Shown: piece by piece, positions 1-40,958 of the stretch
Layout of the letters: every line of letters begins with the position of its first letter
How positions within the stretch are numbered: the stretch's first letter is position 1
DNA from: Candidatus Thorarchaeota archaeon
GTDB taxonomy: Archaea > Asgardarchaeota > Thorarchaeia > Thorarchaeales > Thorarchaeaceae
NCBI GenBank assembly: GCA_029858305.1
Contig: JAOUFI010000014.1
Span: forward strand, 1-40,958
Length of the DNA: 40,958 bases
Direction: 5' to 3'
The notes under the pieces: generated by a model
Databases searched by the model: none
The model's input: only the letters and a program-made list of their open reading frames with translations
Told to the model about the DNA's origin: nothing
Position numbers and translations under genes: made by a program

Positions 1-347
1 GAGAGGCCTACGAAGCAGAGAAACGTCAAATTGCAGAGATGTTGATTCGACAACTTGAGATTCTATATCCTGGCATCACGTCTGAGATTGAGATGGTAGA
101 TGTAGCAACTCCGTACACAACATGGCGCTATACTCTGAATGATATGGGTTCACCTATGGGCTGGTTGATGACCAAGGATACGCTCATGACTCAACTTCCA
201 CGAACATTGCCTAATCTTGATAATTTCTATATGGCTGGACAGTGGGTTTTGCCTGGAGGCGGTGTCCCTGGTTGCATCTATAGTGGGAGAAATGTTATCC
301 AGATTCTCTGTAAAAGAGACAGGAAACAGTTCCGAACGGAGAATTGA
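1..347 (+). CDS. CrtI-like FAD-dependent oxidoreductase, C-terminal end (5' truncated by window)
   Basis: An open reading frame already in progress at the left edge (codons from base 3) ends at TGA 345-347, so about 114 C-terminal residues are visible. The tail has the GQWVLPGGGVPGCIYSGR block (about residues 79-96 of the visible part). This resembles the last FAD-contacting segment of phytoene desaturase/carotenoid isomerase-type (CrtI/CrtH) flavoproteins, where a late Gly-rich stretch precedes the C-terminal helix. The Rossmann motif that would prove FAD binding lies outside the window. Members of the family oxidise or isomerise isoprenoid chains or related lipids using FAD; the substrate here is unknown. 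It lies about 2.8 kb upstream of a redox operon that also contains GGR- and CrtC-like proteins, which could indicate a shared isoprenoid theme, but genes on the other strand separate them. Confidence 0.62.
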   Translation, partial: EAYEAEKRQIAEMLIRQLEILYPGITSEIEMVDVATPYTTWRYTLNDMGSPMGWLMTKDTLMTQLPRTLPNLDNFYMAGQWVLPGGGVPGCIYSGRNVIQILCKRDRKQFRTEN

Positions 348-392
348 ATCAATTCTAAGGTGCTGAAATTCTTCATATCTTTGGCTTGAATA

Positions 393-1670
393 CTAGGGAA
401 AGAACAAAGAGAGAATTCCAAAGTATACGACGATAATGACCAAATGCAACAAACCTAAAGGTATCACTGTCTTGTTGAATTCTGCCCAGCTTAATGGTTT
501 GAGATTCTTCTCTGATATCGAAACCACTACCATATTTGGTGCATCTCCAAAAGGCACAACATAGGATCCCGCATTTGTTCCAGCGATGAGGGATAGCGGA
601 ACCATTGGATTAATGGCTGTAAGGTCCTTTGCTGCTGGAGCCAATAAAATACCCACCGCCTTTGCATCCATTGGCGCCATTAATCCACCTGGTACCATCA
701 CCATTAAAACAATTGCAATCAAAACACTGGCTTCCGAAAGCCACTGAAGACCTGCAGCAAGACTTGCGATGATATCTGTAAGGACAAGGCCTTGCACGAT
801 TCCCATAATTCCCATCAAAAAGAATACTGTATCCCATGACAGGCGCCGCAAGAGTTCCTTTGCCCTATCTCTTGAAAACACCAGAAGAGCTCCAGCTATT
901 ATGAGCGCAAGCATTGCCGCTTGTTGGGGAAGAACAATGAGACCAATAATGAGGACAACCATACCAATTAAAGAAACTGCAAGGTCTTGTTTTGACCTAA
1001 TAGCTACATTTGGATTAATAGCGAAAAGGTCTGTCATATCTCGCTCTATGTTATCATCAAACTCGGTACTGAATTTCCTCAACATATACCACATTGTCAA
1101 TATAGTCAGAATAATGGTCAGTGGAAGCATAACAACAAACATGAGCGCAATGTTGATCTCCGCGAGGTAGACCATAACTAAGTTCGTCACAGATCCAATT
1201 GGTGTCGGCATTGAACCAATGCCTGCAATCACAGCTTCTGTCATTAGATAAGGCCGAAAGTCAACATCAATGGCATTACACACTTCTACGGTAAAAGCGC
1301 TGACAATCAGCATTGTTGGCAAAGGATCGAATAGAAGGGATATGAAGAACACTAGAACCATAAAATAGTTGAAGATTCGACGTGGATGTCCAAATGTTCT
1401 TAGTGCCAAAATTATTCCCAAGTACTGAAAGAGACCAGAAGATGCTACCACTGAAACGATAATCATCATCGCAGCAACAAAGAGTATCACATCCCAGCCA
1501 ATTCCTGCTGCATAGTCAACAAACTGTACTCCGTCTAAGAAATAGACTACTGTCGCTGCGACGCCAAAGGCCATTAGAGATGCAGCTGTATCATTGATCC
1601 GTTCACTCATTATCGCTAGGAGTGCAATCACGAAGATTGCCAGAACGATGAAACCAGCAACTAAACTCAT
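393..1670 (-). CDS. SLC13/ArsB-NhaD superfamily anion or ion permease
   Basis: A protein of about 425 aa, almost entirely hydrophobic, with roughly 10-12 predicted membrane segments in two halves. Each half carries a re-entrant-loop-like motif: PTPIGSVTN in the first, and NAGSYVVPFGDAPNMVVV near the C-terminus. These match the paired small-residue/Pro/Asn loops of the ArsB/NhaD/CitM/SLC13 transporters. The family moves organic or inorganic anions (citrate, dicarboxylates, arsenite, sulfate) or Na+/H+ across the cytoplasmic membrane; the substrate is not evident. I prefer the ATG at 1670 because a GAGG sits just upstream and the first membrane helix starts immediately after. ATGs at 1715 and 1787 are in frame, but they would add a polar, poorly conserved-looking extension and lack a Shine-Dalgarno. 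It is divergent from the small membrane protein at 1808. Confidence 0.75.
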   Translation of the reverse strand: MSLVAGFIVLAIFVIALLAIMSERINDTAASLMAFGVAATVVYFLDGVQFVDYAAGIGWDVILFVAAMMIIVSVVASSGLFQYLGIILALRTFGHPRRIFNYFMVLVFFISLLFDPLPTMLIVSAFTVEVCNAIDVDFRPYLMTEAVIAGIGSMPTPIGSVTNLVMVYLAEINIALMFVVMLPLTIILTILTMWYMLRKFSTEFDDNIERDMTDLFAINPNVAIRSKQDLAVSLIGMVVLIIGLIVLPQQAAMLALIIAGALLVFSRDRAKELLRRLSWDTVFFLMGIMGIVQGLVLTDIIASLAAGLQWLSEASVLIAIVLMVMVPGGLMAPMDAKAVGILLAPAAKDLTAINPMVPLSLIAGTNAGSYVVPFGDAPNMVVVSISEKNLKPLSWAEFNKTVIPLGLLHLVIIVVYFGILSLFFP

Positions 1671-1807
1671 AAGCCTCGTTTTGTCAGGATAGCGATAGCT
1701 CCTATTTAGATGCATTGTTTTTTCATCGCAATGAGCGTGTGAATTTCTATCACACAAAAGCAAAATACTGCGTTGACCTAGCCTCAAACACTTTGTGAGG
1801 GAGAAAT

Positions 1808-2230
1808 ATGCGAAACCAAATGCCCTTTGCTCTTTGCATCATTGGAGGATTATTGCTTCTGGGAGCTGGATATACCAACGGAGCAAACACGATCTTTCTT
1901 CTGTATCTTTTCTTCCATTCAATTGTCGCACTTGCCCCCTTCTATCTCATTATCGATATAGTACTTCTTGTGTTATGGGTCATTGCTTGGTTAGGCGGTA
2001 TCGCGGTCATACTTGGCGGTTATCTATTAACCACATCGCATATCCGGACTGGTAAATTTATCATTGCAATCTCTGCTGGCTTTGGTCTAATCAGTCTGAT
2101 TTTAGTTGTCCTCTGGGTCATACTTACAATTGGCTGGGCAGGACTTCTCTTATTGACTTGGCTTATTCTGCATACCGCATGGGCTTTAGGATTAATATTG
2201 ACAGTAATAGCTAGAAGCACAGCTCATTGA
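1808..2230 (+). CDS. Small four-helix membrane protein, unknown function
   Basis: A 140-aa protein I do not recognise. It is composed almost wholly of four or so hydrophobic segments (about residues 8-25, 28-75 as two helices, 84-110 and 113-135) with a single short polar loop (TSHIRTGK, near residue 80). A strong GAGGGAG lies 5 bases before the ATG, which supports the start. The hydrophobic frame and the ribosome binding site argue that it is real. It is divergent from the permease at 393-1670 and convergent with the TauE/SafE permease at 2239 (8-base gap). No catalytic motif, lipobox or Cys/His cluster is visible. It may be an integral membrane accessory protein, but nothing in the sequence says so. 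Confidence 0.6.
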   Translation: MRNQMPFALCIIGGLLLLGAGYTNGANTIFLLYLFFHSIVALAPFYLIIDIVLLVLWVIAWLGGIAVILGGYLLTTSHIRTGKFIIAISAGFGLISLILVVLWVILTIGWAGLLLLTWLILHTAWALGLILTVIARSTAH

Positions 2231-2238
2231 GATGTCCT

Positions 2239-2994
2239 CTACATAAAGAGAGCTTTCAGGAGAGGCACTATTGAAAGCACAATTATAACAATTGAAAGTC
2301 CAATTTCTAATTTTCTCGGTTTAGTTCTTAATGAAACCATACTTCCTAGTCGTGAACCAATTCCTGATGTGGTCAGGACAACAAGTCCTTCTAACAACAG
2401 GAGCTGCTGCTGGCTCCAGTAGAGAAGTACTCCAACAAGAGCTGTGAAGATTGCTGCGAATAATGCTGTAGCGATTGCTCTATGCATATCAACATTAAGT
2501 GTGTGCAGAATCGGGACAAAAAGAGACCCCTCGCTCCCTCCTCTCATTCCTGTTAATGTATTAGCTGCGAGAGAACTCGAGAACAAAGCTGCAAATGAAG
2601 GTCTAAGACGTTCTGATGTTGTAGGGGCGATATGATTGAGATTCATTCCTATCACTGAAATAAGTGAAACGAGAATGAAAACGATTGCAAGAACGAGTGC
2701 GGATGTTGACATGGAAAATGCAATTAGTGTTCCTAAGACAGTACCAATAGATCCACCAAGAATCATAAACGCTCCAAGCTTTCGGTCTATGTTTTTCCTC
2801 TGAGATGCTGCTCCTATTAGACTTGAAACCGGAATTGCCATGAGATTCATTCCATATGCAGAAATTAAGGTGAAACCTACAAGGTTCAAAAGTGGTATTC
2901 GAATCGAGCCACCACCAATACCAAAAATTCCACTTCCAAGTCCTGCTACTAATCCTATTAGTCCTGCTAGAAACAACAACACATAATCCATCAT
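2239..2994 (-). CDS. TauE/SafE (TSUP) family membrane permease
   Basis: A 251-aa protein with about eight membrane segments. Its two halves each start with the family hallmark: GLGSGIFGIGGGSIRIPLL near the N-terminus, and GMRGGSEGSLFVPIL followed by an HRAIATAL stretch in the second half. This matches the sulfite exporter TauE/SafE family, whose members move sulfite, sulfonates, organic acids or other C2-type anions across the cytoplasmic membrane. Length and topology are typical. The start at 2994 gives an MMDYV N-terminus, with a weak GGAAG about 6 bases upstream. It is divergent from the PadR-led operon, so the 214-base spacer 2995-3208 holds both promoters. A link to the redox operon (for example export of its product) is possible but only inferred from position. 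Confidence 0.85.
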   Translation of the reverse strand: MMDYVLLFLAGLIGLVAGLGSGIFGIGGGSIRIPLLNLVGFTLISAYGMNLMAIPVSSLIGAASQRKNIDRKLGAFMILGGSIGTVLGTLIAFSMSTSALVLAIVFILVSLISVIGMNLNHIAPTTSERLRPSFAALFSSSLAANTLTGMRGGSEGSLFVPILHTLNVDMHRAIATALFAAIFTALVGVLLYWSQQQLLLLEGLVVLTTSGIGSRLGSMVSLRTKPRKLEIGLSIVIIVLSIVPLLKALFM

Positions 2995-3161
2995 TCAATT
3001 CTTCCTATTGTGACTCGAACATAGTTGAAGATTAGAACCACCGAATCTGTGTATTGTTTAAGGATTGCTATAGAACGACTTCTTGAACACGTCAAATGAG
3101 TCTAGAATTTTTATTCAGTACTTCGTATTTTGTCGATGTTATCCTTCATCAAGGCATCTGA

Positions 3162-3168
3162 TATATAA
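3162..3168 (+). promoter_or_regulatory. TATA box of the PadR-led operon
   Basis: The sequence TATATAA in the context GATATATAAG is a good archaeal TATA element. About 26 bases downstream is the expected transcription start (near 3190), which leaves a leader of about 20 bases before the PadR ATG at 3209. The box is inferred from sequence only. Confidence 0.55.
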
Positions 3169-3183
3169 GTAGGAAGAAAGCAA

Positions 3184-3203
3184 CTGAGTAGAAATCTACT
3201 TAG
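3184..3203 (+). promoter_or_regulatory. Palindromic operator candidate at the PadR operon start site
   Basis: CTGAGTAGA-AA-TCTACTTAG is a 20-base palindrome with nine-base arms and one mismatch; the inner AGTAGA/TCTACT arms are perfect. It covers the transcription start predicted from the TATA box and ends 5 bases before the padR-like gene. PadR proteins are dimeric winged-helix repressors that usually bind inverted repeats in their own promoters, so autoregulation through this site is a reasonable inference. Confidence 0.5.
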
Positions 3204-3208
3204 TTGGA

Positions 3209-3757
3209 ATGATGATGAGTAAGAAGATCAAATTGTTCCTTCCTACACCAGCGAAGCTTACTCCCATCCAACTACTCATTATGATACAACTTCTTGAATC
3301 GCCAAAATATGGCTATGAAATCCTCAGTAGCCTCAGAAATGGATTCAAGGGGTCTTGGGAACCAAAAACTGGAACAATCTACCCCGCTTTACAATCTCTC
3401 GAGAAGAAAGCATTCATCACTTCAAATCTACAGGACAATAAAACTCACTATAGTCTCACGAAACAAGGAAAATCAATGATTGATGACATGAGCAATTATG
3501 TTGCAGAATATATCATGTTCAACACGAAGTTCATTGAGTCAACTGTTGCAAGTTTACCAGCTGACTTCACACAAGAGGTGTTCAGTAAGATTCACAATTC
3601 CGGTATTGATGAAATCATTCCTGAAGGAACAATCCTTGATGCAATAAGCAGATTGTCAAATACGATGCTAAAGCAGGCGTTTCTTCAGCAACGTCAAAGA
3701 ATTCTCAAGAGAAAGATGAAACTTGTGGAACATCATCTGAAGGCACTTGAAACATGA
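3209..3757 (+). CDS. PadR-family winged-helix transcriptional regulator
   Basis: A 182-aa protein. Residues about 17-90 form the PadR winged helix: LTPIQLLIMIQLLESPKYGY, then GSWEPKTGTIYPALQSLEKK with the TIYPAL recognition-helix signature, then a wing ending in HYSLTKQG. The remaining C-terminal half is helical, ends in a basic segment (QQRQRILKRKMK) and fits the PadR dimerisation region. PadR proteins usually repress neighbouring genes until an aromatic, lipophilic or redox-active ligand is bound. The next gene starts 9 bases after the stop, so this regulator is the first cistron of the redox operon and probably controls it. Three consecutive near-start ATGs (3209, 3212, 3215) make the exact start uncertain by two residues. 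A palindrome lies directly upstream. Confidence 0.9.
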   Translation: MMMSKKIKLFLPTPAKLTPIQLLIMIQLLESPKYGYEILSSLRNGFKGSWEPKTGTIYPALQSLEKKAFITSNLQDNKTHYSLTKQGKSMIDDMSNYVAEYIMFNTKFIESTVASLPADFTQEVFSKIHNSGIDEIIPEGTILDAISRLSNTMLKQAFLQQRQRILKRKMKLVEHHLKALET

Positions 3758-3766
3758 GGTGATATA

Positions 3767-5173
3767 ATGGAGAACTATGATGTGATAGTTGTTGGTGCTG
3801 GTCCTGGTGGATCCATTGCCGCTCGAGAGTCGGCAAAGAAAGGTTTGAAAACTATATTTTTCGAGCGTGGTCGAAAGCCTGGAGAAAAAAATTCCTCTGG
3901 ATGCGGTCTCGGACCAAGAATGTGGCGCGATTTCGATTTTATGACCGAATTGACACCTGAAGATTGCCCCTCACTGCGACCTGGTGCTGCAGCAAGGAAT
4001 TACTTGGTGAATAATGATGGGGAAGTATCAGGCTATCTAATGACAAAGCCAACTGACTCAGTGACATATGAACCAGCTAGAAGTTGGATTACTATGAATT
4101 GTTACAGGAGTGAATTTGATCCTTGGTTGGCTAAATATGCCACAGATGCTGGGGCGGTTTTGAAGACATCGACACTTGTCACTGGTCTCTTAAAAGAGAA
4201 TGGCAAGGTCTCCGGCGTTATTGATGAGAAGGGGAACAAATACAGCGGTTTGGTCATTGGGGCTGATGGCGCAATTTCTATGGTTGCTAGAGAAAGTGGT
4301 TTGCGACAAAGATGGGAGCAGGAACAGGTCACAATAGTTCCACAATATGACTTTGAATGTCCACCTTCAAAAATAGATGATGTCATGGGGGATGAGGCTC
4401 TTGCTGTCTGGTGGTCTGCAACATTTCCAGCAGCATATCAAGTATTCTTCAACGATGGTTTCCACATTGGTCTAGGTAACTGGATGACTTGGTGGGAGAA
4501 GAATCCCATGCACTATCTCAATCAAGTTGTCGCCTTGAAATATTTCCAGCGACAAATCCGAATACTTGAGGCGAAACCACGAGAATTCCAGGTTCATCTC
4601 CTACCATGGCAAGGTCAACCACATGACACACATGCCGATAATGTGATTCTCATTGGCGATGCTGGAGGATTTCCATGTCCACTCGAAGCCGAGGGAATCT
4701 ACCCTGCAATGGTTACCGCTAGAGCCGCAATTGAAACTGCTGTTGAGGCAATATCTGCTGCTGATGTTTCAAAGGAGTTCCTTAATCTTTATGACGCGAA
4801 ATGGAGGGCAACATCCGTCGGTGAGGAGTTCAAGACAGGTCCTGAATTAGCAAGCATCTGGAAAGCGCTTCCATTCAGTCCATTAAAGACGATGTCATGG
4901 TTTGTTCCAATGCTGATGGAAATAATTGGTGGTATCTTTGACTGGTCGGAGCCCCATGCTGTACGAGTCCGACAGATTGCACGCAGAGTCAAGCAGTATC
5001 TTCCTAATGCAATTCCTTTCATTATGAGAGAAGTCATACCATTGTTGACTGCAATTCTCGGAGAAGAGAATATGAATTTACTCACTGATCCTGAGAAACT
5101 CATCGCAGCAATGCCTGAACTCGAAGAAGCTATTGCCCGTTCATTTGTGGAGAATGATATGGAGGAGAAATGA
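3767..5173 (+). CDS. FixC/geranylgeranyl-reductase-like flavoprotein
   Basis: A 468-aa FAD-dependent oxidoreductase. The N-terminus has the Rossmann motif VVGAGPGG (GxGxxG at residues 10-15), an FERGRKPGEK segment that would contact FAD, then SSGCGLGP. A VIGADGA motif sits mid-protein, and NVILIGDAGGF followed by EAEGIYPAM forms the second FAD motif. This order is typical of the family that includes FixC, ETF-quinone oxidoreductase and archaeal geranylgeranyl reductases. The following gene encodes a FixX-like ferredoxin overlapping by 4 bases, so the two almost certainly work as an electron-transfer pair. No fixA/fixB (ETF) gene is in the window, which makes classic FixABCX bifurcation unlikely here. 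Alternatives are reduction of isoprenoid double bonds, or passing electrons from the downstream oxidases to a quinone or ferredoxin pool. The last 100 residues are amphipathic and may touch the membrane. Confidence 0.85.
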   Translation: MENYDVIVVGAGPGGSIAARESAKKGLKTIFFERGRKPGEKNSSGCGLGPRMWRDFDFMTELTPEDCPSLRPGAAARNYLVNNDGEVSGYLMTKPTDSVTYEPARSWITMNCYRSEFDPWLAKYATDAGAVLKTSTLVTGLLKENGKVSGVIDEKGNKYSGLVIGADGAISMVARESGLRQRWEQEQVTIVPQYDFECPPSKIDDVMGDEALAVWWSATFPAAYQVFFNDGFHIGLGNWMTWWEKNPMHYLNQVVALKYFQRQIRILEAKPREFQVHLLPWQGQPHDTHADNVILIGDAGGFPCPLEAEGIYPAMVTARAAIETAVEAISAADVSKEFLNLYDAKWRATSVGEEFKTGPELASIWKALPFSPLKTMSWFVPMLMEIIGGIFDWSEPHAVRVRQIARRVKQYLPNAIPFIMREVIPLLTAILGEENMNLLTDPEKLIAAMPELEEAIARSFVENDMEEK

Positions 5174-5445
5174 GTTTGAAGATAGACCATAAGAAACTGA
5201 TAATGCGAATTCCAGGAACAGGGAATTTTATCACGCTTGATAATGAGAAATGTACTCTGTGTGGTCGTTGCTTGATTATTTGTGTGATGAATCTTTGGAA
5301 AAAGAGTGATGACAGAGTGCATCTAGTCGATGACTATGCTTCTCATTGTCTTGAGTGCGGAGCATGTTATCAAGTGTGTGAATCTGGTGCAATTGATTTT
5401 AGATACCCCGCGGGCGGTACAGGAATCGTTTACGCAAAAGGCTAA
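5170..5445 (+). CDS. FixX-like 2[4Fe-4S] ferredoxin
   Basis: A 91-aa protein with two complete cluster motifs: Cys28-x2-Cys31-x2-Cys34-x3-Cys38 and Cys60-x2-Cys63-x2-Cys66-x3-Cys70. The C-terminus YPAGGTGIVYAKG matches the closing segment of FixX ferredoxin-like proteins. The ATG overlaps the stop of the FixC-like gene (ATGA), which indicates translational coupling. FixX-type proteins carry electrons to or from the FixC/ETF-QO flavoprotein, in which the ferredoxin module is sometimes fused. Here the split arrangement is kept. Its electron partner is very probably the 3767-5173 protein; the ultimate donor or acceptor is unknown. The second cluster motif lacks the Pro that usually follows the last Cys (Cys70-Glu). 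Confidence 0.88.
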   Translation: MSLKIDHKKLIMRIPGTGNFITLDNEKCTLCGRCLIICVMNLWKKSDDRVHLVDDYASHCLECGACYQVCESGAIDFRYPAGGTGIVYAKG

Positions 5446-5467
5446 CAAAATGGGTGAATAATTCAAT

Positions 5468-6913
5468 TTGACAGAAGACATGGTATCTATTATGACCGGT
5501 ATTGTTGGAAGGGACGATGTTTCTGATAACGATGACGTGTTGTCAAAATACTCAGGAAAAACTATACCTTCTCTTGTTGTTTGGCCAAAGACAACTGACG
5601 AAATTGCCCGGATTGTAAGATGGGCGAATTTGAAAAAGATTTCTCTTCTTGTTCGGAGTTCATCAGGACCGAGGCTGCGTGGAGACTGGTTTCCTAAGGT
5701 CGAGAATACTATTATTCTGGATCTAAGTAAGATGGACAGAATTCTACGCATCGACCCACTGAATAAAGTAGTGATGATTGAACCTGGTGTAACATACGGG
5801 AAGCTCTTGAAAGAATTGACAAGAAAGGGACTTCGACCTGCAATACCATTTATTCCTGAGGCTTCAAAGTCTGTTCTATCTGCATGTCTTGATAGAGAGC
5901 CTACGATCATGCCACGATTCCATTGGGATTCCTCAGATCCACTGCTCTGTACAGAAACAGTATTTGGTACCGGAGATGTTTTGCGGACTGGTGCAGCTGC
6001 AGGTCCAGGATCCCTCGAAGAACAATGGGCATCCGGTCAAGCGCAAAAAAATCCTCAAGGCCCATCACAATTTGATCCATTTAGATTGGTCCAAGGGGCT
6101 CAGGGTACTATTGGAATTGTCACATGGATCTCAATGAAATGCGAACAGCTGCCTGAGCACCATAAATTGTACCTTGCAGGTTCCGATAATTTGAACGATT
6201 TCATGGATTTCAACTATGCAGTCCTGCGGAGACGCCTCGCAGATGAACATTTCATGTTAAACAAAGTGAATTTTGAAGCGGCGATAGCAAGCGCTAATGA
6301 TATACCTGAATGGGTACTTGTTATCGGAGTATCTGGTCATGGTATGATAGCAGAAGAGGAGCTTGAATATCGAACTGGCGACATTATGGATATTGCTCGT
6401 GAAACTAATATTATCCTACATGATAGTCTTGGTAAGATTAAGGGAACAGATATCCTAACCCTCCTAAACAAACCTAGTGATGTCGCCTACTGGAAGCTTC
6501 AAGTATACGGTGAGTGTCATGAGATATTTTTCTTAACCACGCTGGATAGAGCGAAAGAATTCTATGAGGTATTTCAAAATACAGCTAACACTGTAGGATT
6601 TCCAATAGATCAGATAGGTGCATATATCCAACCCCTGGCTCAAGGTACGAATACTCATGTCGGATTAGACTTGTTCTATTCACCTGAAGATAAAGAACTA
6701 GTTGAAAAGATGATATCATTATCATCTATGGGTCAAGCTCAATTACTTAACAGAGGCGCATATTTCAGTAGACCTTATGGTTTCATTGTTGATGCAGTGT
6801 TCAAACATGCCTCATCATCCACATTGAGTGCAATGCGTCGTGTGAAGCAAATTTTTGATCCGAGCAACATTCTCAATCCCGGCGCTCTCTGCTTTAAGGA
6901 GGTGCTACAATGA
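5468..6913 (+). CDS. FAD-linked oxidase (VAO/PCMH type), GlcD/GlcE-like subunit
   Basis: A 481-aa protein of the vanillyl-alcohol-oxidase/PCMH flavoprotein fold. Seen in order: VVWPKTTDEIARIVRWAN (FAD-domain entry, about 37-54), IILDLSKMDRILRID, VMIEPGVTYGKLLKEL, VQGAQGTIGIVTW (about 209-221), a cap domain, and the C-terminal IFDPSNILNPGAL signature. The family oxidises 2-hydroxyacids, phenols or other alcohols, usually with an iron-sulfur or flavin electron acceptor. The usual RGGGT pyrophosphate loop reads RSSSGPRLRG, and the GGN block between the two FAD segments is not evident, so the cofactor contact is atypical. The start is TTG at 5468, with GGTGA 11 bases upstream; ATG 5480 is an alternative only four residues later. 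Its stop overlaps the next gene by ATGA. Confidence 0.82.
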   Translation: MTEDMVSIMTGIVGRDDVSDNDDVLSKYSGKTIPSLVVWPKTTDEIARIVRWANLKKISLLVRSSSGPRLRGDWFPKVENTIILDLSKMDRILRIDPLNKVVMIEPGVTYGKLLKELTRKGLRPAIPFIPEASKSVLSACLDREPTIMPRFHWDSSDPLLCTETVFGTGDVLRTGAAAGPGSLEEQWASGQAQKNPQGPSQFDPFRLVQGAQGTIGIVTWISMKCEQLPEHHKLYLAGSDNLNDFMDFNYAVLRRRLADEHFMLNKVNFEAAIASANDIPEWVLVIGVSGHGMIAEEELEYRTGDIMDIARETNIILHDSLGKIKGTDILTLLNKPSDVAYWKLQVYGECHEIFFLTTLDRAKEFYEVFQNTANTVGFPIDQIGAYIQPLAQGTNTHVGLDLFYSPEDKELVEKMISLSSMGQAQLLNRGAYFSRPYGFIVDAVFKHASSSTLSAMRRVKQIFDPSNILNPGALCFKEVLQ

Positions 6914-8181
6914 CCCTCAGCGAATTCGAGGATATGATGGATAGTTGTGTTCGATGTTCAAAGTGTAAATTCATCCCACAACTTGTCATTCAGAGCAAAC
7001 GATTCTCGAGCGTTTGTCCTTCAGTCGATTTCTATAATTTTCATGCGTACTCTGGAGGGGGACGCATGATTATGGGAAATGCATACCAAAAGGGTCGCGT
7101 AGAATTCACACAAGAGATGCTAGATGTGCTTTATAGATGTACAAATTGTGGGGGCTGTGAGGTTTCATGCAAATGGGTCTACGACCTCGAACCTAATGAG
7201 GCAATTCATGCGCTCCGTGTTGCGGCTGTTGAAAATGGTGCAGGTCCTATGCCCAAGCACAGAAAGTACATTGAACTTGTTGAAAGAATGAAGAATCCGT
7301 ATGGCGAGAATCCTGCGCAACGAACCTCATGGTTGACTGATGATATTGAGATTGATGCATCTTCAGATACTCTCTATTTTGTTGGTTGCACTGCTGCTAG
7401 TAGACGAGAAGAGATAGCAATAGCTACGGCTAAAGTTCTGAATGCTGCGAAGGAAAAGTTTCGTATAATGGGTTCCGATGAACAATGTTGTGGCTCGCCT
7501 GTCTACAGAGTTGGAGATGAGAAACGTGCTATTCAGATCATGAAGGAAAATATTGCTAGCTTCGAGCAGGCTGGAATAAAGCGCATCATAACTAGCTGCT
7601 CAGGTTGTTATAACATGCTCAAAGTAGAGTATCCTCGATTTGTGGAACATGACATCGAAGTGGTTCATACTGCACAATTGATAGAATCCTTTCTCAAGGA
7701 AGGCAGACTCGAACTAGTAAAAGATGTACCATTGAAGGTAACATATCATGATCCATGTCATCTTGGAAGAATGGCTGAACCATATGAGAAGTGGGAAGGA
7801 GAAAAGATTGAGGTTCTCACTCTCGTGTATATCTATGATCCACCGAAACCTGAGCGTCGAGGCGCGAATGGCGTTTATGATGCTCCCAGAAATGTATTGA
7901 AACAAATTCCTGGTCTCGAGCTAGTGGAAATGGAGCGTATCCGAGAATACTCCTATTGTTGTGGAGCAGGCGGCGGGTGCAAATCTGCCTATCCGGATTT
8001 TGCTCTTACCACAGCAAATGAACGTTTAGAAGAAGCAGAAGCCACAGGAGCAAATACTCTCGTGTCAGCATGTCCCTTCTGTGGTACGAACTTTCTAGAT
8101 GGTATAGAAAACAGGAACTCATCTATGAAATACTATGACCTGATTCAGCTTGTACTACAAAGCATCGGAGGTGAAGAGTAG
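6910..8181 (+). CDS. CCG-domain iron-sulfur oxidoreductase (GlcF/HdrD/GlpC-like)
   Basis: A 423-aa soluble protein. The N-terminus has Cys13-x2-Cys16-x2-Cys19 with Cys36-Pro, and then Cys77-x2-Cys80-x2-Cys83-x3-Cys87, two [4Fe-4S] sites. Two cysteine-rich CCG domains follow: the first with QCCGSPVYRVGD and TSCSGCYNML, the second with YHDPCHLGR, YCCGAGGGCKSAYP and SACPFCGTN. This architecture is that of GlcF, GlpC, LldE and HdrD/HdrB proteins, which carry electrons from a flavoprotein dehydrogenase to a quinone, heterodisulfide or other acceptor. Here it sits between two VAO-type oxidases, overlapping the first by 4 bases and abutting the second with no gap. A GlcDEF-like flavin-iron-sulfur complex is therefore the natural reading. 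No membrane helix is seen. The first cluster has an extra-long spacing between Cys19 and Cys36. Confidence 0.88.
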   Translation: MTLSEFEDMMDSCVRCSKCKFIPQLVIQSKRFSSVCPSVDFYNFHAYSGGGRMIMGNAYQKGRVEFTQEMLDVLYRCTNCGGCEVSCKWVYDLEPNEAIHALRVAAVENGAGPMPKHRKYIELVERMKNPYGENPAQRTSWLTDDIEIDASSDTLYFVGCTAASRREEIAIATAKVLNAAKEKFRIMGSDEQCCGSPVYRVGDEKRAIQIMKENIASFEQAGIKRIITSCSGCYNMLKVEYPRFVEHDIEVVHTAQLIESFLKEGRLELVKDVPLKVTYHDPCHLGRMAEPYEKWEGEKIEVLTLVYIYDPPKPERRGANGVYDAPRNVLKQIPGLELVEMERIREYSYCCGAGGGCKSAYPDFALTTANERLEEAEATGANTLVSACPFCGTNFLDGIENRNSSMKYYDLIQLVLQSIGGEE

Positions 8182-9765
8182 ATGCTTGAGAAGAATGTCT
8201 ATGAGTCTTTCAAGAAAATCGTAGGTGATCAATTCATTTCACAAGATCCGGCAGTGATGGACACCTATGCTTTCCAGTGGTGTAATGAGATTGAGAGTGC
8301 ACAACGAGGAGAAGAGCCTCAGAGGTTCGGAGTTCGTCCTCTTGCTGTTCTTCTTCCTGCCTCGTTAGAGGAAGTCCAGGCCATCGTTAGGCTTTGTAAT
8401 GAACATGATGTCACATTCAAAGCTCACACAACAGGCATGGGTCCTTGGGCTGGTGTCAGTAATCTCCGATCTATCCAGATTGATCTTAGAAGGATGAATC
8501 GAATTCTTGAGATTGATGAGAAGAATATGTATGCAGTAATTGAACCATACGTCACGAATGCAGAACTCCAAAGTGAACTCTTCAGGTATGGACTCATGCA
8601 TCATGCACAGGGAGCAGGTCCTCAGACATCTCCGCTAGCTAGTCATACATCTTTTGTAGGACCTGGCTTTACTTCTCCATATACGGGCTTTAGCGGCAGG
8701 AACGTTCTTGGCGTTGAATGGGTTCTTCCCTCAGGTGACATCCTCCGACTTGGCTCCTATGATTATAATGGGAAATGGTTCTCGGGTGATGGTCCAGGCT
8801 TTAGTCTAAGGGGCATCATGAGAGGATGGCTTGGAGCCTATGGTGGTCTTGGCGTGTTCACAAAGGCTGCTATTCGACTCTTCTCTTGGCCAGCTCCGAA
8901 AGACTGGAAATGGAAGACTGGAGGTACAATTCCTAACTATGATTGGGAAGTTCCTCCATACTGGCAGCTATATGTTTTGAACTTTGAAGAATGGGAAGAG
9001 TACCAATCAGCAATGTATGAGTTGAATGATAGAGAGGTTTGTATGGTTGCCACAACATCTGCTCCTGAGGGTCTGGCAGCCTTGTTCACTAATACAAAGA
9101 CAGAGGCAATCGAGGCTATTTTTGCGGGTCTGCTTGCTAGGACAAGAAATTACATTGTCGTTCTAGTAGCAGCGCATACTAGGCGTGAATTCGAGTTTAG
9201 GGCAAAATTGGTGAAACTCATTCTGGAGAAATATGGCGGTAACGATCTCATTGAAGAAGGGGTGATAACTCCAAAACCAATGCATTATGGCGAAACCGTG
9301 CGCAACATGCTAGGTGCACATGCATTCCGCTTCTCCAATTGTTTCCAAAGCACTCACGGCGGAATGGATACTATTTCTATGGCAGTTAGACTTGCTCAAT
9401 TGAATCAGCCAGTGAAACAGAAGTATATCGAAAAAGGTGTAATTGGTGATGATAGAGGACTCGGTGTTTGGATAACGAGTTATGAATCCGGACACATGGC
9501 TCATATGGAGGTACCAACAGTCTACGATCCCACATCAGTGAAATCTTGCTTGGGCTATGCGGAATATCAAGATGAATGCAACAAAATGGACCTTGATCAA
9601 GCACTTGGCATGCCATTCTTCATAGTAGGTGATGAAGTTCACGAATTCTACGCAGAAAGAACTATGCATTATCCTGATTGGTTGAGAAAGATCAAAGCAT
9701 CTTTTGATCCAAAGGGTCTCTCTGATCCAAGTCACTATGTGAAAGGAGTGAAGAAAGATAAATGA
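8182..9765 (+). CDS. Second FAD-linked oxidase (VAO/PCMH type) of the complex
   Basis: A 527-aa protein with the VAO/PCMH fold: FGVRPLAVLLPASLEEVQAI (about 48-67) for FAD-domain entry, IDLRRMNRILEID, AVIEPYVTNAELQ, GFSGRNVLGVEWVLPSG, the GWLGAYGGLGVFTKAAIRL block (about 214-232), a large cap domain, and a C-terminal IKASFDPKGLSDPSHY. It is distinct from the 5468-6913 protein and about 45 residues longer. The classic RGGGT loop is replaced by HTTGMGPWAG, so FAD binding follows a variant pattern. Its ATG directly follows the stop of the CCG protein, and its stop overlaps the next gene by 4 bases. The pairing of two VAO proteins with one CCG protein is reminiscent of glycolate oxidase GlcD-GlcE-GlcF. 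The substrate is unknown; the many aromatic residues in the cap could suit a bulky or aromatic/isoprenoid substrate (inference). Confidence 0.82.
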   Translation: MLEKNVYESFKKIVGDQFISQDPAVMDTYAFQWCNEIESAQRGEEPQRFGVRPLAVLLPASLEEVQAIVRLCNEHDVTFKAHTTGMGPWAGVSNLRSIQIDLRRMNRILEIDEKNMYAVIEPYVTNAELQSELFRYGLMHHAQGAGPQTSPLASHTSFVGPGFTSPYTGFSGRNVLGVEWVLPSGDILRLGSYDYNGKWFSGDGPGFSLRGIMRGWLGAYGGLGVFTKAAIRLFSWPAPKDWKWKTGGTIPNYDWEVPPYWQLYVLNFEEWEEYQSAMYELNDREVCMVATTSAPEGLAALFTNTKTEAIEAIFAGLLARTRNYIVVLVAAHTRREFEFRAKLVKLILEKYGGNDLIEEGVITPKPMHYGETVRNMLGAHAFRFSNCFQSTHGGMDTISMAVRLAQLNQPVKQKYIEKGVIGDDRGLGVWITSYESGHMAHMEVPTVYDPTSVKSCLGYAEYQDECNKMDLDQALGMPFFIVGDEVHEFYAERTMHYPDWLRKIKASFDPKGLSDPSHYVKGVKKDK

Positions 9766-10847
9766 AAGACAATATCAATCCAAACGTAAAAGAAGGGTGG
9801 ACGGGTCCTGGAAGAAGGGATGGGGTGATTCATCCTCTTAGACCTGAAGATGATGCGTTGCACATCGATGTAGGCAAGAAAAACCAATTCGAATGGTGGT
9901 ATTTCGATGCTCATCTCGATGGTGGCTACACTCTTGTTGCATTCTTCTACGCTGCAAATCCTAATCCCGGTTTGAACTCAGGCAAGACTGGCGTTGAGCT
10001 TGTTCTTCTACGTCCGGATGGTCGGAAGACACAGAGGTTCATCAAGTACAAAAAATCAGAATTCTCTGCATCACGTGAAAAAGCTGACGTGAAGATAGGC
10101 AAGAACTATCTCGAGGTTGATTACTCTCAAGGAGACCTTCCTATCTATCGAATTCATCTCGATGAGGAGGAACTTGCTTTTGATTTGACATACAAATCCC
10201 TAGTTGTTGGATGGAAACCTGGAACAGGCTTCTCACACTTTGCAGATCTTGGTTATTTCGCGTGGGTCGTTCCGTTTGCTAAAGCTGATGTGAGCGGTAT
10301 AGTTCGTGATGGCAATAAGACAATAAATGTCACGGGTGTTGGGTATCATGATCATAATTGGCTTAATTTCGCCTTCGCTACAATAATCGAGTACTGGATG
10401 TGGGGCAGGGTATACTCCGAGAATTTCACTCTCTCCTATGCATTCATACAGTGCAATCAGAAAGTTGACCGTCATGTAGTGAAGGTACTAATGCTAGCGA
10501 AAGGAAAAGATGTCATCCTGAGTTCTGGTGAGTTTGATTTCAGACAGGAGAATTTCGAATACAGCAAGGCGGCTGGTCATAGTTTTCCAAGAACAATTAT
10601 CATTACCAATCCAGAAAAAGGTGAAATCAAACTAGATGTTGCTAGAATCCTTGAGGCTGAGAGCATGCTTGCCAACTTCAATATAGCATTAAGATTCATA
10701 GCTAAAAACATACTTAGGATGAAACCCGGTTACTTTAGACTGAATTCAGATTTTGCACTAAGGATAACACATGATGGAAACACCTACACGGAGGTTGGTA
10801 ACACACTTCACGAGATTGTGACATTCAAGCAGTTAGGTCCAAGTTAG
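9762..10847 (+). CDS. CrtC/AttH-type lipocalin-like protein
   Basis: A 361-aa protein without signal peptide or membrane helix. Its landmarks are FEWWYFDAHLDGGYTLVA (residues 43-60), GFSHFADLGYFAWVVPFAKA in the middle, and GYHDHNW (194-200), followed by a segment rich in Trp, Tyr and Phe. These are the marks of the CrtC (hydroxyneurosporene synthase/carotenoid 1,2-hydratase) and AttH two-lipocalin fold. CrtC adds water to a terminal isoprenoid double bond; other members have unknown lipid-related roles. It is the last gene of the PadR operon and is translationally coupled to the second VAO oxidase (ATGA). A hydratase step acting with flavin redox enzymes on an isoprenoid or another hydrophobic alkene fits the context but is inferred. 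The stop lies 9 bases from the convergent longin-like gene. Confidence 0.75.
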   Translation: MKDNINPNVKEGWTGPGRRDGVIHPLRPEDDALHIDVGKKNQFEWWYFDAHLDGGYTLVAFFYAANPNPGLNSGKTGVELVLLRPDGRKTQRFIKYKKSEFSASREKADVKIGKNYLEVDYSQGDLPIYRIHLDEEELAFDLTYKSLVVGWKPGTGFSHFADLGYFAWVVPFAKADVSGIVRDGNKTINVTGVGYHDHNWLNFAFATIIEYWMWGRVYSENFTLSYAFIQCNQKVDRHVVKVLMLAKGKDVILSSGEFDFRQENFEYSKAAGHSFPRTIIITNPEKGEIKLDVARILEAESMLANFNIALRFIAKNILRMKPGYFRLNSDFALRITHDGNTYTEVGNTLHEIVTFKQLGPS

Positions 10848-10856
10848 ATGTAAGTA

Positions 10857-11255
10857 CTATTTCCTCTTTATCGATGTCAATGAATCTATACTTGTTTCAA
10901 CGTCATCAGGTGATAGTATCTCATCTGTGAGTAGTTGTCTCAGGATGCTAAGATGCTGGTCATCAAGCATGTAGTCTTCTGTTTCAAGTACATTTAGTGT
11001 GGCACTATGGTTCCACTCAGCATCTTCATCGTCTATTGTGTGCAAGGTGACTACATGATACGGACCTGCTCGGCCAACCATTAGGCGCATATTACTATAT
11101 GTTACTTCCTTCATTTCACTGCCTACAAATCTCCTGGCATAGGCCTGTATTGCGGCTATGAAAGAGCCAAAGAGATCAGGATCAACTCGAATATTTTCAA
11201 GACCAACTGATGCCTGATATAATCCTCCATCATCAAATACGATCATGCCCTTCAT
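10857..11255 (-). CDS. Longin-like small regulatory-domain protein
   Basis: A protein of about 132 aa. It starts KGMIVFDDGG and continues with FGSFIAAIQAYARRFVGSEM, then MRLMVGRAGPYHVVTLH, then an acidic helical tail. The strand-strand-helix-three-strand pattern, with a conserved start on a short beta strand (IVFDDGG), suits a longin/Roadblock-type profilin-like fold of the kind abundant in Asgard and some other archaea, where such proteins are thought to partner small GTPases. I assign the fold by pattern, not by a diagnostic motif. GTG at 11261 is an in-frame alternative to ATG 11255. It lies 137 bases downstream of the Roadblock gene on the same strand, after the gelsolin-like gene, so the three may be expressed together. 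It is convergent with the CrtC-like gene. Confidence 0.5.
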   Translation of the reverse strand: MKGMIVFDDGGLYQASVGLENIRVDPDLFGSFIAAIQAYARRFVGSEMKEVTYSNMRLMVGRAGPYHVVTLHTIDDEDAEWNHSATLNVLETEDYMLDDQHLSILRQLLTDEILSPDDVETSIDSLTSIKRK

Positions 11256-11392
11256 GCGCACAACACCAATCTTTAGATGATTTTCTTTCTTATGAATCTT
11301 AAAACACTATTAATGCGTGTAATAGGCATTTTGTATAGTATTCTCTATAGAAATTTTGATACACAAAGAGATTTCAACTAATGTGTCATATC

Positions 11393-11779
11393 TTAACCGA
11401 GGAGTGCTCCTACTTCTCTGGCGTATTTTCGCATCTGAGTGACTGCAAGACCCATTGATGTCAAGTCCCGAGCAGAACCCATTAATAGGAATTCCCCTGC
11501 GTGCGAGAGAACCACAAAACCTTGCTTCCCTCGAACTACTACTTCATAGAGTTCATCAAGTCCGAGCTTTCCAGCTGCCATATCTCCTGTCATGAGGAGT
11601 GCAGCACTAACTGCAGCCATGAGATCTGGATCTGCATCCGAATCTTCTGTTGCGAAGTACGCAAGTTTTACGCCTTGCTTACTTACAACTGCGATTGCAT
11701 CTAGGTCTGCGTAGTTCGTGAGCCCCATTAAAAGCTCCACTAATTCCTTTTCCTTTGCTGGGTCTATATGTGATGACAT
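11393..11779 (-). CDS. Roadblock/LC7 domain protein
   Basis: A 128-aa single-domain protein with the typical Roadblock/LC7 order: an N-terminal helix (KEKELVELLMGLTNYADLDA), strands around IAVVSKQGVKLAYFA, a long helix (DPDLMAAVSAALLMTGDMAA), then GLDELYEVVVRGKQGFVVLS and the closing hairpin and helix. In bacteria and archaea such proteins (MglB-like) regulate small Ras-like GTPases; in eukaryotes they belong to dynein, Ragulator and TRAPP complexes. No GTPase gene is in the window. The start ATG at 11779 has AGGGAG 8 bases upstream; a GTG at 11788 overlaps that ribosome binding site and is rejected. It lies 39 bases after the gelsolin-like gene and is probably co-transcribed with it. Confidence 0.82.
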   Translation of the reverse strand: MSSHIDPAKEKELVELLMGLTNYADLDAIAVVSKQGVKLAYFATEDSDADPDLMAAVSAALLMTGDMAAGKLGLDELYEVVVRGKQGFVVLSHAGEFLLMGSARDLTSMGLAVTQMRKYAREVGALLG

Positions 11780-11818
11780 TATTATCACTCCCTAATTGGA
11801 TTAGCATATCATTTGAAA

Positions 11819-12748
11819 TTACTTTGCTACAAGTTTCTTGCCCTTCTTGGTCTTTGAATCAGCTGGTGCTGCGCTACCATCTGTTTCAGATTTGAAGAAG
11901 GTTATCAAATCACTAAGGCGTTCTTTCATTTCCGCCTTTATAGGACTCAGTATTGCATCAGGTGTGCCTTTGAGAAGCTCGATGCCAAGAACTCTCCCAT
12001 CTTTTACGATGACTCTTGGAATAAAGCCTTCTGCCATAAATGTTCCCTCTGGGGGATCTCTGACTTTCTCAATTCGTCTTTCGATTTTTTCCTGACCAAA
12101 GACCGCAATTTTATGCTCTGCAACTGTGTAGAGATCGTTGTAAACAATTACGAGTTCTCTTTGGTACCCTTCTGGTGGGTCAACGGTTTCCAACTCTTTT
12201 AACATCTCAGCAATTTCTCCCTGAGAAACAGGAGTCTTTGGAGTAGTGATTGGAGGTGGGGAAGATGATGCACGGGCAGAAGATGCTGCAGGCTGAGATC
12301 TTGGCGGTAGATCTGTTTCATGCTTAGGTGTCATGGCCTGTTCTCTCCTAGCTATTTCATCAGTGGATCTTGGAGGTGGTGCTGACATAGTTGCGGCCGC
12401 AGGTTCCTTCTTTGGTTTTGGAGGTGCTGGCGGAGGCGCCTTATCTCCAGGTTTCATGATGCGAGTGGCAGCAGTTGTTCCATTCAACGCAGAGAAGAAT
12501 GTTGGCGGCTCCTCGCCCTCATCCAAAGGCCTTACCTTGAAGTGAAATCCATACTCAGTCCTGAGGTTAGTAGCAACTCTAGCTCCAATGAATTTCACTC
12601 TAACACCTGCTTGGCTTCCTTTCCAAAGATAGATACTCTTAGTTTCATCATCTACAACACAAACAACGAGATTTGAATCCAAATCATCCTTTGTGAGTTC
12701 TATCTCATTAAGGGTTCCATCTTCCTGGACCTCATAACCTACAACCAT
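11819..12748 (-). CDS. Gelsolin-like domain protein with proline-rich linker
   Basis: A 309-aa protein in three parts. Residues about 20-90 have VVCVVDDETKSIYLWKGSQ, then a helix FIGARVATNLRTEYG, then RPLDEGEEPPTFFSAL. This matches the gelsolin-like pattern (YLWKG core strand, acidic GxEP..F end), as in actin-severing proteins. Residues about 100-175 are a low-complexity Pro/Ala/Ser linker. Residues about 178-300 form a second mixed alpha/beta domain (RELVIVYNDLY, GFIPRVIVKDGRVLGIELL) that I do not recognise, followed by a lysine-rich tail. Asgard archaea are known to encode gelsolin-family proteins that act on archaeal actin; whether this single-repeat protein binds actin is inference. It is the first of three eukaryote-like genes on this strand. 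No strong Shine-Dalgarno is seen before the ATG at 12748. Confidence 0.6.
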   Translation of the reverse strand: MVVGYEVQEDGTLNEIELTKDDLDSNLVVCVVDDETKSIYLWKGSQAGVRVKFIGARVATNLRTEYGFHFKVRPLDEGEEPPTFFSALNGTTAATRIMKPGDKAPPPAPPKPKKEPAAATMSAPPPRSTDEIARREQAMTPKHETDLPPRSQPAASSARASSSPPPITTPKTPVSQGEIAEMLKELETVDPPEGYQRELVIVYNDLYTVAEHKIAVFGQEKIERRIEKVRDPPEGTFMAEGFIPRVIVKDGRVLGIELLKGTPDAILSPIKAEMKERLSDLITFFKSETDGSAAPADSKTKKGKKLVAK

Positions 12749-12967
12749 AATCTATCACTACGCCAATGTTGACCTTACCTGTTGCAGTGTGGCAACTCAA
12801 GACATATACCTTGTGTGTATTGCCAGTGTACAACATAAGCCTTCTTTGTGCTATATGATTGTTATTGTGTTAGATATGCCTCGGTATTGTATTGATTTTC
12901 CACTAAACTTCCCCCACATTTTCCAATTCATTAATGTGAAATACTCTTATGAGTGGAGTCGTACTAT

Positions 12968-13999
12968 ATGTTTTGGTTGGATGCGATGCAAGAGCGACCT
13001 GATTCTATCCATATGCTAGCTCGAGGGCTCGATGAAACAGATAGATTGAGTAGGAAACAAATTCTCTTGGGATTATTAGGATCTACCGCTCTGATGATTG
13101 TTTCTACTTGGGGTGTTCTTTCTTTACTGAATTTTGTGCAAGTCTATCCTGTGGATCCAATTAAGATTCTACCATACACGTTATACATGCTTGCTGGTTC
13201 AGTACTTTCCACAGTCATCGCTTTCATTCTGTGCATAGTTGTGATTCGTTGGCCTCGGATTGTTAACATTCCTCTAAGGATACATCGCTATGCGAAAAAA
13301 GGTACAGGTGAGTATTTTCTTAGTCCTGAATTCACAGATCAAACATGGTCAGTTGTCCTTCGGCGGTCACTCTACGGATCGATTCTTGTAGTTGGGATTT
13401 CACTCACAATCCTTGGTTTCGATATGATGGTAGCATCCACTGATTTTCTTCTCATTAGTGGAACATACTTGATGTTCATCAGCATCATTATACTCCCATT
13501 CACTCTTCTTGAATTCTATTATGGGCCTTGGCTTGTGAAAGATTCCGGTTTATATCATCTTGATGAAAGGGACAGGTCGTTGAGTAATGTTGGTGACGAC
13601 CTCGAAGATATTTTGGAATTCTTTGCAGGCATTGATATTCTCTTCATACTTCTTGAGCTCACAATCAGCGTTGGTGGTACTGCTCCTTGGCTTCCAGTCT
13701 TCATAATCCTAATTCCACTCGGTCCGCTCTTCTCCATTGTTCTCAATTTCACACTCGTCTTCATGCTTTTCAAGAATAAAGCTACATCCTCTATGCTCAA
13801 ATTCCTAAATCATGATTGTGAAGTTCCTGATATGGTCTCAACGCCTGATTACATACGCAGTCGTGTTTTGGCATTAATAGATCGCGAGTTACTTGTGAAG
13901 CCATCAATAGAAGAACCTGATGTATTACCTCTTTCAGAAGTGAATGCTTCTGTTCTTATAGAAAATGACATTGAGCTAGTTATTGAGGATGACGACTGA
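12968..13999 (+). CDS. Multi-pass membrane protein, unknown function
   Basis: A 343-aa protein I do not recognise. Hydrophobic segments lie at about residues 31-52, 65-92, 136-155, 162-182 and two around 222-272, with an amphipathic N-terminus (MQERPDSIHMLARGLDE) and a strongly acidic C-terminal tail (ENDIELVIEDDD). No catalytic motif is evident. ATG 12968 is preferred over the GTG at 12953 because GGAG lies 9 bases upstream of it. The spacer 12749-12967, shared with the divergent gelsolin-like gene, contains both promoters and no other gene that I can support. Its last 24 bases overlap, tail to tail, the end of the thiQ gene on the opposite strand. Confidence 0.6.
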   Translation: MFWLDAMQERPDSIHMLARGLDETDRLSRKQILLGLLGSTALMIVSTWGVLSLLNFVQVYPVDPIKILPYTLYMLAGSVLSTVIAFILCIVVIRWPRIVNIPLRIHRYAKKGTGEYFLSPEFTDQTWSVVLRRSLYGSILVVGISLTILGFDMMVASTDFLLISGTYLMFISIIILPFTLLEFYYGPWLVKDSGLYHLDERDRSLSNVGDDLEDILEFFAGIDILFILLELTISVGGTAPWLPVFIILIPLGPLFSIVLNFTLVFMLFKNKATSSMLKFLNHDCEVPDMVSTPDYIRSRVLALIDRELLVKPSIEEPDVLPLSEVNASVLIENDIELVIEDDD

Positions 14000-15037
14000 G
14001 TCCGAGATGAATGAAAAGTATACAGCCCTTTCATCATTTTCTCTCAGTTTTGTTACCAAGGATTCATCATAGGTCAGAGCAATTATTTGTATGCCTTCAA
14101 AATCAATAGTGATCTTGAAAGAACCAACTTGGGGAATTATTGATATCACCTCTCCCCTTGCAGAATTCGAAGTATTTTCGGTAGATATTGTGATATCCTC
14201 TGGTTTGATACTGAGTTTCAATCGATCTCCAAGTTTCATATTTGCCCTGTTTGGAATTTCAACACCGCTGATGTTAATGACAGTTTTTCCCTGTTGACCC
14301 TCCTTGACAACACCTTCCAATACATTCCCACTGCCAAGAAATCTCGCTACAAACTCGTTTGCTGGGCAATCATAGATTTCTTCAGGAGTTCCTACTTGCA
14401 CAACTCTTCCATCTTGAATTATTGCCACACGATCAGATATTGCAAATGCCTCATCTTGGCTATGAGTGACATATATGGTTGTTATGCCAAGTTTCTTCTG
14501 GATTCTCCTGATTTCAGTTTGAAGTCGTTCTCTAAGCTGAGGATCTAATGCAGAGAGTGGTTCATCAAGCAATAATAACTCTGGCTGCTTTGCAAGAGCT
14601 CGGGCAAGAGCTACGCGTTGTGCTTCCCCGCCGCTTATCTCGTTGATTCTCCTCATTAACAATGGTCGAATGTCAAGTAAGTCTGCTAGTTCTTCAACTC
14701 GTGCGACTGTTCTTTCATGCGTCCATTCGGCCATATCTGGTCCGAAGGCGATATTTTGATAGACAGTCATGTTTGGGAAGAGTGCTACTGATTGGAAAAC
14801 CATACCAATATTTCTCTCACGTGTTGGAACTCTAACAACCTCTTCCGAATCAAAGAGTATACTGCCCTGATCCACTTCAATAAATCCCGCTATCATCCTA
14901 AGTGTCGTAGTCTTCCCAGAACCGCTTGGACCAAGAAGCGTTACTAATTCACCATCTTCTATACGAAGATCTATTGGACCGACTCTCGTTCCATCTGCAA
15001 ATACTCTTACAAGTCCTCTAAGTTCAACTGTTGCCAT
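13976..15037 (-). CDS. thiQ: ABC transporter ATPase, thiamine uptake (ThiQ-like)
   Basis: A 353-aa ATPase of the PotA/FbpC type. Walker A is GPSGSGKT (residues 36-43), the Q-loop is in MVFQSVALFPNM, the signature is EISGGEAQRVALARAL, Walker B is LLLLDEP followed by the D-loop SALDP, and the switch His is in VTHSQDEA. A C-terminal TOBE-like beta domain (about 250-353) makes it longer than bacterial ThiQ (about 230 aa), so the protein itself looks more like the iron/polyamine/sulfate branch. Thiamine specificity is inferred from the ThiB-like binding protein and the adjacent thiR. It energises import through ThiP on the cytoplasmic face. Its ATG overlaps the thiP stop by one base (TAATG), which shows coupling. 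The 3' end overlaps the convergent membrane-protein gene by 24 bases. Confidence 0.85.
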   Translation of the reverse strand: MATVELRGLVRVFADGTRVGPIDLRIEDGELVTLLGPSGSGKTTTLRMIAGFIEVDQGSILFDSEEVVRVPTRERNIGMVFQSVALFPNMTVYQNIAFGPDMAEWTHERTVARVEELADLLDIRPLLMRRINEISGGEAQRVALARALAKQPELLLLDEPLSALDPQLRERLQTEIRRIQKKLGITTIYVTHSQDEAFAISDRVAIIQDGRVVQVGTPEEIYDCPANEFVARFLGSGNVLEGVVKEGQQGKTVINISGVEIPNRANMKLGDRLKLSIKPEDITISTENTSNSARGEVISIIPQVGSFKITIDFEGIQIIALTYDESLVTKLRENDERAVYFSFISDSVVILNN

Positions 15038-16677
15038 TAGAGTGCACCTCCAACACTTCCTTCAGAAACTTTATCCATTGCAAGAAAGGCCATTACGCAT
15101 ACTATTACAAGGATTAGAGCAGATGCTCCTGCTTCAACAAATTTTCTTACACCTAGATTGTCATATATCGCAACAGCAAGTGTGAAATTTTGAGGAAGGG
15201 CAATAAACAAGGTAGCTGACATCTCTCCTATTGCCATTGCAAATGCGAAAACTGCTCCAACGAGTATACCTGGAGCCAACAATGGCAATTCAACGAAAAA
15301 AAGCCTCTGAAGACTTGAAGCACCTAAAGAGTCTGATTGATCGATGAGATGAGAATCAATACTTCTTAGTGAAATTTCAATCGATCTAGTTGTAAATGGA
15401 AGACCTATGATAGTCTGCGCTAGCACAATAATTGGCCACGGATTAATATTGAGGCCTGTAGGAACTGCGATTGCTGTCATTAGACCATAAGCAATCGTGA
15501 TGGATGAGACACCAAGCGGTAGCAAAACCATCATTGATGCAAGAGAAGGAAGTATCTGCGTCTTTGATCTATGTGCATATGCCAAAGGAATTCCTAGTCC
15601 GACAGACAATAGAGTCGCAAGTCCGCTGTAAAAGAGAGAATTAACGAGTGGTCTGAATCCTCCTCCTGCATCAGTGTTGAATAGATAGAGGAAACCATCA
15701 AGGGTGTACATTTTAGATATGGGATCAAAAAACGCGGCTCTGATTATTGATGCAATGGGTCCTGCAACAAGGAATAGCATGAGTATGAAATAGAGAATAA
15801 TAAGGAAAATTTCTGACGACTTGTAACTACGAAGGGTCGTGGTCTTTATCGAAGAAGTAGGACTGGATCGCTCTCCCTCATTTCGTCCCAAACGGACATA
15901 TGTGAGAGCCAATGTAAGTGTGAAGAGGATCTGAACTATGACCAAGGAGCTTGCCTGTCCATAGTCTGCCCATCTGAATGCATTCCAGATCTGAACCTCA
16001 ATGGTTCTATAGGACCCGTGTCCAAAGGCAAGGACAATTGGAAATGACATGAAACAGAAGAGAAATGTAAGAATTGCTGATGCAATCAAGGATGGCATGA
16101 TGTGAGGGAGTGTGATGCGTCTGAAACGCTGCTTTGCGTCCGCTCCAAGCAAATCTGCTGCCTCTTCGATTTCTGGATTTATTCTCTCCATTGAAGCAGA
16201 AACAAGAAGAATGACAAGTGGTGCATTATAGAAAGTATGTGCAAGTATGATTCCCGGAATATCAGTTGCTAAATTGAGAACTGAATCTGATGACTGAAGA
16301 ATCCACATAAGTGCAGAATCGACTATACCATATTGACCAAACATCTGTAGAAAACCGACTACCACAACAATGGGTGGTAAAACAAAGGGGATGATAATTA
16401 GTGCACGAACTAGATTCTTCCCTGAAAATTTTAATCGCGCCAACAGAATAGCTCCGGGAAGGCCAATAATAAGTGCCAGGATAGTGCTTAAGACTGCTTG
16501 AAGAATTGTGAATTCTATATATGACCAGTTGTACGCGATGGACTCTGCGAATGGCATTCCAGTTTCAGATAGTAATCCCAGAACGGTCACTCTGATTACC
16601 GGATAGATGAGGAATGTTCCAAGTATGATTAGTGGTGTCGCTTGCGCAATGATGTTTACCTTATTGTATCCTGCCAC
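15037..16677 (-). CDS. thiP: ABC transporter permease, fused two-domain, thiamine uptake (ThiP-like)
   Basis: A 546-aa protein with about 12 membrane helices in two homologous halves, the arrangement of ThiP/FbpB permeases. Each half carries an EAA-type coupling loop: EEAADLLGADAKQRFRRITL (residues about 187-206) and DQSDSLGASSLQRLFFVELP in the second half, the latter losing the EAA letters but keeping the shape. A hydrophilic loop with a serine cluster joins the halves. It would form the complete membrane channel with a ThiQ dimer. Gene order binding protein-permease-ATPase with 12-base and minus-1-base spacing marks one operon. Substrate assignment follows the operon partners and not the permease itself; iron or phosphonate importers have the same fold. 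Confidence 0.85.
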   Translation of the reverse strand: MAGYNKVNIIAQATPLIILGTFLIYPVIRVTVLGLLSETGMPFAESIAYNWSYIEFTILQAVLSTILALIIGLPGAILLARLKFSGKNLVRALIIIPFVLPPIVVVVGFLQMFGQYGIVDSALMWILQSSDSVLNLATDIPGIILAHTFYNAPLVILLVSASMERINPEIEEAADLLGADAKQRFRRITLPHIMPSLIASAILTFLFCFMSFPIVLAFGHGSYRTIEVQIWNAFRWADYGQASSLVIVQILFTLTLALTYVRLGRNEGERSSPTSSIKTTTLRSYKSSEIFLIILYFILMLFLVAGPIASIIRAAFFDPISKMYTLDGFLYLFNTDAGGGFRPLVNSLFYSGLATLLSVGLGIPLAYAHRSKTQILPSLASMMVLLPLGVSSITIAYGLMTAIAVPTGLNINPWPIIVLAQTIIGLPFTTRSIEISLRSIDSHLIDQSDSLGASSLQRLFFVELPLLAPGILVGAVFAFAMAIGEMSATLFIALPQNFTLAVAIYDNLGVRKFVEAGASALILVIVCVMAFLAMDKVSEGSVGGAL

Positions 16678-16689
16678 AAATCGCCCCTC

Positions 16690-17829
16690 TCATCCTGGCG
16701 TCATCACAGTATCGTATTGCATAAGCCAATTCTGAAGATTGGATGCAATTTCGGTGCTGTTCAAAAGCGTATTTAATAGGCTTATCTCATCAGGATGTAT
16801 TGCGTATTGAAAAACGCTTGGAAGAGTGAGATCAGAGCGAACTGGAAACATCCACTGGTTCAAAGCAATCTCTTGTTGGACACTAGCATTGAGACAATAA
16901 TCGATGAAGGCTTTGCCTAGCTGTGGATTGGGACCATTTTTGACCAATCCCATTCCCTCTACTTGCATCCAAGCCCAGTGGTCACCATTGTAGTAGAATG
17001 GCGCTATTGCGGTATCTGGAGCAGTTCCTAAGTAGTGAGCTGAATATGCTGGATCAGTGCCGTAGCTTACTAACAGATGTTTTGTAGGGTCAGAAGACCA
17101 AGCTGACCAAGCTTCTGTCCACCCTTCTTCTACATCAACATCATTCTTAACAGTGTTCCACCATGCTGTCCAGTCTTCATGAAGAATTTTATCATATACA
17201 GCGATTTGAGATAGCAGGAATGAAAGACCGGGACTACTTAGATGTGGATCTTCAGTTACTAAGGCTGAAGAAAGTTCTGTACTAGCCAAGTCAGCAAAGG
17301 TTAGATTGGCTAATTGCGGGTGAGTGGTTGTGTTGATTGTATTCATTGAATAAATCAATGTGACCAATCCATAATCAAATGGAGTGAGGTAATGATCAGG
17401 ATCGAGCAAGTTCACAAGTGTTTCATTAATCTGTCCAAGATTAGATGAGGTGTATGGCTCAAGCACATTGCGTGCTGTTTCTTGAAGAATGAGTATATTA
17501 TCTATCCCAATTACTACATCGGCTATTGGATTTGCAGCCTCCGCATTCAATCTTGATACAATGAAGTTTGCATCTCCCTCAAGAATAACAAAATCGATGT
17601 CTATTCCATATTTCTCTTCAAACGAGGCAAAAGCTCGTTCAAGAACAACCTCTGCTCCATCATCCCCCCACTCCATAAAACTGCTGTAAGTGTAGATGAC
17701 AAAGCGTGGTTTCCACCAGGTAACCACTCCATACCAAGCAACGATGATGATTACAATTGTAACAGCTGCTCCGATGAGAATTTGTGGATTTCTTCGAACT
17801 GGATACTCTGCCACGCCAATGATCACCAT
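16690..17829 (-). CDS. thiB: Thiamine-binding protein of ABC importer (ThiB-like), membrane-anchored
   Basis: A 379-aa extracellular binding protein anchored by one N-terminal helix (about 18-40) and without a lipobox. The mature part opens with FVIYTYSSFMEWGDDG and continues with FEEKYGIDIDFVILEGD, ADVVIGIDNILIL, LTPFDYGLVTLIYS, HWAWMQVEGMGLVKNG and NQWMFPVRSD. These are characteristic of the TbpA/ThiB family: the YTYDSF-like opening, the ADVVxGxDN block, PFDYG, and the final nWMyPV segment. The protein would capture thiamine or its phosphates outside the cell and hand them to ThiP. It is first in the operon and its start faces thiR across a 69-base spacer with repeats. No clear Shine-Dalgarno precedes the ATG, so a short-leader or leaderless transcript is possible. 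Confidence 0.82.
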   Translation of the reverse strand: MVIIGVAEYPVRRNPQILIGAAVTIVIIIVAWYGVVTWWKPRFVIYTYSSFMEWGDDGAEVVLERAFASFEEKYGIDIDFVILEGDANFIVSRLNAEAANPIADVVIGIDNILILQETARNVLEPYTSSNLGQINETLVNLLDPDHYLTPFDYGLVTLIYSMNTINTTTHPQLANLTFADLASTELSSALVTEDPHLSSPGLSFLLSQIAVYDKILHEDWTAWWNTVKNDVDVEEGWTEAWSAWSSDPTKHLLVSYGTDPAYSAHYLGTAPDTAIAPFYYNGDHWAWMQVEGMGLVKNGPNPQLGKAFIDYCLNASVQQEIALNQWMFPVRSDLTLPSVFQYAIHPDEISLLNTLLNSTEIASNLQNWLMQYDTVMTPG

Positions 17830-17849
17830 CTAAGGGGTGAAGCAAAACA

Positions 17850-17880
17850 TTCTTATAACAGTTCTTATAATGGTGTTATA
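17850..17880. promoter_or_regulatory. Repeat-rich operator/promoter between thiB and thiR
   Basis: The 69-base spacer contains TTCTTATAA twice at a 12-base period (17850-17858 and 17862-17870), and a perfect inverted pair TATAACA (17854-17860) and TGTTATA (17874-17880) separated by 13 bases. The AT-rich cores also read as TATA boxes on both strands. Regulator and transporter are divergent, so this is the obvious place for ThiR to bind and control both. Binding itself is inferred. Confidence 0.55.
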
Positions 17881-17898
17881 TTTACTCGGGGACCAACC

Positions 17899-18831
17899 AT
17901 GAGACCACCATGTGAGATTGTCCAGAGAGAATTCCTTCCAGCTGTGAGAACTCAACTAGCACAATCACTTCAGAATAAAGGACTCTCCCAAATGGAGATA
18001 TCCTCAAGGCTTGGCGTCACTCAAGCTGCTGTCAGCAAGTATCTGAATCAATCATCGCCTCAAAGCGAATTGAGTGAAGAAATAGGAGAATTAGTTCAAA
18101 GACTGACAGATATGATTCAAAATCCTGAAACGAAGGCTGATGCCATTGTTAAGGAGTTATGTTCTGCGTGCATGTTCTCTAGACTTGGATCAACTTTGTG
18201 TAAGATGCACCAAAACAATGTTAACGCACTAAAAATAGAAAATTGTCAGATTTGTTCTCAACTTCTGGGTGGAAGTGATGATGATCTTTCCGAACGGGCT
18301 TTGGTCATAAGTGATATGCAAGATGCCTTACGAACCATAGTGAACTCTTCCTCCTTTGAGAGAATTGTGCCCCAAGTGCGTGCCAATCTTGTCGCATGCA
18401 CCTCGGATGCAGAAGGCATTGAAGATGTAGCTGGAGTACCTGGTCGGATTACAATAATCAGTGGTCGCGCTATAGCTCCTCTTGGACCTGAATTTGGAGC
18501 ATCACGGCATACTGCAGAGCTATTGCTGAATGCTCGTGACATATGGCCAAATGTCAGAGCATGTCTATGTGTAAGTGGAAGAGATGAGGTTGTTAAGGCA
18601 TCATCCAGGGTCGGATTCAGAGTCACGTCCCTGACAGAATCTGAGAGTGATGCATCCAAAATTTCTAACCGATTAAGAAGCATGAGGAAAAGTGTAGGTA
18701 AAGCTGTTAGATATCCTGCTATTCATGTCCCTGGAGGATTTGGAGTCGAGCCGATTCTATATCTTTTTGGGGCTTCTGCTACAGAACTCTCTCAACAATG
18801 TCTGAAGATTAGCGATTTGATTAATGCTTGA
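17899..18831 (+). CDS. thiR: ThiR thiamine-responsive regulator (HTH plus ThiN domain)
   Basis: A 310-aa protein. Residues about 8-50 hold a Cro-type helix-turn-helix (GLSQMEISSRLGVTQAAVSK). A metal-binding-like segment follows: Cys88-x2-Cys91-x9-Cys101-x2-His104 and then Cys116-x2-Cys119. Residues about 135-310 are a ThiN domain, with VRANLVACTSDA, IEDVAGVPGRITI, FGASRHTAELLL and HVPGGFGVEPILYLFG. ThiN is a thiamine-phosphate synthase fold; in archaeal ThiR it serves as the effector-binding domain that controls thiamine genes. Divergence from thiBPQ supports this role directly. I start at ATG 17899, preceded by a GGGGA; the frame is open further upstream, but that part would cross the promoter. 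No thiamine biosynthesis gene is in the window, so uptake is the visible target. Confidence 0.88.
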   Translation: MRPPCEIVQREFLPAVRTQLAQSLQNKGLSQMEISSRLGVTQAAVSKYLNQSSPQSELSEEIGELVQRLTDMIQNPETKADAIVKELCSACMFSRLGSTLCKMHQNNVNALKIENCQICSQLLGGSDDDLSERALVISDMQDALRTIVNSSSFERIVPQVRANLVACTSDAEGIEDVAGVPGRITIISGRAIAPLGPEFGASRHTAELLLNARDIWPNVRACLCVSGRDEVVKASSRVGFRVTSLTESESDASKISNRLRSMRKSVGKAVRYPAIHVPGGFGVEPILYLFGASATELSQQCLKISDLINA

Positions 18832-18881
18832 TTCAGATAGTGTCTTACATCGTTTTATTTTTGATGCATCATAGAATACAT

Positions 18882-18897
18882 CCTCGACTGCGCGAGG
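18882..18897 (+). promoter_or_regulatory. Small hairpin enclosing the ribosome binding site of the GNAT gene
   Basis: CCTCG-ACTGCG-CGAGG forms a perfect five-base-pair stem with a six-base loop. The GAGG in the 3' arm (18894-18897) is the only Shine-Dalgarno for ATG 18907 (9-base spacing), so folding would hide it. It may be a translation-tuning element or chance. Confidence 0.35.
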
Positions 18898-18906
18898 CGC
18901 TGAGTA

Positions 18907-19770
18907 ATGGTCACGATACGTCAAGGTATGATGAAGGATTGTACAGATTTACTAGAGGTCTATCAGGGAACTCGTTGGTTCTATAGGATGAAAGAAGGTG
19001 GCTACAAGACCGTTGAACAGGTAAAAGAAGAGCATCGGGGTGCTGCCTTCGAACGCTGGGGTTGGCTTGTTGCTGAAGATAAAGAACGAGTTGTTGGAGA
19101 AATTGTCTTTCGATCTGAGAAGACGCCATCGACTGGGAAAGTCGGCATCATCAGGAACCTTGATGTTGATGTAAGAAGCCAAAAATCAACTATCGGAACC
19201 AAGTTAACAAATGCTGCCGAAGCAGTATTACGGAAGAGGAAAGTAGTACGGGTGATTGCAACCACTCCCCCTGCATCCTATAATTATTGGATGAAAGTGA
19301 AATACTTTGCACGAGGGTCCATAATAAATCTAAAACTTTCACCAGACAAATTACAAGAAAAAAGTACAACAGCAGTAAGGACCGTAAAACTTGGGAAACA
19401 GCGCAAATTACCCACTACACTGAAATTCTCACACATTGCCTATCCCGGAGCTCTAGCTGAACTTGCGGGAGATGTTATTGACGAACGACTTGATGGAAAG
19501 CTCTTAGAGTACTATTCTAAGGATCGTCTGATAGGAGTAGGAGTTGTCGCAAAGCAGGATGCCAAAAGTGCCAGGTTTGTCGCAGATGTGACAAAAAGAG
19601 GGCTTGAGTATGTTGATGTCGTCATATCTAGGACAGCAAAGACTGCTGCTAGTTGGAAAGTAAAGACAGTTCAAACAACAATTTCAAAGGACCATCTGGC
19701 TTTGTATATGTCACTCAACAAATGGTCCTCTGAGTTGTCTACAGATATCCCTGTGACGAGATTGTTGTAG
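18907..19770 (+). CDS. GNAT-family N-acetyltransferase with extra C-terminal domain
   Basis: A 287-aa protein. The N-terminal half (about 1-135) follows the GNAT pattern: VTIRQGMMKDCTDLLEVYQG opening, WGWLVAEDKERVVGEIVFRS strands, and RNLDVDVRSQKSTIGTKLTN, which corresponds to the acetyl-CoA loop, although the usual R/Q-x-x-G-x-G/A is degenerate here (SQKSTIG). The second half (about 145-287) is alpha/beta with repeated basic segments and could be a second, degenerate GNAT-like domain; I see no clear motif. GNAT enzymes transfer acetyl groups to amines or protein N-termini. It follows thiR on the same strand by 75 bases and is convergent with the Ig-repeat protein (2-base gap). No substrate can be proposed. 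Confidence 0.65.
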   Translation: MVTIRQGMMKDCTDLLEVYQGTRWFYRMKEGGYKTVEQVKEEHRGAAFERWGWLVAEDKERVVGEIVFRSEKTPSTGKVGIIRNLDVDVRSQKSTIGTKLTNAAEAVLRKRKVVRVIATTPPASYNYWMKVKYFARGSIINLKLSPDKLQEKSTTAVRTVKLGKQRKLPTTLKFSHIAYPGALAELAGDVIDERLDGKLLEYYSKDRLIGVGVVAKQDAKSARFVADVTKRGLEYVDVVISRTAKTAASWKVKTVQTTISKDHLALYMSLNKWSSELSTDIPVTRLL

Positions 19771-19772
19771 TC

Positions 19773-21953
19773 CTACTCCTTGCCTGATTCTTCATGTAAG
19801 AGTGGAAGTGCCCAGTTAGCGAAGACGAATGTTCCACCTATTGCCCAGATACTTGCTAGATTTACATGCCACATCAAGAATGCAATAGTTGTAATTCCTA
19901 GAAACAGAAAAGCTGTTCCTATTACAAGTGCAAATACTACATCCAATATCAACACTGGTTTGAGTGAAGCTCCCTTTGTTTTTCTATATAGTGGGATAGC
20001 AATAGCTAATCCAAGCAATACGGCAAAGCTGACGATTTCCTCAATACGTATCGATGCAAAACCAAAGACACGCTCAATTTCTGCCACATCCCCTTCAGGT
20101 GTAATCATAACAACTCTAACTGTGTGTTCAGTCTTACTGTATAATCCCATATCAATGTAGAAGGTGAAAGCTCCAGATGTTACATCTTCAGTAATATTAT
20201 CATATAGCGGCAAGACTATATCATCAACATACACAGCGACTGTAAGATTATCCCAATCACTTTCAACACTTACTCTAAACGCCGCATTTCCGATTGTCAC
20301 TGCATTTGTTGTAAGAAACCGTAATGTCGGTGCTCCAAGGTTATCAATTACCCAAACCATTGTGAATTTCCACATATAATCAGGGCCAGCATATGCTCGC
20401 AATGTCACATTATGCTCTCCTTCACTAAATTGTGTTGAATCCAGACTAACAGCATTATAGCCAGGAAGTAAAGTTATGTTGTGAAATTCACTAGCTAGCT
20501 GATCATCCACATAAAGTGACAGAGTGACATTATCATAGGGAGTATGGACTCGAATTCCGAATTGAACTTCTCCGGAAACAACGTCATAGTTTGTTAAACC
20601 AGAAATCCATACCCTCACATAATCTAAGAAAATTAGGTTTAGAGTTTTAAGAACAGATGCTCCTTCTCCTGTATATGCGGTGATATTAATCACGTGGTCA
20701 CCGTTCTCATATCTTGAGGTATTGATTGAGTAGTTATATGCGCCAGCCAAAATTACTGTTCTATTGAATTCTTCAGTTATTTCACCATCTACCGTGACAT
20801 TCAGGTACAACTCCGGATGAGTGGAGGTGATGTTCAACCACAAATCAGTTAGACCTGTTACGATGGTATTCGGAGCAGGCGCCAAAATTACAAGAGAAGG
20901 CGCCATATGGTTGTTTATGACGAAGGTCAGATGGTACACTGCACGTGCGTTCTCACCAGTCACATTGTATTCAAAGAGTAGAGTGAAGTTGAGGGTTCCT
21001 TCAGGAAGTACTAAGCTATCAATAGATATGGTCTGCTCTTTGATTCCGATATGAGAGTTGTTGAAATAGGCATACTCTATCACACCATTCACAAATAGTG
21101 TAAAGTTCAGTGGGTCATATTCTGATCCTATAATCAATGTCAGGTTGAAGACTCCTGAAACCATTGTTTGATTGGCAGGACTCAAATGGTCGATAGTGAT
21201 CGGTACTCCATCATTATCAACTAAATACACAAGATGCAGTGCATATGCAAAGTGTGTTGCAAGCAAATCATATTGGAAGTACAATGTGAAATTATCATAT
21301 CCCTCCATGAGGGTGCTTGTATCAACAGCTACACCCAAAACTCCTGTACCTATCAGTGCTGGATTGTAAGATGAGAGGGGTTTACCCTCAACAAAAACAG
21401 TGAGATTGAGTTCGCTATAGTCAGATGTGACATTGATGTTGATATTAATGATCCCACTGATTTTTGTTCCATTTGCTGGTGAGATTAATGAAACATCAAA
21501 ATTCGGACCAGTATTATCAACGAAATAGAGGAGGTAGACTGACTCTTTCTCAGCAAGATACTCAAAGAGTATTGTGAAGTTTAACATTCCCTCAGCTAGA
21601 GTTGCCGAATTTACAGTAATAGTCTGGGTCCAACTAGGGCCTGCAGGAACATTTGTCTTATTATATGAAGGATATATTGCACCATCAACAAATAGAGTGA
21701 TGTTCACTGTAGCAAAATCTGAGGTCATATCTAAAATGATATTGAAAGTTCCTGATACTGGACTACCATTTACAGGACTCGAAAGAGACGCTGTGATATT
21801 TGGGGAATCAAAACCAGCTGTCCTCAGAATGTTGAGCGGAGCGCTCATTTTTTGCGTGTCTTGTGCATATGGCGATATTGTCTGGACTTGGGTACTGCCC
21901 ACAATCATGAATGCGACAAATATGAGCGCCAATAATCTACTTGTTCTTTTCAT
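19773..21953 (-). CDS. Secreted/membrane-anchored protein with six Ig-like repeats
   Basis: A 726-aa surface protein. It has a signal peptide (KRTSRLLALIFVAFMIVGST) and then six tandem beta-sandwich repeats of roughly 90-100 residues. The first three each open with SPxNxxxxSG, while the later ones drift to APAPNTIVTG, TNYDVVSGEV and TNAVTIGNA. Within each repeat come a V/L-T-x-x-x-D/E pattern, LFVDG-type strands, and a closing L-x-EGxxNFTLxFEY segment. N-x-S/T sequons are very frequent, so heavy N-glycosylation is likely. Residues about 640-720 hold three hydrophobic helices that anchor it in the membrane. AGGAAGG lies 7 bases before the ATG. Such proteins serve as cell-surface or S-layer-associated adhesins; the ligand is unknown. 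It is divergent from the glycyl radical operon. Confidence 0.75.
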   Translation of the reverse strand: MKRTSRLLALIFVAFMIVGSTQVQTISPYAQDTQKMSAPLNILRTAGFDSPNITASLSSPVNGSPVSGTFNIILDMTSDFATVNITLFVDGAIYPSYNKTNVPAGPSWTQTITVNSATLAEGMLNFTILFEYLAEKESVYLLYFVDNTGPNFDVSLISPANGTKISGIINININVTSDYSELNLTVFVEGKPLSSYNPALIGTGVLGVAVDTSTLMEGYDNFTLYFQYDLLATHFAYALHLVYLVDNDGVPITIDHLSPANQTMVSGVFNLTLIIGSEYDPLNFTLFVNGVIEYAYFNNSHIGIKEQTISIDSLVLPEGTLNFTLLFEYNVTGENARAVYHLTFVINNHMAPSLVILAPAPNTIVTGLTDLWLNITSTHPELYLNVTVDGEITEEFNRTVILAGAYNYSINTSRYENGDHVINITAYTGEGASVLKTLNLIFLDYVRVWISGLTNYDVVSGEVQFGIRVHTPYDNVTLSLYVDDQLASEFHNITLLPGYNAVSLDSTQFSEGEHNVTLRAYAGPDYMWKFTMVWVIDNLGAPTLRFLTTNAVTIGNAAFRVSVESDWDNLTVAVYVDDIVLPLYDNITEDVTSGAFTFYIDMGLYSKTEHTVRVVMITPEGDVAEIERVFGFASIRIEEIVSFAVLLGLAIAIPLYRKTKGASLKPVLILDVVFALVIGTAFLFLGITTIAFLMWHVNLASIWAIGGTFVFANWALPLLHEESGKE

Positions 21954-22072
21954 TCTGGTGCCTTCCTAAAATCCAATAATCTCTTATCGGGCGGATGGAG
22001 GCAGAGAAATTGCACTGCTTTTAAGCGTAGCGCAAGTTGTAGTGTCGTACAAGAGACACTCCATTGATTTTT

Positions 22073-22095
22073 TTACATATTATAGGAATATGTAA
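22073..22095 (+). promoter_or_regulatory. Perfect 9-bp-arm palindrome upstream of glycyl radical enzyme gene
   Basis: TTACATATT-ATAGG-AATATGTAA is a perfect 23-base interrupted palindrome ending 14 bases before ATG 22110. Two nine-base arms and a five-base spacer place half-site centres about one helical turn or slightly more apart, typical of a dimeric repressor site. The AT-rich arm may overlap the TATA box. The palindrome is seen directly; the operator role is inferred. Confidence 0.5.
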
Positions 22096-22109
22096 TTTTT
22101 TAAGACAGA

Positions 22110-24551
22110 ATGCTCATGCCAAGGGTACTTCTCCATGGTGGTGTCTACACCTTGACCCTTGATGAGAACAGTATCCCCTTCATAAAAATCTGGGCACCTT
22201 CTGACAATCTATCTGAACGTGTTCAAAAGCTTAGGACGCACTTCTATTCATTTGCTAGTCGAAAAGAAACCAATGAACCATACTCATTTACAACTGGAGT
22301 CGACTGGGATGAAGTCTACTCCGTCCATGATTGGGCGAATGAACCAGCAATCTATCCTTTCTTTCCCTCAATTAATCAGACCTTGAAATCCATGGTAGTA
22401 AATGTAGATTTACCCGAAGATTATTGGAATCATACTCTGGCAAAAAGGAAAGCCATATTCTTTCATGAAGTCATGACCAAGTATATGCCAGTTATCATAA
22501 TTGATGGAGAGCTGATAGTTGGTTTCAATTTTAATACAGCCCTTTCCAGATCTTTGAACAAATCAGAGACCTCAGCACGGAATAAAGCGATGAAAAAGTA
22601 CTTCAAAGAAGCAACTCGTCTAAACGAAGTTGGCGTGGGTACTGCTTCTGCTGTACCCGGTCATCTTATCCCCAACTATGCAAAGGTCATGAGAATAGGG
22701 CTTCGAGGGATTGCTGAGGAATACGAGGCACTGCTGGAACGTGATTTATCAGCAGAACACCGTGAGTTTGTTGAAGCATTGATTTTGAGTTGTCTTACTG
22801 GAAGAGATGTTGGTCATCGCTATGCGAAGAAAGCGCGAGATCTAGCTTTGAGTGAAACGAATATTCAAAGAAAAGATGAGTTAATGAAGATCTCTGAAAT
22901 GTGCGAAAGAGTTCCTTGGGAGGCACCCACAACATTCTGGGAGGCTTTGCAGTCACTCTGGATAACTCATATGCTTGTGATGGCTGCCGAGTCGTACCCC
23001 GGAGCGGGTCTGTCTCACGGTCGTTGGGATCAATACATGTATCCCTTCTACAAGAAGGATCTTGAATCAGGCGAGATTACCCGTGAGCAAGCAAAAGAAA
23101 TCATGCAGTGTTATTGGATAAAGCACAACTACGTGTATGATTTCCAAGGACGCTTGGGTATTAATCAAGGGATAAATTCAAGCTTTGGTCAGTTGATGAC
23201 CTTAAGCGGTTGCGGACCGAATGGAGAAGACCTGACAAATGACCTAACCTGGTTGGCTCTTGAGGTGATTGATGAAATGAATCTCTTCGAACCAAAGCCA
23301 AATGTTAGACTGCATCGAAACACTCCACAAGATTTTCTTATGCGTGTTGCAGAGATGATATCGAAAGCACAAGGTTCCCCGTTCTTGATGAATTTTGATG
23401 AACACAGCATTGAGGGAATGGTCTGGCAAGGTGTTCCTCGTGAAGATGCGTGGGACTATGGTATTGTCGGATGTCTAGAAAACACGATGCAAGGTAACGA
23501 TCGATCTGATACTGTCGATGTCAACTTCAACCTGGCTAAAGCTGTTGAACTCGCACTAAACAACGGAAAAGACATGGCGACGGGAAAACAAATCGGCATC
23601 AAAACAGGAGACCCTCGTCGTTTTGAATCATATGACCAGTTTTTGGACGCAGTTAAGAAACAAATTGTTGAGCTAATCCGGTTGCTGACAGAATGTGGCA
23701 ACATGGCTGACACAGTGCGAGCGAAGTACCAGCCTACCCCATACCTCAGTGCTCTCATGGATGGATGTGCAGAACGAGGAAAGGATGTCAATGAAGGTGG
23801 TACTGATTGGAACTTTAATACACTTGAAGGCATGGGAATCGCTACTCTAACAGACTCTGTAGCTGCTGTCAAGAAAATGGTCTACGACGAGAAACGAGTA
23901 AGTATGTCAGAACTTCTAAAGGCAATTGAAGATAATTATGATGGGCATGAAGAGCTTCGACAACTTCTCCGTTCAAAGGCTCCTAAATTTGGCAACGATG
24001 ATGATGCTGTTGATAATATCGCCAAAGAACTTTCAATGTTCTGGGCGATGGAGGCTTTTAAACGCAATAATTCCTATACAGGTCGCAGATACCGAGCTGG
24101 GTACCTGTCATGGAACTATTTTATTCCCCTTGCACCACTCACCGCCGCTACACCTGATGGGAGAAGAAGAGGAGAGTTCTTGTCTGGTGGGGTTGGAGCT
24201 GTCCAGGGAATGGATGCAAAAGGTCCGACGGCTTCCATAAGGTCTGTTGGAAAACTTGGTCTTGAAACCGTTCCTAATGGGGCTAGTCACACTATCACTC
24301 TCAGTCCGTCAATGGTGAAGACTCCTGAACATGTCGAGAAGCTTGCTGCATTGCTAAGAGCATACAACGAAGTGGGAGGAACTGCCCTACAGATTAATAT
24401 CATTGACAGCCATACTCTACGCGACGCTCAAAAGAATCCTGATGCATACTCAAACCTAATGGTACGAGTGACTGGATATAATGCCTTTTTCACGCAGATA
24501 GGCAGAGAGTTACAGGAAGAAATCATAACACGTACGGAGCATATCCTCTGA
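22110..24551 (+). CDS. Glycyl radical enzyme (PFL-like family, dehydratase/lyase type)
   Basis: An 813-aa enzyme with both hallmarks of the family: the active-site loop YGIVGCLE, with Cys455 (thiyl radical) and Glu457 (general base), and the C-terminal RVTGYNAFF motif with Gly789, the residue converted to the glycyl radical. A GCxE pair separates dehydratases and C-N/C-O lyases (glycerol/diol dehydratase, choline lyase, hydroxyproline and hydroxyphenylacetate enzymes) from true pyruvate formate-lyase, which has two adjacent Cys. The usual GCVEP is GCLEN here, so the subclass is unclear. Acting anaerobically in the cytosol, it needs the activase encoded next, with a one-base TGATG overlap. About 30 N-terminal residues precede the recognisable family start (SERVQKL). 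Substrate unknown. A palindrome sits just upstream. Confidence 0.9.
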   Translation: MLMPRVLLHGGVYTLTLDENSIPFIKIWAPSDNLSERVQKLRTHFYSFASRKETNEPYSFTTGVDWDEVYSVHDWANEPAIYPFFPSINQTLKSMVVNVDLPEDYWNHTLAKRKAIFFHEVMTKYMPVIIIDGELIVGFNFNTALSRSLNKSETSARNKAMKKYFKEATRLNEVGVGTASAVPGHLIPNYAKVMRIGLRGIAEEYEALLERDLSAEHREFVEALILSCLTGRDVGHRYAKKARDLALSETNIQRKDELMKISEMCERVPWEAPTTFWEALQSLWITHMLVMAAESYPGAGLSHGRWDQYMYPFYKKDLESGEITREQAKEIMQCYWIKHNYVYDFQGRLGINQGINSSFGQLMTLSGCGPNGEDLTNDLTWLALEVIDEMNLFEPKPNVRLHRNTPQDFLMRVAEMISKAQGSPFLMNFDEHSIEGMVWQGVPREDAWDYGIVGCLENTMQGNDRSDTVDVNFNLAKAVELALNNGKDMATGKQIGIKTGDPRRFESYDQFLDAVKKQIVELIRLLTECGNMADTVRAKYQPTPYLSALMDGCAERGKDVNEGGTDWNFNTLEGMGIATLTDSVAAVKKMVYDEKRVSMSELLKAIEDNYDGHEELRQLLRSKAPKFGNDDDAVDNIAKELSMFWAMEAFKRNNSYTGRRYRAGYLSWNYFIPLAPLTAATPDGRRRGEFLSGGVGAVQGMDAKGPTASIRSVGKLGLETVPNGASHTITLSPSMVKTPEHVEKLAALLRAYNEVGGTALQINIIDSHTLRDAQKNPDAYSNLMVRVTGYNAFFTQIGRELQEEIITRTEHIL

Positions 24552-25528
24552 TGAGTACAACTGGTATTGTAACCAATATTCAACGGTGTTCAACTGAGGA
24601 TGGTCCAGGTATAAGGACGACTGTCTTCTTCAAAGGATGTCCAATGAAATGTCTCTGGTGTCACAATATTGAAACCATTGATCCAGATCCGACACTTGTT
24701 TGGTATGCAGTGAAGTGCATTGGTGATCAAGCCTGCGTTCGAGCATGTCCAGAGTCTGCTCTCGAATTAACTGCTGATGGCATGAGAATTGATAGAACCC
24801 TCTGCAAAGTATGTGGTTCTTGCGAAGATGCTTGCCCTACCGGAGCAATGAAAGTTATGGGAAAACTCTGGAGTGCAGAAGATCTTGTGGAAGAATTACT
24901 TCGAGACAAGGTGTTCTTCACAACATCAAATGGTGGGGTGACCCTCTCTGGAGGAGAGGCAACTTTCCAAGTTGAGTTTGCTATTCAAGTAGCATCTGGT
25001 CTGCAAAAGAATGGAGTGCATATTGCTTTGGACACTTGTGGTTATTGCAGTGAGGAGAGCTTCCAGAGAATTCTCTCACACGTCGATTTGGTACTATACG
25101 ACCTCAAAGTAATGGACTCTCAGCAGCATAAAGAATACACGGGAGTTCCAATTGAACGAGTATTATCGAATGCAAGGATTCTTGCACAGAGTGGAAAACC
25201 CGTTTGGATAAGAACCCCTGTGATTCCTGGGCATACTGATAGCGAGGAAAATATTCGTGCTATTGCAAAATTCATTGTTGAGAATATGCCAAATGTTGAA
25301 CGATATGATCTTCTCGCCTTCAATAGGATGTGTACGGAAAAGTACACATTATTTGATCTGGAGTATCCCCTGAAAGATACAGAACTAATGACTGACGAAA
25401 CCATGGAGCATTTGGCCGAGATTGCTCGAAAAGAGGGTGTGCCCCTCGTAGCATGGTCTGGAATGACAAGGAATTCTGCTAAAGGTATTTCGACAAAGGA
25501 ACCGGAGGTAAGCTCCTGTGGAAACTAA
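24551..25528 (+). CDS. Glycyl radical enzyme activase (radical SAM)
   Basis: A 325-aa radical SAM enzyme that installs the glycyl radical on the partner encoded just upstream. The N-terminus has STEDGPGIRTTVFFKGC and the cluster motif Cys30-x3-Cys34-x2-Cys37 (the radical SAM signature). A ferredoxin-like insert follows with Cys85-x2-Cys88-x2-Cys91-x3-Cys95 and a first, incomplete motif Cys56-x5-Cys62-x3-Cys66-Pro. Then come TLSGGEATFQ and ALDTCGYC, typical of PflA-family proteins. Activases of non-PFL glycyl radical enzymes normally carry this insert, which agrees with the GCxE enzyme type. The first insert motif lacks one of the expected four cysteines (Asp/Gln at 59-60). It is coupled to both neighbours: one-base overlap upstream, 11-base overlap downstream. 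Confidence 0.92.
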   Translation: MSTTGIVTNIQRCSTEDGPGIRTTVFFKGCPMKCLWCHNIETIDPDPTLVWYAVKCIGDQACVRACPESALELTADGMRIDRTLCKVCGSCEDACPTGAMKVMGKLWSAEDLVEELLRDKVFFTTSNGGVTLSGGEATFQVEFAIQVASGLQKNGVHIALDTCGYCSEESFQRILSHVDLVLYDLKVMDSQQHKEYTGVPIERVLSNARILAQSGKPVWIRTPVIPGHTDSEENIRAIAKFIVENMPNVERYDLLAFNRMCTEKYTLFDLEYPLKDTELMTDETMEHLAEIARKEGVPLVAWSGMTRNSAKGISTKEPEVSSCGN

Positions 25529-26345
25529 TATTCTAAATCAAGAACTCGTAGATGCAATACAAGTTTTCATGACTCCAAAGTTCATGGTAACAAAAGACTC
25601 GAATAACGAGCCAAATGTAGCCTTAGTTATGACTTGGACTATATATGACGAAAACAGACTTGTTTATGGCGACTTCATGACTGTAAAGAGTCGTGAAAAT
25701 CTCATTAATGGAAATCAGAAGATGTCCATTCTTGTCTTTACCTTAGGATTAGATAGCTGGTTGATAAGAGCTGAATTCGAATCGTTTCATCGTAATGATG
25801 ATGTCTATGAATTCATGGCACAAACTCCGTTATTCAAATACAACCAATATACGAACGCTAGAGCCGCTGGAATTGCTAAGGCGATTTCAGCAAGTCAGAA
25901 GTATAGCATCTCCAAACTCGCTGTGCTCTCATCTTTCATAAAGGCACAATTAGCTAAGCGCGGAGTACCCATTGAGGAAACATATGAAGGAAATATGCCC
26001 AAGAATATTTATGATGCATTCTCGAAGATGGCCGCGGTAAAGGTACTTGCGTTTATTGATGCGGATGGATATCCTGTGGCGTTTCCTGAGTTTGGAATGC
26101 TGCCTGTTTCTTCTAATACTATTGTAGTAAAGCGAAAAGAAGAGAAAAGACGAGGATTGCACCTTCATGAAGGCCAGAGAGTTGCAATCTCATTAGTAAC
26201 CCTTGAGCCTGCTGCATTTCAATTAAAAGGTGTATTCCATGAGATCAATGATTCAACTGGGTATATTTGCTTGGACAAAGTCTATGCTTGTTCTCTTCCC
26301 CGTCCTGGTGTACGTGTCGACATACCAATGCTGATTCCAGAATGA
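25518..26345 (+). CDS. Tandem FMN-binding split-barrel (PNPOx-like) protein in the glycyl radical operon
   Basis: A 275-aa protein that appears to hold two pyridoxamine-phosphate-oxidase-like split barrels. Residues about 10-110: MTPKFMVTKDSNNEPNVALV, then YGDFMTVKSRENLING, a PNPOx-type strand pair and loop. Residues about 170-275: VKVLAFIDADGYPVAFPEFG, then GQRVAISLVTLEP. The fold binds FMN, F420 or heme in related families; nothing identifies the cofactor here. Start GTG 25518 has an excellent GGAGG 9 bases upstream and overlaps the activase by 11 bases, and the stop overlaps the next gene by 3 bases. Such tight coupling to a glycyl radical enzyme and activase suggests a supporting role, for example reduction of product or activase, but that is inference. 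Confidence 0.65.
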   Translation: METNILNQELVDAIQVFMTPKFMVTKDSNNEPNVALVMTWTIYDENRLVYGDFMTVKSRENLINGNQKMSILVFTLGLDSWLIRAEFESFHRNDDVYEFMAQTPLFKYNQYTNARAAGIAKAISASQKYSISKLAVLSSFIKAQLAKRGVPIEETYEGNMPKNIYDAFSKMAAVKVLAFIDADGYPVAFPEFGMLPVSSNTIVVKRKEEKRRGLHLHEGQRVAISLVTLEPAAFQLKGVFHEINDSTGYICLDKVYACSLPRPGVRVDIPMLIPE

Positions 26346-26953
26346 TAGTATTGAGTTTTGTCACACCACAACCCTTTTTGTACGCACATTACGTTACGCA
26401 AAATGGTGTACCCTACTTGAAGACATGGGAGTATCTTTCGAAAGATGGTCGTCCGATTAAGGTACGTCCAGCTCAGCGCGGTGATGCTCAATACTTACAC
26501 GAAGGCTTCAAAGAAGTTGTTGATGAGGGACGATGGCTACCAACGTTTTCAGTGAATGCCAATATAACTGACTGGGTCCACTGGATTGAAAAAACAAACC
26601 ATAGTAGAGAAATACTCCTGATTGCGTTTCTTGATGATGATTACGCGGGTCATTTAACATTGCAGCCTGAAGAATGGAATGCTTCTCAACATGTGGCAAA
26701 GCTCGGCATTATTGTAAGAAAACCATGTAGGTATCTAGGTGTTGGTCGTTCCTTGATGCTAGCTTCTGAGGAAATTGGGTTGGAAAAGGACTACACAAAG
26801 ATTATCCTCAGTACATTTGAGGACAATACGATTGCTATTGATCTCTACAAACAATTAGGATATCGTCTCGTAGGTGTTCGAAAGAAACATTTCAATATGC
26901 CCAATGGATTTATAGATGAAGTACTTATGGAGAAGGAATTAATTGGACAGTAA
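26342..26953 (+). CDS. GNAT-family N-acetyltransferase
   Basis: A 203-aa protein beginning at ATG 26342, which overlaps the stop of the preceding gene (ATGA). After an unusual 40-residue lead (SFVTPQPFLYAHYVTQNG) the GNAT domain runs from IKVRPAQRGDAQYLHEGF to VLMEKELIGQ: DDYAGHLTLQPEE, then LGIIVRKPCRYLGVGRSLML, which contains the acetyl-CoA loop R-Y-L-G-V-G, then ILSTFEDNTIAIDLYKQLGY, a RimJ/RimL-like helix and strand. The acceptor is unknown. Sitting within the glycyl radical operon it may modify an amine product or act on an operon protein; both are guesses. An upstream in-frame start (26267) would lie inside the previous gene and lacks family support. Confidence 0.75.
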   Translation: MIVLSFVTPQPFLYAHYVTQNGVPYLKTWEYLSKDGRPIKVRPAQRGDAQYLHEGFKEVVDEGRWLPTFSVNANITDWVHWIEKTNHSREILLIAFLDDDYAGHLTLQPEEWNASQHVAKLGIIVRKPCRYLGVGRSLMLASEEIGLEKDYTKIILSTFEDNTIAIDLYKQLGYRLVGVRKKHFNMPNGFIDEVLMEKELIGQ

Positions 26954-26967
26954 GTAGAGTGCGCACC

Positions 26968-27477
26968 ATGTGGCGAAGAATTGTCGAATTCTTTAGAGAT
27001 TCTCCACAAAGGCTCAAGGTAGCTCAAGCAATTGTAAGCCATGGTTTTAGTGTGGATGGGCCCGGTGAGATCAAATGTGGCGAAATTCGAATTCCACTAC
27101 AATGTCTTGGAAATGCTCTCGGAATTGATAGGCGTACAGTTAGAGCAACTACAGAGGATATCTGCACACAGGATGATCTTTGCAGGTTCTTTAAAGAGCT
27201 CAGACCAGCTGGTCCCTCTCTCGAAGGTGTACGAAGAGTTCTAGGATATGGAGTTGTCACGATTTTTGTTGAATCTCCTGAGAATCCGGGGATACTCTCA
27301 GAAGTGACATCAATGATCGCAGGATACGGAATTCCAATACGACAGGTCATTGCTGAGGATGTGGCAATATATCCAGAGCCCTGCCTAAAAGTGATAACAC
27401 AGAATCCACTGCCTGGAAGAGTCATTGAAACTCTTGCAGCAATTAGGGGTGTTCGTAAGGTCATTATAGACAAGTAA
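26968..27477 (+). CDS. HTH/ACT-domain regulator of amino acid metabolism (COG2061-like)
   Basis: A 169-aa protein of an archaeal family with an N-terminal winged-helix-like segment and a C-terminal ACT domain. The first part has EIRIPLQCLGNALGIDRRTV, a helix-turn-helix-like stretch. The second (about 95-169) has VTIFVESPENPGILSEVTSM, with the NPGILSEVTS loop typical of ACT amino-acid sensors, and ends EPCLKVITQNPLPG. Family members are annotated as regulators of amino acid metabolism. GTG 26959 is a possible earlier start; ATG 26968 is preferred but its ribosome binding site is weak. It follows the GNAT gene by 14 bases and precedes the MFS gene by 63, so it could sense a metabolite of the operon. 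Direct regulation of the palindrome by this protein is untested. Confidence 0.75.
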   Translation: MWRRIVEFFRDSPQRLKVAQAIVSHGFSVDGPGEIKCGEIRIPLQCLGNALGIDRRTVRATTEDICTQDDLCRFFKELRPAGPSLEGVRRVLGYGVVTIFVESPENPGILSEVTSMIAGYGIPIRQVIAEDVAIYPEPCLKVITQNPLPGRVIETLAAIRGVRKVIIDK

Positions 27478-27540
27478 ACAATGTCCTAATACCCAAACTT
27501 GAAAAGGATTTTCTTTGGCGAAGAGAAGAGTGTTTTTCAA

Positions 27541-28839
27541 ATGGAGTCAGAACCTGAAACAACGTCATGTGATAAGGCTATTGTAGACGTGGTGCCCGAA
27601 AGTAGTCATGGCGGTATGTACCAGGTTGTGATGTTGGCGATTTCTCTAAGCATCCTCCAGATAGGCTTTGGCTTCGTCACTCCTGTTTTTCCCGTTTACA
27701 TCACCGAGCTTGGTATGGGTGGAATTGAACTTGGAGTTCTAGCTGCTTCGTTTGCCCTCACACGAATTCTGCTTGCTGGTCCTCTCGGGGGTCTCTCAGA
27801 TAGAATAGGTCGCAAGCAAGTTCTCGTCTACTCCTTACTTGGCTTTGCCTTTGCTAATGTGATTTATGCCTTCGCGCAAGATGCTGTCGTTATGATAATA
27901 GCACGAGCATTGGAAGGGGCAGTGTCTGCTGGATTCTTCCCTGCAGCGAACGCCTTTGTTTCAGATATGACTACGCCTAAGAATCGAGGTGCCGCAATGG
28001 GGTATCTGAGCACTGGCAACATGGTTGGTTTTGTAGTAGGTCCGGTTGTTGGTGGAGTACTTGCAGAGTATCTTGGTATTCGTCTACCTTTCATCATAGC
28101 AGCTCTTGCATCACTTCTTACAATGCTACTCCTCTTTGTCCTAATTCAGGAACCAATAAGGAAGTCTACTGAGGATGATCGAAAGCGTCCTAGGATGTCG
28201 TTCAAAGAAGTGCTCTCTCGTGCCTATGTTGCATATGGTGCTCTCGGTGTAGCAATGTTTGCAAATATGTTTGCTATAGGTGTTCTAGAGGTTGCCTTTA
28301 TGCTTGATGCGGTAGCCAGATTCGGAATTGGTCCCCTAGAGATTGGTGGTTTCTTTGGAGTAATTGGCATCTTCATGATTGTCGGCAATATCGTTTTTGG
28401 AAAACTATCTGATATTAGGGGGAGGAAGTGGCTCATTGTGCTTGGAGCAATCATAGGTACTGTATCCATGCTAATGTTTGCTGCAGCAACAGACACGAAC
28501 GCATTCTATCTAGCTGGCGCGGTTCTTTCACTTGGAATGTCAATGCGTGGTCCTGCGATTCAAGCCATGATAGCTGATTTGACGGATCCAAAGGCGTACG
28601 GTAGTGTTATGGGTCTCTTTGGAGCGATTAGCAATAGCGCCTATGTTGTCAGTCCAACTATGAGTGGTTATCTCTTTGATCTTAATGGCGATGCAATTTC
28701 AAGCCTCTTTATAGCTGGAGGCGTTTCTCTTGCCGGTGGACTGGTGGCAGCTATTGGTCTTCCTGGAAATATGTCTCCCACTAGCGAAACAAAAACAGAA
28801 GATGTCTTGGAAACGATAGAAATCCAATTGGATGAGTAG
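27541..28839 (+). CDS. MFS transporter
   Basis: A 432-aa major facilitator superfamily protein with about 12 membrane helices. The motif A loop between helices 2 and 3 is GGLSDRIGRKQV, and the second half has a matching GKLSDIRGRKW. The N-terminus before the first helix is polar and about 20 residues long. I prefer ATG 27541; a TTG at 27499 would add 14 residues and cannot be excluded. The helix following motif A and the GxxxGPxxGG block (GFVVGPVVGGVL) in helix 5 fit the antiporter/drug-type branch, which exports small molecules by proton exchange. As the last gene of the glycyl radical operon it may move the substrate or product. The stop is 4 bases from the convergent MEMO1 gene. Confidence 0.85.
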   Translation: MESEPETTSCDKAIVDVVPESSHGGMYQVVMLAISLSILQIGFGFVTPVFPVYITELGMGGIELGVLAASFALTRILLAGPLGGLSDRIGRKQVLVYSLLGFAFANVIYAFAQDAVVMIIARALEGAVSAGFFPAANAFVSDMTTPKNRGAAMGYLSTGNMVGFVVGPVVGGVLAEYLGIRLPFIIAALASLLTMLLLFVLIQEPIRKSTEDDRKRPRMSFKEVLSRAYVAYGALGVAMFANMFAIGVLEVAFMLDAVARFGIGPLEIGGFFGVIGIFMIVGNIVFGKLSDIRGRKWLIVLGAIIGTVSMLMFAAATDTNAFYLAGAVLSLGMSMRGPAIQAMIADLTDPKAYGSVMGLFGAISNSAYVVSPTMSGYLFDLNGDAISSLFIAGGVSLAGGLVAAIGLPGNMSPTSETKTEDVLETIEIQLDE

Positions 28840-28843
28840 ATGA

Positions 28844-29683
28844 TCAAACAATTGTAGCTGCTACATAAGCTACAACACTCTTGTTATCACCAGTGACATC
28901 TCCTGAGCTTGTATATTTCAGCAGGTTGAACCTAGTCGCACCACGTTCGTTTGCATATACCAGAGCAGCTGCAATAGGTCCAGCTCCACAAATACTAATA
29001 TGATGGCTCTGGACGAAGTTTAGGAATCCCTTAGGGTCTAGGTACTCAAGATACTCTATTGCCTGATTATCCTTCTTCTTCGCGCTCTCTGCAGTTTCAA
29101 AGTGTGTGAAATCTGAACTTGCAATGACAAGAATATCGTCTTGCTCGGCCAATCTAGCAATTGTCTTCCCTACTGATTCACATATAGCGTAGGATTGATC
29201 AGAAATGCAGATTGGAATGAAACTAACTTCAGGTCCGAAAACATATTGTAAGAAAGGTAATTGCACTTCAATAGAGTGTTCACTACTGTGGGCAATGCAA
29301 TCATAGGTTGCATAATCATTTTGTTCAACAATAGCTGCACCTAATCCACTATCATACTTAGCCTTTCCAAGTGGAGTTGCCCAGTCTTCATTGCAAACAG
29401 CAAGTCGCGCGCCCATGCCTGTGTGATTAGGTCCGAAAATTACGACATGTTCGGGTTTTCCATCCTCGTACAAGTTGAGGTAGGTATGAGCCGCAGGCAT
29501 TCCTGAGTACATATAGCCTGCATGTGGGGCAATGGCAGCTTTAATACTTCTAGTCTTGCCAGTAACTCCTTCAGGCAAGCGTCCAGGACCATGTTTGCCC
29601 ATAAAACAATTCTCAATCCGCTTTATGAGAAGGTCTTCTTTGCCTTCATAGAATCTTCCCGCAACAACAGGCATTCGCGTCAT
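28844..29683 (-). CDS. MEMO1 family protein (AmmeMemoRadiSam system protein B)
   Basis: A protein of about 279 aa. It starts MPVVAGRFYEG and carries IAPHAGYMYSG, VVIFGPNHTGMGARLAVCN and HSIEVQLPFLQYVFG, with a later ILVIASSDFTHF. These His/Asp positions form the metal-site-like pocket of the MEMO/LigB-type extradiol dioxygenase fold. In archaea MEMO commonly occurs with AMMECR1 and a radical SAM protein in a system of unclear function. Neither partner is in the window, although the unrelated glycyl radical activase lies 3.3 kb away. ATG 29683 has GGAGAG just upstream; ATG 29695 is an alternative four residues earlier. It is divergent from nothing and lies head-on to the MFS gene. Confidence 0.88.
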   Translation of the reverse strand: MTRMPVVAGRFYEGKEDLLIKRIENCFMGKHGPGRLPEGVTGKTRSIKAAIAPHAGYMYSGMPAAHTYLNLYEDGKPEHVVIFGPNHTGMGARLAVCNEDWATPLGKAKYDSGLGAAIVEQNDYATYDCIAHSSEHSIEVQLPFLQYVFGPEVSFIPICISDQSYAICESVGKTIARLAEQDDILVIASSDFTHFETAESAKKKDNQAIEYLEYLDPKGFLNFVQSHHISICGAGPIAAALVYANERGATRFNLLKYTSSGDVTGDNKSVVAYVAATIV

Positions 29684-29744
29684 TGGCTCTCCCATTGAGA
29701 ATAATAGTCACTCCACGAGAAAAGCCTTTGGTCTACTCTGGAAT

Positions 29745-31055
29745 TCAGGTTTTTAGAGCTTTTTTGATGAATTTTACTGAAGATGGTATCTTCACCTGTT
29801 GGGTGGATTTGTCAGTCATATTTCGAATACTGACCTCGCCCCTCTCAACATCTCGCTCTCCAATGATTACAATCAACTTAGCATTCTTAGCATCCGCTTG
29901 TTCAAGGGATTTCTTGAGAGACCTATCCATGATATCGACTTCGCATGTTATCCCCTCTTTTACTAAGTTTGCTTGAAGTGCCATTGCGTAACGGATTGTT
30001 TCGCGTTTCAATGGAGCAACATACACATCTAATTGGGGGGTTAGTTCTGCTCTAATTCCACGTGCCATCACTAACTCTATCATCCTTCCAATACCGAGGG
30101 AGATGCCAGTCGCAGGAGTAGGTGGTCCGCCAAACTTCTCGATCAGACGGTCATAACGGCCGCCACCAAGAATGGATCCCACATCAGGTTCTCCAAGAAA
30201 CCTTCCTTCGAATACTGGACCTGTATAGTAGTCAAGCCCTCTAGCCAGTGACATATCGAAGATTGTGACGTCTTTAACTCCCGCGTCTTCAAAGATTTCA
30301 GCCATTAGTGTGAGTTCATCGACTCCTTCTATACCAATTTTGGAGCCTGATAGTATCTCTCTAAATTCTTCCAAGGCATCCACGCCAGTGCCTTTGATTG
30401 CGATAGCATCAAGTAGAAAGTCACTTTCTTTTTTCCTAATGCCCCTTGACTTCAATTCATCTAGAACACCATCTCGACCAATCTTGTCAAGTTTGTCTAT
30501 TGCTCTAAAACACTCGAATGAAAGCGTTTCCGAAACTCCAGCCTTCTCAATTAGACCTTTCAGAACTTTACGATTATTTATTTTTATGACATAGTTCTTT
30601 TCGAATACCCTTCTCAAGAATTCTAGAGCAACTAATGTGACCTCGGCATCTGCTGCAGGATTTGCGGTACCGACAATATCCACATCAGCTTGCTCAAACT
30701 CACGATATCTGCCTGCCTGAGGTCTGTCGTATCTCCACGCCTTCCCGATGGCATATCGTTTGAAGGGCTTGGCGAGATGTGGATTCGAGGCTACAATCCT
30801 TGCTAGAGGTACTGTCAGATCGAACCTCAAGCCAACCTCACGGTCACCCTTATCGGTAAACTTGAAAGTTTCAGCCTCCACATCTTCTCCACCTTTTGCG
30901 GACAGCGTTTCCCACAATTCCATTGCAGGAGAGTCCAATGGTTCGTAACCAAATTTCTGGAAGACATCCACTGCAGTAGCGATAAGGTAGTCTCTGACTC
31001 TCATCTCAGTCCCGTAGAGGTCTCTCATACCTCGCACTGTTCTCATGTCACTCAT
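29745..31055 (-). CDS. hisS: Histidyl-tRNA synthetase
   Basis: A 436-aa class II aminoacyl-tRNA synthetase that attaches histidine to tRNA-His. Motif 2 is seen in FKRYAIGKAWRYDRPQAGRY with the following EFEQADVDIVG; the histidine-binding loop is RGLDYYTG; motif 3 is GGGRYDRLIEKFGG together with TGISLGIGRMIEL. The C-terminal anticodon-binding domain (about 335-436) has LDVYVAPLKRET and LIVIIGERDVERG. Length is normal. The start ATG 31055 has GGAGG 7 bases upstream; an ATG 21 bases further out lies before that site and is rejected. It is transcribed with a 61-base gap upstream of the MEMO1 gene. Archaeal features are not diagnostic at this resolution. Confidence 0.96.
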   Translation of the reverse strand: MSDMRTVRGMRDLYGTEMRVRDYLIATAVDVFQKFGYEPLDSPAMELWETLSAKGGEDVEAETFKFTDKGDREVGLRFDLTVPLARIVASNPHLAKPFKRYAIGKAWRYDRPQAGRYREFEQADVDIVGTANPAADAEVTLVALEFLRRVFEKNYVIKINNRKVLKGLIEKAGVSETLSFECFRAIDKLDKIGRDGVLDELKSRGIRKKESDFLLDAIAIKGTGVDALEEFREILSGSKIGIEGVDELTLMAEIFEDAGVKDVTIFDMSLARGLDYYTGPVFEGRFLGEPDVGSILGGGRYDRLIEKFGGPPTPATGISLGIGRMIELVMARGIRAELTPQLDVYVAPLKRETIRYAMALQANLVKEGITCEVDIMDRSLKKSLEQADAKNAKLIVIIGERDVERGEVSIRNMTDKSTQQVKIPSSVKFIKKALKT

Positions 31056-31219
31056 TAATTGTCCTCCAAAACTCATTCCGGCAACAGATGCAGGTGGCGG
31101 GGATATCTCTTATTCTATTGATATTCCTGATGAACAAATCCACCAACTATCATGTTTGTCACCAAGCAATGAAACGAGTATGATGGGTTTAAGTGTTGTG
31201 CTAGATAATCTGCTACTCA

Positions 31220-32536
31220 TTAAATAAAACCTAGCATAAACAATACCAGGTACATTAGTATGAATGATGCGATGATTATCGAGTCTCTGGCGACGATTCT
31301 CACAAGTCTTGTTTGTCTATCTCCTAGATAGACATAGATCATTTTGTTGAGAACAGAGATGATAGTTGCAATGATTATCGCCATGGCTGCTTCAGGATAG
31401 AGAGCAGGATTAAGCATGAATACAGTAGCAGAGCTGGCTACGACTGCACCTGCTGACACAAGTCCTCCAATAATTGCAGCAACAATGAGACCAGTCCCAC
31501 TGTAGGTCTGAGTGAAGAGCAGTTGAATTAAGTATACACCTGAGAAGATTGCTCCAAATCGTAGGGCAGGTCCGAGCTCAAATGGTGATACAAGTTTGAG
31601 GTCATACAGAGCCTTACTAGGCTGTTCATGGTCTCTATTTTCTTGGAACATGCGGATCATGCTCATGATAATTAGAATGGCCATAACTCCAATGTACAAC
31701 CTAAAGAGCCAGAAGGTTCTATCAATAATCAGTAGCAGGAATCCGTTCCTCAGAGACATGGCTATATTTGCTAGATTGACCGATACTGCGATTTTTCCAG
31801 CTCCACGTCTCTCTTCCCTGACATAGAAATCAGTTAGGCTTGATACAGCCGCCTCGCTACTTGCTAGTCCACCAAAGATACCAAAGAAGTAAATCCCTCT
31901 GTCTCTGTACTTCTTTACTAGCAAATAGTTTGCGAATTTGATTGTCAGGAGAATCACAATCAGAACATAGATTTGAAATGCGGGAAACTCGATGATTCCA
32001 ATTTGAATTATCTGTGGGACTAGTGGCCATGCAAAGAGGATTACTACACCAAGTTCGACTGCACTGATCATCTCATCACGCGTGATAACCTCAACTGCGT
32101 GAGCAAGCTCTTCTTTGAAGCCCAGAATTAGAAACACCAAGAACGAAACAGCCATTGCAAATACCGAAAGCATACCAAAGAGTTGACCTGGACTCGGCGT
32201 ATCGAATCCGACAAGCACTCCCAAGACGAATGAAATGGAAAATACAAGTGGTGTTGTCAGACCTTTTCCCATGGTTCTGAAAAGTTTGTAATAGACTTGA
32301 GTCGCAACAAGGATGGTCGATATGACGATTCCATAGACAAGAATCACGGGATTGGATATGAGCTCTGACATGTAGGCGGTCATAGTTCCCAGTAGACTAT
32401 GTAGACCAAATGAGCGTACACCAGCAGTTCTACTTGCCTCTAATTTCTTTTGGCGTTCGAGACCTATTAGAGCTCCAACTACAAAACCTATGAGTGCTTT
32501 CACAATTAAATCCGCACTTGCTAGTAGCTCTTGCAA
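31220..32536 (-). CDS. MgtC/SapB family membrane protein with DUF4010 domain
   Basis: A 438-aa protein with about 12 hydrophobic segments. The N-terminal MgtC/SapB signature is clear: IGFVVGALIGLERQKKLE, with the GLERQ motif, followed by the RTAGVRSFGLHSLLG stretch. The C-terminal half matches the DUF4010 pattern (FGGLASSEAAVSSLTDF, then NLANIAMSLRN). MgtC-type proteins influence magnesium homeostasis, ATP synthase activity or membrane potential; their transport role is uncertain. The initiation codon is TTG 32536, with GGTGA about 6 bases upstream. No ATG lies early enough to preserve the first helix. The gap to the upstream rpoK gene (102 bases) may hold its promoter. The 164-base space between hisS start and this gene's end holds no gene. 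Confidence 0.82.
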   Translation of the reverse strand: MQELLASADLIVKALIGFVVGALIGLERQKKLEASRTAGVRSFGLHSLLGTMTAYMSELISNPVILVYGIVISTILVATQVYYKLFRTMGKGLTTPLVFSISFVLGVLVGFDTPSPGQLFGMLSVFAMAVSFLVFLILGFKEELAHAVEVITRDEMISAVELGVVILFAWPLVPQIIQIGIIEFPAFQIYVLIVILLTIKFANYLLVKKYRDRGIYFFGIFGGLASSEAAVSSLTDFYVREERRGAGKIAVSVNLANIAMSLRNGFLLLIIDRTFWLFRLYIGVMAILIIMSMIRMFQENRDHEQPSKALYDLKLVSPFELGPALRFGAIFSGVYLIQLLFTQTYSGTGLIVAAIIGGLVSAGAVVASSATVFMLNPALYPEAAMAIIIATIISVLNKMIYVYLGDRQTRLVRIVARDSIIIASFILMYLVLFMLGFI

Positions 32537-32638
32537 ACTCGTTCACCACTGAGACATAAACATCAGGTGTTTTCAACTTTTAAGGCAATGTATGATGAGA
32601 TTCATTTGAACGCAAAGAAAAACAGGAAGAGGCTGGAA

Positions 32639-33304
32639 TCAATCCAACCTCGTATTCTTTAGCAGCACAGAGAGAGGTACGTCATTATACTCTCCAGTGG
32701 GAAGTGATCTTCGGACAGTCATAGGTAATACTCCTGCACGAAGTTCTTCTTCAGCAAATCCAAATCTTCCCATTGGCGTATTACCCACTTCGATCATTAC
32801 CGGTGCTCCCATAGATATCTGAAGTGCACGAGCTCCGATGATTCGAGCCTTCTCGTACTTTGTTAGCCACTTGGGACCAATAGTCACTCCCAAAGCGGCC
32901 TTATCTTCATCATATCCAGTTACTAAGTTCTTTCTCTCTTTTGCGCGGGCTATCTCCTCAATTGGCTCAAGTTCATGTCTATCCGGTTCAGGCTCTGGAG
33001 CCTTCTTCCGTTTTGACTTTGACTTGCCGCTCAGATCAACGACTCCCGTCTCTATCTTTTCTAGAAGAGCAAGGGCTTCGACAATCACACCTTCAGCCTT
33101 TGATTCGCTGAGACCTGCTACTGCTTCTGCAAGCTTTTCTTTCTCAGCGTGAGCCACTTTCTCAATGGAATCATAACCGGCTTGTGCTAGCTTTTCAGCT
33201 GTTTTCGGTCCAACGCCACCGATATTACTAAGGAGAGAGGCTATCTCTTCCATAGTAAGTGACTCTTCAGTCTCACTTTCCTTGTTTTCGGGGTCATCTG
33301 ACAT
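32639..33304 (-). CDS. rpoK: RNA polymerase subunit K (RPB6 homologue) with N-terminal helix-hairpin-helix domain
   Basis: A 221-aa protein. The C-terminal part (about 146-221) carries WLTKYEKARIIGARALQI, SMGAPVMIEVG, AEEELRAGVLPMTVRRSLP. This is the conserved RpoK/RPB6/omega core, which locks the beta-prime-like subunit during RNA polymerase assembly. Residues about 24-80 form a helix-hairpin-helix module (LLSNIGGVGPKTAEKLAQAG), which typically binds DNA non-specifically. A charged, basic and acidic linker joins them. Archaeal RpoK proteins are usually short, so the extension is unusual. AGGTG lies 6 bases before ATG 33304. It is 36 bases downstream of the thermosome gene and likely co-transcribed. 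The usual rpoN/ribosomal protein neighbours are absent. This may be the only rpoK of the genome or a paralogue. Confidence 0.88.
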   Translation of the reverse strand: MSDDPENKESETEESLTMEEIASLLSNIGGVGPKTAEKLAQAGYDSIEKVAHAEKEKLAEAVAGLSESKAEGVIVEALALLEKIETGVVDLSGKSKSKRKKAPEPEPDRHELEPIEEIARAKERKNLVTGYDEDKAALGVTIGPKWLTKYEKARIIGARALQISMGAPVMIEVGNTPMGRFGFAEEELRAGVLPMTVRRSLPTGEYNDVPLSVLLKNTRLD

Positions 33305-33340
33305 GAGCTACACCTGATTTTGTTTTACGTTTGACTCTTT

Positions 33341-34978
33341 CTATTCGTCGTCGCCGCCTTCATAATCGCCGCCGGGACCGCCACCCGCGCTGGGTGCGCC
33401 TTTTGAGCTGATTACGTCATCGATTTTTAGAATCATTTGAGCTGCTTCTGCTGCTGACATAACAATTTGCTTGTTAACTATTGCTGCTTCTACAACTCTG
33501 GCTTTCTTCATGTCATCGACTTTTCCTGAAATGAGGTTAATTCCATGGAAAGTATGGCCGTCTGTGTGGCTCTTCCTTAGATTAACTATCACATCGATTG
33601 GATCCAATCCTGCGTTTTCAGCGAGAGTGGTTGGTAGTGATTCGACTGCATCTGCAAATGCATTGACTGCATATTGCTCGCGACCCTCTAGGGTTGATGC
33701 ATAGTCTCTGAGTTGTTTGGAAATCTCTGAAGCCAATGCGCCACCACCATAGGTGACTTGTGGATGCATGACCACATCACGTACGACGTACAAAGCATCG
33801 TTGAGTGCACGATCAACCTCATCAACAATATGATCAGTTCCACCGCGAACAAGAAGGGTCACAACGCTTGACTTAGGAGTACCTTCGATGAAGAGCATCT
33901 TGTCATCGCCAACAGTTCTTTGTTCAACGAGCTTGGCTTTGCCTAGGTCTGCTGCAGTTACGTTCTGGATCTTTGATACAATCGCGGCACCAGTGGTCTC
34001 GTGGACTCTCTCGACATCAGATTTCTTAATTCGTCGCACAGCCATGATTCCCTTCTTTGCTAGAAAATGCTGAACAACGTCGTCTATTCCCTTCTGAGCG
34101 ATAACAACATTTGCGCCTGATTCAACAATCTTGTCGACCATATTCTTCAGCATGCGCTCTTCTTCTTGAAGGAAACTCTGCATGCCTGTTGGATCTGTGA
34201 TTGATATCTTTGCATCGAACTCAGTCTTGGTGATCTCAAGAGCTGCCTCTAGAAGGAGTATCTTTGCACTCTCTACCCTCTTTGGCATCCCTGCGTGAAC
34301 GACTTCTTTATCGAGAACGAGTCCCTTCACAAGTTCAGTCTTGTCAATTGACATTCCAACCTGCTTCTGTCGTGGAATGTTCTCAATATCAAGCTCCTCA
34401 TCTTTAGGAAGATCTTTTGCAATAGCAAGTACTGCGTCAACGACGATTTTAGCAAGTGAATCTCGTGAACTTGCAACAAACTTGCTTGACATAGCCGTCT
34501 TTGCTACATCATTAAGGATCTTTTTGTAATCGGATGCAGAAGGATCAACCTGTTCTGCAACAGAGTCAATGACCTCAAGCGCTTTGGTAGCTGCCTTTCT
34601 ATAACCACTTATGATGGTGGTAGGATGTATCTTCTGATCTAGCAGAGTCTCAGCCTGCTTCAGAAGGTCGCCTGTGAGCACAGCAGCTGTGGTTGTGCCA
34701 TCGCCAACCTCCGCATCTACAGTCTTTGCAACCTCAATAACCATCTTTGCAGCGGGATGAGCAACATCCATTTCCTTCAGAATAGTTGCACCATCATTGG
34801 TGACAGTCACATCACCGAAGCTATCGACCAGCATTTTGTCCATGCCTTTTGGTCCAAGAGCGCTCTTGACAGCCTCAGCAATGACAATCGCTGCCATGAT
34901 ATTGTTTCTCTGAGCATCACGACCGCGTGTTCTCTCGGTGTCTTCTCTTAATACAATCACCGGTACTTGTTGACTCAT
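33341..34978 (-). CDS. ths: Thermosome subunit (group II chaperonin)
   Basis: A 545-aa chaperonin subunit, the archaeal CCT relative, which forms a double-ring cage for ATP-driven protein folding. Seen: [20 protein letters not shown] (about 38-57), [26 protein letters not shown] with the ATP-binding GDGTTT at 92-97, and later [20 protein letters not shown]. The C-terminus ends in a Gly/Asp tail ([14 protein letters not shown]) that would project into the ring cavity. Start ATG 34978 has GGAGG 7 bases upstream; the frame is open for 15 residues above it, but that extension would run through the leader. Alpha and beta paralogues are common in archaea; this one cannot be placed. rpoK follows by 36 bases. 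Confidence 0.97.
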
Positions 34979-34994
34979 ATTATTTCCTCCATTG

Positions 34995-35036
34995 ACTGGG
35001 AAAGTAGCACTACGATTTCGCACTACTTTTACCAGT
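34995..35036 (-). promoter_or_regulatory. Leader hairpin immediately upstream of the thermosome ribosome binding site
   Basis: On the minus strand ACTGGTAAAAGTAG (35036-35023) pairs with CTACTTTCCCAGT (35007-34995). This gives a 12-bp stem (5 and 7 bp) with a 2x1 internal loop and a 15-base apical loop. The hairpin ends only four bases before GGAGG (34990-34986). Its place between the predicted transcription start and the ribosome binding site suggests a role in mRNA stability or translation, or a DNA operator. The pairing is seen directly, the role is not. Confidence 0.5.
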
Positions 35037-35073
35037 TCAAATAAAAGTGTACAAGCGCTTCGCGTTTTTTTTC

Positions 35074-35081
35074 TTTTTAAA
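35074..35081 (-). promoter_or_regulatory. TATA box of the thermosome-rpoK unit
   Basis: Minus-strand TTTAAAAA, preceded by GTAACG (a possible BRE region) and followed by an A-rich run, fits an archaeal promoter. The expected start of transcription near 35052 leaves a leader of about 74 bases that contains the hairpin at 34995-35036. Confidence 0.45.
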
Positions 35082-35119
35082 CGTTACTTTCAAGCAGTGT
35101 TTTGCCATCCTGTAAATCA

Positions 35120-36037
35120 TTAAGAGACTGGTCTTGGCTGTCGATACACGACATTGTCGCCTTTCTTTGCCATCACTGCTTGTGAGATGTGTGGACATTT
35201 AGCACGTGTGATGTAGTAAGTTTCAACATTTGTCCGTTTCTGGATTTCTGGGAAGGTTTCAATATTTGCTTGCCCTTTCGAAATCACAAGATCACTCTCA
35301 GCGGCAAGCTTTAGAAACTCATCACTCACGTAGTTTAGTGGAACGCCAATCGCCCAGGCCCCACTATCAGCGATTTCCGTAAGATTCTCAATTTCTGTCC
35401 CACGAATATCATCAACCGTTGCATCGTTGACCATTGCTTTGCCTTTCACAATGAAAGAGATTCTCCAGCCCATGCTTCGGATGAGTCGAAGAAGCGGAAT
35501 ATCAAGAATGACTTCTCCAGCATTATCTGCAAGGTAAAGCAATTTTCCCTTCTTCTTATTCAAAGTATTCCAAAGATGCTCTGAATCATTTACCGCAAAA
35601 CCAGCTCTAGAAATATCATCAAACGTTTCAGCTAATTTTTCTAAGTCTGGTTCGTGACCCGCAGTATTGAAATCTATCACATTACCCGTCACGGCTGCTG
35701 CAAGGCAAGCATGGAACCGTTCAATGTTGTCAAGGTCTTCAATTTTCTTTTCAATGAATGGCAACACTTTCAGAGCTGCCTCAGTACTCATCCGCTTTAT
35801 TGCATCATAGGGATCCTGTGCTCCTGCTCTACTATAGAGGTCTTTGTAGACCGCGATGGACACTTGAACCGGTTCTAGATGATTTGCATAACCTTCAGAT
35901 ACAATTCTAAATGCCGAGGCGAAGTACTCTGCCTGCTTTTTGAAATCAGTAGAAAGCAGAGGAATGAGAATCTTCAAACTGCTTACGATACAAGACGCAC
36001 ATTCAGGAACAAGTGGAACTTTGATTTGCTCACTCAT
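35120..36037 (-). CDS. DUF89 family protein (damage-control phosphatase-like)
   Basis: A protein of about 305 aa. It starts VPLVPECASCIVSS with a CxxC pair (Cys13, Cys16), typical of the stand-alone archaeal branch of DUF89. The metal-site motif LLYLADNAGEVILDIPLLR (D-N-A-G-E) and the later SKGQANIETF motif are both present. DUF89 proteins are metal-dependent phosphatases thought to remove damaged or side-product phosphometabolites (including sugar phosphates); the substrate here is unknown. ATG 36040 and 36037 are both possible and share AAGGAAGG upstream. The gene overlaps the end of rimI by 8 or 11 bases, so the two are translationally coupled. The spacer to the thermosome promoter on the downstream side is short (about 39 bases). 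Confidence 0.82.
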   Translation of the reverse strand: MSEQIKVPLVPECASCIVSSLKILIPLLSTDFKKQAEYFASAFRIVSEGYANHLEPVQVSIAVYKDLYSRAGAQDPYDAIKRMSTEAALKVLPFIEKKIEDLDNIERFHACLAAAVTGNVIDFNTAGHEPDLEKLAETFDDISRAGFAVNDSEHLWNTLNKKKGKLLYLADNAGEVILDIPLLRLIRSMGWRISFIVKGKAMVNDATVDDIRGTEIENLTEIADSGAWAIGVPLNYVSDEFLKLAAESDLVISKGQANIETFPEIQKRTNVETYYITRAKCPHISQAVMAKKGDNVVYRQPRPVS

Positions 36038-36536
36038 CATATGTTCCTTCCTTGGCAGCTGAGGCCGCTTTGGCAACCATGAGATAGGCATCTTCGCCAT
36101 CACGATAATAGCCTCTGAGGACACGACGGACCTCATAGCCAAGAGATTCATAAATAGAAACTGCCGCTTCGTTGCTCTTTCGTACTTCGAGGAAAAATTC
36201 CACCGCGCCATATTCTTCCATAGCACTCATCCCTGCTTTGATAATTGATGTACCAATACCCTTGTTTCTGTCCGAGGGAAGAACCGCTACTGAAACTATG
36301 TGCCCTTTCTTGACGGGCAGTCTTCCAAATGATGAGATACCTCGTTCAATCCTACACATGATATAGCCTACAATTCTATCATCCGATTCAGCTACTAGGA
36401 ATGCTTTGGGAGCATGATAATACAAACCTAAGAAAAACTGATCCGGATAATTCTCAGGAAGACATTCTTTGTTTATAAGGACTACATTTTGTATGTCCTC
36501 AGTGCTAAATTGTCGGATGCTATAAGCCTCGGTCAT
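36030..36536 (-). CDS. rimI: RimI/Naa10-like N-terminal acetyltransferase
   Basis: A 168-aa GNAT enzyme with archaeal Ard1/Naa10 character. CLPENYPDQFFLGLYYHAPK (about 25-44) resembles the peptide-binding loop of NatA catalytic subunits. The acetyl-CoA site is VAVLPSDRNKGIGTSIIKAG, with R90-x2-G93-x-G95, and the end has SIYESLGYEVRRVLRGYYRD, as in RimI. It acetylates protein N-termini (alanine, serine and others). The start ATG 36536 is unambiguous in frame; its promoter region 36537-36674 is shared with the divergent AK6-like gene. The 3' end overlaps the DUF89 gene. Confidence 0.85.
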   Translation of the reverse strand: MTEAYSIRQFSTEDIQNVVLINKECLPENYPDQFFLGLYYHAPKAFLVAESDDRIVGYIMCRIERGISSFGRLPVKKGHIVSVAVLPSDRNKGIGTSIIKAGMSAMEEYGAVEFFLEVRKSNEAAVSIYESLGYEVRRVLRGYYRDGEDAYLMVAKAASAAKEGTYDE

Positions 36537-36674
36537 GCATCATACACTCGATTGTTTCTGCTCAAAAGGTGCATCTAATACTTCTTTTATCAGTTATGAA
36601 AGGTTTCAACTCTTTCAACTCTCGTTTTAGCTCCTGACCTAAAGCTTATCTTGGATTCATTTCGACGAAACATC

Positions 36675-37244
36675 ATGCCCGCGATAGTGATTGGTGGAAC
36701 ACCTGGAACTGGAAAAACAAAGGTTGCCAAGATAGTGGGAAGTCGGCTCACTGTAGAAACAATATCACTCGGTGACCTTGCAGAAAAAGAGGGGTGTATT
36801 TCCGCTCAGGACAAAGCAAGGGACACGGGTATCATCAACGAGGACTGTCTTGTTGAGGCAATTCTTGATATTGTAGATGATAAGAGTAAAAGAATCGTTA
36901 TTGAAGGTCATTATGTCGATCTTGTTCCCTACGGAACTGTCGAAATAGCTATTATTCTAAGAACTCACCCTGAAACACTAAGGGAACGACTGAAAGAGCG
37001 TGGATATTCAAAAGCGAAAGTAGACGAAAACGTTGAGGCGGAAGTGCTTGGAGTTTGTCAACTTGATGCTCTTGATGCCTTTGGTGAAGAGAAGGTATAT
37101 GAGATTGATACTACCAATCTATCTCCAACCGAAGTTGCATTGATGATTGAAGAACTACTAAAGACTGATACTACACCTATCCGAATAGATTGGATGGAAA
37201 CTTTGGAAGCCGAGGGTAGGTTGGACGAGTTTCTCAGTGACTAA
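36675..37244 (+). CDS. AK6/Fap7-like adenylate kinase family NTPase
   Basis: A 189-aa P-loop protein: AIVIGGTPGTGKTKVAK with Walker A at residues 8-15. An ISLGDLAEKEGC segment and IVIEGHYVDLVP come next, where GHY takes the place of the GTH Walker B-like segment of AK6. It has RTHPETLRERLKERGYSKAK in the lid region and a conserved NVEAEVLGVCQLDAL stretch. AK6/Fap7 proteins are unusual adenylate kinases that also help 40S/30S maturation through binding the S11/uS11 protein. The C-terminal 25 residues are extra and acidic. I prefer ATG 36675; TTG 36651 is an alternative eight codons earlier. Its stop abuts the stop of the convergent membrane protein with no gap. Confidence 0.85.
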   Translation: MPAIVIGGTPGTGKTKVAKIVGSRLTVETISLGDLAEKEGCISAQDKARDTGIINEDCLVEAILDIVDDKSKRIVIEGHYVDLVPYGTVEIAIILRTHPETLRERLKERGYSKAKVDENVEAEVLGVCQLDALDAFGEEKVYEIDTTNLSPTEVALMIEELLKTDTTPIRIDWMETLEAEGRLDEFLSD

Positions 37245-37853
37245 CTATTCCTTCTCTCTCATATATACTGCAATTAGAGCTATACCACCCGCAATAAACA
37301 TTGAGAGTGGAACACCTGTTGCATAGATTCGTCCAGTTAGTTCAGGTTGGAATGATACTGCAAAGGTCACCAAGAAATATACTGAGCCCCCAGCCATAAA
37401 CAACATCAGAGCGGGTATGAGAGCTAACCAAGTTGCTTTTGGATTTGTATATGAAAAATAGCTCAGTATTATCATAAGCAATCCTGCAATGATTGGAAAT
37501 AGATAGATAACTCCGCCAGACAGCATAAACGCATCTATGAAAGTATTGAATCCCACTTCTGGAGGAACTCCCTCTAGTCGTGTCATCACTTGAAGAAAAT
37601 TACTCATGATTGCCAAAATTCCACTGAATATAAGCAGCGCTGCAGGCCAACGGTAGTTGAGGAGACCTAGACTTCTTCTTCGAAGTTGTTTTCGCAGTTC
37701 TTCAGCTTTCCTTTCTCTCTCTGACATCCTTTTTGATTCGATCTGACGTTCTCGTTGAGTGAGCCCATCTCTAACTTCATCCGGTCCTGCTTCTTCATCG
37801 ATTGCATCTATGAGCTCTCCAGCAATATCGGTGGATTCATTGTCTTCGTGCAT
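37245..37853 (-). CDS. Membrane protein with charged coiled-coil N-terminus
   Basis: A 202-aa protein I do not recognise. Residues 1-25 are strongly acidic, 28-64 are a highly charged helix (TQRERQIESKRMSERERKAE) likely to form a coiled coil, and residues about 68-200 hold four membrane helices. No catalytic motif is visible. The C-terminus (MREKE) is short. An N-terminal cytosolic coiled coil with a membrane body could serve as a scaffold or partner-docking protein. The stop meets the AK6-like stop directly; upstream there are 57 bases before the methyltransferase end, so it may be downstream of that gene in one transcript. Confidence 0.6.
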   Translation of the reverse strand: MHEDNESTDIAGELIDAIDEEAGPDEVRDGLTQRERQIESKRMSERERKAEELRKQLRRRSLGLLNYRWPAALLIFSGILAIMSNFLQVMTRLEGVPPEVGFNTFIDAFMLSGGVIYLFPIIAGLLMIILSYFSYTNPKATWLALIPALMLFMAGGSVYFLVTFAVSFQPELTGRIYATGVPLSMFIAGGIALIAVYMREKE

Positions 37854-37910
37854 TCTGGGTCCTGCTGAAAGATTCTCTCCTGCATATAAGCATCAGCATC
37901 TAAGAGACTT

Positions 37911-39803
37911 TCAGTCATGCACGCCTAAATGAGATTCAATCTTTCTTACTGTTGATTCGTTCATAATATCCTGAATCGCTGTTATAACATCTTCATTCTG
38001 TAAATGGTTGTTAATAGCTATCGGGTAGAATTTATTCTCATGTTCTTTTGAGAGTGTGCCCATTACTAAATCCTGTAATAGCTGATCATCACTAAAGTAG
38101 ATTTCATACACCATTGCATTTCCAAGATGTTCAAGGAACTGTCTAGATTCATTGAATTGCTGGTTGGTTGTTTCAGAATATAGTTGTGATATCATGTCAA
38201 ATAGAACGGCAAAGACATTAGAATTGATTGGCATCACGACAGGAAGGTCATTCATAATTCCTGTGTTGAGACAAGTTGTTAGCTGCGAGTAGTTGGTAAG
38301 ATATCTCTCACAAATATAGCGAATAAGACGCGAGTTGAGAATCAGACCTAGAGCTCTTATGTTGGCATTCTCGAAAAGTGGTGTTATCTTGACGATTCCA
38401 CCTCCGTGTATCATGCCCCGAGGTTTTATGACGCATCTTGGATATCTATAGTTCTTTGTTGCTACTAGTAGCTCGTTGTCAAATGATTCTCGCATTCGCT
38501 CATCGTGTGTGAACCAATCATCTGTATAGAATTGGTGCTGTACATTGATTTGATATCTTCTAACGCTTCTGCCGCTCGTTATGTAGGGTGTCTTGAAAAT
38601 ATTTGATTTTACTTCACGAACATGCTCCTTGGGAATATCCCTTCCTCGACTGGCAATGAGGAGATTACGTTTCCCTCTATTCAAGATTTTTTGATATACC
38701 GAATCATGATAGATTGAAAAGACTCGGCTTGATTTTAGGACATCCCACTCGACCCGATTTGATTGTTCATGTTCAGGTCTTCGAGACTCTACTTCGATGG
38801 GTGAAAATCGATTGCTTTTGGTGGCCTCGCAAAATATACTTACCATTTCGAGAGTAACACCATCAAATGGACTACCCTCATCAATAATCTTCCAAAGATG
38901 CATCTCATCTAACAAATAGTTACGAATTTTACTAAATTGGTGAACTCTGAGAATGCTGTTGGGTACAAGGAAGCCAAGCTGAGCTCCCTCTTTCATAACC
39001 ATTCTTGAACGCACAATAAAGTGAGCAGCACTATTCCAAGTACCTAGACGTCCGCCACCAACATTGAAAGGATATGTGTTTTGTATATGCCATCTTTCTC
39101 TGTCATTGAGTAGATTTCCATATGGAGGATTTCCTAGTATCACATCAAAGCCGGGATTGCTTCCCTGCATAATCTCCTTGAACTCGTCAAACCAATGGAA
39201 ATCATCAGTTTCAATTATATTCGAACCGTGATGCGATTCATGAAGTCTTGACCTAGTTAATGATTTCATCATTCCAGATTGATTAACCAATCCGACCAAA
39301 CTATTTCCAAACTTAATATTGGTAAGGTCTCGTTCTTTGAGAGCTTTTGAATCAATATCGTCCTGATAACTCCAAGCAATCAAGTTTCTCTTACATTCAG
39401 AAACAGCTTCGCTTGCTAGATCCACTCCATACAAAGAGGTATTGACAATATGAATTCGTCTTTGAAGTGGAGTCATACTGTCTCCTAAAGATTTCCTCAT
39501 TCTATTCAACCAATCTGCGGCCACGCAGAGGAACACGCCTGCCCCAACAGATGGATCCAAGACTCTGATTGTTTGAAGGTTTTTCAAAAGTTGTTTTTTG
39601 AGTGATTGGCTCAATTTATCAAGATTTGAAATATCGTTCTTACGTATTCGCCCCTGATTAATAATCCAGGCATCGAGTGTTTCTTCAGCGATTAGCTTAG
39701 CTAAATGTTGAGGTGTATAAAATGAGCCGATTTTTTTCTTTATCATTCTGGAATGTGCTGACTCACGATCAGCATTTTGAACTATGAATGTATCCCTTTT
39801 CAT
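37911..39803 (-). CDS. N6-adenine DNA methyltransferase (Eco57I/TaqI-like) with C-terminal specificity region
   Basis: A 630-aa methyltransferase. The N-terminal GSFYTPQHLAKLIAEETL (about 26-43) is the motif X-like segment. Motif I is VLDPSVGAGVFL (81-92), a further acidic site is in LYGVDLASEAV, and the catalytic motif IV is LGNPPYGN (NPPY at 225-228). The C-terminal half (about 380-600) has KPRGMIHGGGIVKITPLFEN and ALGLILNSRLIRYI, typical of the TaqI-like target-recognition region. It transfers methyl from S-adenosylmethionine to adenine N6. No PD-(D/E)xK or HNH nuclease motif is evident in the protein or next to it, so it looks like an orphan or a type IIG relic without nuclease. Start ATG 39803 is plausible; SD not clear. 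Confidence 0.85.
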   Translation of the reverse strand: MKRDTFIVQNADRESAHSRMIKKKIGSFYTPQHLAKLIAEETLDAWIINQGRIRKNDISNLDKLSQSLKKQLLKNLQTIRVLDPSVGAGVFLCVAADWLNRMRKSLGDSMTPLQRRIHIVNTSLYGVDLASEAVSECKRNLIAWSYQDDIDSKALKERDLTNIKFGNSLVGLVNQSGMMKSLTRSRLHESHHGSNIIETDDFHWFDEFKEIMQGSNPGFDVILGNPPYGNLLNDRERWHIQNTYPFNVGGGRLGTWNSAAHFIVRSRMVMKEGAQLGFLVPNSILRVHQFSKIRNYLLDEMHLWKIIDEGSPFDGVTLEMVSIFCEATKSNRFSPIEVESRRPEHEQSNRVEWDVLKSSRVFSIYHDSVYQKILNRGKRNLLIASRGRDIPKEHVREVKSNIFKTPYITSGRSVRRYQINVQHQFYTDDWFTHDERMRESFDNELLVATKNYRYPRCVIKPRGMIHGGGIVKITPLFENANIRALGLILNSRLIRYICERYLTNYSQLTTCLNTGIMNDLPVVMPINSNVFAVLFDMISQLYSETTNQQFNESRQFLEHLGNAMVYEIYFSDDQLLQDLVMGTLSKEHENKFYPIAINNHLQNEDVITAIQDIMNESTVRKIESHLGVHD

Positions 39804-39944
39804 CTAGCTATAGTTCCTTATCCAGATTGACCGTTAATAGTATCGCATGTTGCTCCATATAATAGAAACGGCTGAGGTTTATCCTCATATGAATCATAGC
39901 GCATATACCACCTCTTTTTTATGGGTCTGCTATTCTGAGGAAAT

Positions 39945-40958
39945 ATGCGTAAGCTGTGGATTATTTCAATTCTGTTTATTTTTGTATTCTCATTTCCAAA
40001 TGGAGTTTCATTCTCAGTGATGCAAAATGAACCACAGCTTGTTGATTCTATCTCCACATCGGAAAACCTTCAGAGAGTCTATGGGGTGAATCTCGCATCG
40101 GAAATTTATCGAGAGGTTTCTCAAGGAAATTATGAAGAGTATATTCAGGAGTTCTCTGAGATTGGTCCGCGTTATGTCATGACCTATGATGACAAACCGG
40201 GCAGCCCAAATGAACAGGCTCGCCTCTGGTTGGTCGACAAACTTGCGAATCTATCTAGTGGAAGACTAGAGATCGAACTTGTCGGTAACTATCAGAATAT
40301 TGTAGCTCGGCTTCCAGGATATTTGTCAGATGATTCCCTCCCTGTCTTCATAGTCAGTGCTCACTATGATACAGTAGCTAGTTGTCCCGGTGCTAATGAT
40401 GATGGGAGTGGTATTGCGACTGTCTTAGAGCTTGCACGCGTGATGTCACATTATGAGTGGCCTCTGGATATCTACTTTATAGCGTTCAATGGAGACCACG
40501 CTCTTGGAGGCATTCAGGGAGGAAAAGAAGTTGCTAATGCATTTCAGCAGGCAGAAATCAAGATTATGGCAATGTACAATATTGATACTGTACTCTATGT
40601 GAGTAGATATGCTCCTCGTAATGAACGAGTTCTTCTTGCACACGGTTCAGGAGATGAATCAGTCTATCATTTGGGTCAGTATTGGGCTGAACTAGCAAAG
40701 ACCCTATCAAATTTCTATGGTCGAGATGCTGTAGGAGTAGTTGCATCAAACGAATTCTCATATTGGGAGTCTTCCGACCATTATGAGTTCTTTCAGAGAG
40801 GTTACAGAGGTGCTCTCTGTGCTTTCGAATCTGGAAACGCATATGATTCATTCTATCGTACTTACAATGATGTATATGATCGTGATGAATATCGTTATTA
40901 TATAGGTGCTGAAACTACAGCTTTTGTTGGAGCAAGCATGGCTTTCACAATGGGGCGT
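39945..40958 (+). CDS. Secreted M28-family metallopeptidase, 3' end outside window
   Basis: The frame from ATG 39945 is open to the right edge (338 codons). It starts with a signal peptide (MRKLWIISILFIFVFSF), preceded by GAGG. The M28 aminopeptidase layout is seen in order: SAHYDTVA with His140/Asp142, GANDDGSGIA with Asp152, NGDHALGG at about 182-189, NIDTVLY with Asp214, and SDHYEF with His279. These match the two-zinc site of M28 enzymes, which remove N-terminal residues from peptides outside the cell. The canonical GEE (catalytic Glu plus metal-ligand Glu) is GDH here (Asp184, His185), so activity or metal use may be changed. It is divergent from the methyltransferase gene; the spacer 39804-39944 contains a TATAAT-like box near 39858. 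Confidence 0.85.
   Translation, partial: MRKLWIISILFIFVFSFPNGVSFSVMQNEPQLVDSISTSENLQRVYGVNLASEIYREVSQGNYEEYIQEFSEIGPRYVMTYDDKPGSPNEQARLWLVDKLANLSSGRLEIELVGNYQNIVARLPGYLSDDSLPVFIVSAHYDTVASCPGANDDGSGIATVLELARVMSHYEWPLDIYFIAFNGDHALGGIQGGKEVANAFQQAEIKIMAMYNIDTVLYVSRYAPRNERVLLAHGSGDESVYHLGQYWAELAKTLSNFYGRDAVGVVASNEFSYWESSDHYEFFQRGYRGALCAFESGNAYDSFYRTYNDVYDRDEYRYYIGAETTAFVGASMAFTMGR

Follow-up and report, generated by a model that had tools for sequence, protein, structure and literature searches.

We identified a seven-gene operon in a 40,958-nucleotide stretch of Candidatus Thorarchaeota DNA (the window) that probably contributes to an oxygen-independent attack on a compound that is insoluble in water and likely ring-shaped. 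The best explanation of its gene content, to which we give about an even chance, is an anaerobic oxidation module of flavin and iron–sulfur proteins, controlled by PadR, whose substrate is hydrophobic and probably aromatic or prenyl-aromatic. The unit itself is well supported, with seven conserved co-oriented genes, an operator-like palindrome and a VAO1–CCG–VAO2 core of a wide family all evident from sequence. We infer the substrate and the direction of catalysis, the latter, oxidation, from protein fold and from the company of electron-transfer flavoprotein (ETF) and CCG proteins.

All seven ORFs lie on the forward strand. A PadR-family regulator (positions 3209–3757; PF03551 59.1 bits, cut-off 27) precedes a GGR/FixC-superfamily flavoprotein (3767–5173; FAD_binding_3 43.4 bits), a 2×[4Fe-4S] ferredoxin with eight cysteines in two clusters (5170–5445; Fer4_9 38.3 bits), VAO1 with a TTG start (5468–6913; FAD_binding_4 58.9 bits, FAD-oxidase_C 28.6 bits), an HdrB/D- and GlcF-like CCG iron–sulfur protein (6910–8181; CCG 128.2 bits, Fer4_8 36.4 bits), the flavoprotein VAO2 (8182–9765; FAD_binding_4 77.1 bits) and a CrtC/AttH-like tandem-lipocalin protein (9762–10847; CrtC PF07143 23.3 bits, cut-off 22.5). 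Four-base ATGA overlaps at 5170, 6910 and 9762 and a zero-base junction at 8181/8182 couple most genes, with gaps of 9 bp between padR and the GGR-like gene and 22 bp between the ferredoxin gene and VAO1. These ORFs, strands and junctions, with Pfam backing each call, uphold the original prediction of one co-oriented seven-gene operon with correctly named parts. The gene-order search proposed with it recovers the full order in other Thorarchaeota at 44–89% protein identity, so the arrangement is not chance, and recovers the core in several bacterial phyla and other archaea. Upstream of padR, a TATA-box-like element (GATATATAAG, 3160–3169, forward strand) sits just 5′ of a 26-bp palindrome (CAACTGAGTAGAAATCTACTTAGTTG, 3181–3206, forward strand) that is the probable PadR operator. 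The palindrome occupies the same place in L032, L033, L036, L098 and L100 with 0 mismatches in fixed positions and in L102 and L104 with 2 mismatches, and is the sole copy in its own genome at ≤2 mismatches. A PadR domain thus accompanies a putative operator at its own promoter, and the conservation and essential uniqueness of the palindrome before padR suggest a dedicated local regulator.

The VAO1–CCG–VAO2 core belongs to a wide family. In phylogenetic trees VAO1 forms a separate clade (support 100), the VAO1 and VAO2 clades both lie apart from GlcD-like paralogues, and window VAO2 falls in an all-Asgard VAO2 clade. The CCG protein contains two ferredoxin-type and two CCG motifs with every cysteine present, and carries an EPYxxWEG insertion seen in L178 and L180 and absent from L183 and L184. 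An AlphaFold2 model of the 527-aa VAO2 (pLDDT 83.6) resembles D-lactate dehydrogenase and vanillyl-alcohol/4-ethylphenol oxidases in fold (Foldseek TM about 0.7), with D-lactate dehydrogenases as top matches and Ldh-EtfAB (LctD) also listed, and VAO2 is the probable catalytic subunit. The trimer, often followed by a GGR-like flavoprotein and ferredoxin, also occurs in Chloroflexi (with the pair in L040 and L095), Actinomycetota (with the pair in L055, L057, L064 and L069), Jordarchaeia and Desulfobacterota, where L191/L192 join part of the trimer to a GGR-like gene. Within Asgard archaea the family is patchy (24/99 genomes), and Actinomycetota show multi-copy expansion, with 15 copies in G157.

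The anaerobic attack on benzene and comparably inert molecules is a long-standing question, for which a VAO–CCG–VAO flavoprotein became the lead candidate only in 2026: BzS1_12970/80/90 is a candidate anaerobic benzene-activating protein in bacteria (PMC13416013, 2026), ‘Magic’ proteins 24–26 of Ca. Anaerobenzenivorax ORM2a are a candidate benzene-activating flavoprotein (PMC13101534, 2026), and both are very abundant in benzene-degrading cultures. The operon core matches both in gene order and domain make-up, with a VAO bearing FAD-oxidase_C, a CCG protein and a VAO lacking that domain in one operon of an anaerobe; ETF is implicated there and in the window family, and the VAO1 and CCG subunits are similar in size. 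This likeness is one of layout; membership of the benzene-activating group would also call for at least 63% identity to the benzene-degrader subunits. Because the core layout is the same as that of a protein proposed to attack benzene, the operon probably serves oxygen-free attack on a water-insoluble compound. The original prediction that no described pathway combines these parts stands for the exact set, but the core has a very close layout counterpart in the candidate benzene-activating flavoprotein. The link extends the benzene-candidate layout to a wide family in Asgard archaea, Chloroflexi and Actinomycetota (none of which is named as a member in the available parts of PMC13416013 and PMC13101534), gives that family recurrent partners (ETF, GGR–ferredoxin, lipocalin, SCP2, AOR and amidohydrolase), and provides an archaeal version with a testable putative operator. 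It thereby opens the general chemistry of the family to easier testing and points to a possible catabolic trait in the archaea that are the nearest relatives of eukaryotes.

We compared the flavoprotein–ferredoxin pair with known systems. A GGR paralogue with an adjoining ferredoxin is common in archaea (PMC10821996), and the window pair resembles the Methanosarcina acetivorans-type geranylgeranyl reductase in joining a GGR flavoprotein to a 2×[4Fe-4S] ferredoxin and in its FAD motifs RxxxD and LxGD (34/34 relatives) and Cys46 (20/34 relatives; the catalytic cysteine is absent from many bacterial members). It differs in scoring 131.6 bits against the TIGR02032 cut-off of 158.8, in co-inheritance with the VAO/CCG trimer and in its substrate motif: PxxYxWxFP is not conserved, reading PAAYQVFFN in the window with valine for tryptophan and no second proline, and 25/34 GGR-like proteins have valine at that position. 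PDB matches include FixC 7koe (5e-20) and the DGGGPL reductase 3oz2 (2e-17). The pair had been predicted to be FixCX-like and does combine a FixC-superfamily flavoprotein with a small ferredoxin, but it falls far short of the curated cut-offs (FixC 71.4 against 610, FixX 22.2 against 166), and fixAB is absent from the operon in the Asgard loci mapped. The same prediction held that, with no ETF gene present, electrons come from elsewhere, and that adjoining fixAB would count against this. EtfAB is encoded on another contig of this genome, unlinked to the operon, and in bacterial relatives ETF genes lie within or next to the trimer operon (about 19 loci in all, such as L192 with the order VAO1–EtfB–EtfA–CCG–VAO2–GGR), so the inference does not hold in general and, by its own criterion, the electron-supply claim fails in those relatives. 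Across 99 genomes of the Asgard phylum, VAO2 is found together with the GGR orthologue in 20 against 4+1 exceptions (Fisher p = 5e-16; G014 is counted, with GGR on another contig) and VAO2 and the CrtC-like protein in 15 against 9+3 (p = 4e-9), values that overstate significance because the genomes are related. Two Thorarchaeota genomes of 98–99% estimated completeness (G013 and G024) keep the trimer and lack the GGR orthologue, and the GGR–ferredoxin pair is therefore not essential to the trimer.

The last protein of the operon scores marginally for CrtC in the window and 31.4 bits in an orthologue. Sequence and profile searches of the PDB found no convincing relative, and its fold was therefore taken from an AlphaFold2 model (pLDDT 86) and Foldseek, which reveal a tandem lipocalin matching AttH 2ich (E 3e-13), CghA, Fsa2, kievitone hydratase and 25-phosphosteroid lyase. 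It shares this fold with the CrtC, AttH, kievitone hydratase, Diels-Alderase and 25-phosphosteroid lyase group while differing at 10–16% sequence identity, and its EWWYFD and GYHDHNW motifs are invariant across 15 Asgard copies. SCP2-like proteins adjoin VAO2 in L102, L104 and L105 (assigned with Pfam for the L102 copy), and such carriers together with the tandem-lipocalin fold suggest a hydrophobic substrate. Clues to an aromatic substrate come from an SCP2-arylsulfotransferase that, in one genome only (L101), is added ahead of the other genes after the padR palindrome, from aldehyde:ferredoxin oxidoreductase (AOR) beside bacterial copies, from PF04909 amidohydrolase beside bacterial and Asgard copies, and from BadFG/HGD-D genes adjoining a trimer in sulfate reducers. 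In GC-rich loci, neighbours were assigned by homology-supported ORF choice, as the automatic tally often picked antisense ORFs. The predicted isoprenoid or hydrophobic substrate survives as a likely hydrophobic one. The isoprenoid clue has to be set against the aromatic clues, given the lack of conservation in the substrate motif of GGR and the use of the CrtC fold by enzymes outside carotenoid metabolism as well.

In the proposed mechanism, VAO1, CCG and VAO2 would form a heterotrimeric dehydrogenase in which VAO2, which is the more conserved of the two flavoproteins and resembles 4-alkylphenol and D-lactate dehydrogenases in structure, would take hydride from the substrate. Electrons would exit through the four iron–sulfur motifs of CCG to ferredoxin or to ETF, encoded elsewhere in this genome and inside the operon in some bacteria. 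With these electrons the ferredoxin/GGR-like pair could saturate an isolated double bond in an intermediate of the pathway, or it could instead act as an ETF/ferredoxin-linked oxidoreductase, and the tandem lipocalin may hydrate, dehydrate or otherwise rearrange a hydrophobic intermediate.

We considered three other explanations. Isoprenoid or lipid biosynthesis or remodelling, in which prenyl chains would be saturated by GGR–ferredoxin and hydrated by the CrtC-like protein, with the trimer as electron source, would account for the archaeal GGR–ferredoxin pairing, the CrtC/Svf1/Diels-Alderase-type fold and a CrtI-family gene upstream of the operon in the window (truncated) and in L032. We regard it as unlikely, as the eroded GGR motif and missing catalytic cysteines, the patchy Asgard distribution and Actinomycetota expansion, unlike core lipid synthesis, and catabolic neighbours in other loci (acyl-CoA ligase, ACAD, AOR and ETF) argue against it. 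The CrtI-family protein was rejected as an operon part: it is not orthologous to those beside bacterial trimers (22–25% identity). A GlcDEF-like 2-hydroxy-acid dehydrogenase (for glycolate, D-lactate or D-2-hydroxyglutarate) with accidental neighbours is quite improbable. Like GlcDEF, the operon pairs two flavoproteins of VAO fold with a single CCG protein, all from the same domain families, and the Foldseek ranking also speaks for this reading. The GlcDEF likeness named in the original prediction is nevertheless a distant one: NCBIfam glcD scores of 75 and 66.6 bits against a cut-off of 567.9 and the separate clades place the window proteins elsewhere, and the conserved GGR–ferredoxin, lipocalin and SCP2 company would go unexplained.

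That the operon is a true counterpart of the benzene-activating protein, with the archaeon attacking an unactivated aromatic hydrocarbon, is very improbable despite the shared layout and similar VAO1 and CCG sizes. The operon is archaeal, its VAO2 has 527 aa compared with 65.8 kDa in BzS1 and sits in an all-Asgard clade, and the BzS1 paper (PMC13416013) notes that NaphS2 and Ds. variabilis have relatives of low identity that are not used for benzene. The window has PadR, GGR–ferredoxin and the tandem lipocalin where ‘Magic’ has CoA ligase, MaoC and CoA transferases; no acyl-CoA ligase, MaoC, type III CoA transferase or beta-oxidation gene occurs among window ORFs around the operon, and a search of 395 Desulfobacterota-phylum genomes, 63 of one class and 390 of another, gave many relatives but did not identify the benzene-degrader sequences; the ‘Magic’ gene set, sought also as tandem CoA-transferase pairs, was not seen in the neighbourhoods mapped. 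With an oxidation module for a hydrophobic compound as the preferred reading, a bolder form, to which we give little credence, is that Asgard archaea hold their own branch of the flavin and iron–sulfur family responsible for oxygen-free activation of inert aromatic hydrocarbons. In that branch an ene-reductase driven by ferredoxin and an enzyme of lipocalin fold would adapt the system to the breakdown of prenylated or polycyclic aromatics.

Several further genes were inspected. A membrane protein upstream of the operon (1808–2230) had no match in the family search. An HGD-D pair of the same genome was rejected as benzoyl-CoA reductase; it falls below every equivalog cut-off and looks like 2-hydroxyacyl-CoA dehydratase. 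An adjacent ORF pair in L160, considered as a CoA-transferase pair, proved to be DctP.

The seven genes, encoding PadR (3209-3757), a GGR/FixC-like protein (3767-5173), a ferredoxin (5170-5445), VAO1 (5468-6913), the iron-sulfur protein CCG (6910-8181), VAO2 (8182-9765) and a CrtC-like protein (9762-10847), lie on the forward strand of the window, the 40,958 bases with which contig C98 begins, in a genome of 3.04 Mb and 205 contigs. Checking coordinates on the window confirmed all seven reading frames and every junction of the original prediction, and searches against Pfam and NCBIfam backed a family assignment for each protein. Mapping by tblastn across loci drawn from a species-wide collection and from Asgard relatives shows a conserved unit: several Thorarchaeota have the complete gene order, with protein identities of 44-89%. 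In a second Asgard arrangement (family f2; L112, L113, L115, L116), GGR-Fd lies divergently next to VAO1-CCG-VAO2, and genes for a small protein and a CrtC-like protein come after the trimer. The VAO1-CCG-VAO2 trimer has a wider range, with copies in a Jordarchaeon, Chloroflexi/Dehalococcoidia, Actinomycetota and Desulfobacterota; in Chloroflexi, Actinomycetota and Desulfobacterota, GGR-Fd is often 3′ of it (L040, L095, L055, L057, L064, L069, L191/L192). VAO2 and the GGR orthologue occur together in 20 of 99 Asgard-phylum genomes, with exceptions numbering 4 and 1 (Fisher p 5e-16, overstating independence as the genomes are related). This association is more than linkage, since in genome G014, where padR directly precedes VAO1, GGR lies on a separate contig; in two genomes estimated to be 98-99% complete (G013, G024) the trimer is present but GGR is missing. 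Of the 99 genomes, 18 encode the CrtC-like protein, and VAO2 accompanies it in 15 (Fisher p 4e-9, again overstating independence through kinship).

A FastTree phylogeny of 152 rows, with support values that are only local and uncertainty over several long branches, recovers a VAO1 clade (support 100) and a VAO2 clade (support 99), with GlcD-like paralogues outside both. The window VAO2 falls inside an all-Asgard clade of 22 rows (support 100), whose sister comprises Chloroflexi, Jordarchaeia and Actinomycetota copies and some from Desulfobacterota. Fifteen VAO2 profile matches in the 3.9 Mb actinomycetotal genome carrying L064 (G157) suggest large substrate diversification.

Regulation of the unit appears to be dedicated. 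The padR start (3209) is preceded by a 26-bp palindrome, CAACTGAGTAGAAATCTACTTAGTTG (3181-3206), with a TATA-like element (3160-3169) upstream of it. The palindrome recurs at the equivalent place with no mismatches over 18 fixed positions in L032, L033, L036, L098 and L100; the copies in L102 and L104 each differ at two positions. Allowing up to three mismatches, the window contains no second copy (0.02 expected), and the whole genome holds one further palindrome-like site, with three mismatches. These data are good circumstantial evidence for a putative dedicated PadR operator. In L101 (genome G006) the palindrome lies 5′ of an extra first gene that lies 7 bp before padR and encodes SCP2 (PF02036, 31.4 bits) and arylsulfotransferase (PF05935, 104.6 bits) domains; N- and C-terminal hydrophobic stretches, read from its sequence, suggest that the product is membrane-anchored. 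This single genome offers a clue that the substrate may be aromatic and hydrophobic.

The CCG protein has complete cysteines in two ferredoxin-type motifs (13/16/19/36 and 77/80/83/87) and two CCG motifs (160/193/194/230/233 and 283/350/351/388/391). About 19 loci have ETF genes inside or adjoining the trimer operon, including L192 (VAO1-EtfB-EtfA-CCG-VAO2-GGR) and L040 and L095, where EtfB sits between VAO1 and CCG. In the window's own genome, the EtfB gene is followed by one for an EtfA that carries a 2x[4Fe-4S] ferredoxin domain at its N-terminus (G000:C88:5609-7602, L198), with no dehydrogenase or FixCX gene alongside. The idea that the FixC-like protein has to work without ETF accordingly lacks support. 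Bacterial trimer neighbours include an acyl-CoA ligase and an acyl-CoA dehydrogenase (both named from sequence reading), aldehyde:ferredoxin oxidoreductase (AFOR) and a PF04909 amidohydrolase, the last also adjoining the operon in Asgard loci L112 and L116. Three sulfate reducers share the order trimer-methylmalonyl-CoA-mutase-like-B12-GGR-like-BadFG-HGD-D (L249, L250, L251), with EtfAB seen upstream in L249 and L251. The bacterial and Asgard neighbours point to a role in degrading recalcitrant, in many cases cyclic, molecules anaerobically. The gene unit, its conservation and the operator-like palindrome are established by these comparisons. We infer a complex of the operon products, its electron path, an oxidative direction and a substrate, and give about an even chance that the operon is a module for anaerobically oxidising a hydrophobic compound, probably an aromatic or prenyl-aromatic one.

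Separately, the full content of the L249-L251 cluster is the trimer, a methylmalonyl-CoA-mutase-like protein, a B12-binding subunit, GTPase-like and U32 peptidase-like proteins, a GGR-superfamily flavoprotein, two BadFG activases and HGD-D; we know of no description of this anaerobic pathway so far. In deltaproteobacterial L079, L082, L083, L085 and L089, VAO2 is followed by an Fe-S protein and a protein with the AFOR N-terminal domain but no C domains, an unusual form, and a second CCG protein completes the cluster in all of these loci except L082.

The GGR-like protein scores 131.6 bits against a GGR-superfamily cut-off of 158.8 and, far lower, 71.4 bits against a FixC cut-off of 610. Among 34 relatives RxxxD and LxGD are invariant and Cys46 is kept in 20; PxxYxWxFP, the motif for the substrate of GGR, is not conserved. 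We place the protein in the GGR superfamily as a distinct kind of member. A ferredoxin gene adjoining a GGR paralogue is a common arrangement in archaea (PMC10821996). The window protein barely clears the CrtC Pfam cut-off (23.3 bits against 22.5), and an orthologue does so more firmly (CrtC 31.4 bits, also matching Svf1_C at 26.3 and the Diels-Alderase N-domain at 25.8). The confident AlphaFold2 model of the CrtC-like protein (mean pLDDT 86, pTM 0.86) is almost all-beta and matches AttH, the Diels-Alderases CghA/Fsa2/Phm7, kievitone hydratase and 25-phosphosteroid lyase in Foldseek; because TM-scores are ~0.55-0.64, the modelled protein shares fold rather than function with them. Kievitone hydratase acts on prenylated phenols and PDB entries of the lyase name sterol side chains as its target, so this fold acts on both. 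The lyase reaction is a step in anaerobic cholesterol degradation (PMC11061730). The nearest solved folds to the AlphaFold2 model of VAO2 (pLDDT 83.6), at TM ~0.7, are the D-lactate dehydrogenase mLDHD, vanillyl-alcohol, 4-ethylphenol and eugenol oxidases and p-cresol methylhydroxylase, a set that does not separate hydroxy-acid from phenol-type substrates.

The trimer also resembles a candidate benzene-activating flavoprotein. According to two 2026 papers, VAO-CCG-VAO heterotrimer proteins are the most abundant in anaerobic benzene degraders and are proposed as the likely benzene-activating enzyme (PMC13416013, PMC13101534). As described there for BzS1, both VAOs carry the FAD-binding domain, the FAD-linked oxidase domain is confined to the first, and a cysteine-rich protein lies between them (PMC13416013); the window trimer has the same domain make-up in both VAOs and a cysteine-rich protein in the middle. 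This likeness is one of order, domains and partners. The BzS1 paper considers ETF involvement and reports syntenic relatives with 23-42% identity in non-benzene degraders (PMC13416013). Term searches found no Thorarchaeota in the main texts of either paper, and no Chloroflexi or Actinobacteria in that of PMC13416013. Among the alternatives, we regard lipid biosynthesis as unlikely, hydroxy-acid oxidation as quite improbable and true benzene-type activation by the window operon as very improbable; we favour oxidation of a hydrophobic compound, probably an aromatic or prenyl-aromatic one.

Other genes flank the operon. The contig start cuts a CrtI/carotenoid-isomerase-family flavoprotein gene, leaving a C-terminal piece (39-347, forward strand); in L032 a full-length CrtI-family gene (1292-2839) sits after a putative regulator gene, with the transporter gene and the PadR operon downstream. 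CrtI-family genes recurring near bacterial trimers are non-orthologous to it. Divergent from the operon on the reverse strand are genes for a CitMHS/ArsB-type anion transporter (393-1787), kept at the equivalent place in L032, and a TauE/SafE exporter (2239-2994), which is not. Downstream, 22110-25528 (forward strand) encodes a predicted glycyl-radical enzyme (813 aa) and its activating enzyme, which could be linked to anaerobic catabolism.

Follow-up and report, generated by a model that had tools for sequence, protein, structure and literature searches.

A gelsolin-domain protein and a Roadblock protein encoded by a conserved gene pair in Asgard archaea

The conserved unit described here is a pair of genes, not three, and it occurs in 14 Asgard families: one gene encodes a protein with a single gelsolin domain, a linker, and a C-terminal domain that we call X (gelsolin-X), and the other encodes a Roadblock/LC7 protein. 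The pair lies in a 40,958-nucleotide stretch of a Candidatus Thorarchaeota archaeon contig (JAOUFI010000014.1; hereafter the window), which belongs to a genome of 3.04 Mb in 205 contigs. With a probability of about 0.5, we read the pair as an old pan-Asgard module in which a gelsolin domain that lacks the calcium glutamate is coupled via the linker and X to a Roadblock dimer, and which may link actin to small-GTPase scaffolds. That the two proteins are functionally linked is very probable; that they would also form a physical complex is likely.

Gene layout and domains of the window locus

Three genes lie on the minus strand in the reading order gelsolin-X, Roadblock, and longin-like. An earlier note on this DNA had placed three small proteins with gelsolin-like, Roadblock/LC7, and longin-like folds on one strand and had pointed to an unrecognised, conserved-looking C-terminal domain behind a Pro-rich linker; all three frames are present, and the folds and the domain were borne out by the searches given below. 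Gelsolin-X (309 aa) spans positions 11819-12748, and 39 bp separate its stop codon from the ATG of the Roadblock gene. The Roadblock frame is open from a GTG at 11788 (11393-11788), and we favour ATG 11779 as its start (11393-11779, minus strand, 128 aa), because this start is conserved and is preceded by the Shine-Dalgarno-like GGGAGTGAT (11784-11792, minus strand; direct sequence reading). Upstream of the pair are an ABC transporter ATPase and a double-length permease (13976-16677, minus strand), which are kept beside it in Thorarchaeia only. On the other side, a CrtC/lipocalin-like frame (9762-10847, plus strand; PF07143, slightly over the cut-off) comes after a 423-aa probable iron-sulfur protein and overlaps the end of a 527-aa probable FAD-linked oxidase, the latter two judged by eye.

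The gelsolin-homology domain occupies residues ~5-92 of gelsolin-X (12473-12736, minus strand). The single-sequence Pfam scan of the 309-aa protein is sub-threshold for gelsolin, and 28 of the 46 members of its family match PF00626 at E ≤ 0.1. The profile of these 46 members, searched against the PDB, finds the Asgard gelsolins 7whg (3.4e-19), 7c2f (1e-18), which is probably the Thorarchaeal ProGel, and 7c2h, and the villins and gelsolins rank next (vertebrate gelsolin, 1e-9 to 1e-10); this significant similarity to solved gelsolin domains places the domain in the gelsolin superfamily. Gly44, Lys52, Phe53, and Phe84 are invariant among the 46 members, and the Lys52-Phe53 pair is located in a long helix that is well conserved on direct alignment with the matching segment of 7c2f. 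The type-II calcium site, which consists of a strand Asp and a helix Glu, is not conserved in the family. Position 27, at which 7whg has Asp, is Glu in 15 members, Arg in 10, Asp in 7, and Lys in 5, and position 51, at which 7whg has Glu, is Lys in 25, Arg in 10, and Ser in 6 (i.e., Lys or Arg in 35 of 46). Since 7c2f carries Lys at both positions and has lost the site too, this does not disqualify gelsolin-X from the fold family. The window genome encodes one actin, plus other gelsolins.

Residues 93-177 form a Pro-rich, low-complexity linker (12218-12472, minus strand), delimited by the family alignment like the X domain that follows it at residues ~178-290 (11879-12217, minus strand). In most families the linker is rich in Pro, with medians of 74.5 aa in length and 19% Pro; a PPP motif is present in 14 of the 46 gelsolin-X members. 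In the family alignment, X has the core GYxREL...PEGxFxAExYxPRVxxExGxVxAIEFLK, in which four residues (Arg, Gly, Arg, and Glu) are invariant, and searches of Pfam, NCBIfam, and the PDB with sequences and profiles turned up nothing convincing. With its own profile, X is detected in 199 of 228 Asgard genomes (43 of the 45 good ones; 57 of 62 genera), nearly always behind a gelsolin domain and nearly always in open frames of 260-340 codons; we define X here as a widely distributed Asgard domain that has no known relatives. An AlphaFold2 model built from 30 close sequences, Thorarchaeial only, shows a helix, about five strands, and a C-terminal helix (mean pLDDT, 75.7). We do not rely on this model, because the five models disagree (pLDDT 41 to 76) and Foldseek, given a predicted model that is itself unsure, finds no match better than E = 0.18.

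Two assignments of X were tried and rejected. A comparison of X with the Roadblock profile by hhalign gave a probability of 0.9% for a Roadblock-like fold. For a family 4 encapsulin, the best match of X to NF041190 has an E value of 0.00031 and 21.1 bits against a cut-off of 90, the similarity covers half of the profile in 3 of 35 members, which are close relatives, and PF08967 fails to find X in 13 genomes. The X domains with weak local likeness to family 4A encapsulins are all from family f2 (L084:5489-5830, L083:5574-5909, and L092:5025-5357). A long gelsolin-X relative is also found in f2 (L106:4729-5904, minus strand); it is most probably the one member of the family alignment with SAP/HeH/Ish1-like matches (E down to 1.5e-10). 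In f27, the gene for a stand-alone X protein of 85-87 aa (L216:2357-2611, minus strand; L217:2149-2409, plus strand) immediately follows another, shorter gelsolin-X gene, which means that X can exist as a separate protein. Gelsolin-X of the window ends in a basic tail (11819-11878, minus strand, with the stop codon), which sequence comparison shows to be conserved in Thorarchaeia only; its terminal peptide (11822-11842, minus strand), with KKLVAK or a near variant at the end, is present in all intact-ended Thorarchaeial gelsolin-X proteins inspected and not elsewhere.

The second protein matches Robl_LC7 (PF03259) with an E value of 3.6e-11 and 43.1 bits, well above the curated cut-off of 23, and is one of nine Roadblock matches in the 3.04-Mb genome. 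Its assignment is further supported by the alignment and by its place in an ortholog clade (see below). Among the linked Roadblocks, those of f26 and f27 score lower (94-103 bits), carry extensions, and are putative orthologs. No gelsolin-Roadblock fusion was found, as the long Roadblock frames hold no gelsolin or X domain. Two Roadblocks of f11 (L135:1177-1869 and L136:1501-2205; 231-235 aa) have a long Pro-rich C-terminal tail, read in L135, that recalls the gelsolin-X linker.

Conservation of the gene pair among Asgard families

Of 99 relatives searched for gelsolin-X, 95 gave a match, which in some cases covers the gelsolin domain alone. In Thorarchaeia, the Roadblock gene is directly downstream of gelsolin-X at every locus with intact sequence. 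The two genes are also adjacent in f2, f3, f7, f9, f12, f15, f18, f20, f21, f24, f26, f27, and f28, which together with f1 makes 14 families. The earlier note had named conservation of the gene order in other Asgard genomes as a check; the check strongly favours gelsolin-X and Roadblock and fails for the longin-like gene, which adjoins the pair only within the genus of the window. The pair is usually co-directional, with an intergenic gap of 5 bp in f3 and f12, 15 bp in f7, up to 230 bp in f2, and 580-940 bp in f26 and f27. Many genomes have several gelsolin-X paralogs and one linked Roadblock. With nine Roadblock matches in a 3-Mb genome, adjacency by chance is expected at less than 1% per family.

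In the Roadblock tree, all sampled linked Roadblocks (f1-f3, f7, f9, f12, f15, and f18) fall in one clade with support of 100/99, which also takes in orthologs from f5, f10, f13, and f17. The Roadblocks of f4 and f11 and other paralogs fall outside this clade, and the unlinked duplicates of f2 and f18 arose inside it. In the gelsolin-X tree, the linked rows cluster (6 changes against 15.3 in shuffles), and groups of unlinked paralogs are seen in f9 and f13. Both trees were built without the pairs of f20, f21, f24, and f26-f28.

Adjacency is lost in f4, f5, f11, f13, f16, f22, f25, and f29, no ortholog-grade Roadblock was found in f4 or f11, and the two genes are ~5.7 kb apart in f17. In one Thorarchaeial genome assembled as a single contig (G036/L065, f1), X and Roadblock seemed to have been lost together; this exception was rejected, as it traces to an assembly gap, a stretch of N in the scaffold. 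A few further genomes of f1 have neither X nor an ortholog-grade Roadblock, a joint absence that would be expected if a single gap took out both. In f3, gelsolin-X is clear in a genome of 1.418 Mb on a single contig. If this genome is that of Odin LCB_4, a survey in which no gelsolin was reported for that organism (PMC8813620) would need revising.

The flanking genes mostly differ among families: Thorarchaeia have the ABC-transporter operon, and other families have different neighbours; a ~520-aa gene upstream of the pair is common to f2, f3, and f18. Because the two genes are adjacent in 14 families while nearly all neighbours change, their products probably work together. It is also conceivable, and in our view unlikely, that the genes stay linked to allow co-expression or balanced dosage and that their products work separately, gelsolin-X acting on actin and the Roadblock dimer on a GTPase whose gene lies elsewhere. 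The unlinked genes of several families fit that explanation, as do the convergent pairs of two f18 genera, one f27 genome, and one f15 genome, which are still adjacent after inversion and are thus not in one transcript; however, it is interacting partners that more typically stay adjacent through inversion and a change of neighbours.

A putative two-protein module

In the module that we propose, the gelsolin domain, which resembles 7c2f and has basic residues in place of the calcium-coordinating helix glutamate, would bind actin independently of calcium through the long helix with its invariant Lys-Phe pair. The flexible, Pro-rich linker joins this domain to X, and X, the linker, or both may dock on the second protein, a long-type Roadblock that is expected to form a homodimer. 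Asgard Roadblock homodimers have been solved, and Thor-RB was proposed as a possible protein-protein scaffold (Tran 2024, PMC10933270). A single scaffold would thereby hold two actin-binding arms, and it may also contact a small GTPase or a membrane complex encoded elsewhere. That the pair couples actin to GTPase signalling is a reasonable extension that we put forward tentatively. No GTPase gene is part of the conserved unit, and the GTPase-linked cytoskeletal function that the earlier note proposed for the cluster is putative. This lack counts against the module, as do the families in which adjacency is lost and the genomes with several gelsolin-X paralogs and one linked Roadblock. We consider it doubtful that the full extension holds, i.e., that X is a new Roadblock-docking domain, that the pair is an ancestral, pre-eukaryotic Asgard scaffold from actin to GTPases, and that its gelsolin-type activity is set by the Roadblock dimer and not by calcium.

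The gelsolin domain might instead be a structural module, as in eukaryotic Sec23/Sec24, and the pair a GTPase or membrane scaffold with no role in actin regulation. This is somewhat less probable again than separate action of the two proteins. It would account for the divergence from canonical gelsolins (the sub-threshold single-sequence Pfam score), for calcium positions that have been lost, and for a partner that belongs to the fold class of GTPase regulators; against it, 7c2f is the closest solved single-domain relative, the long helix is well conserved, and single-domain ProGel is reported to act on actin (PMC9433394).

The third gene encodes a longin-fold protein of 132 aa (10857-11255, minus strand; frame 10857-11261, start likely at ATG 11255). 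It has no Pfam match and no PDB sequence match. Its AlphaFold2 model, of modest confidence (pLDDT 65, pTM 0.63), has the order beta-beta-alpha-beta-beta-beta-alpha-alpha, and Foldseek matches it to AP-2 sigma, zeta-COP, Roadblock, and Mon1-Ccz1 longins (best E = 1.4e-4, TM 0.64), so that element order and structural match agree with a longin on this modest model. Of the 15 other genomes of the genus, 13 have a close homologue, which in 10 of them lies on the same contig beside the pair, and relatives occur elsewhere in Thorarchaeia and weakly beyond, away from the pair locus. Despite this fold and this local linkage, a three-gene gelsolin, Roadblock, and longin system is highly improbable and is contradicted as a general rule, given the 137-bp gap between the Roadblock end and ATG 11255 in the window and the displacement or absence of the longin gene outside the genus; the gene is best treated as a lineage-specific neighbour.

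Asgard archaea have eukaryote-like actin regulators and many GTPase regulators. The two-gene module, as a phylum-wide gene pair, supplies a direct partner candidate for one Roadblock, and this partner is a cytoskeletal-type protein; if the reading is true, two eukaryotic-signature systems were linked before eukaryotes.

Comparison with known gelsolins and Roadblock proteins

The one-domain gelsolins of Asgard archaea are known as a count: 1DGelX proteins were counted in Lokiarchaeota, and MK-D1 is said to have two (PMC9433394). The name denotes one gelsolin domain plus something else, as in gelsolin-X, and the published class carries no domain definition, partner, or function; from the name and the architecture, we infer that gelsolin-X belongs to 1DGelX. 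By description alone, it also resembles cls.008013 (Lokiarch_14920), an Asgard-specific, divergent gelsolin-related protein present in 7 of 8 genomes (Makarova 2019, PMC6393860). The pairing with Roadblock was not found reported in the open-licence literature, and subscription papers may say more. Among solved structures, the Asgard single-domain gelsolin 7c2f is the best single-domain match, with basic residues at the calcium positions and a similar long helix; in contrast to gelsolin-X, it has 94 aa and neither linker nor X. The multi-domain gelsolins (2DGel 7whg, gelsolin, and villin) have the fold family and the WxG motif in common with gelsolin-X, whereas gelsolin-X has a single gelsolin domain, with no second one, in which the calcium ligands are not conserved. 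Like Thor-RB/MKD1-RB (PMC10933270), MglB, and LAMTOR, the window Roadblock matches Robl_LC7 and is of the long type with terminal helices. Its clade is distinct from those Roadblocks, with only 33 bits to 7f8m and 9jue, and its gene is paired with that of a gelsolin, not of a GTPase.
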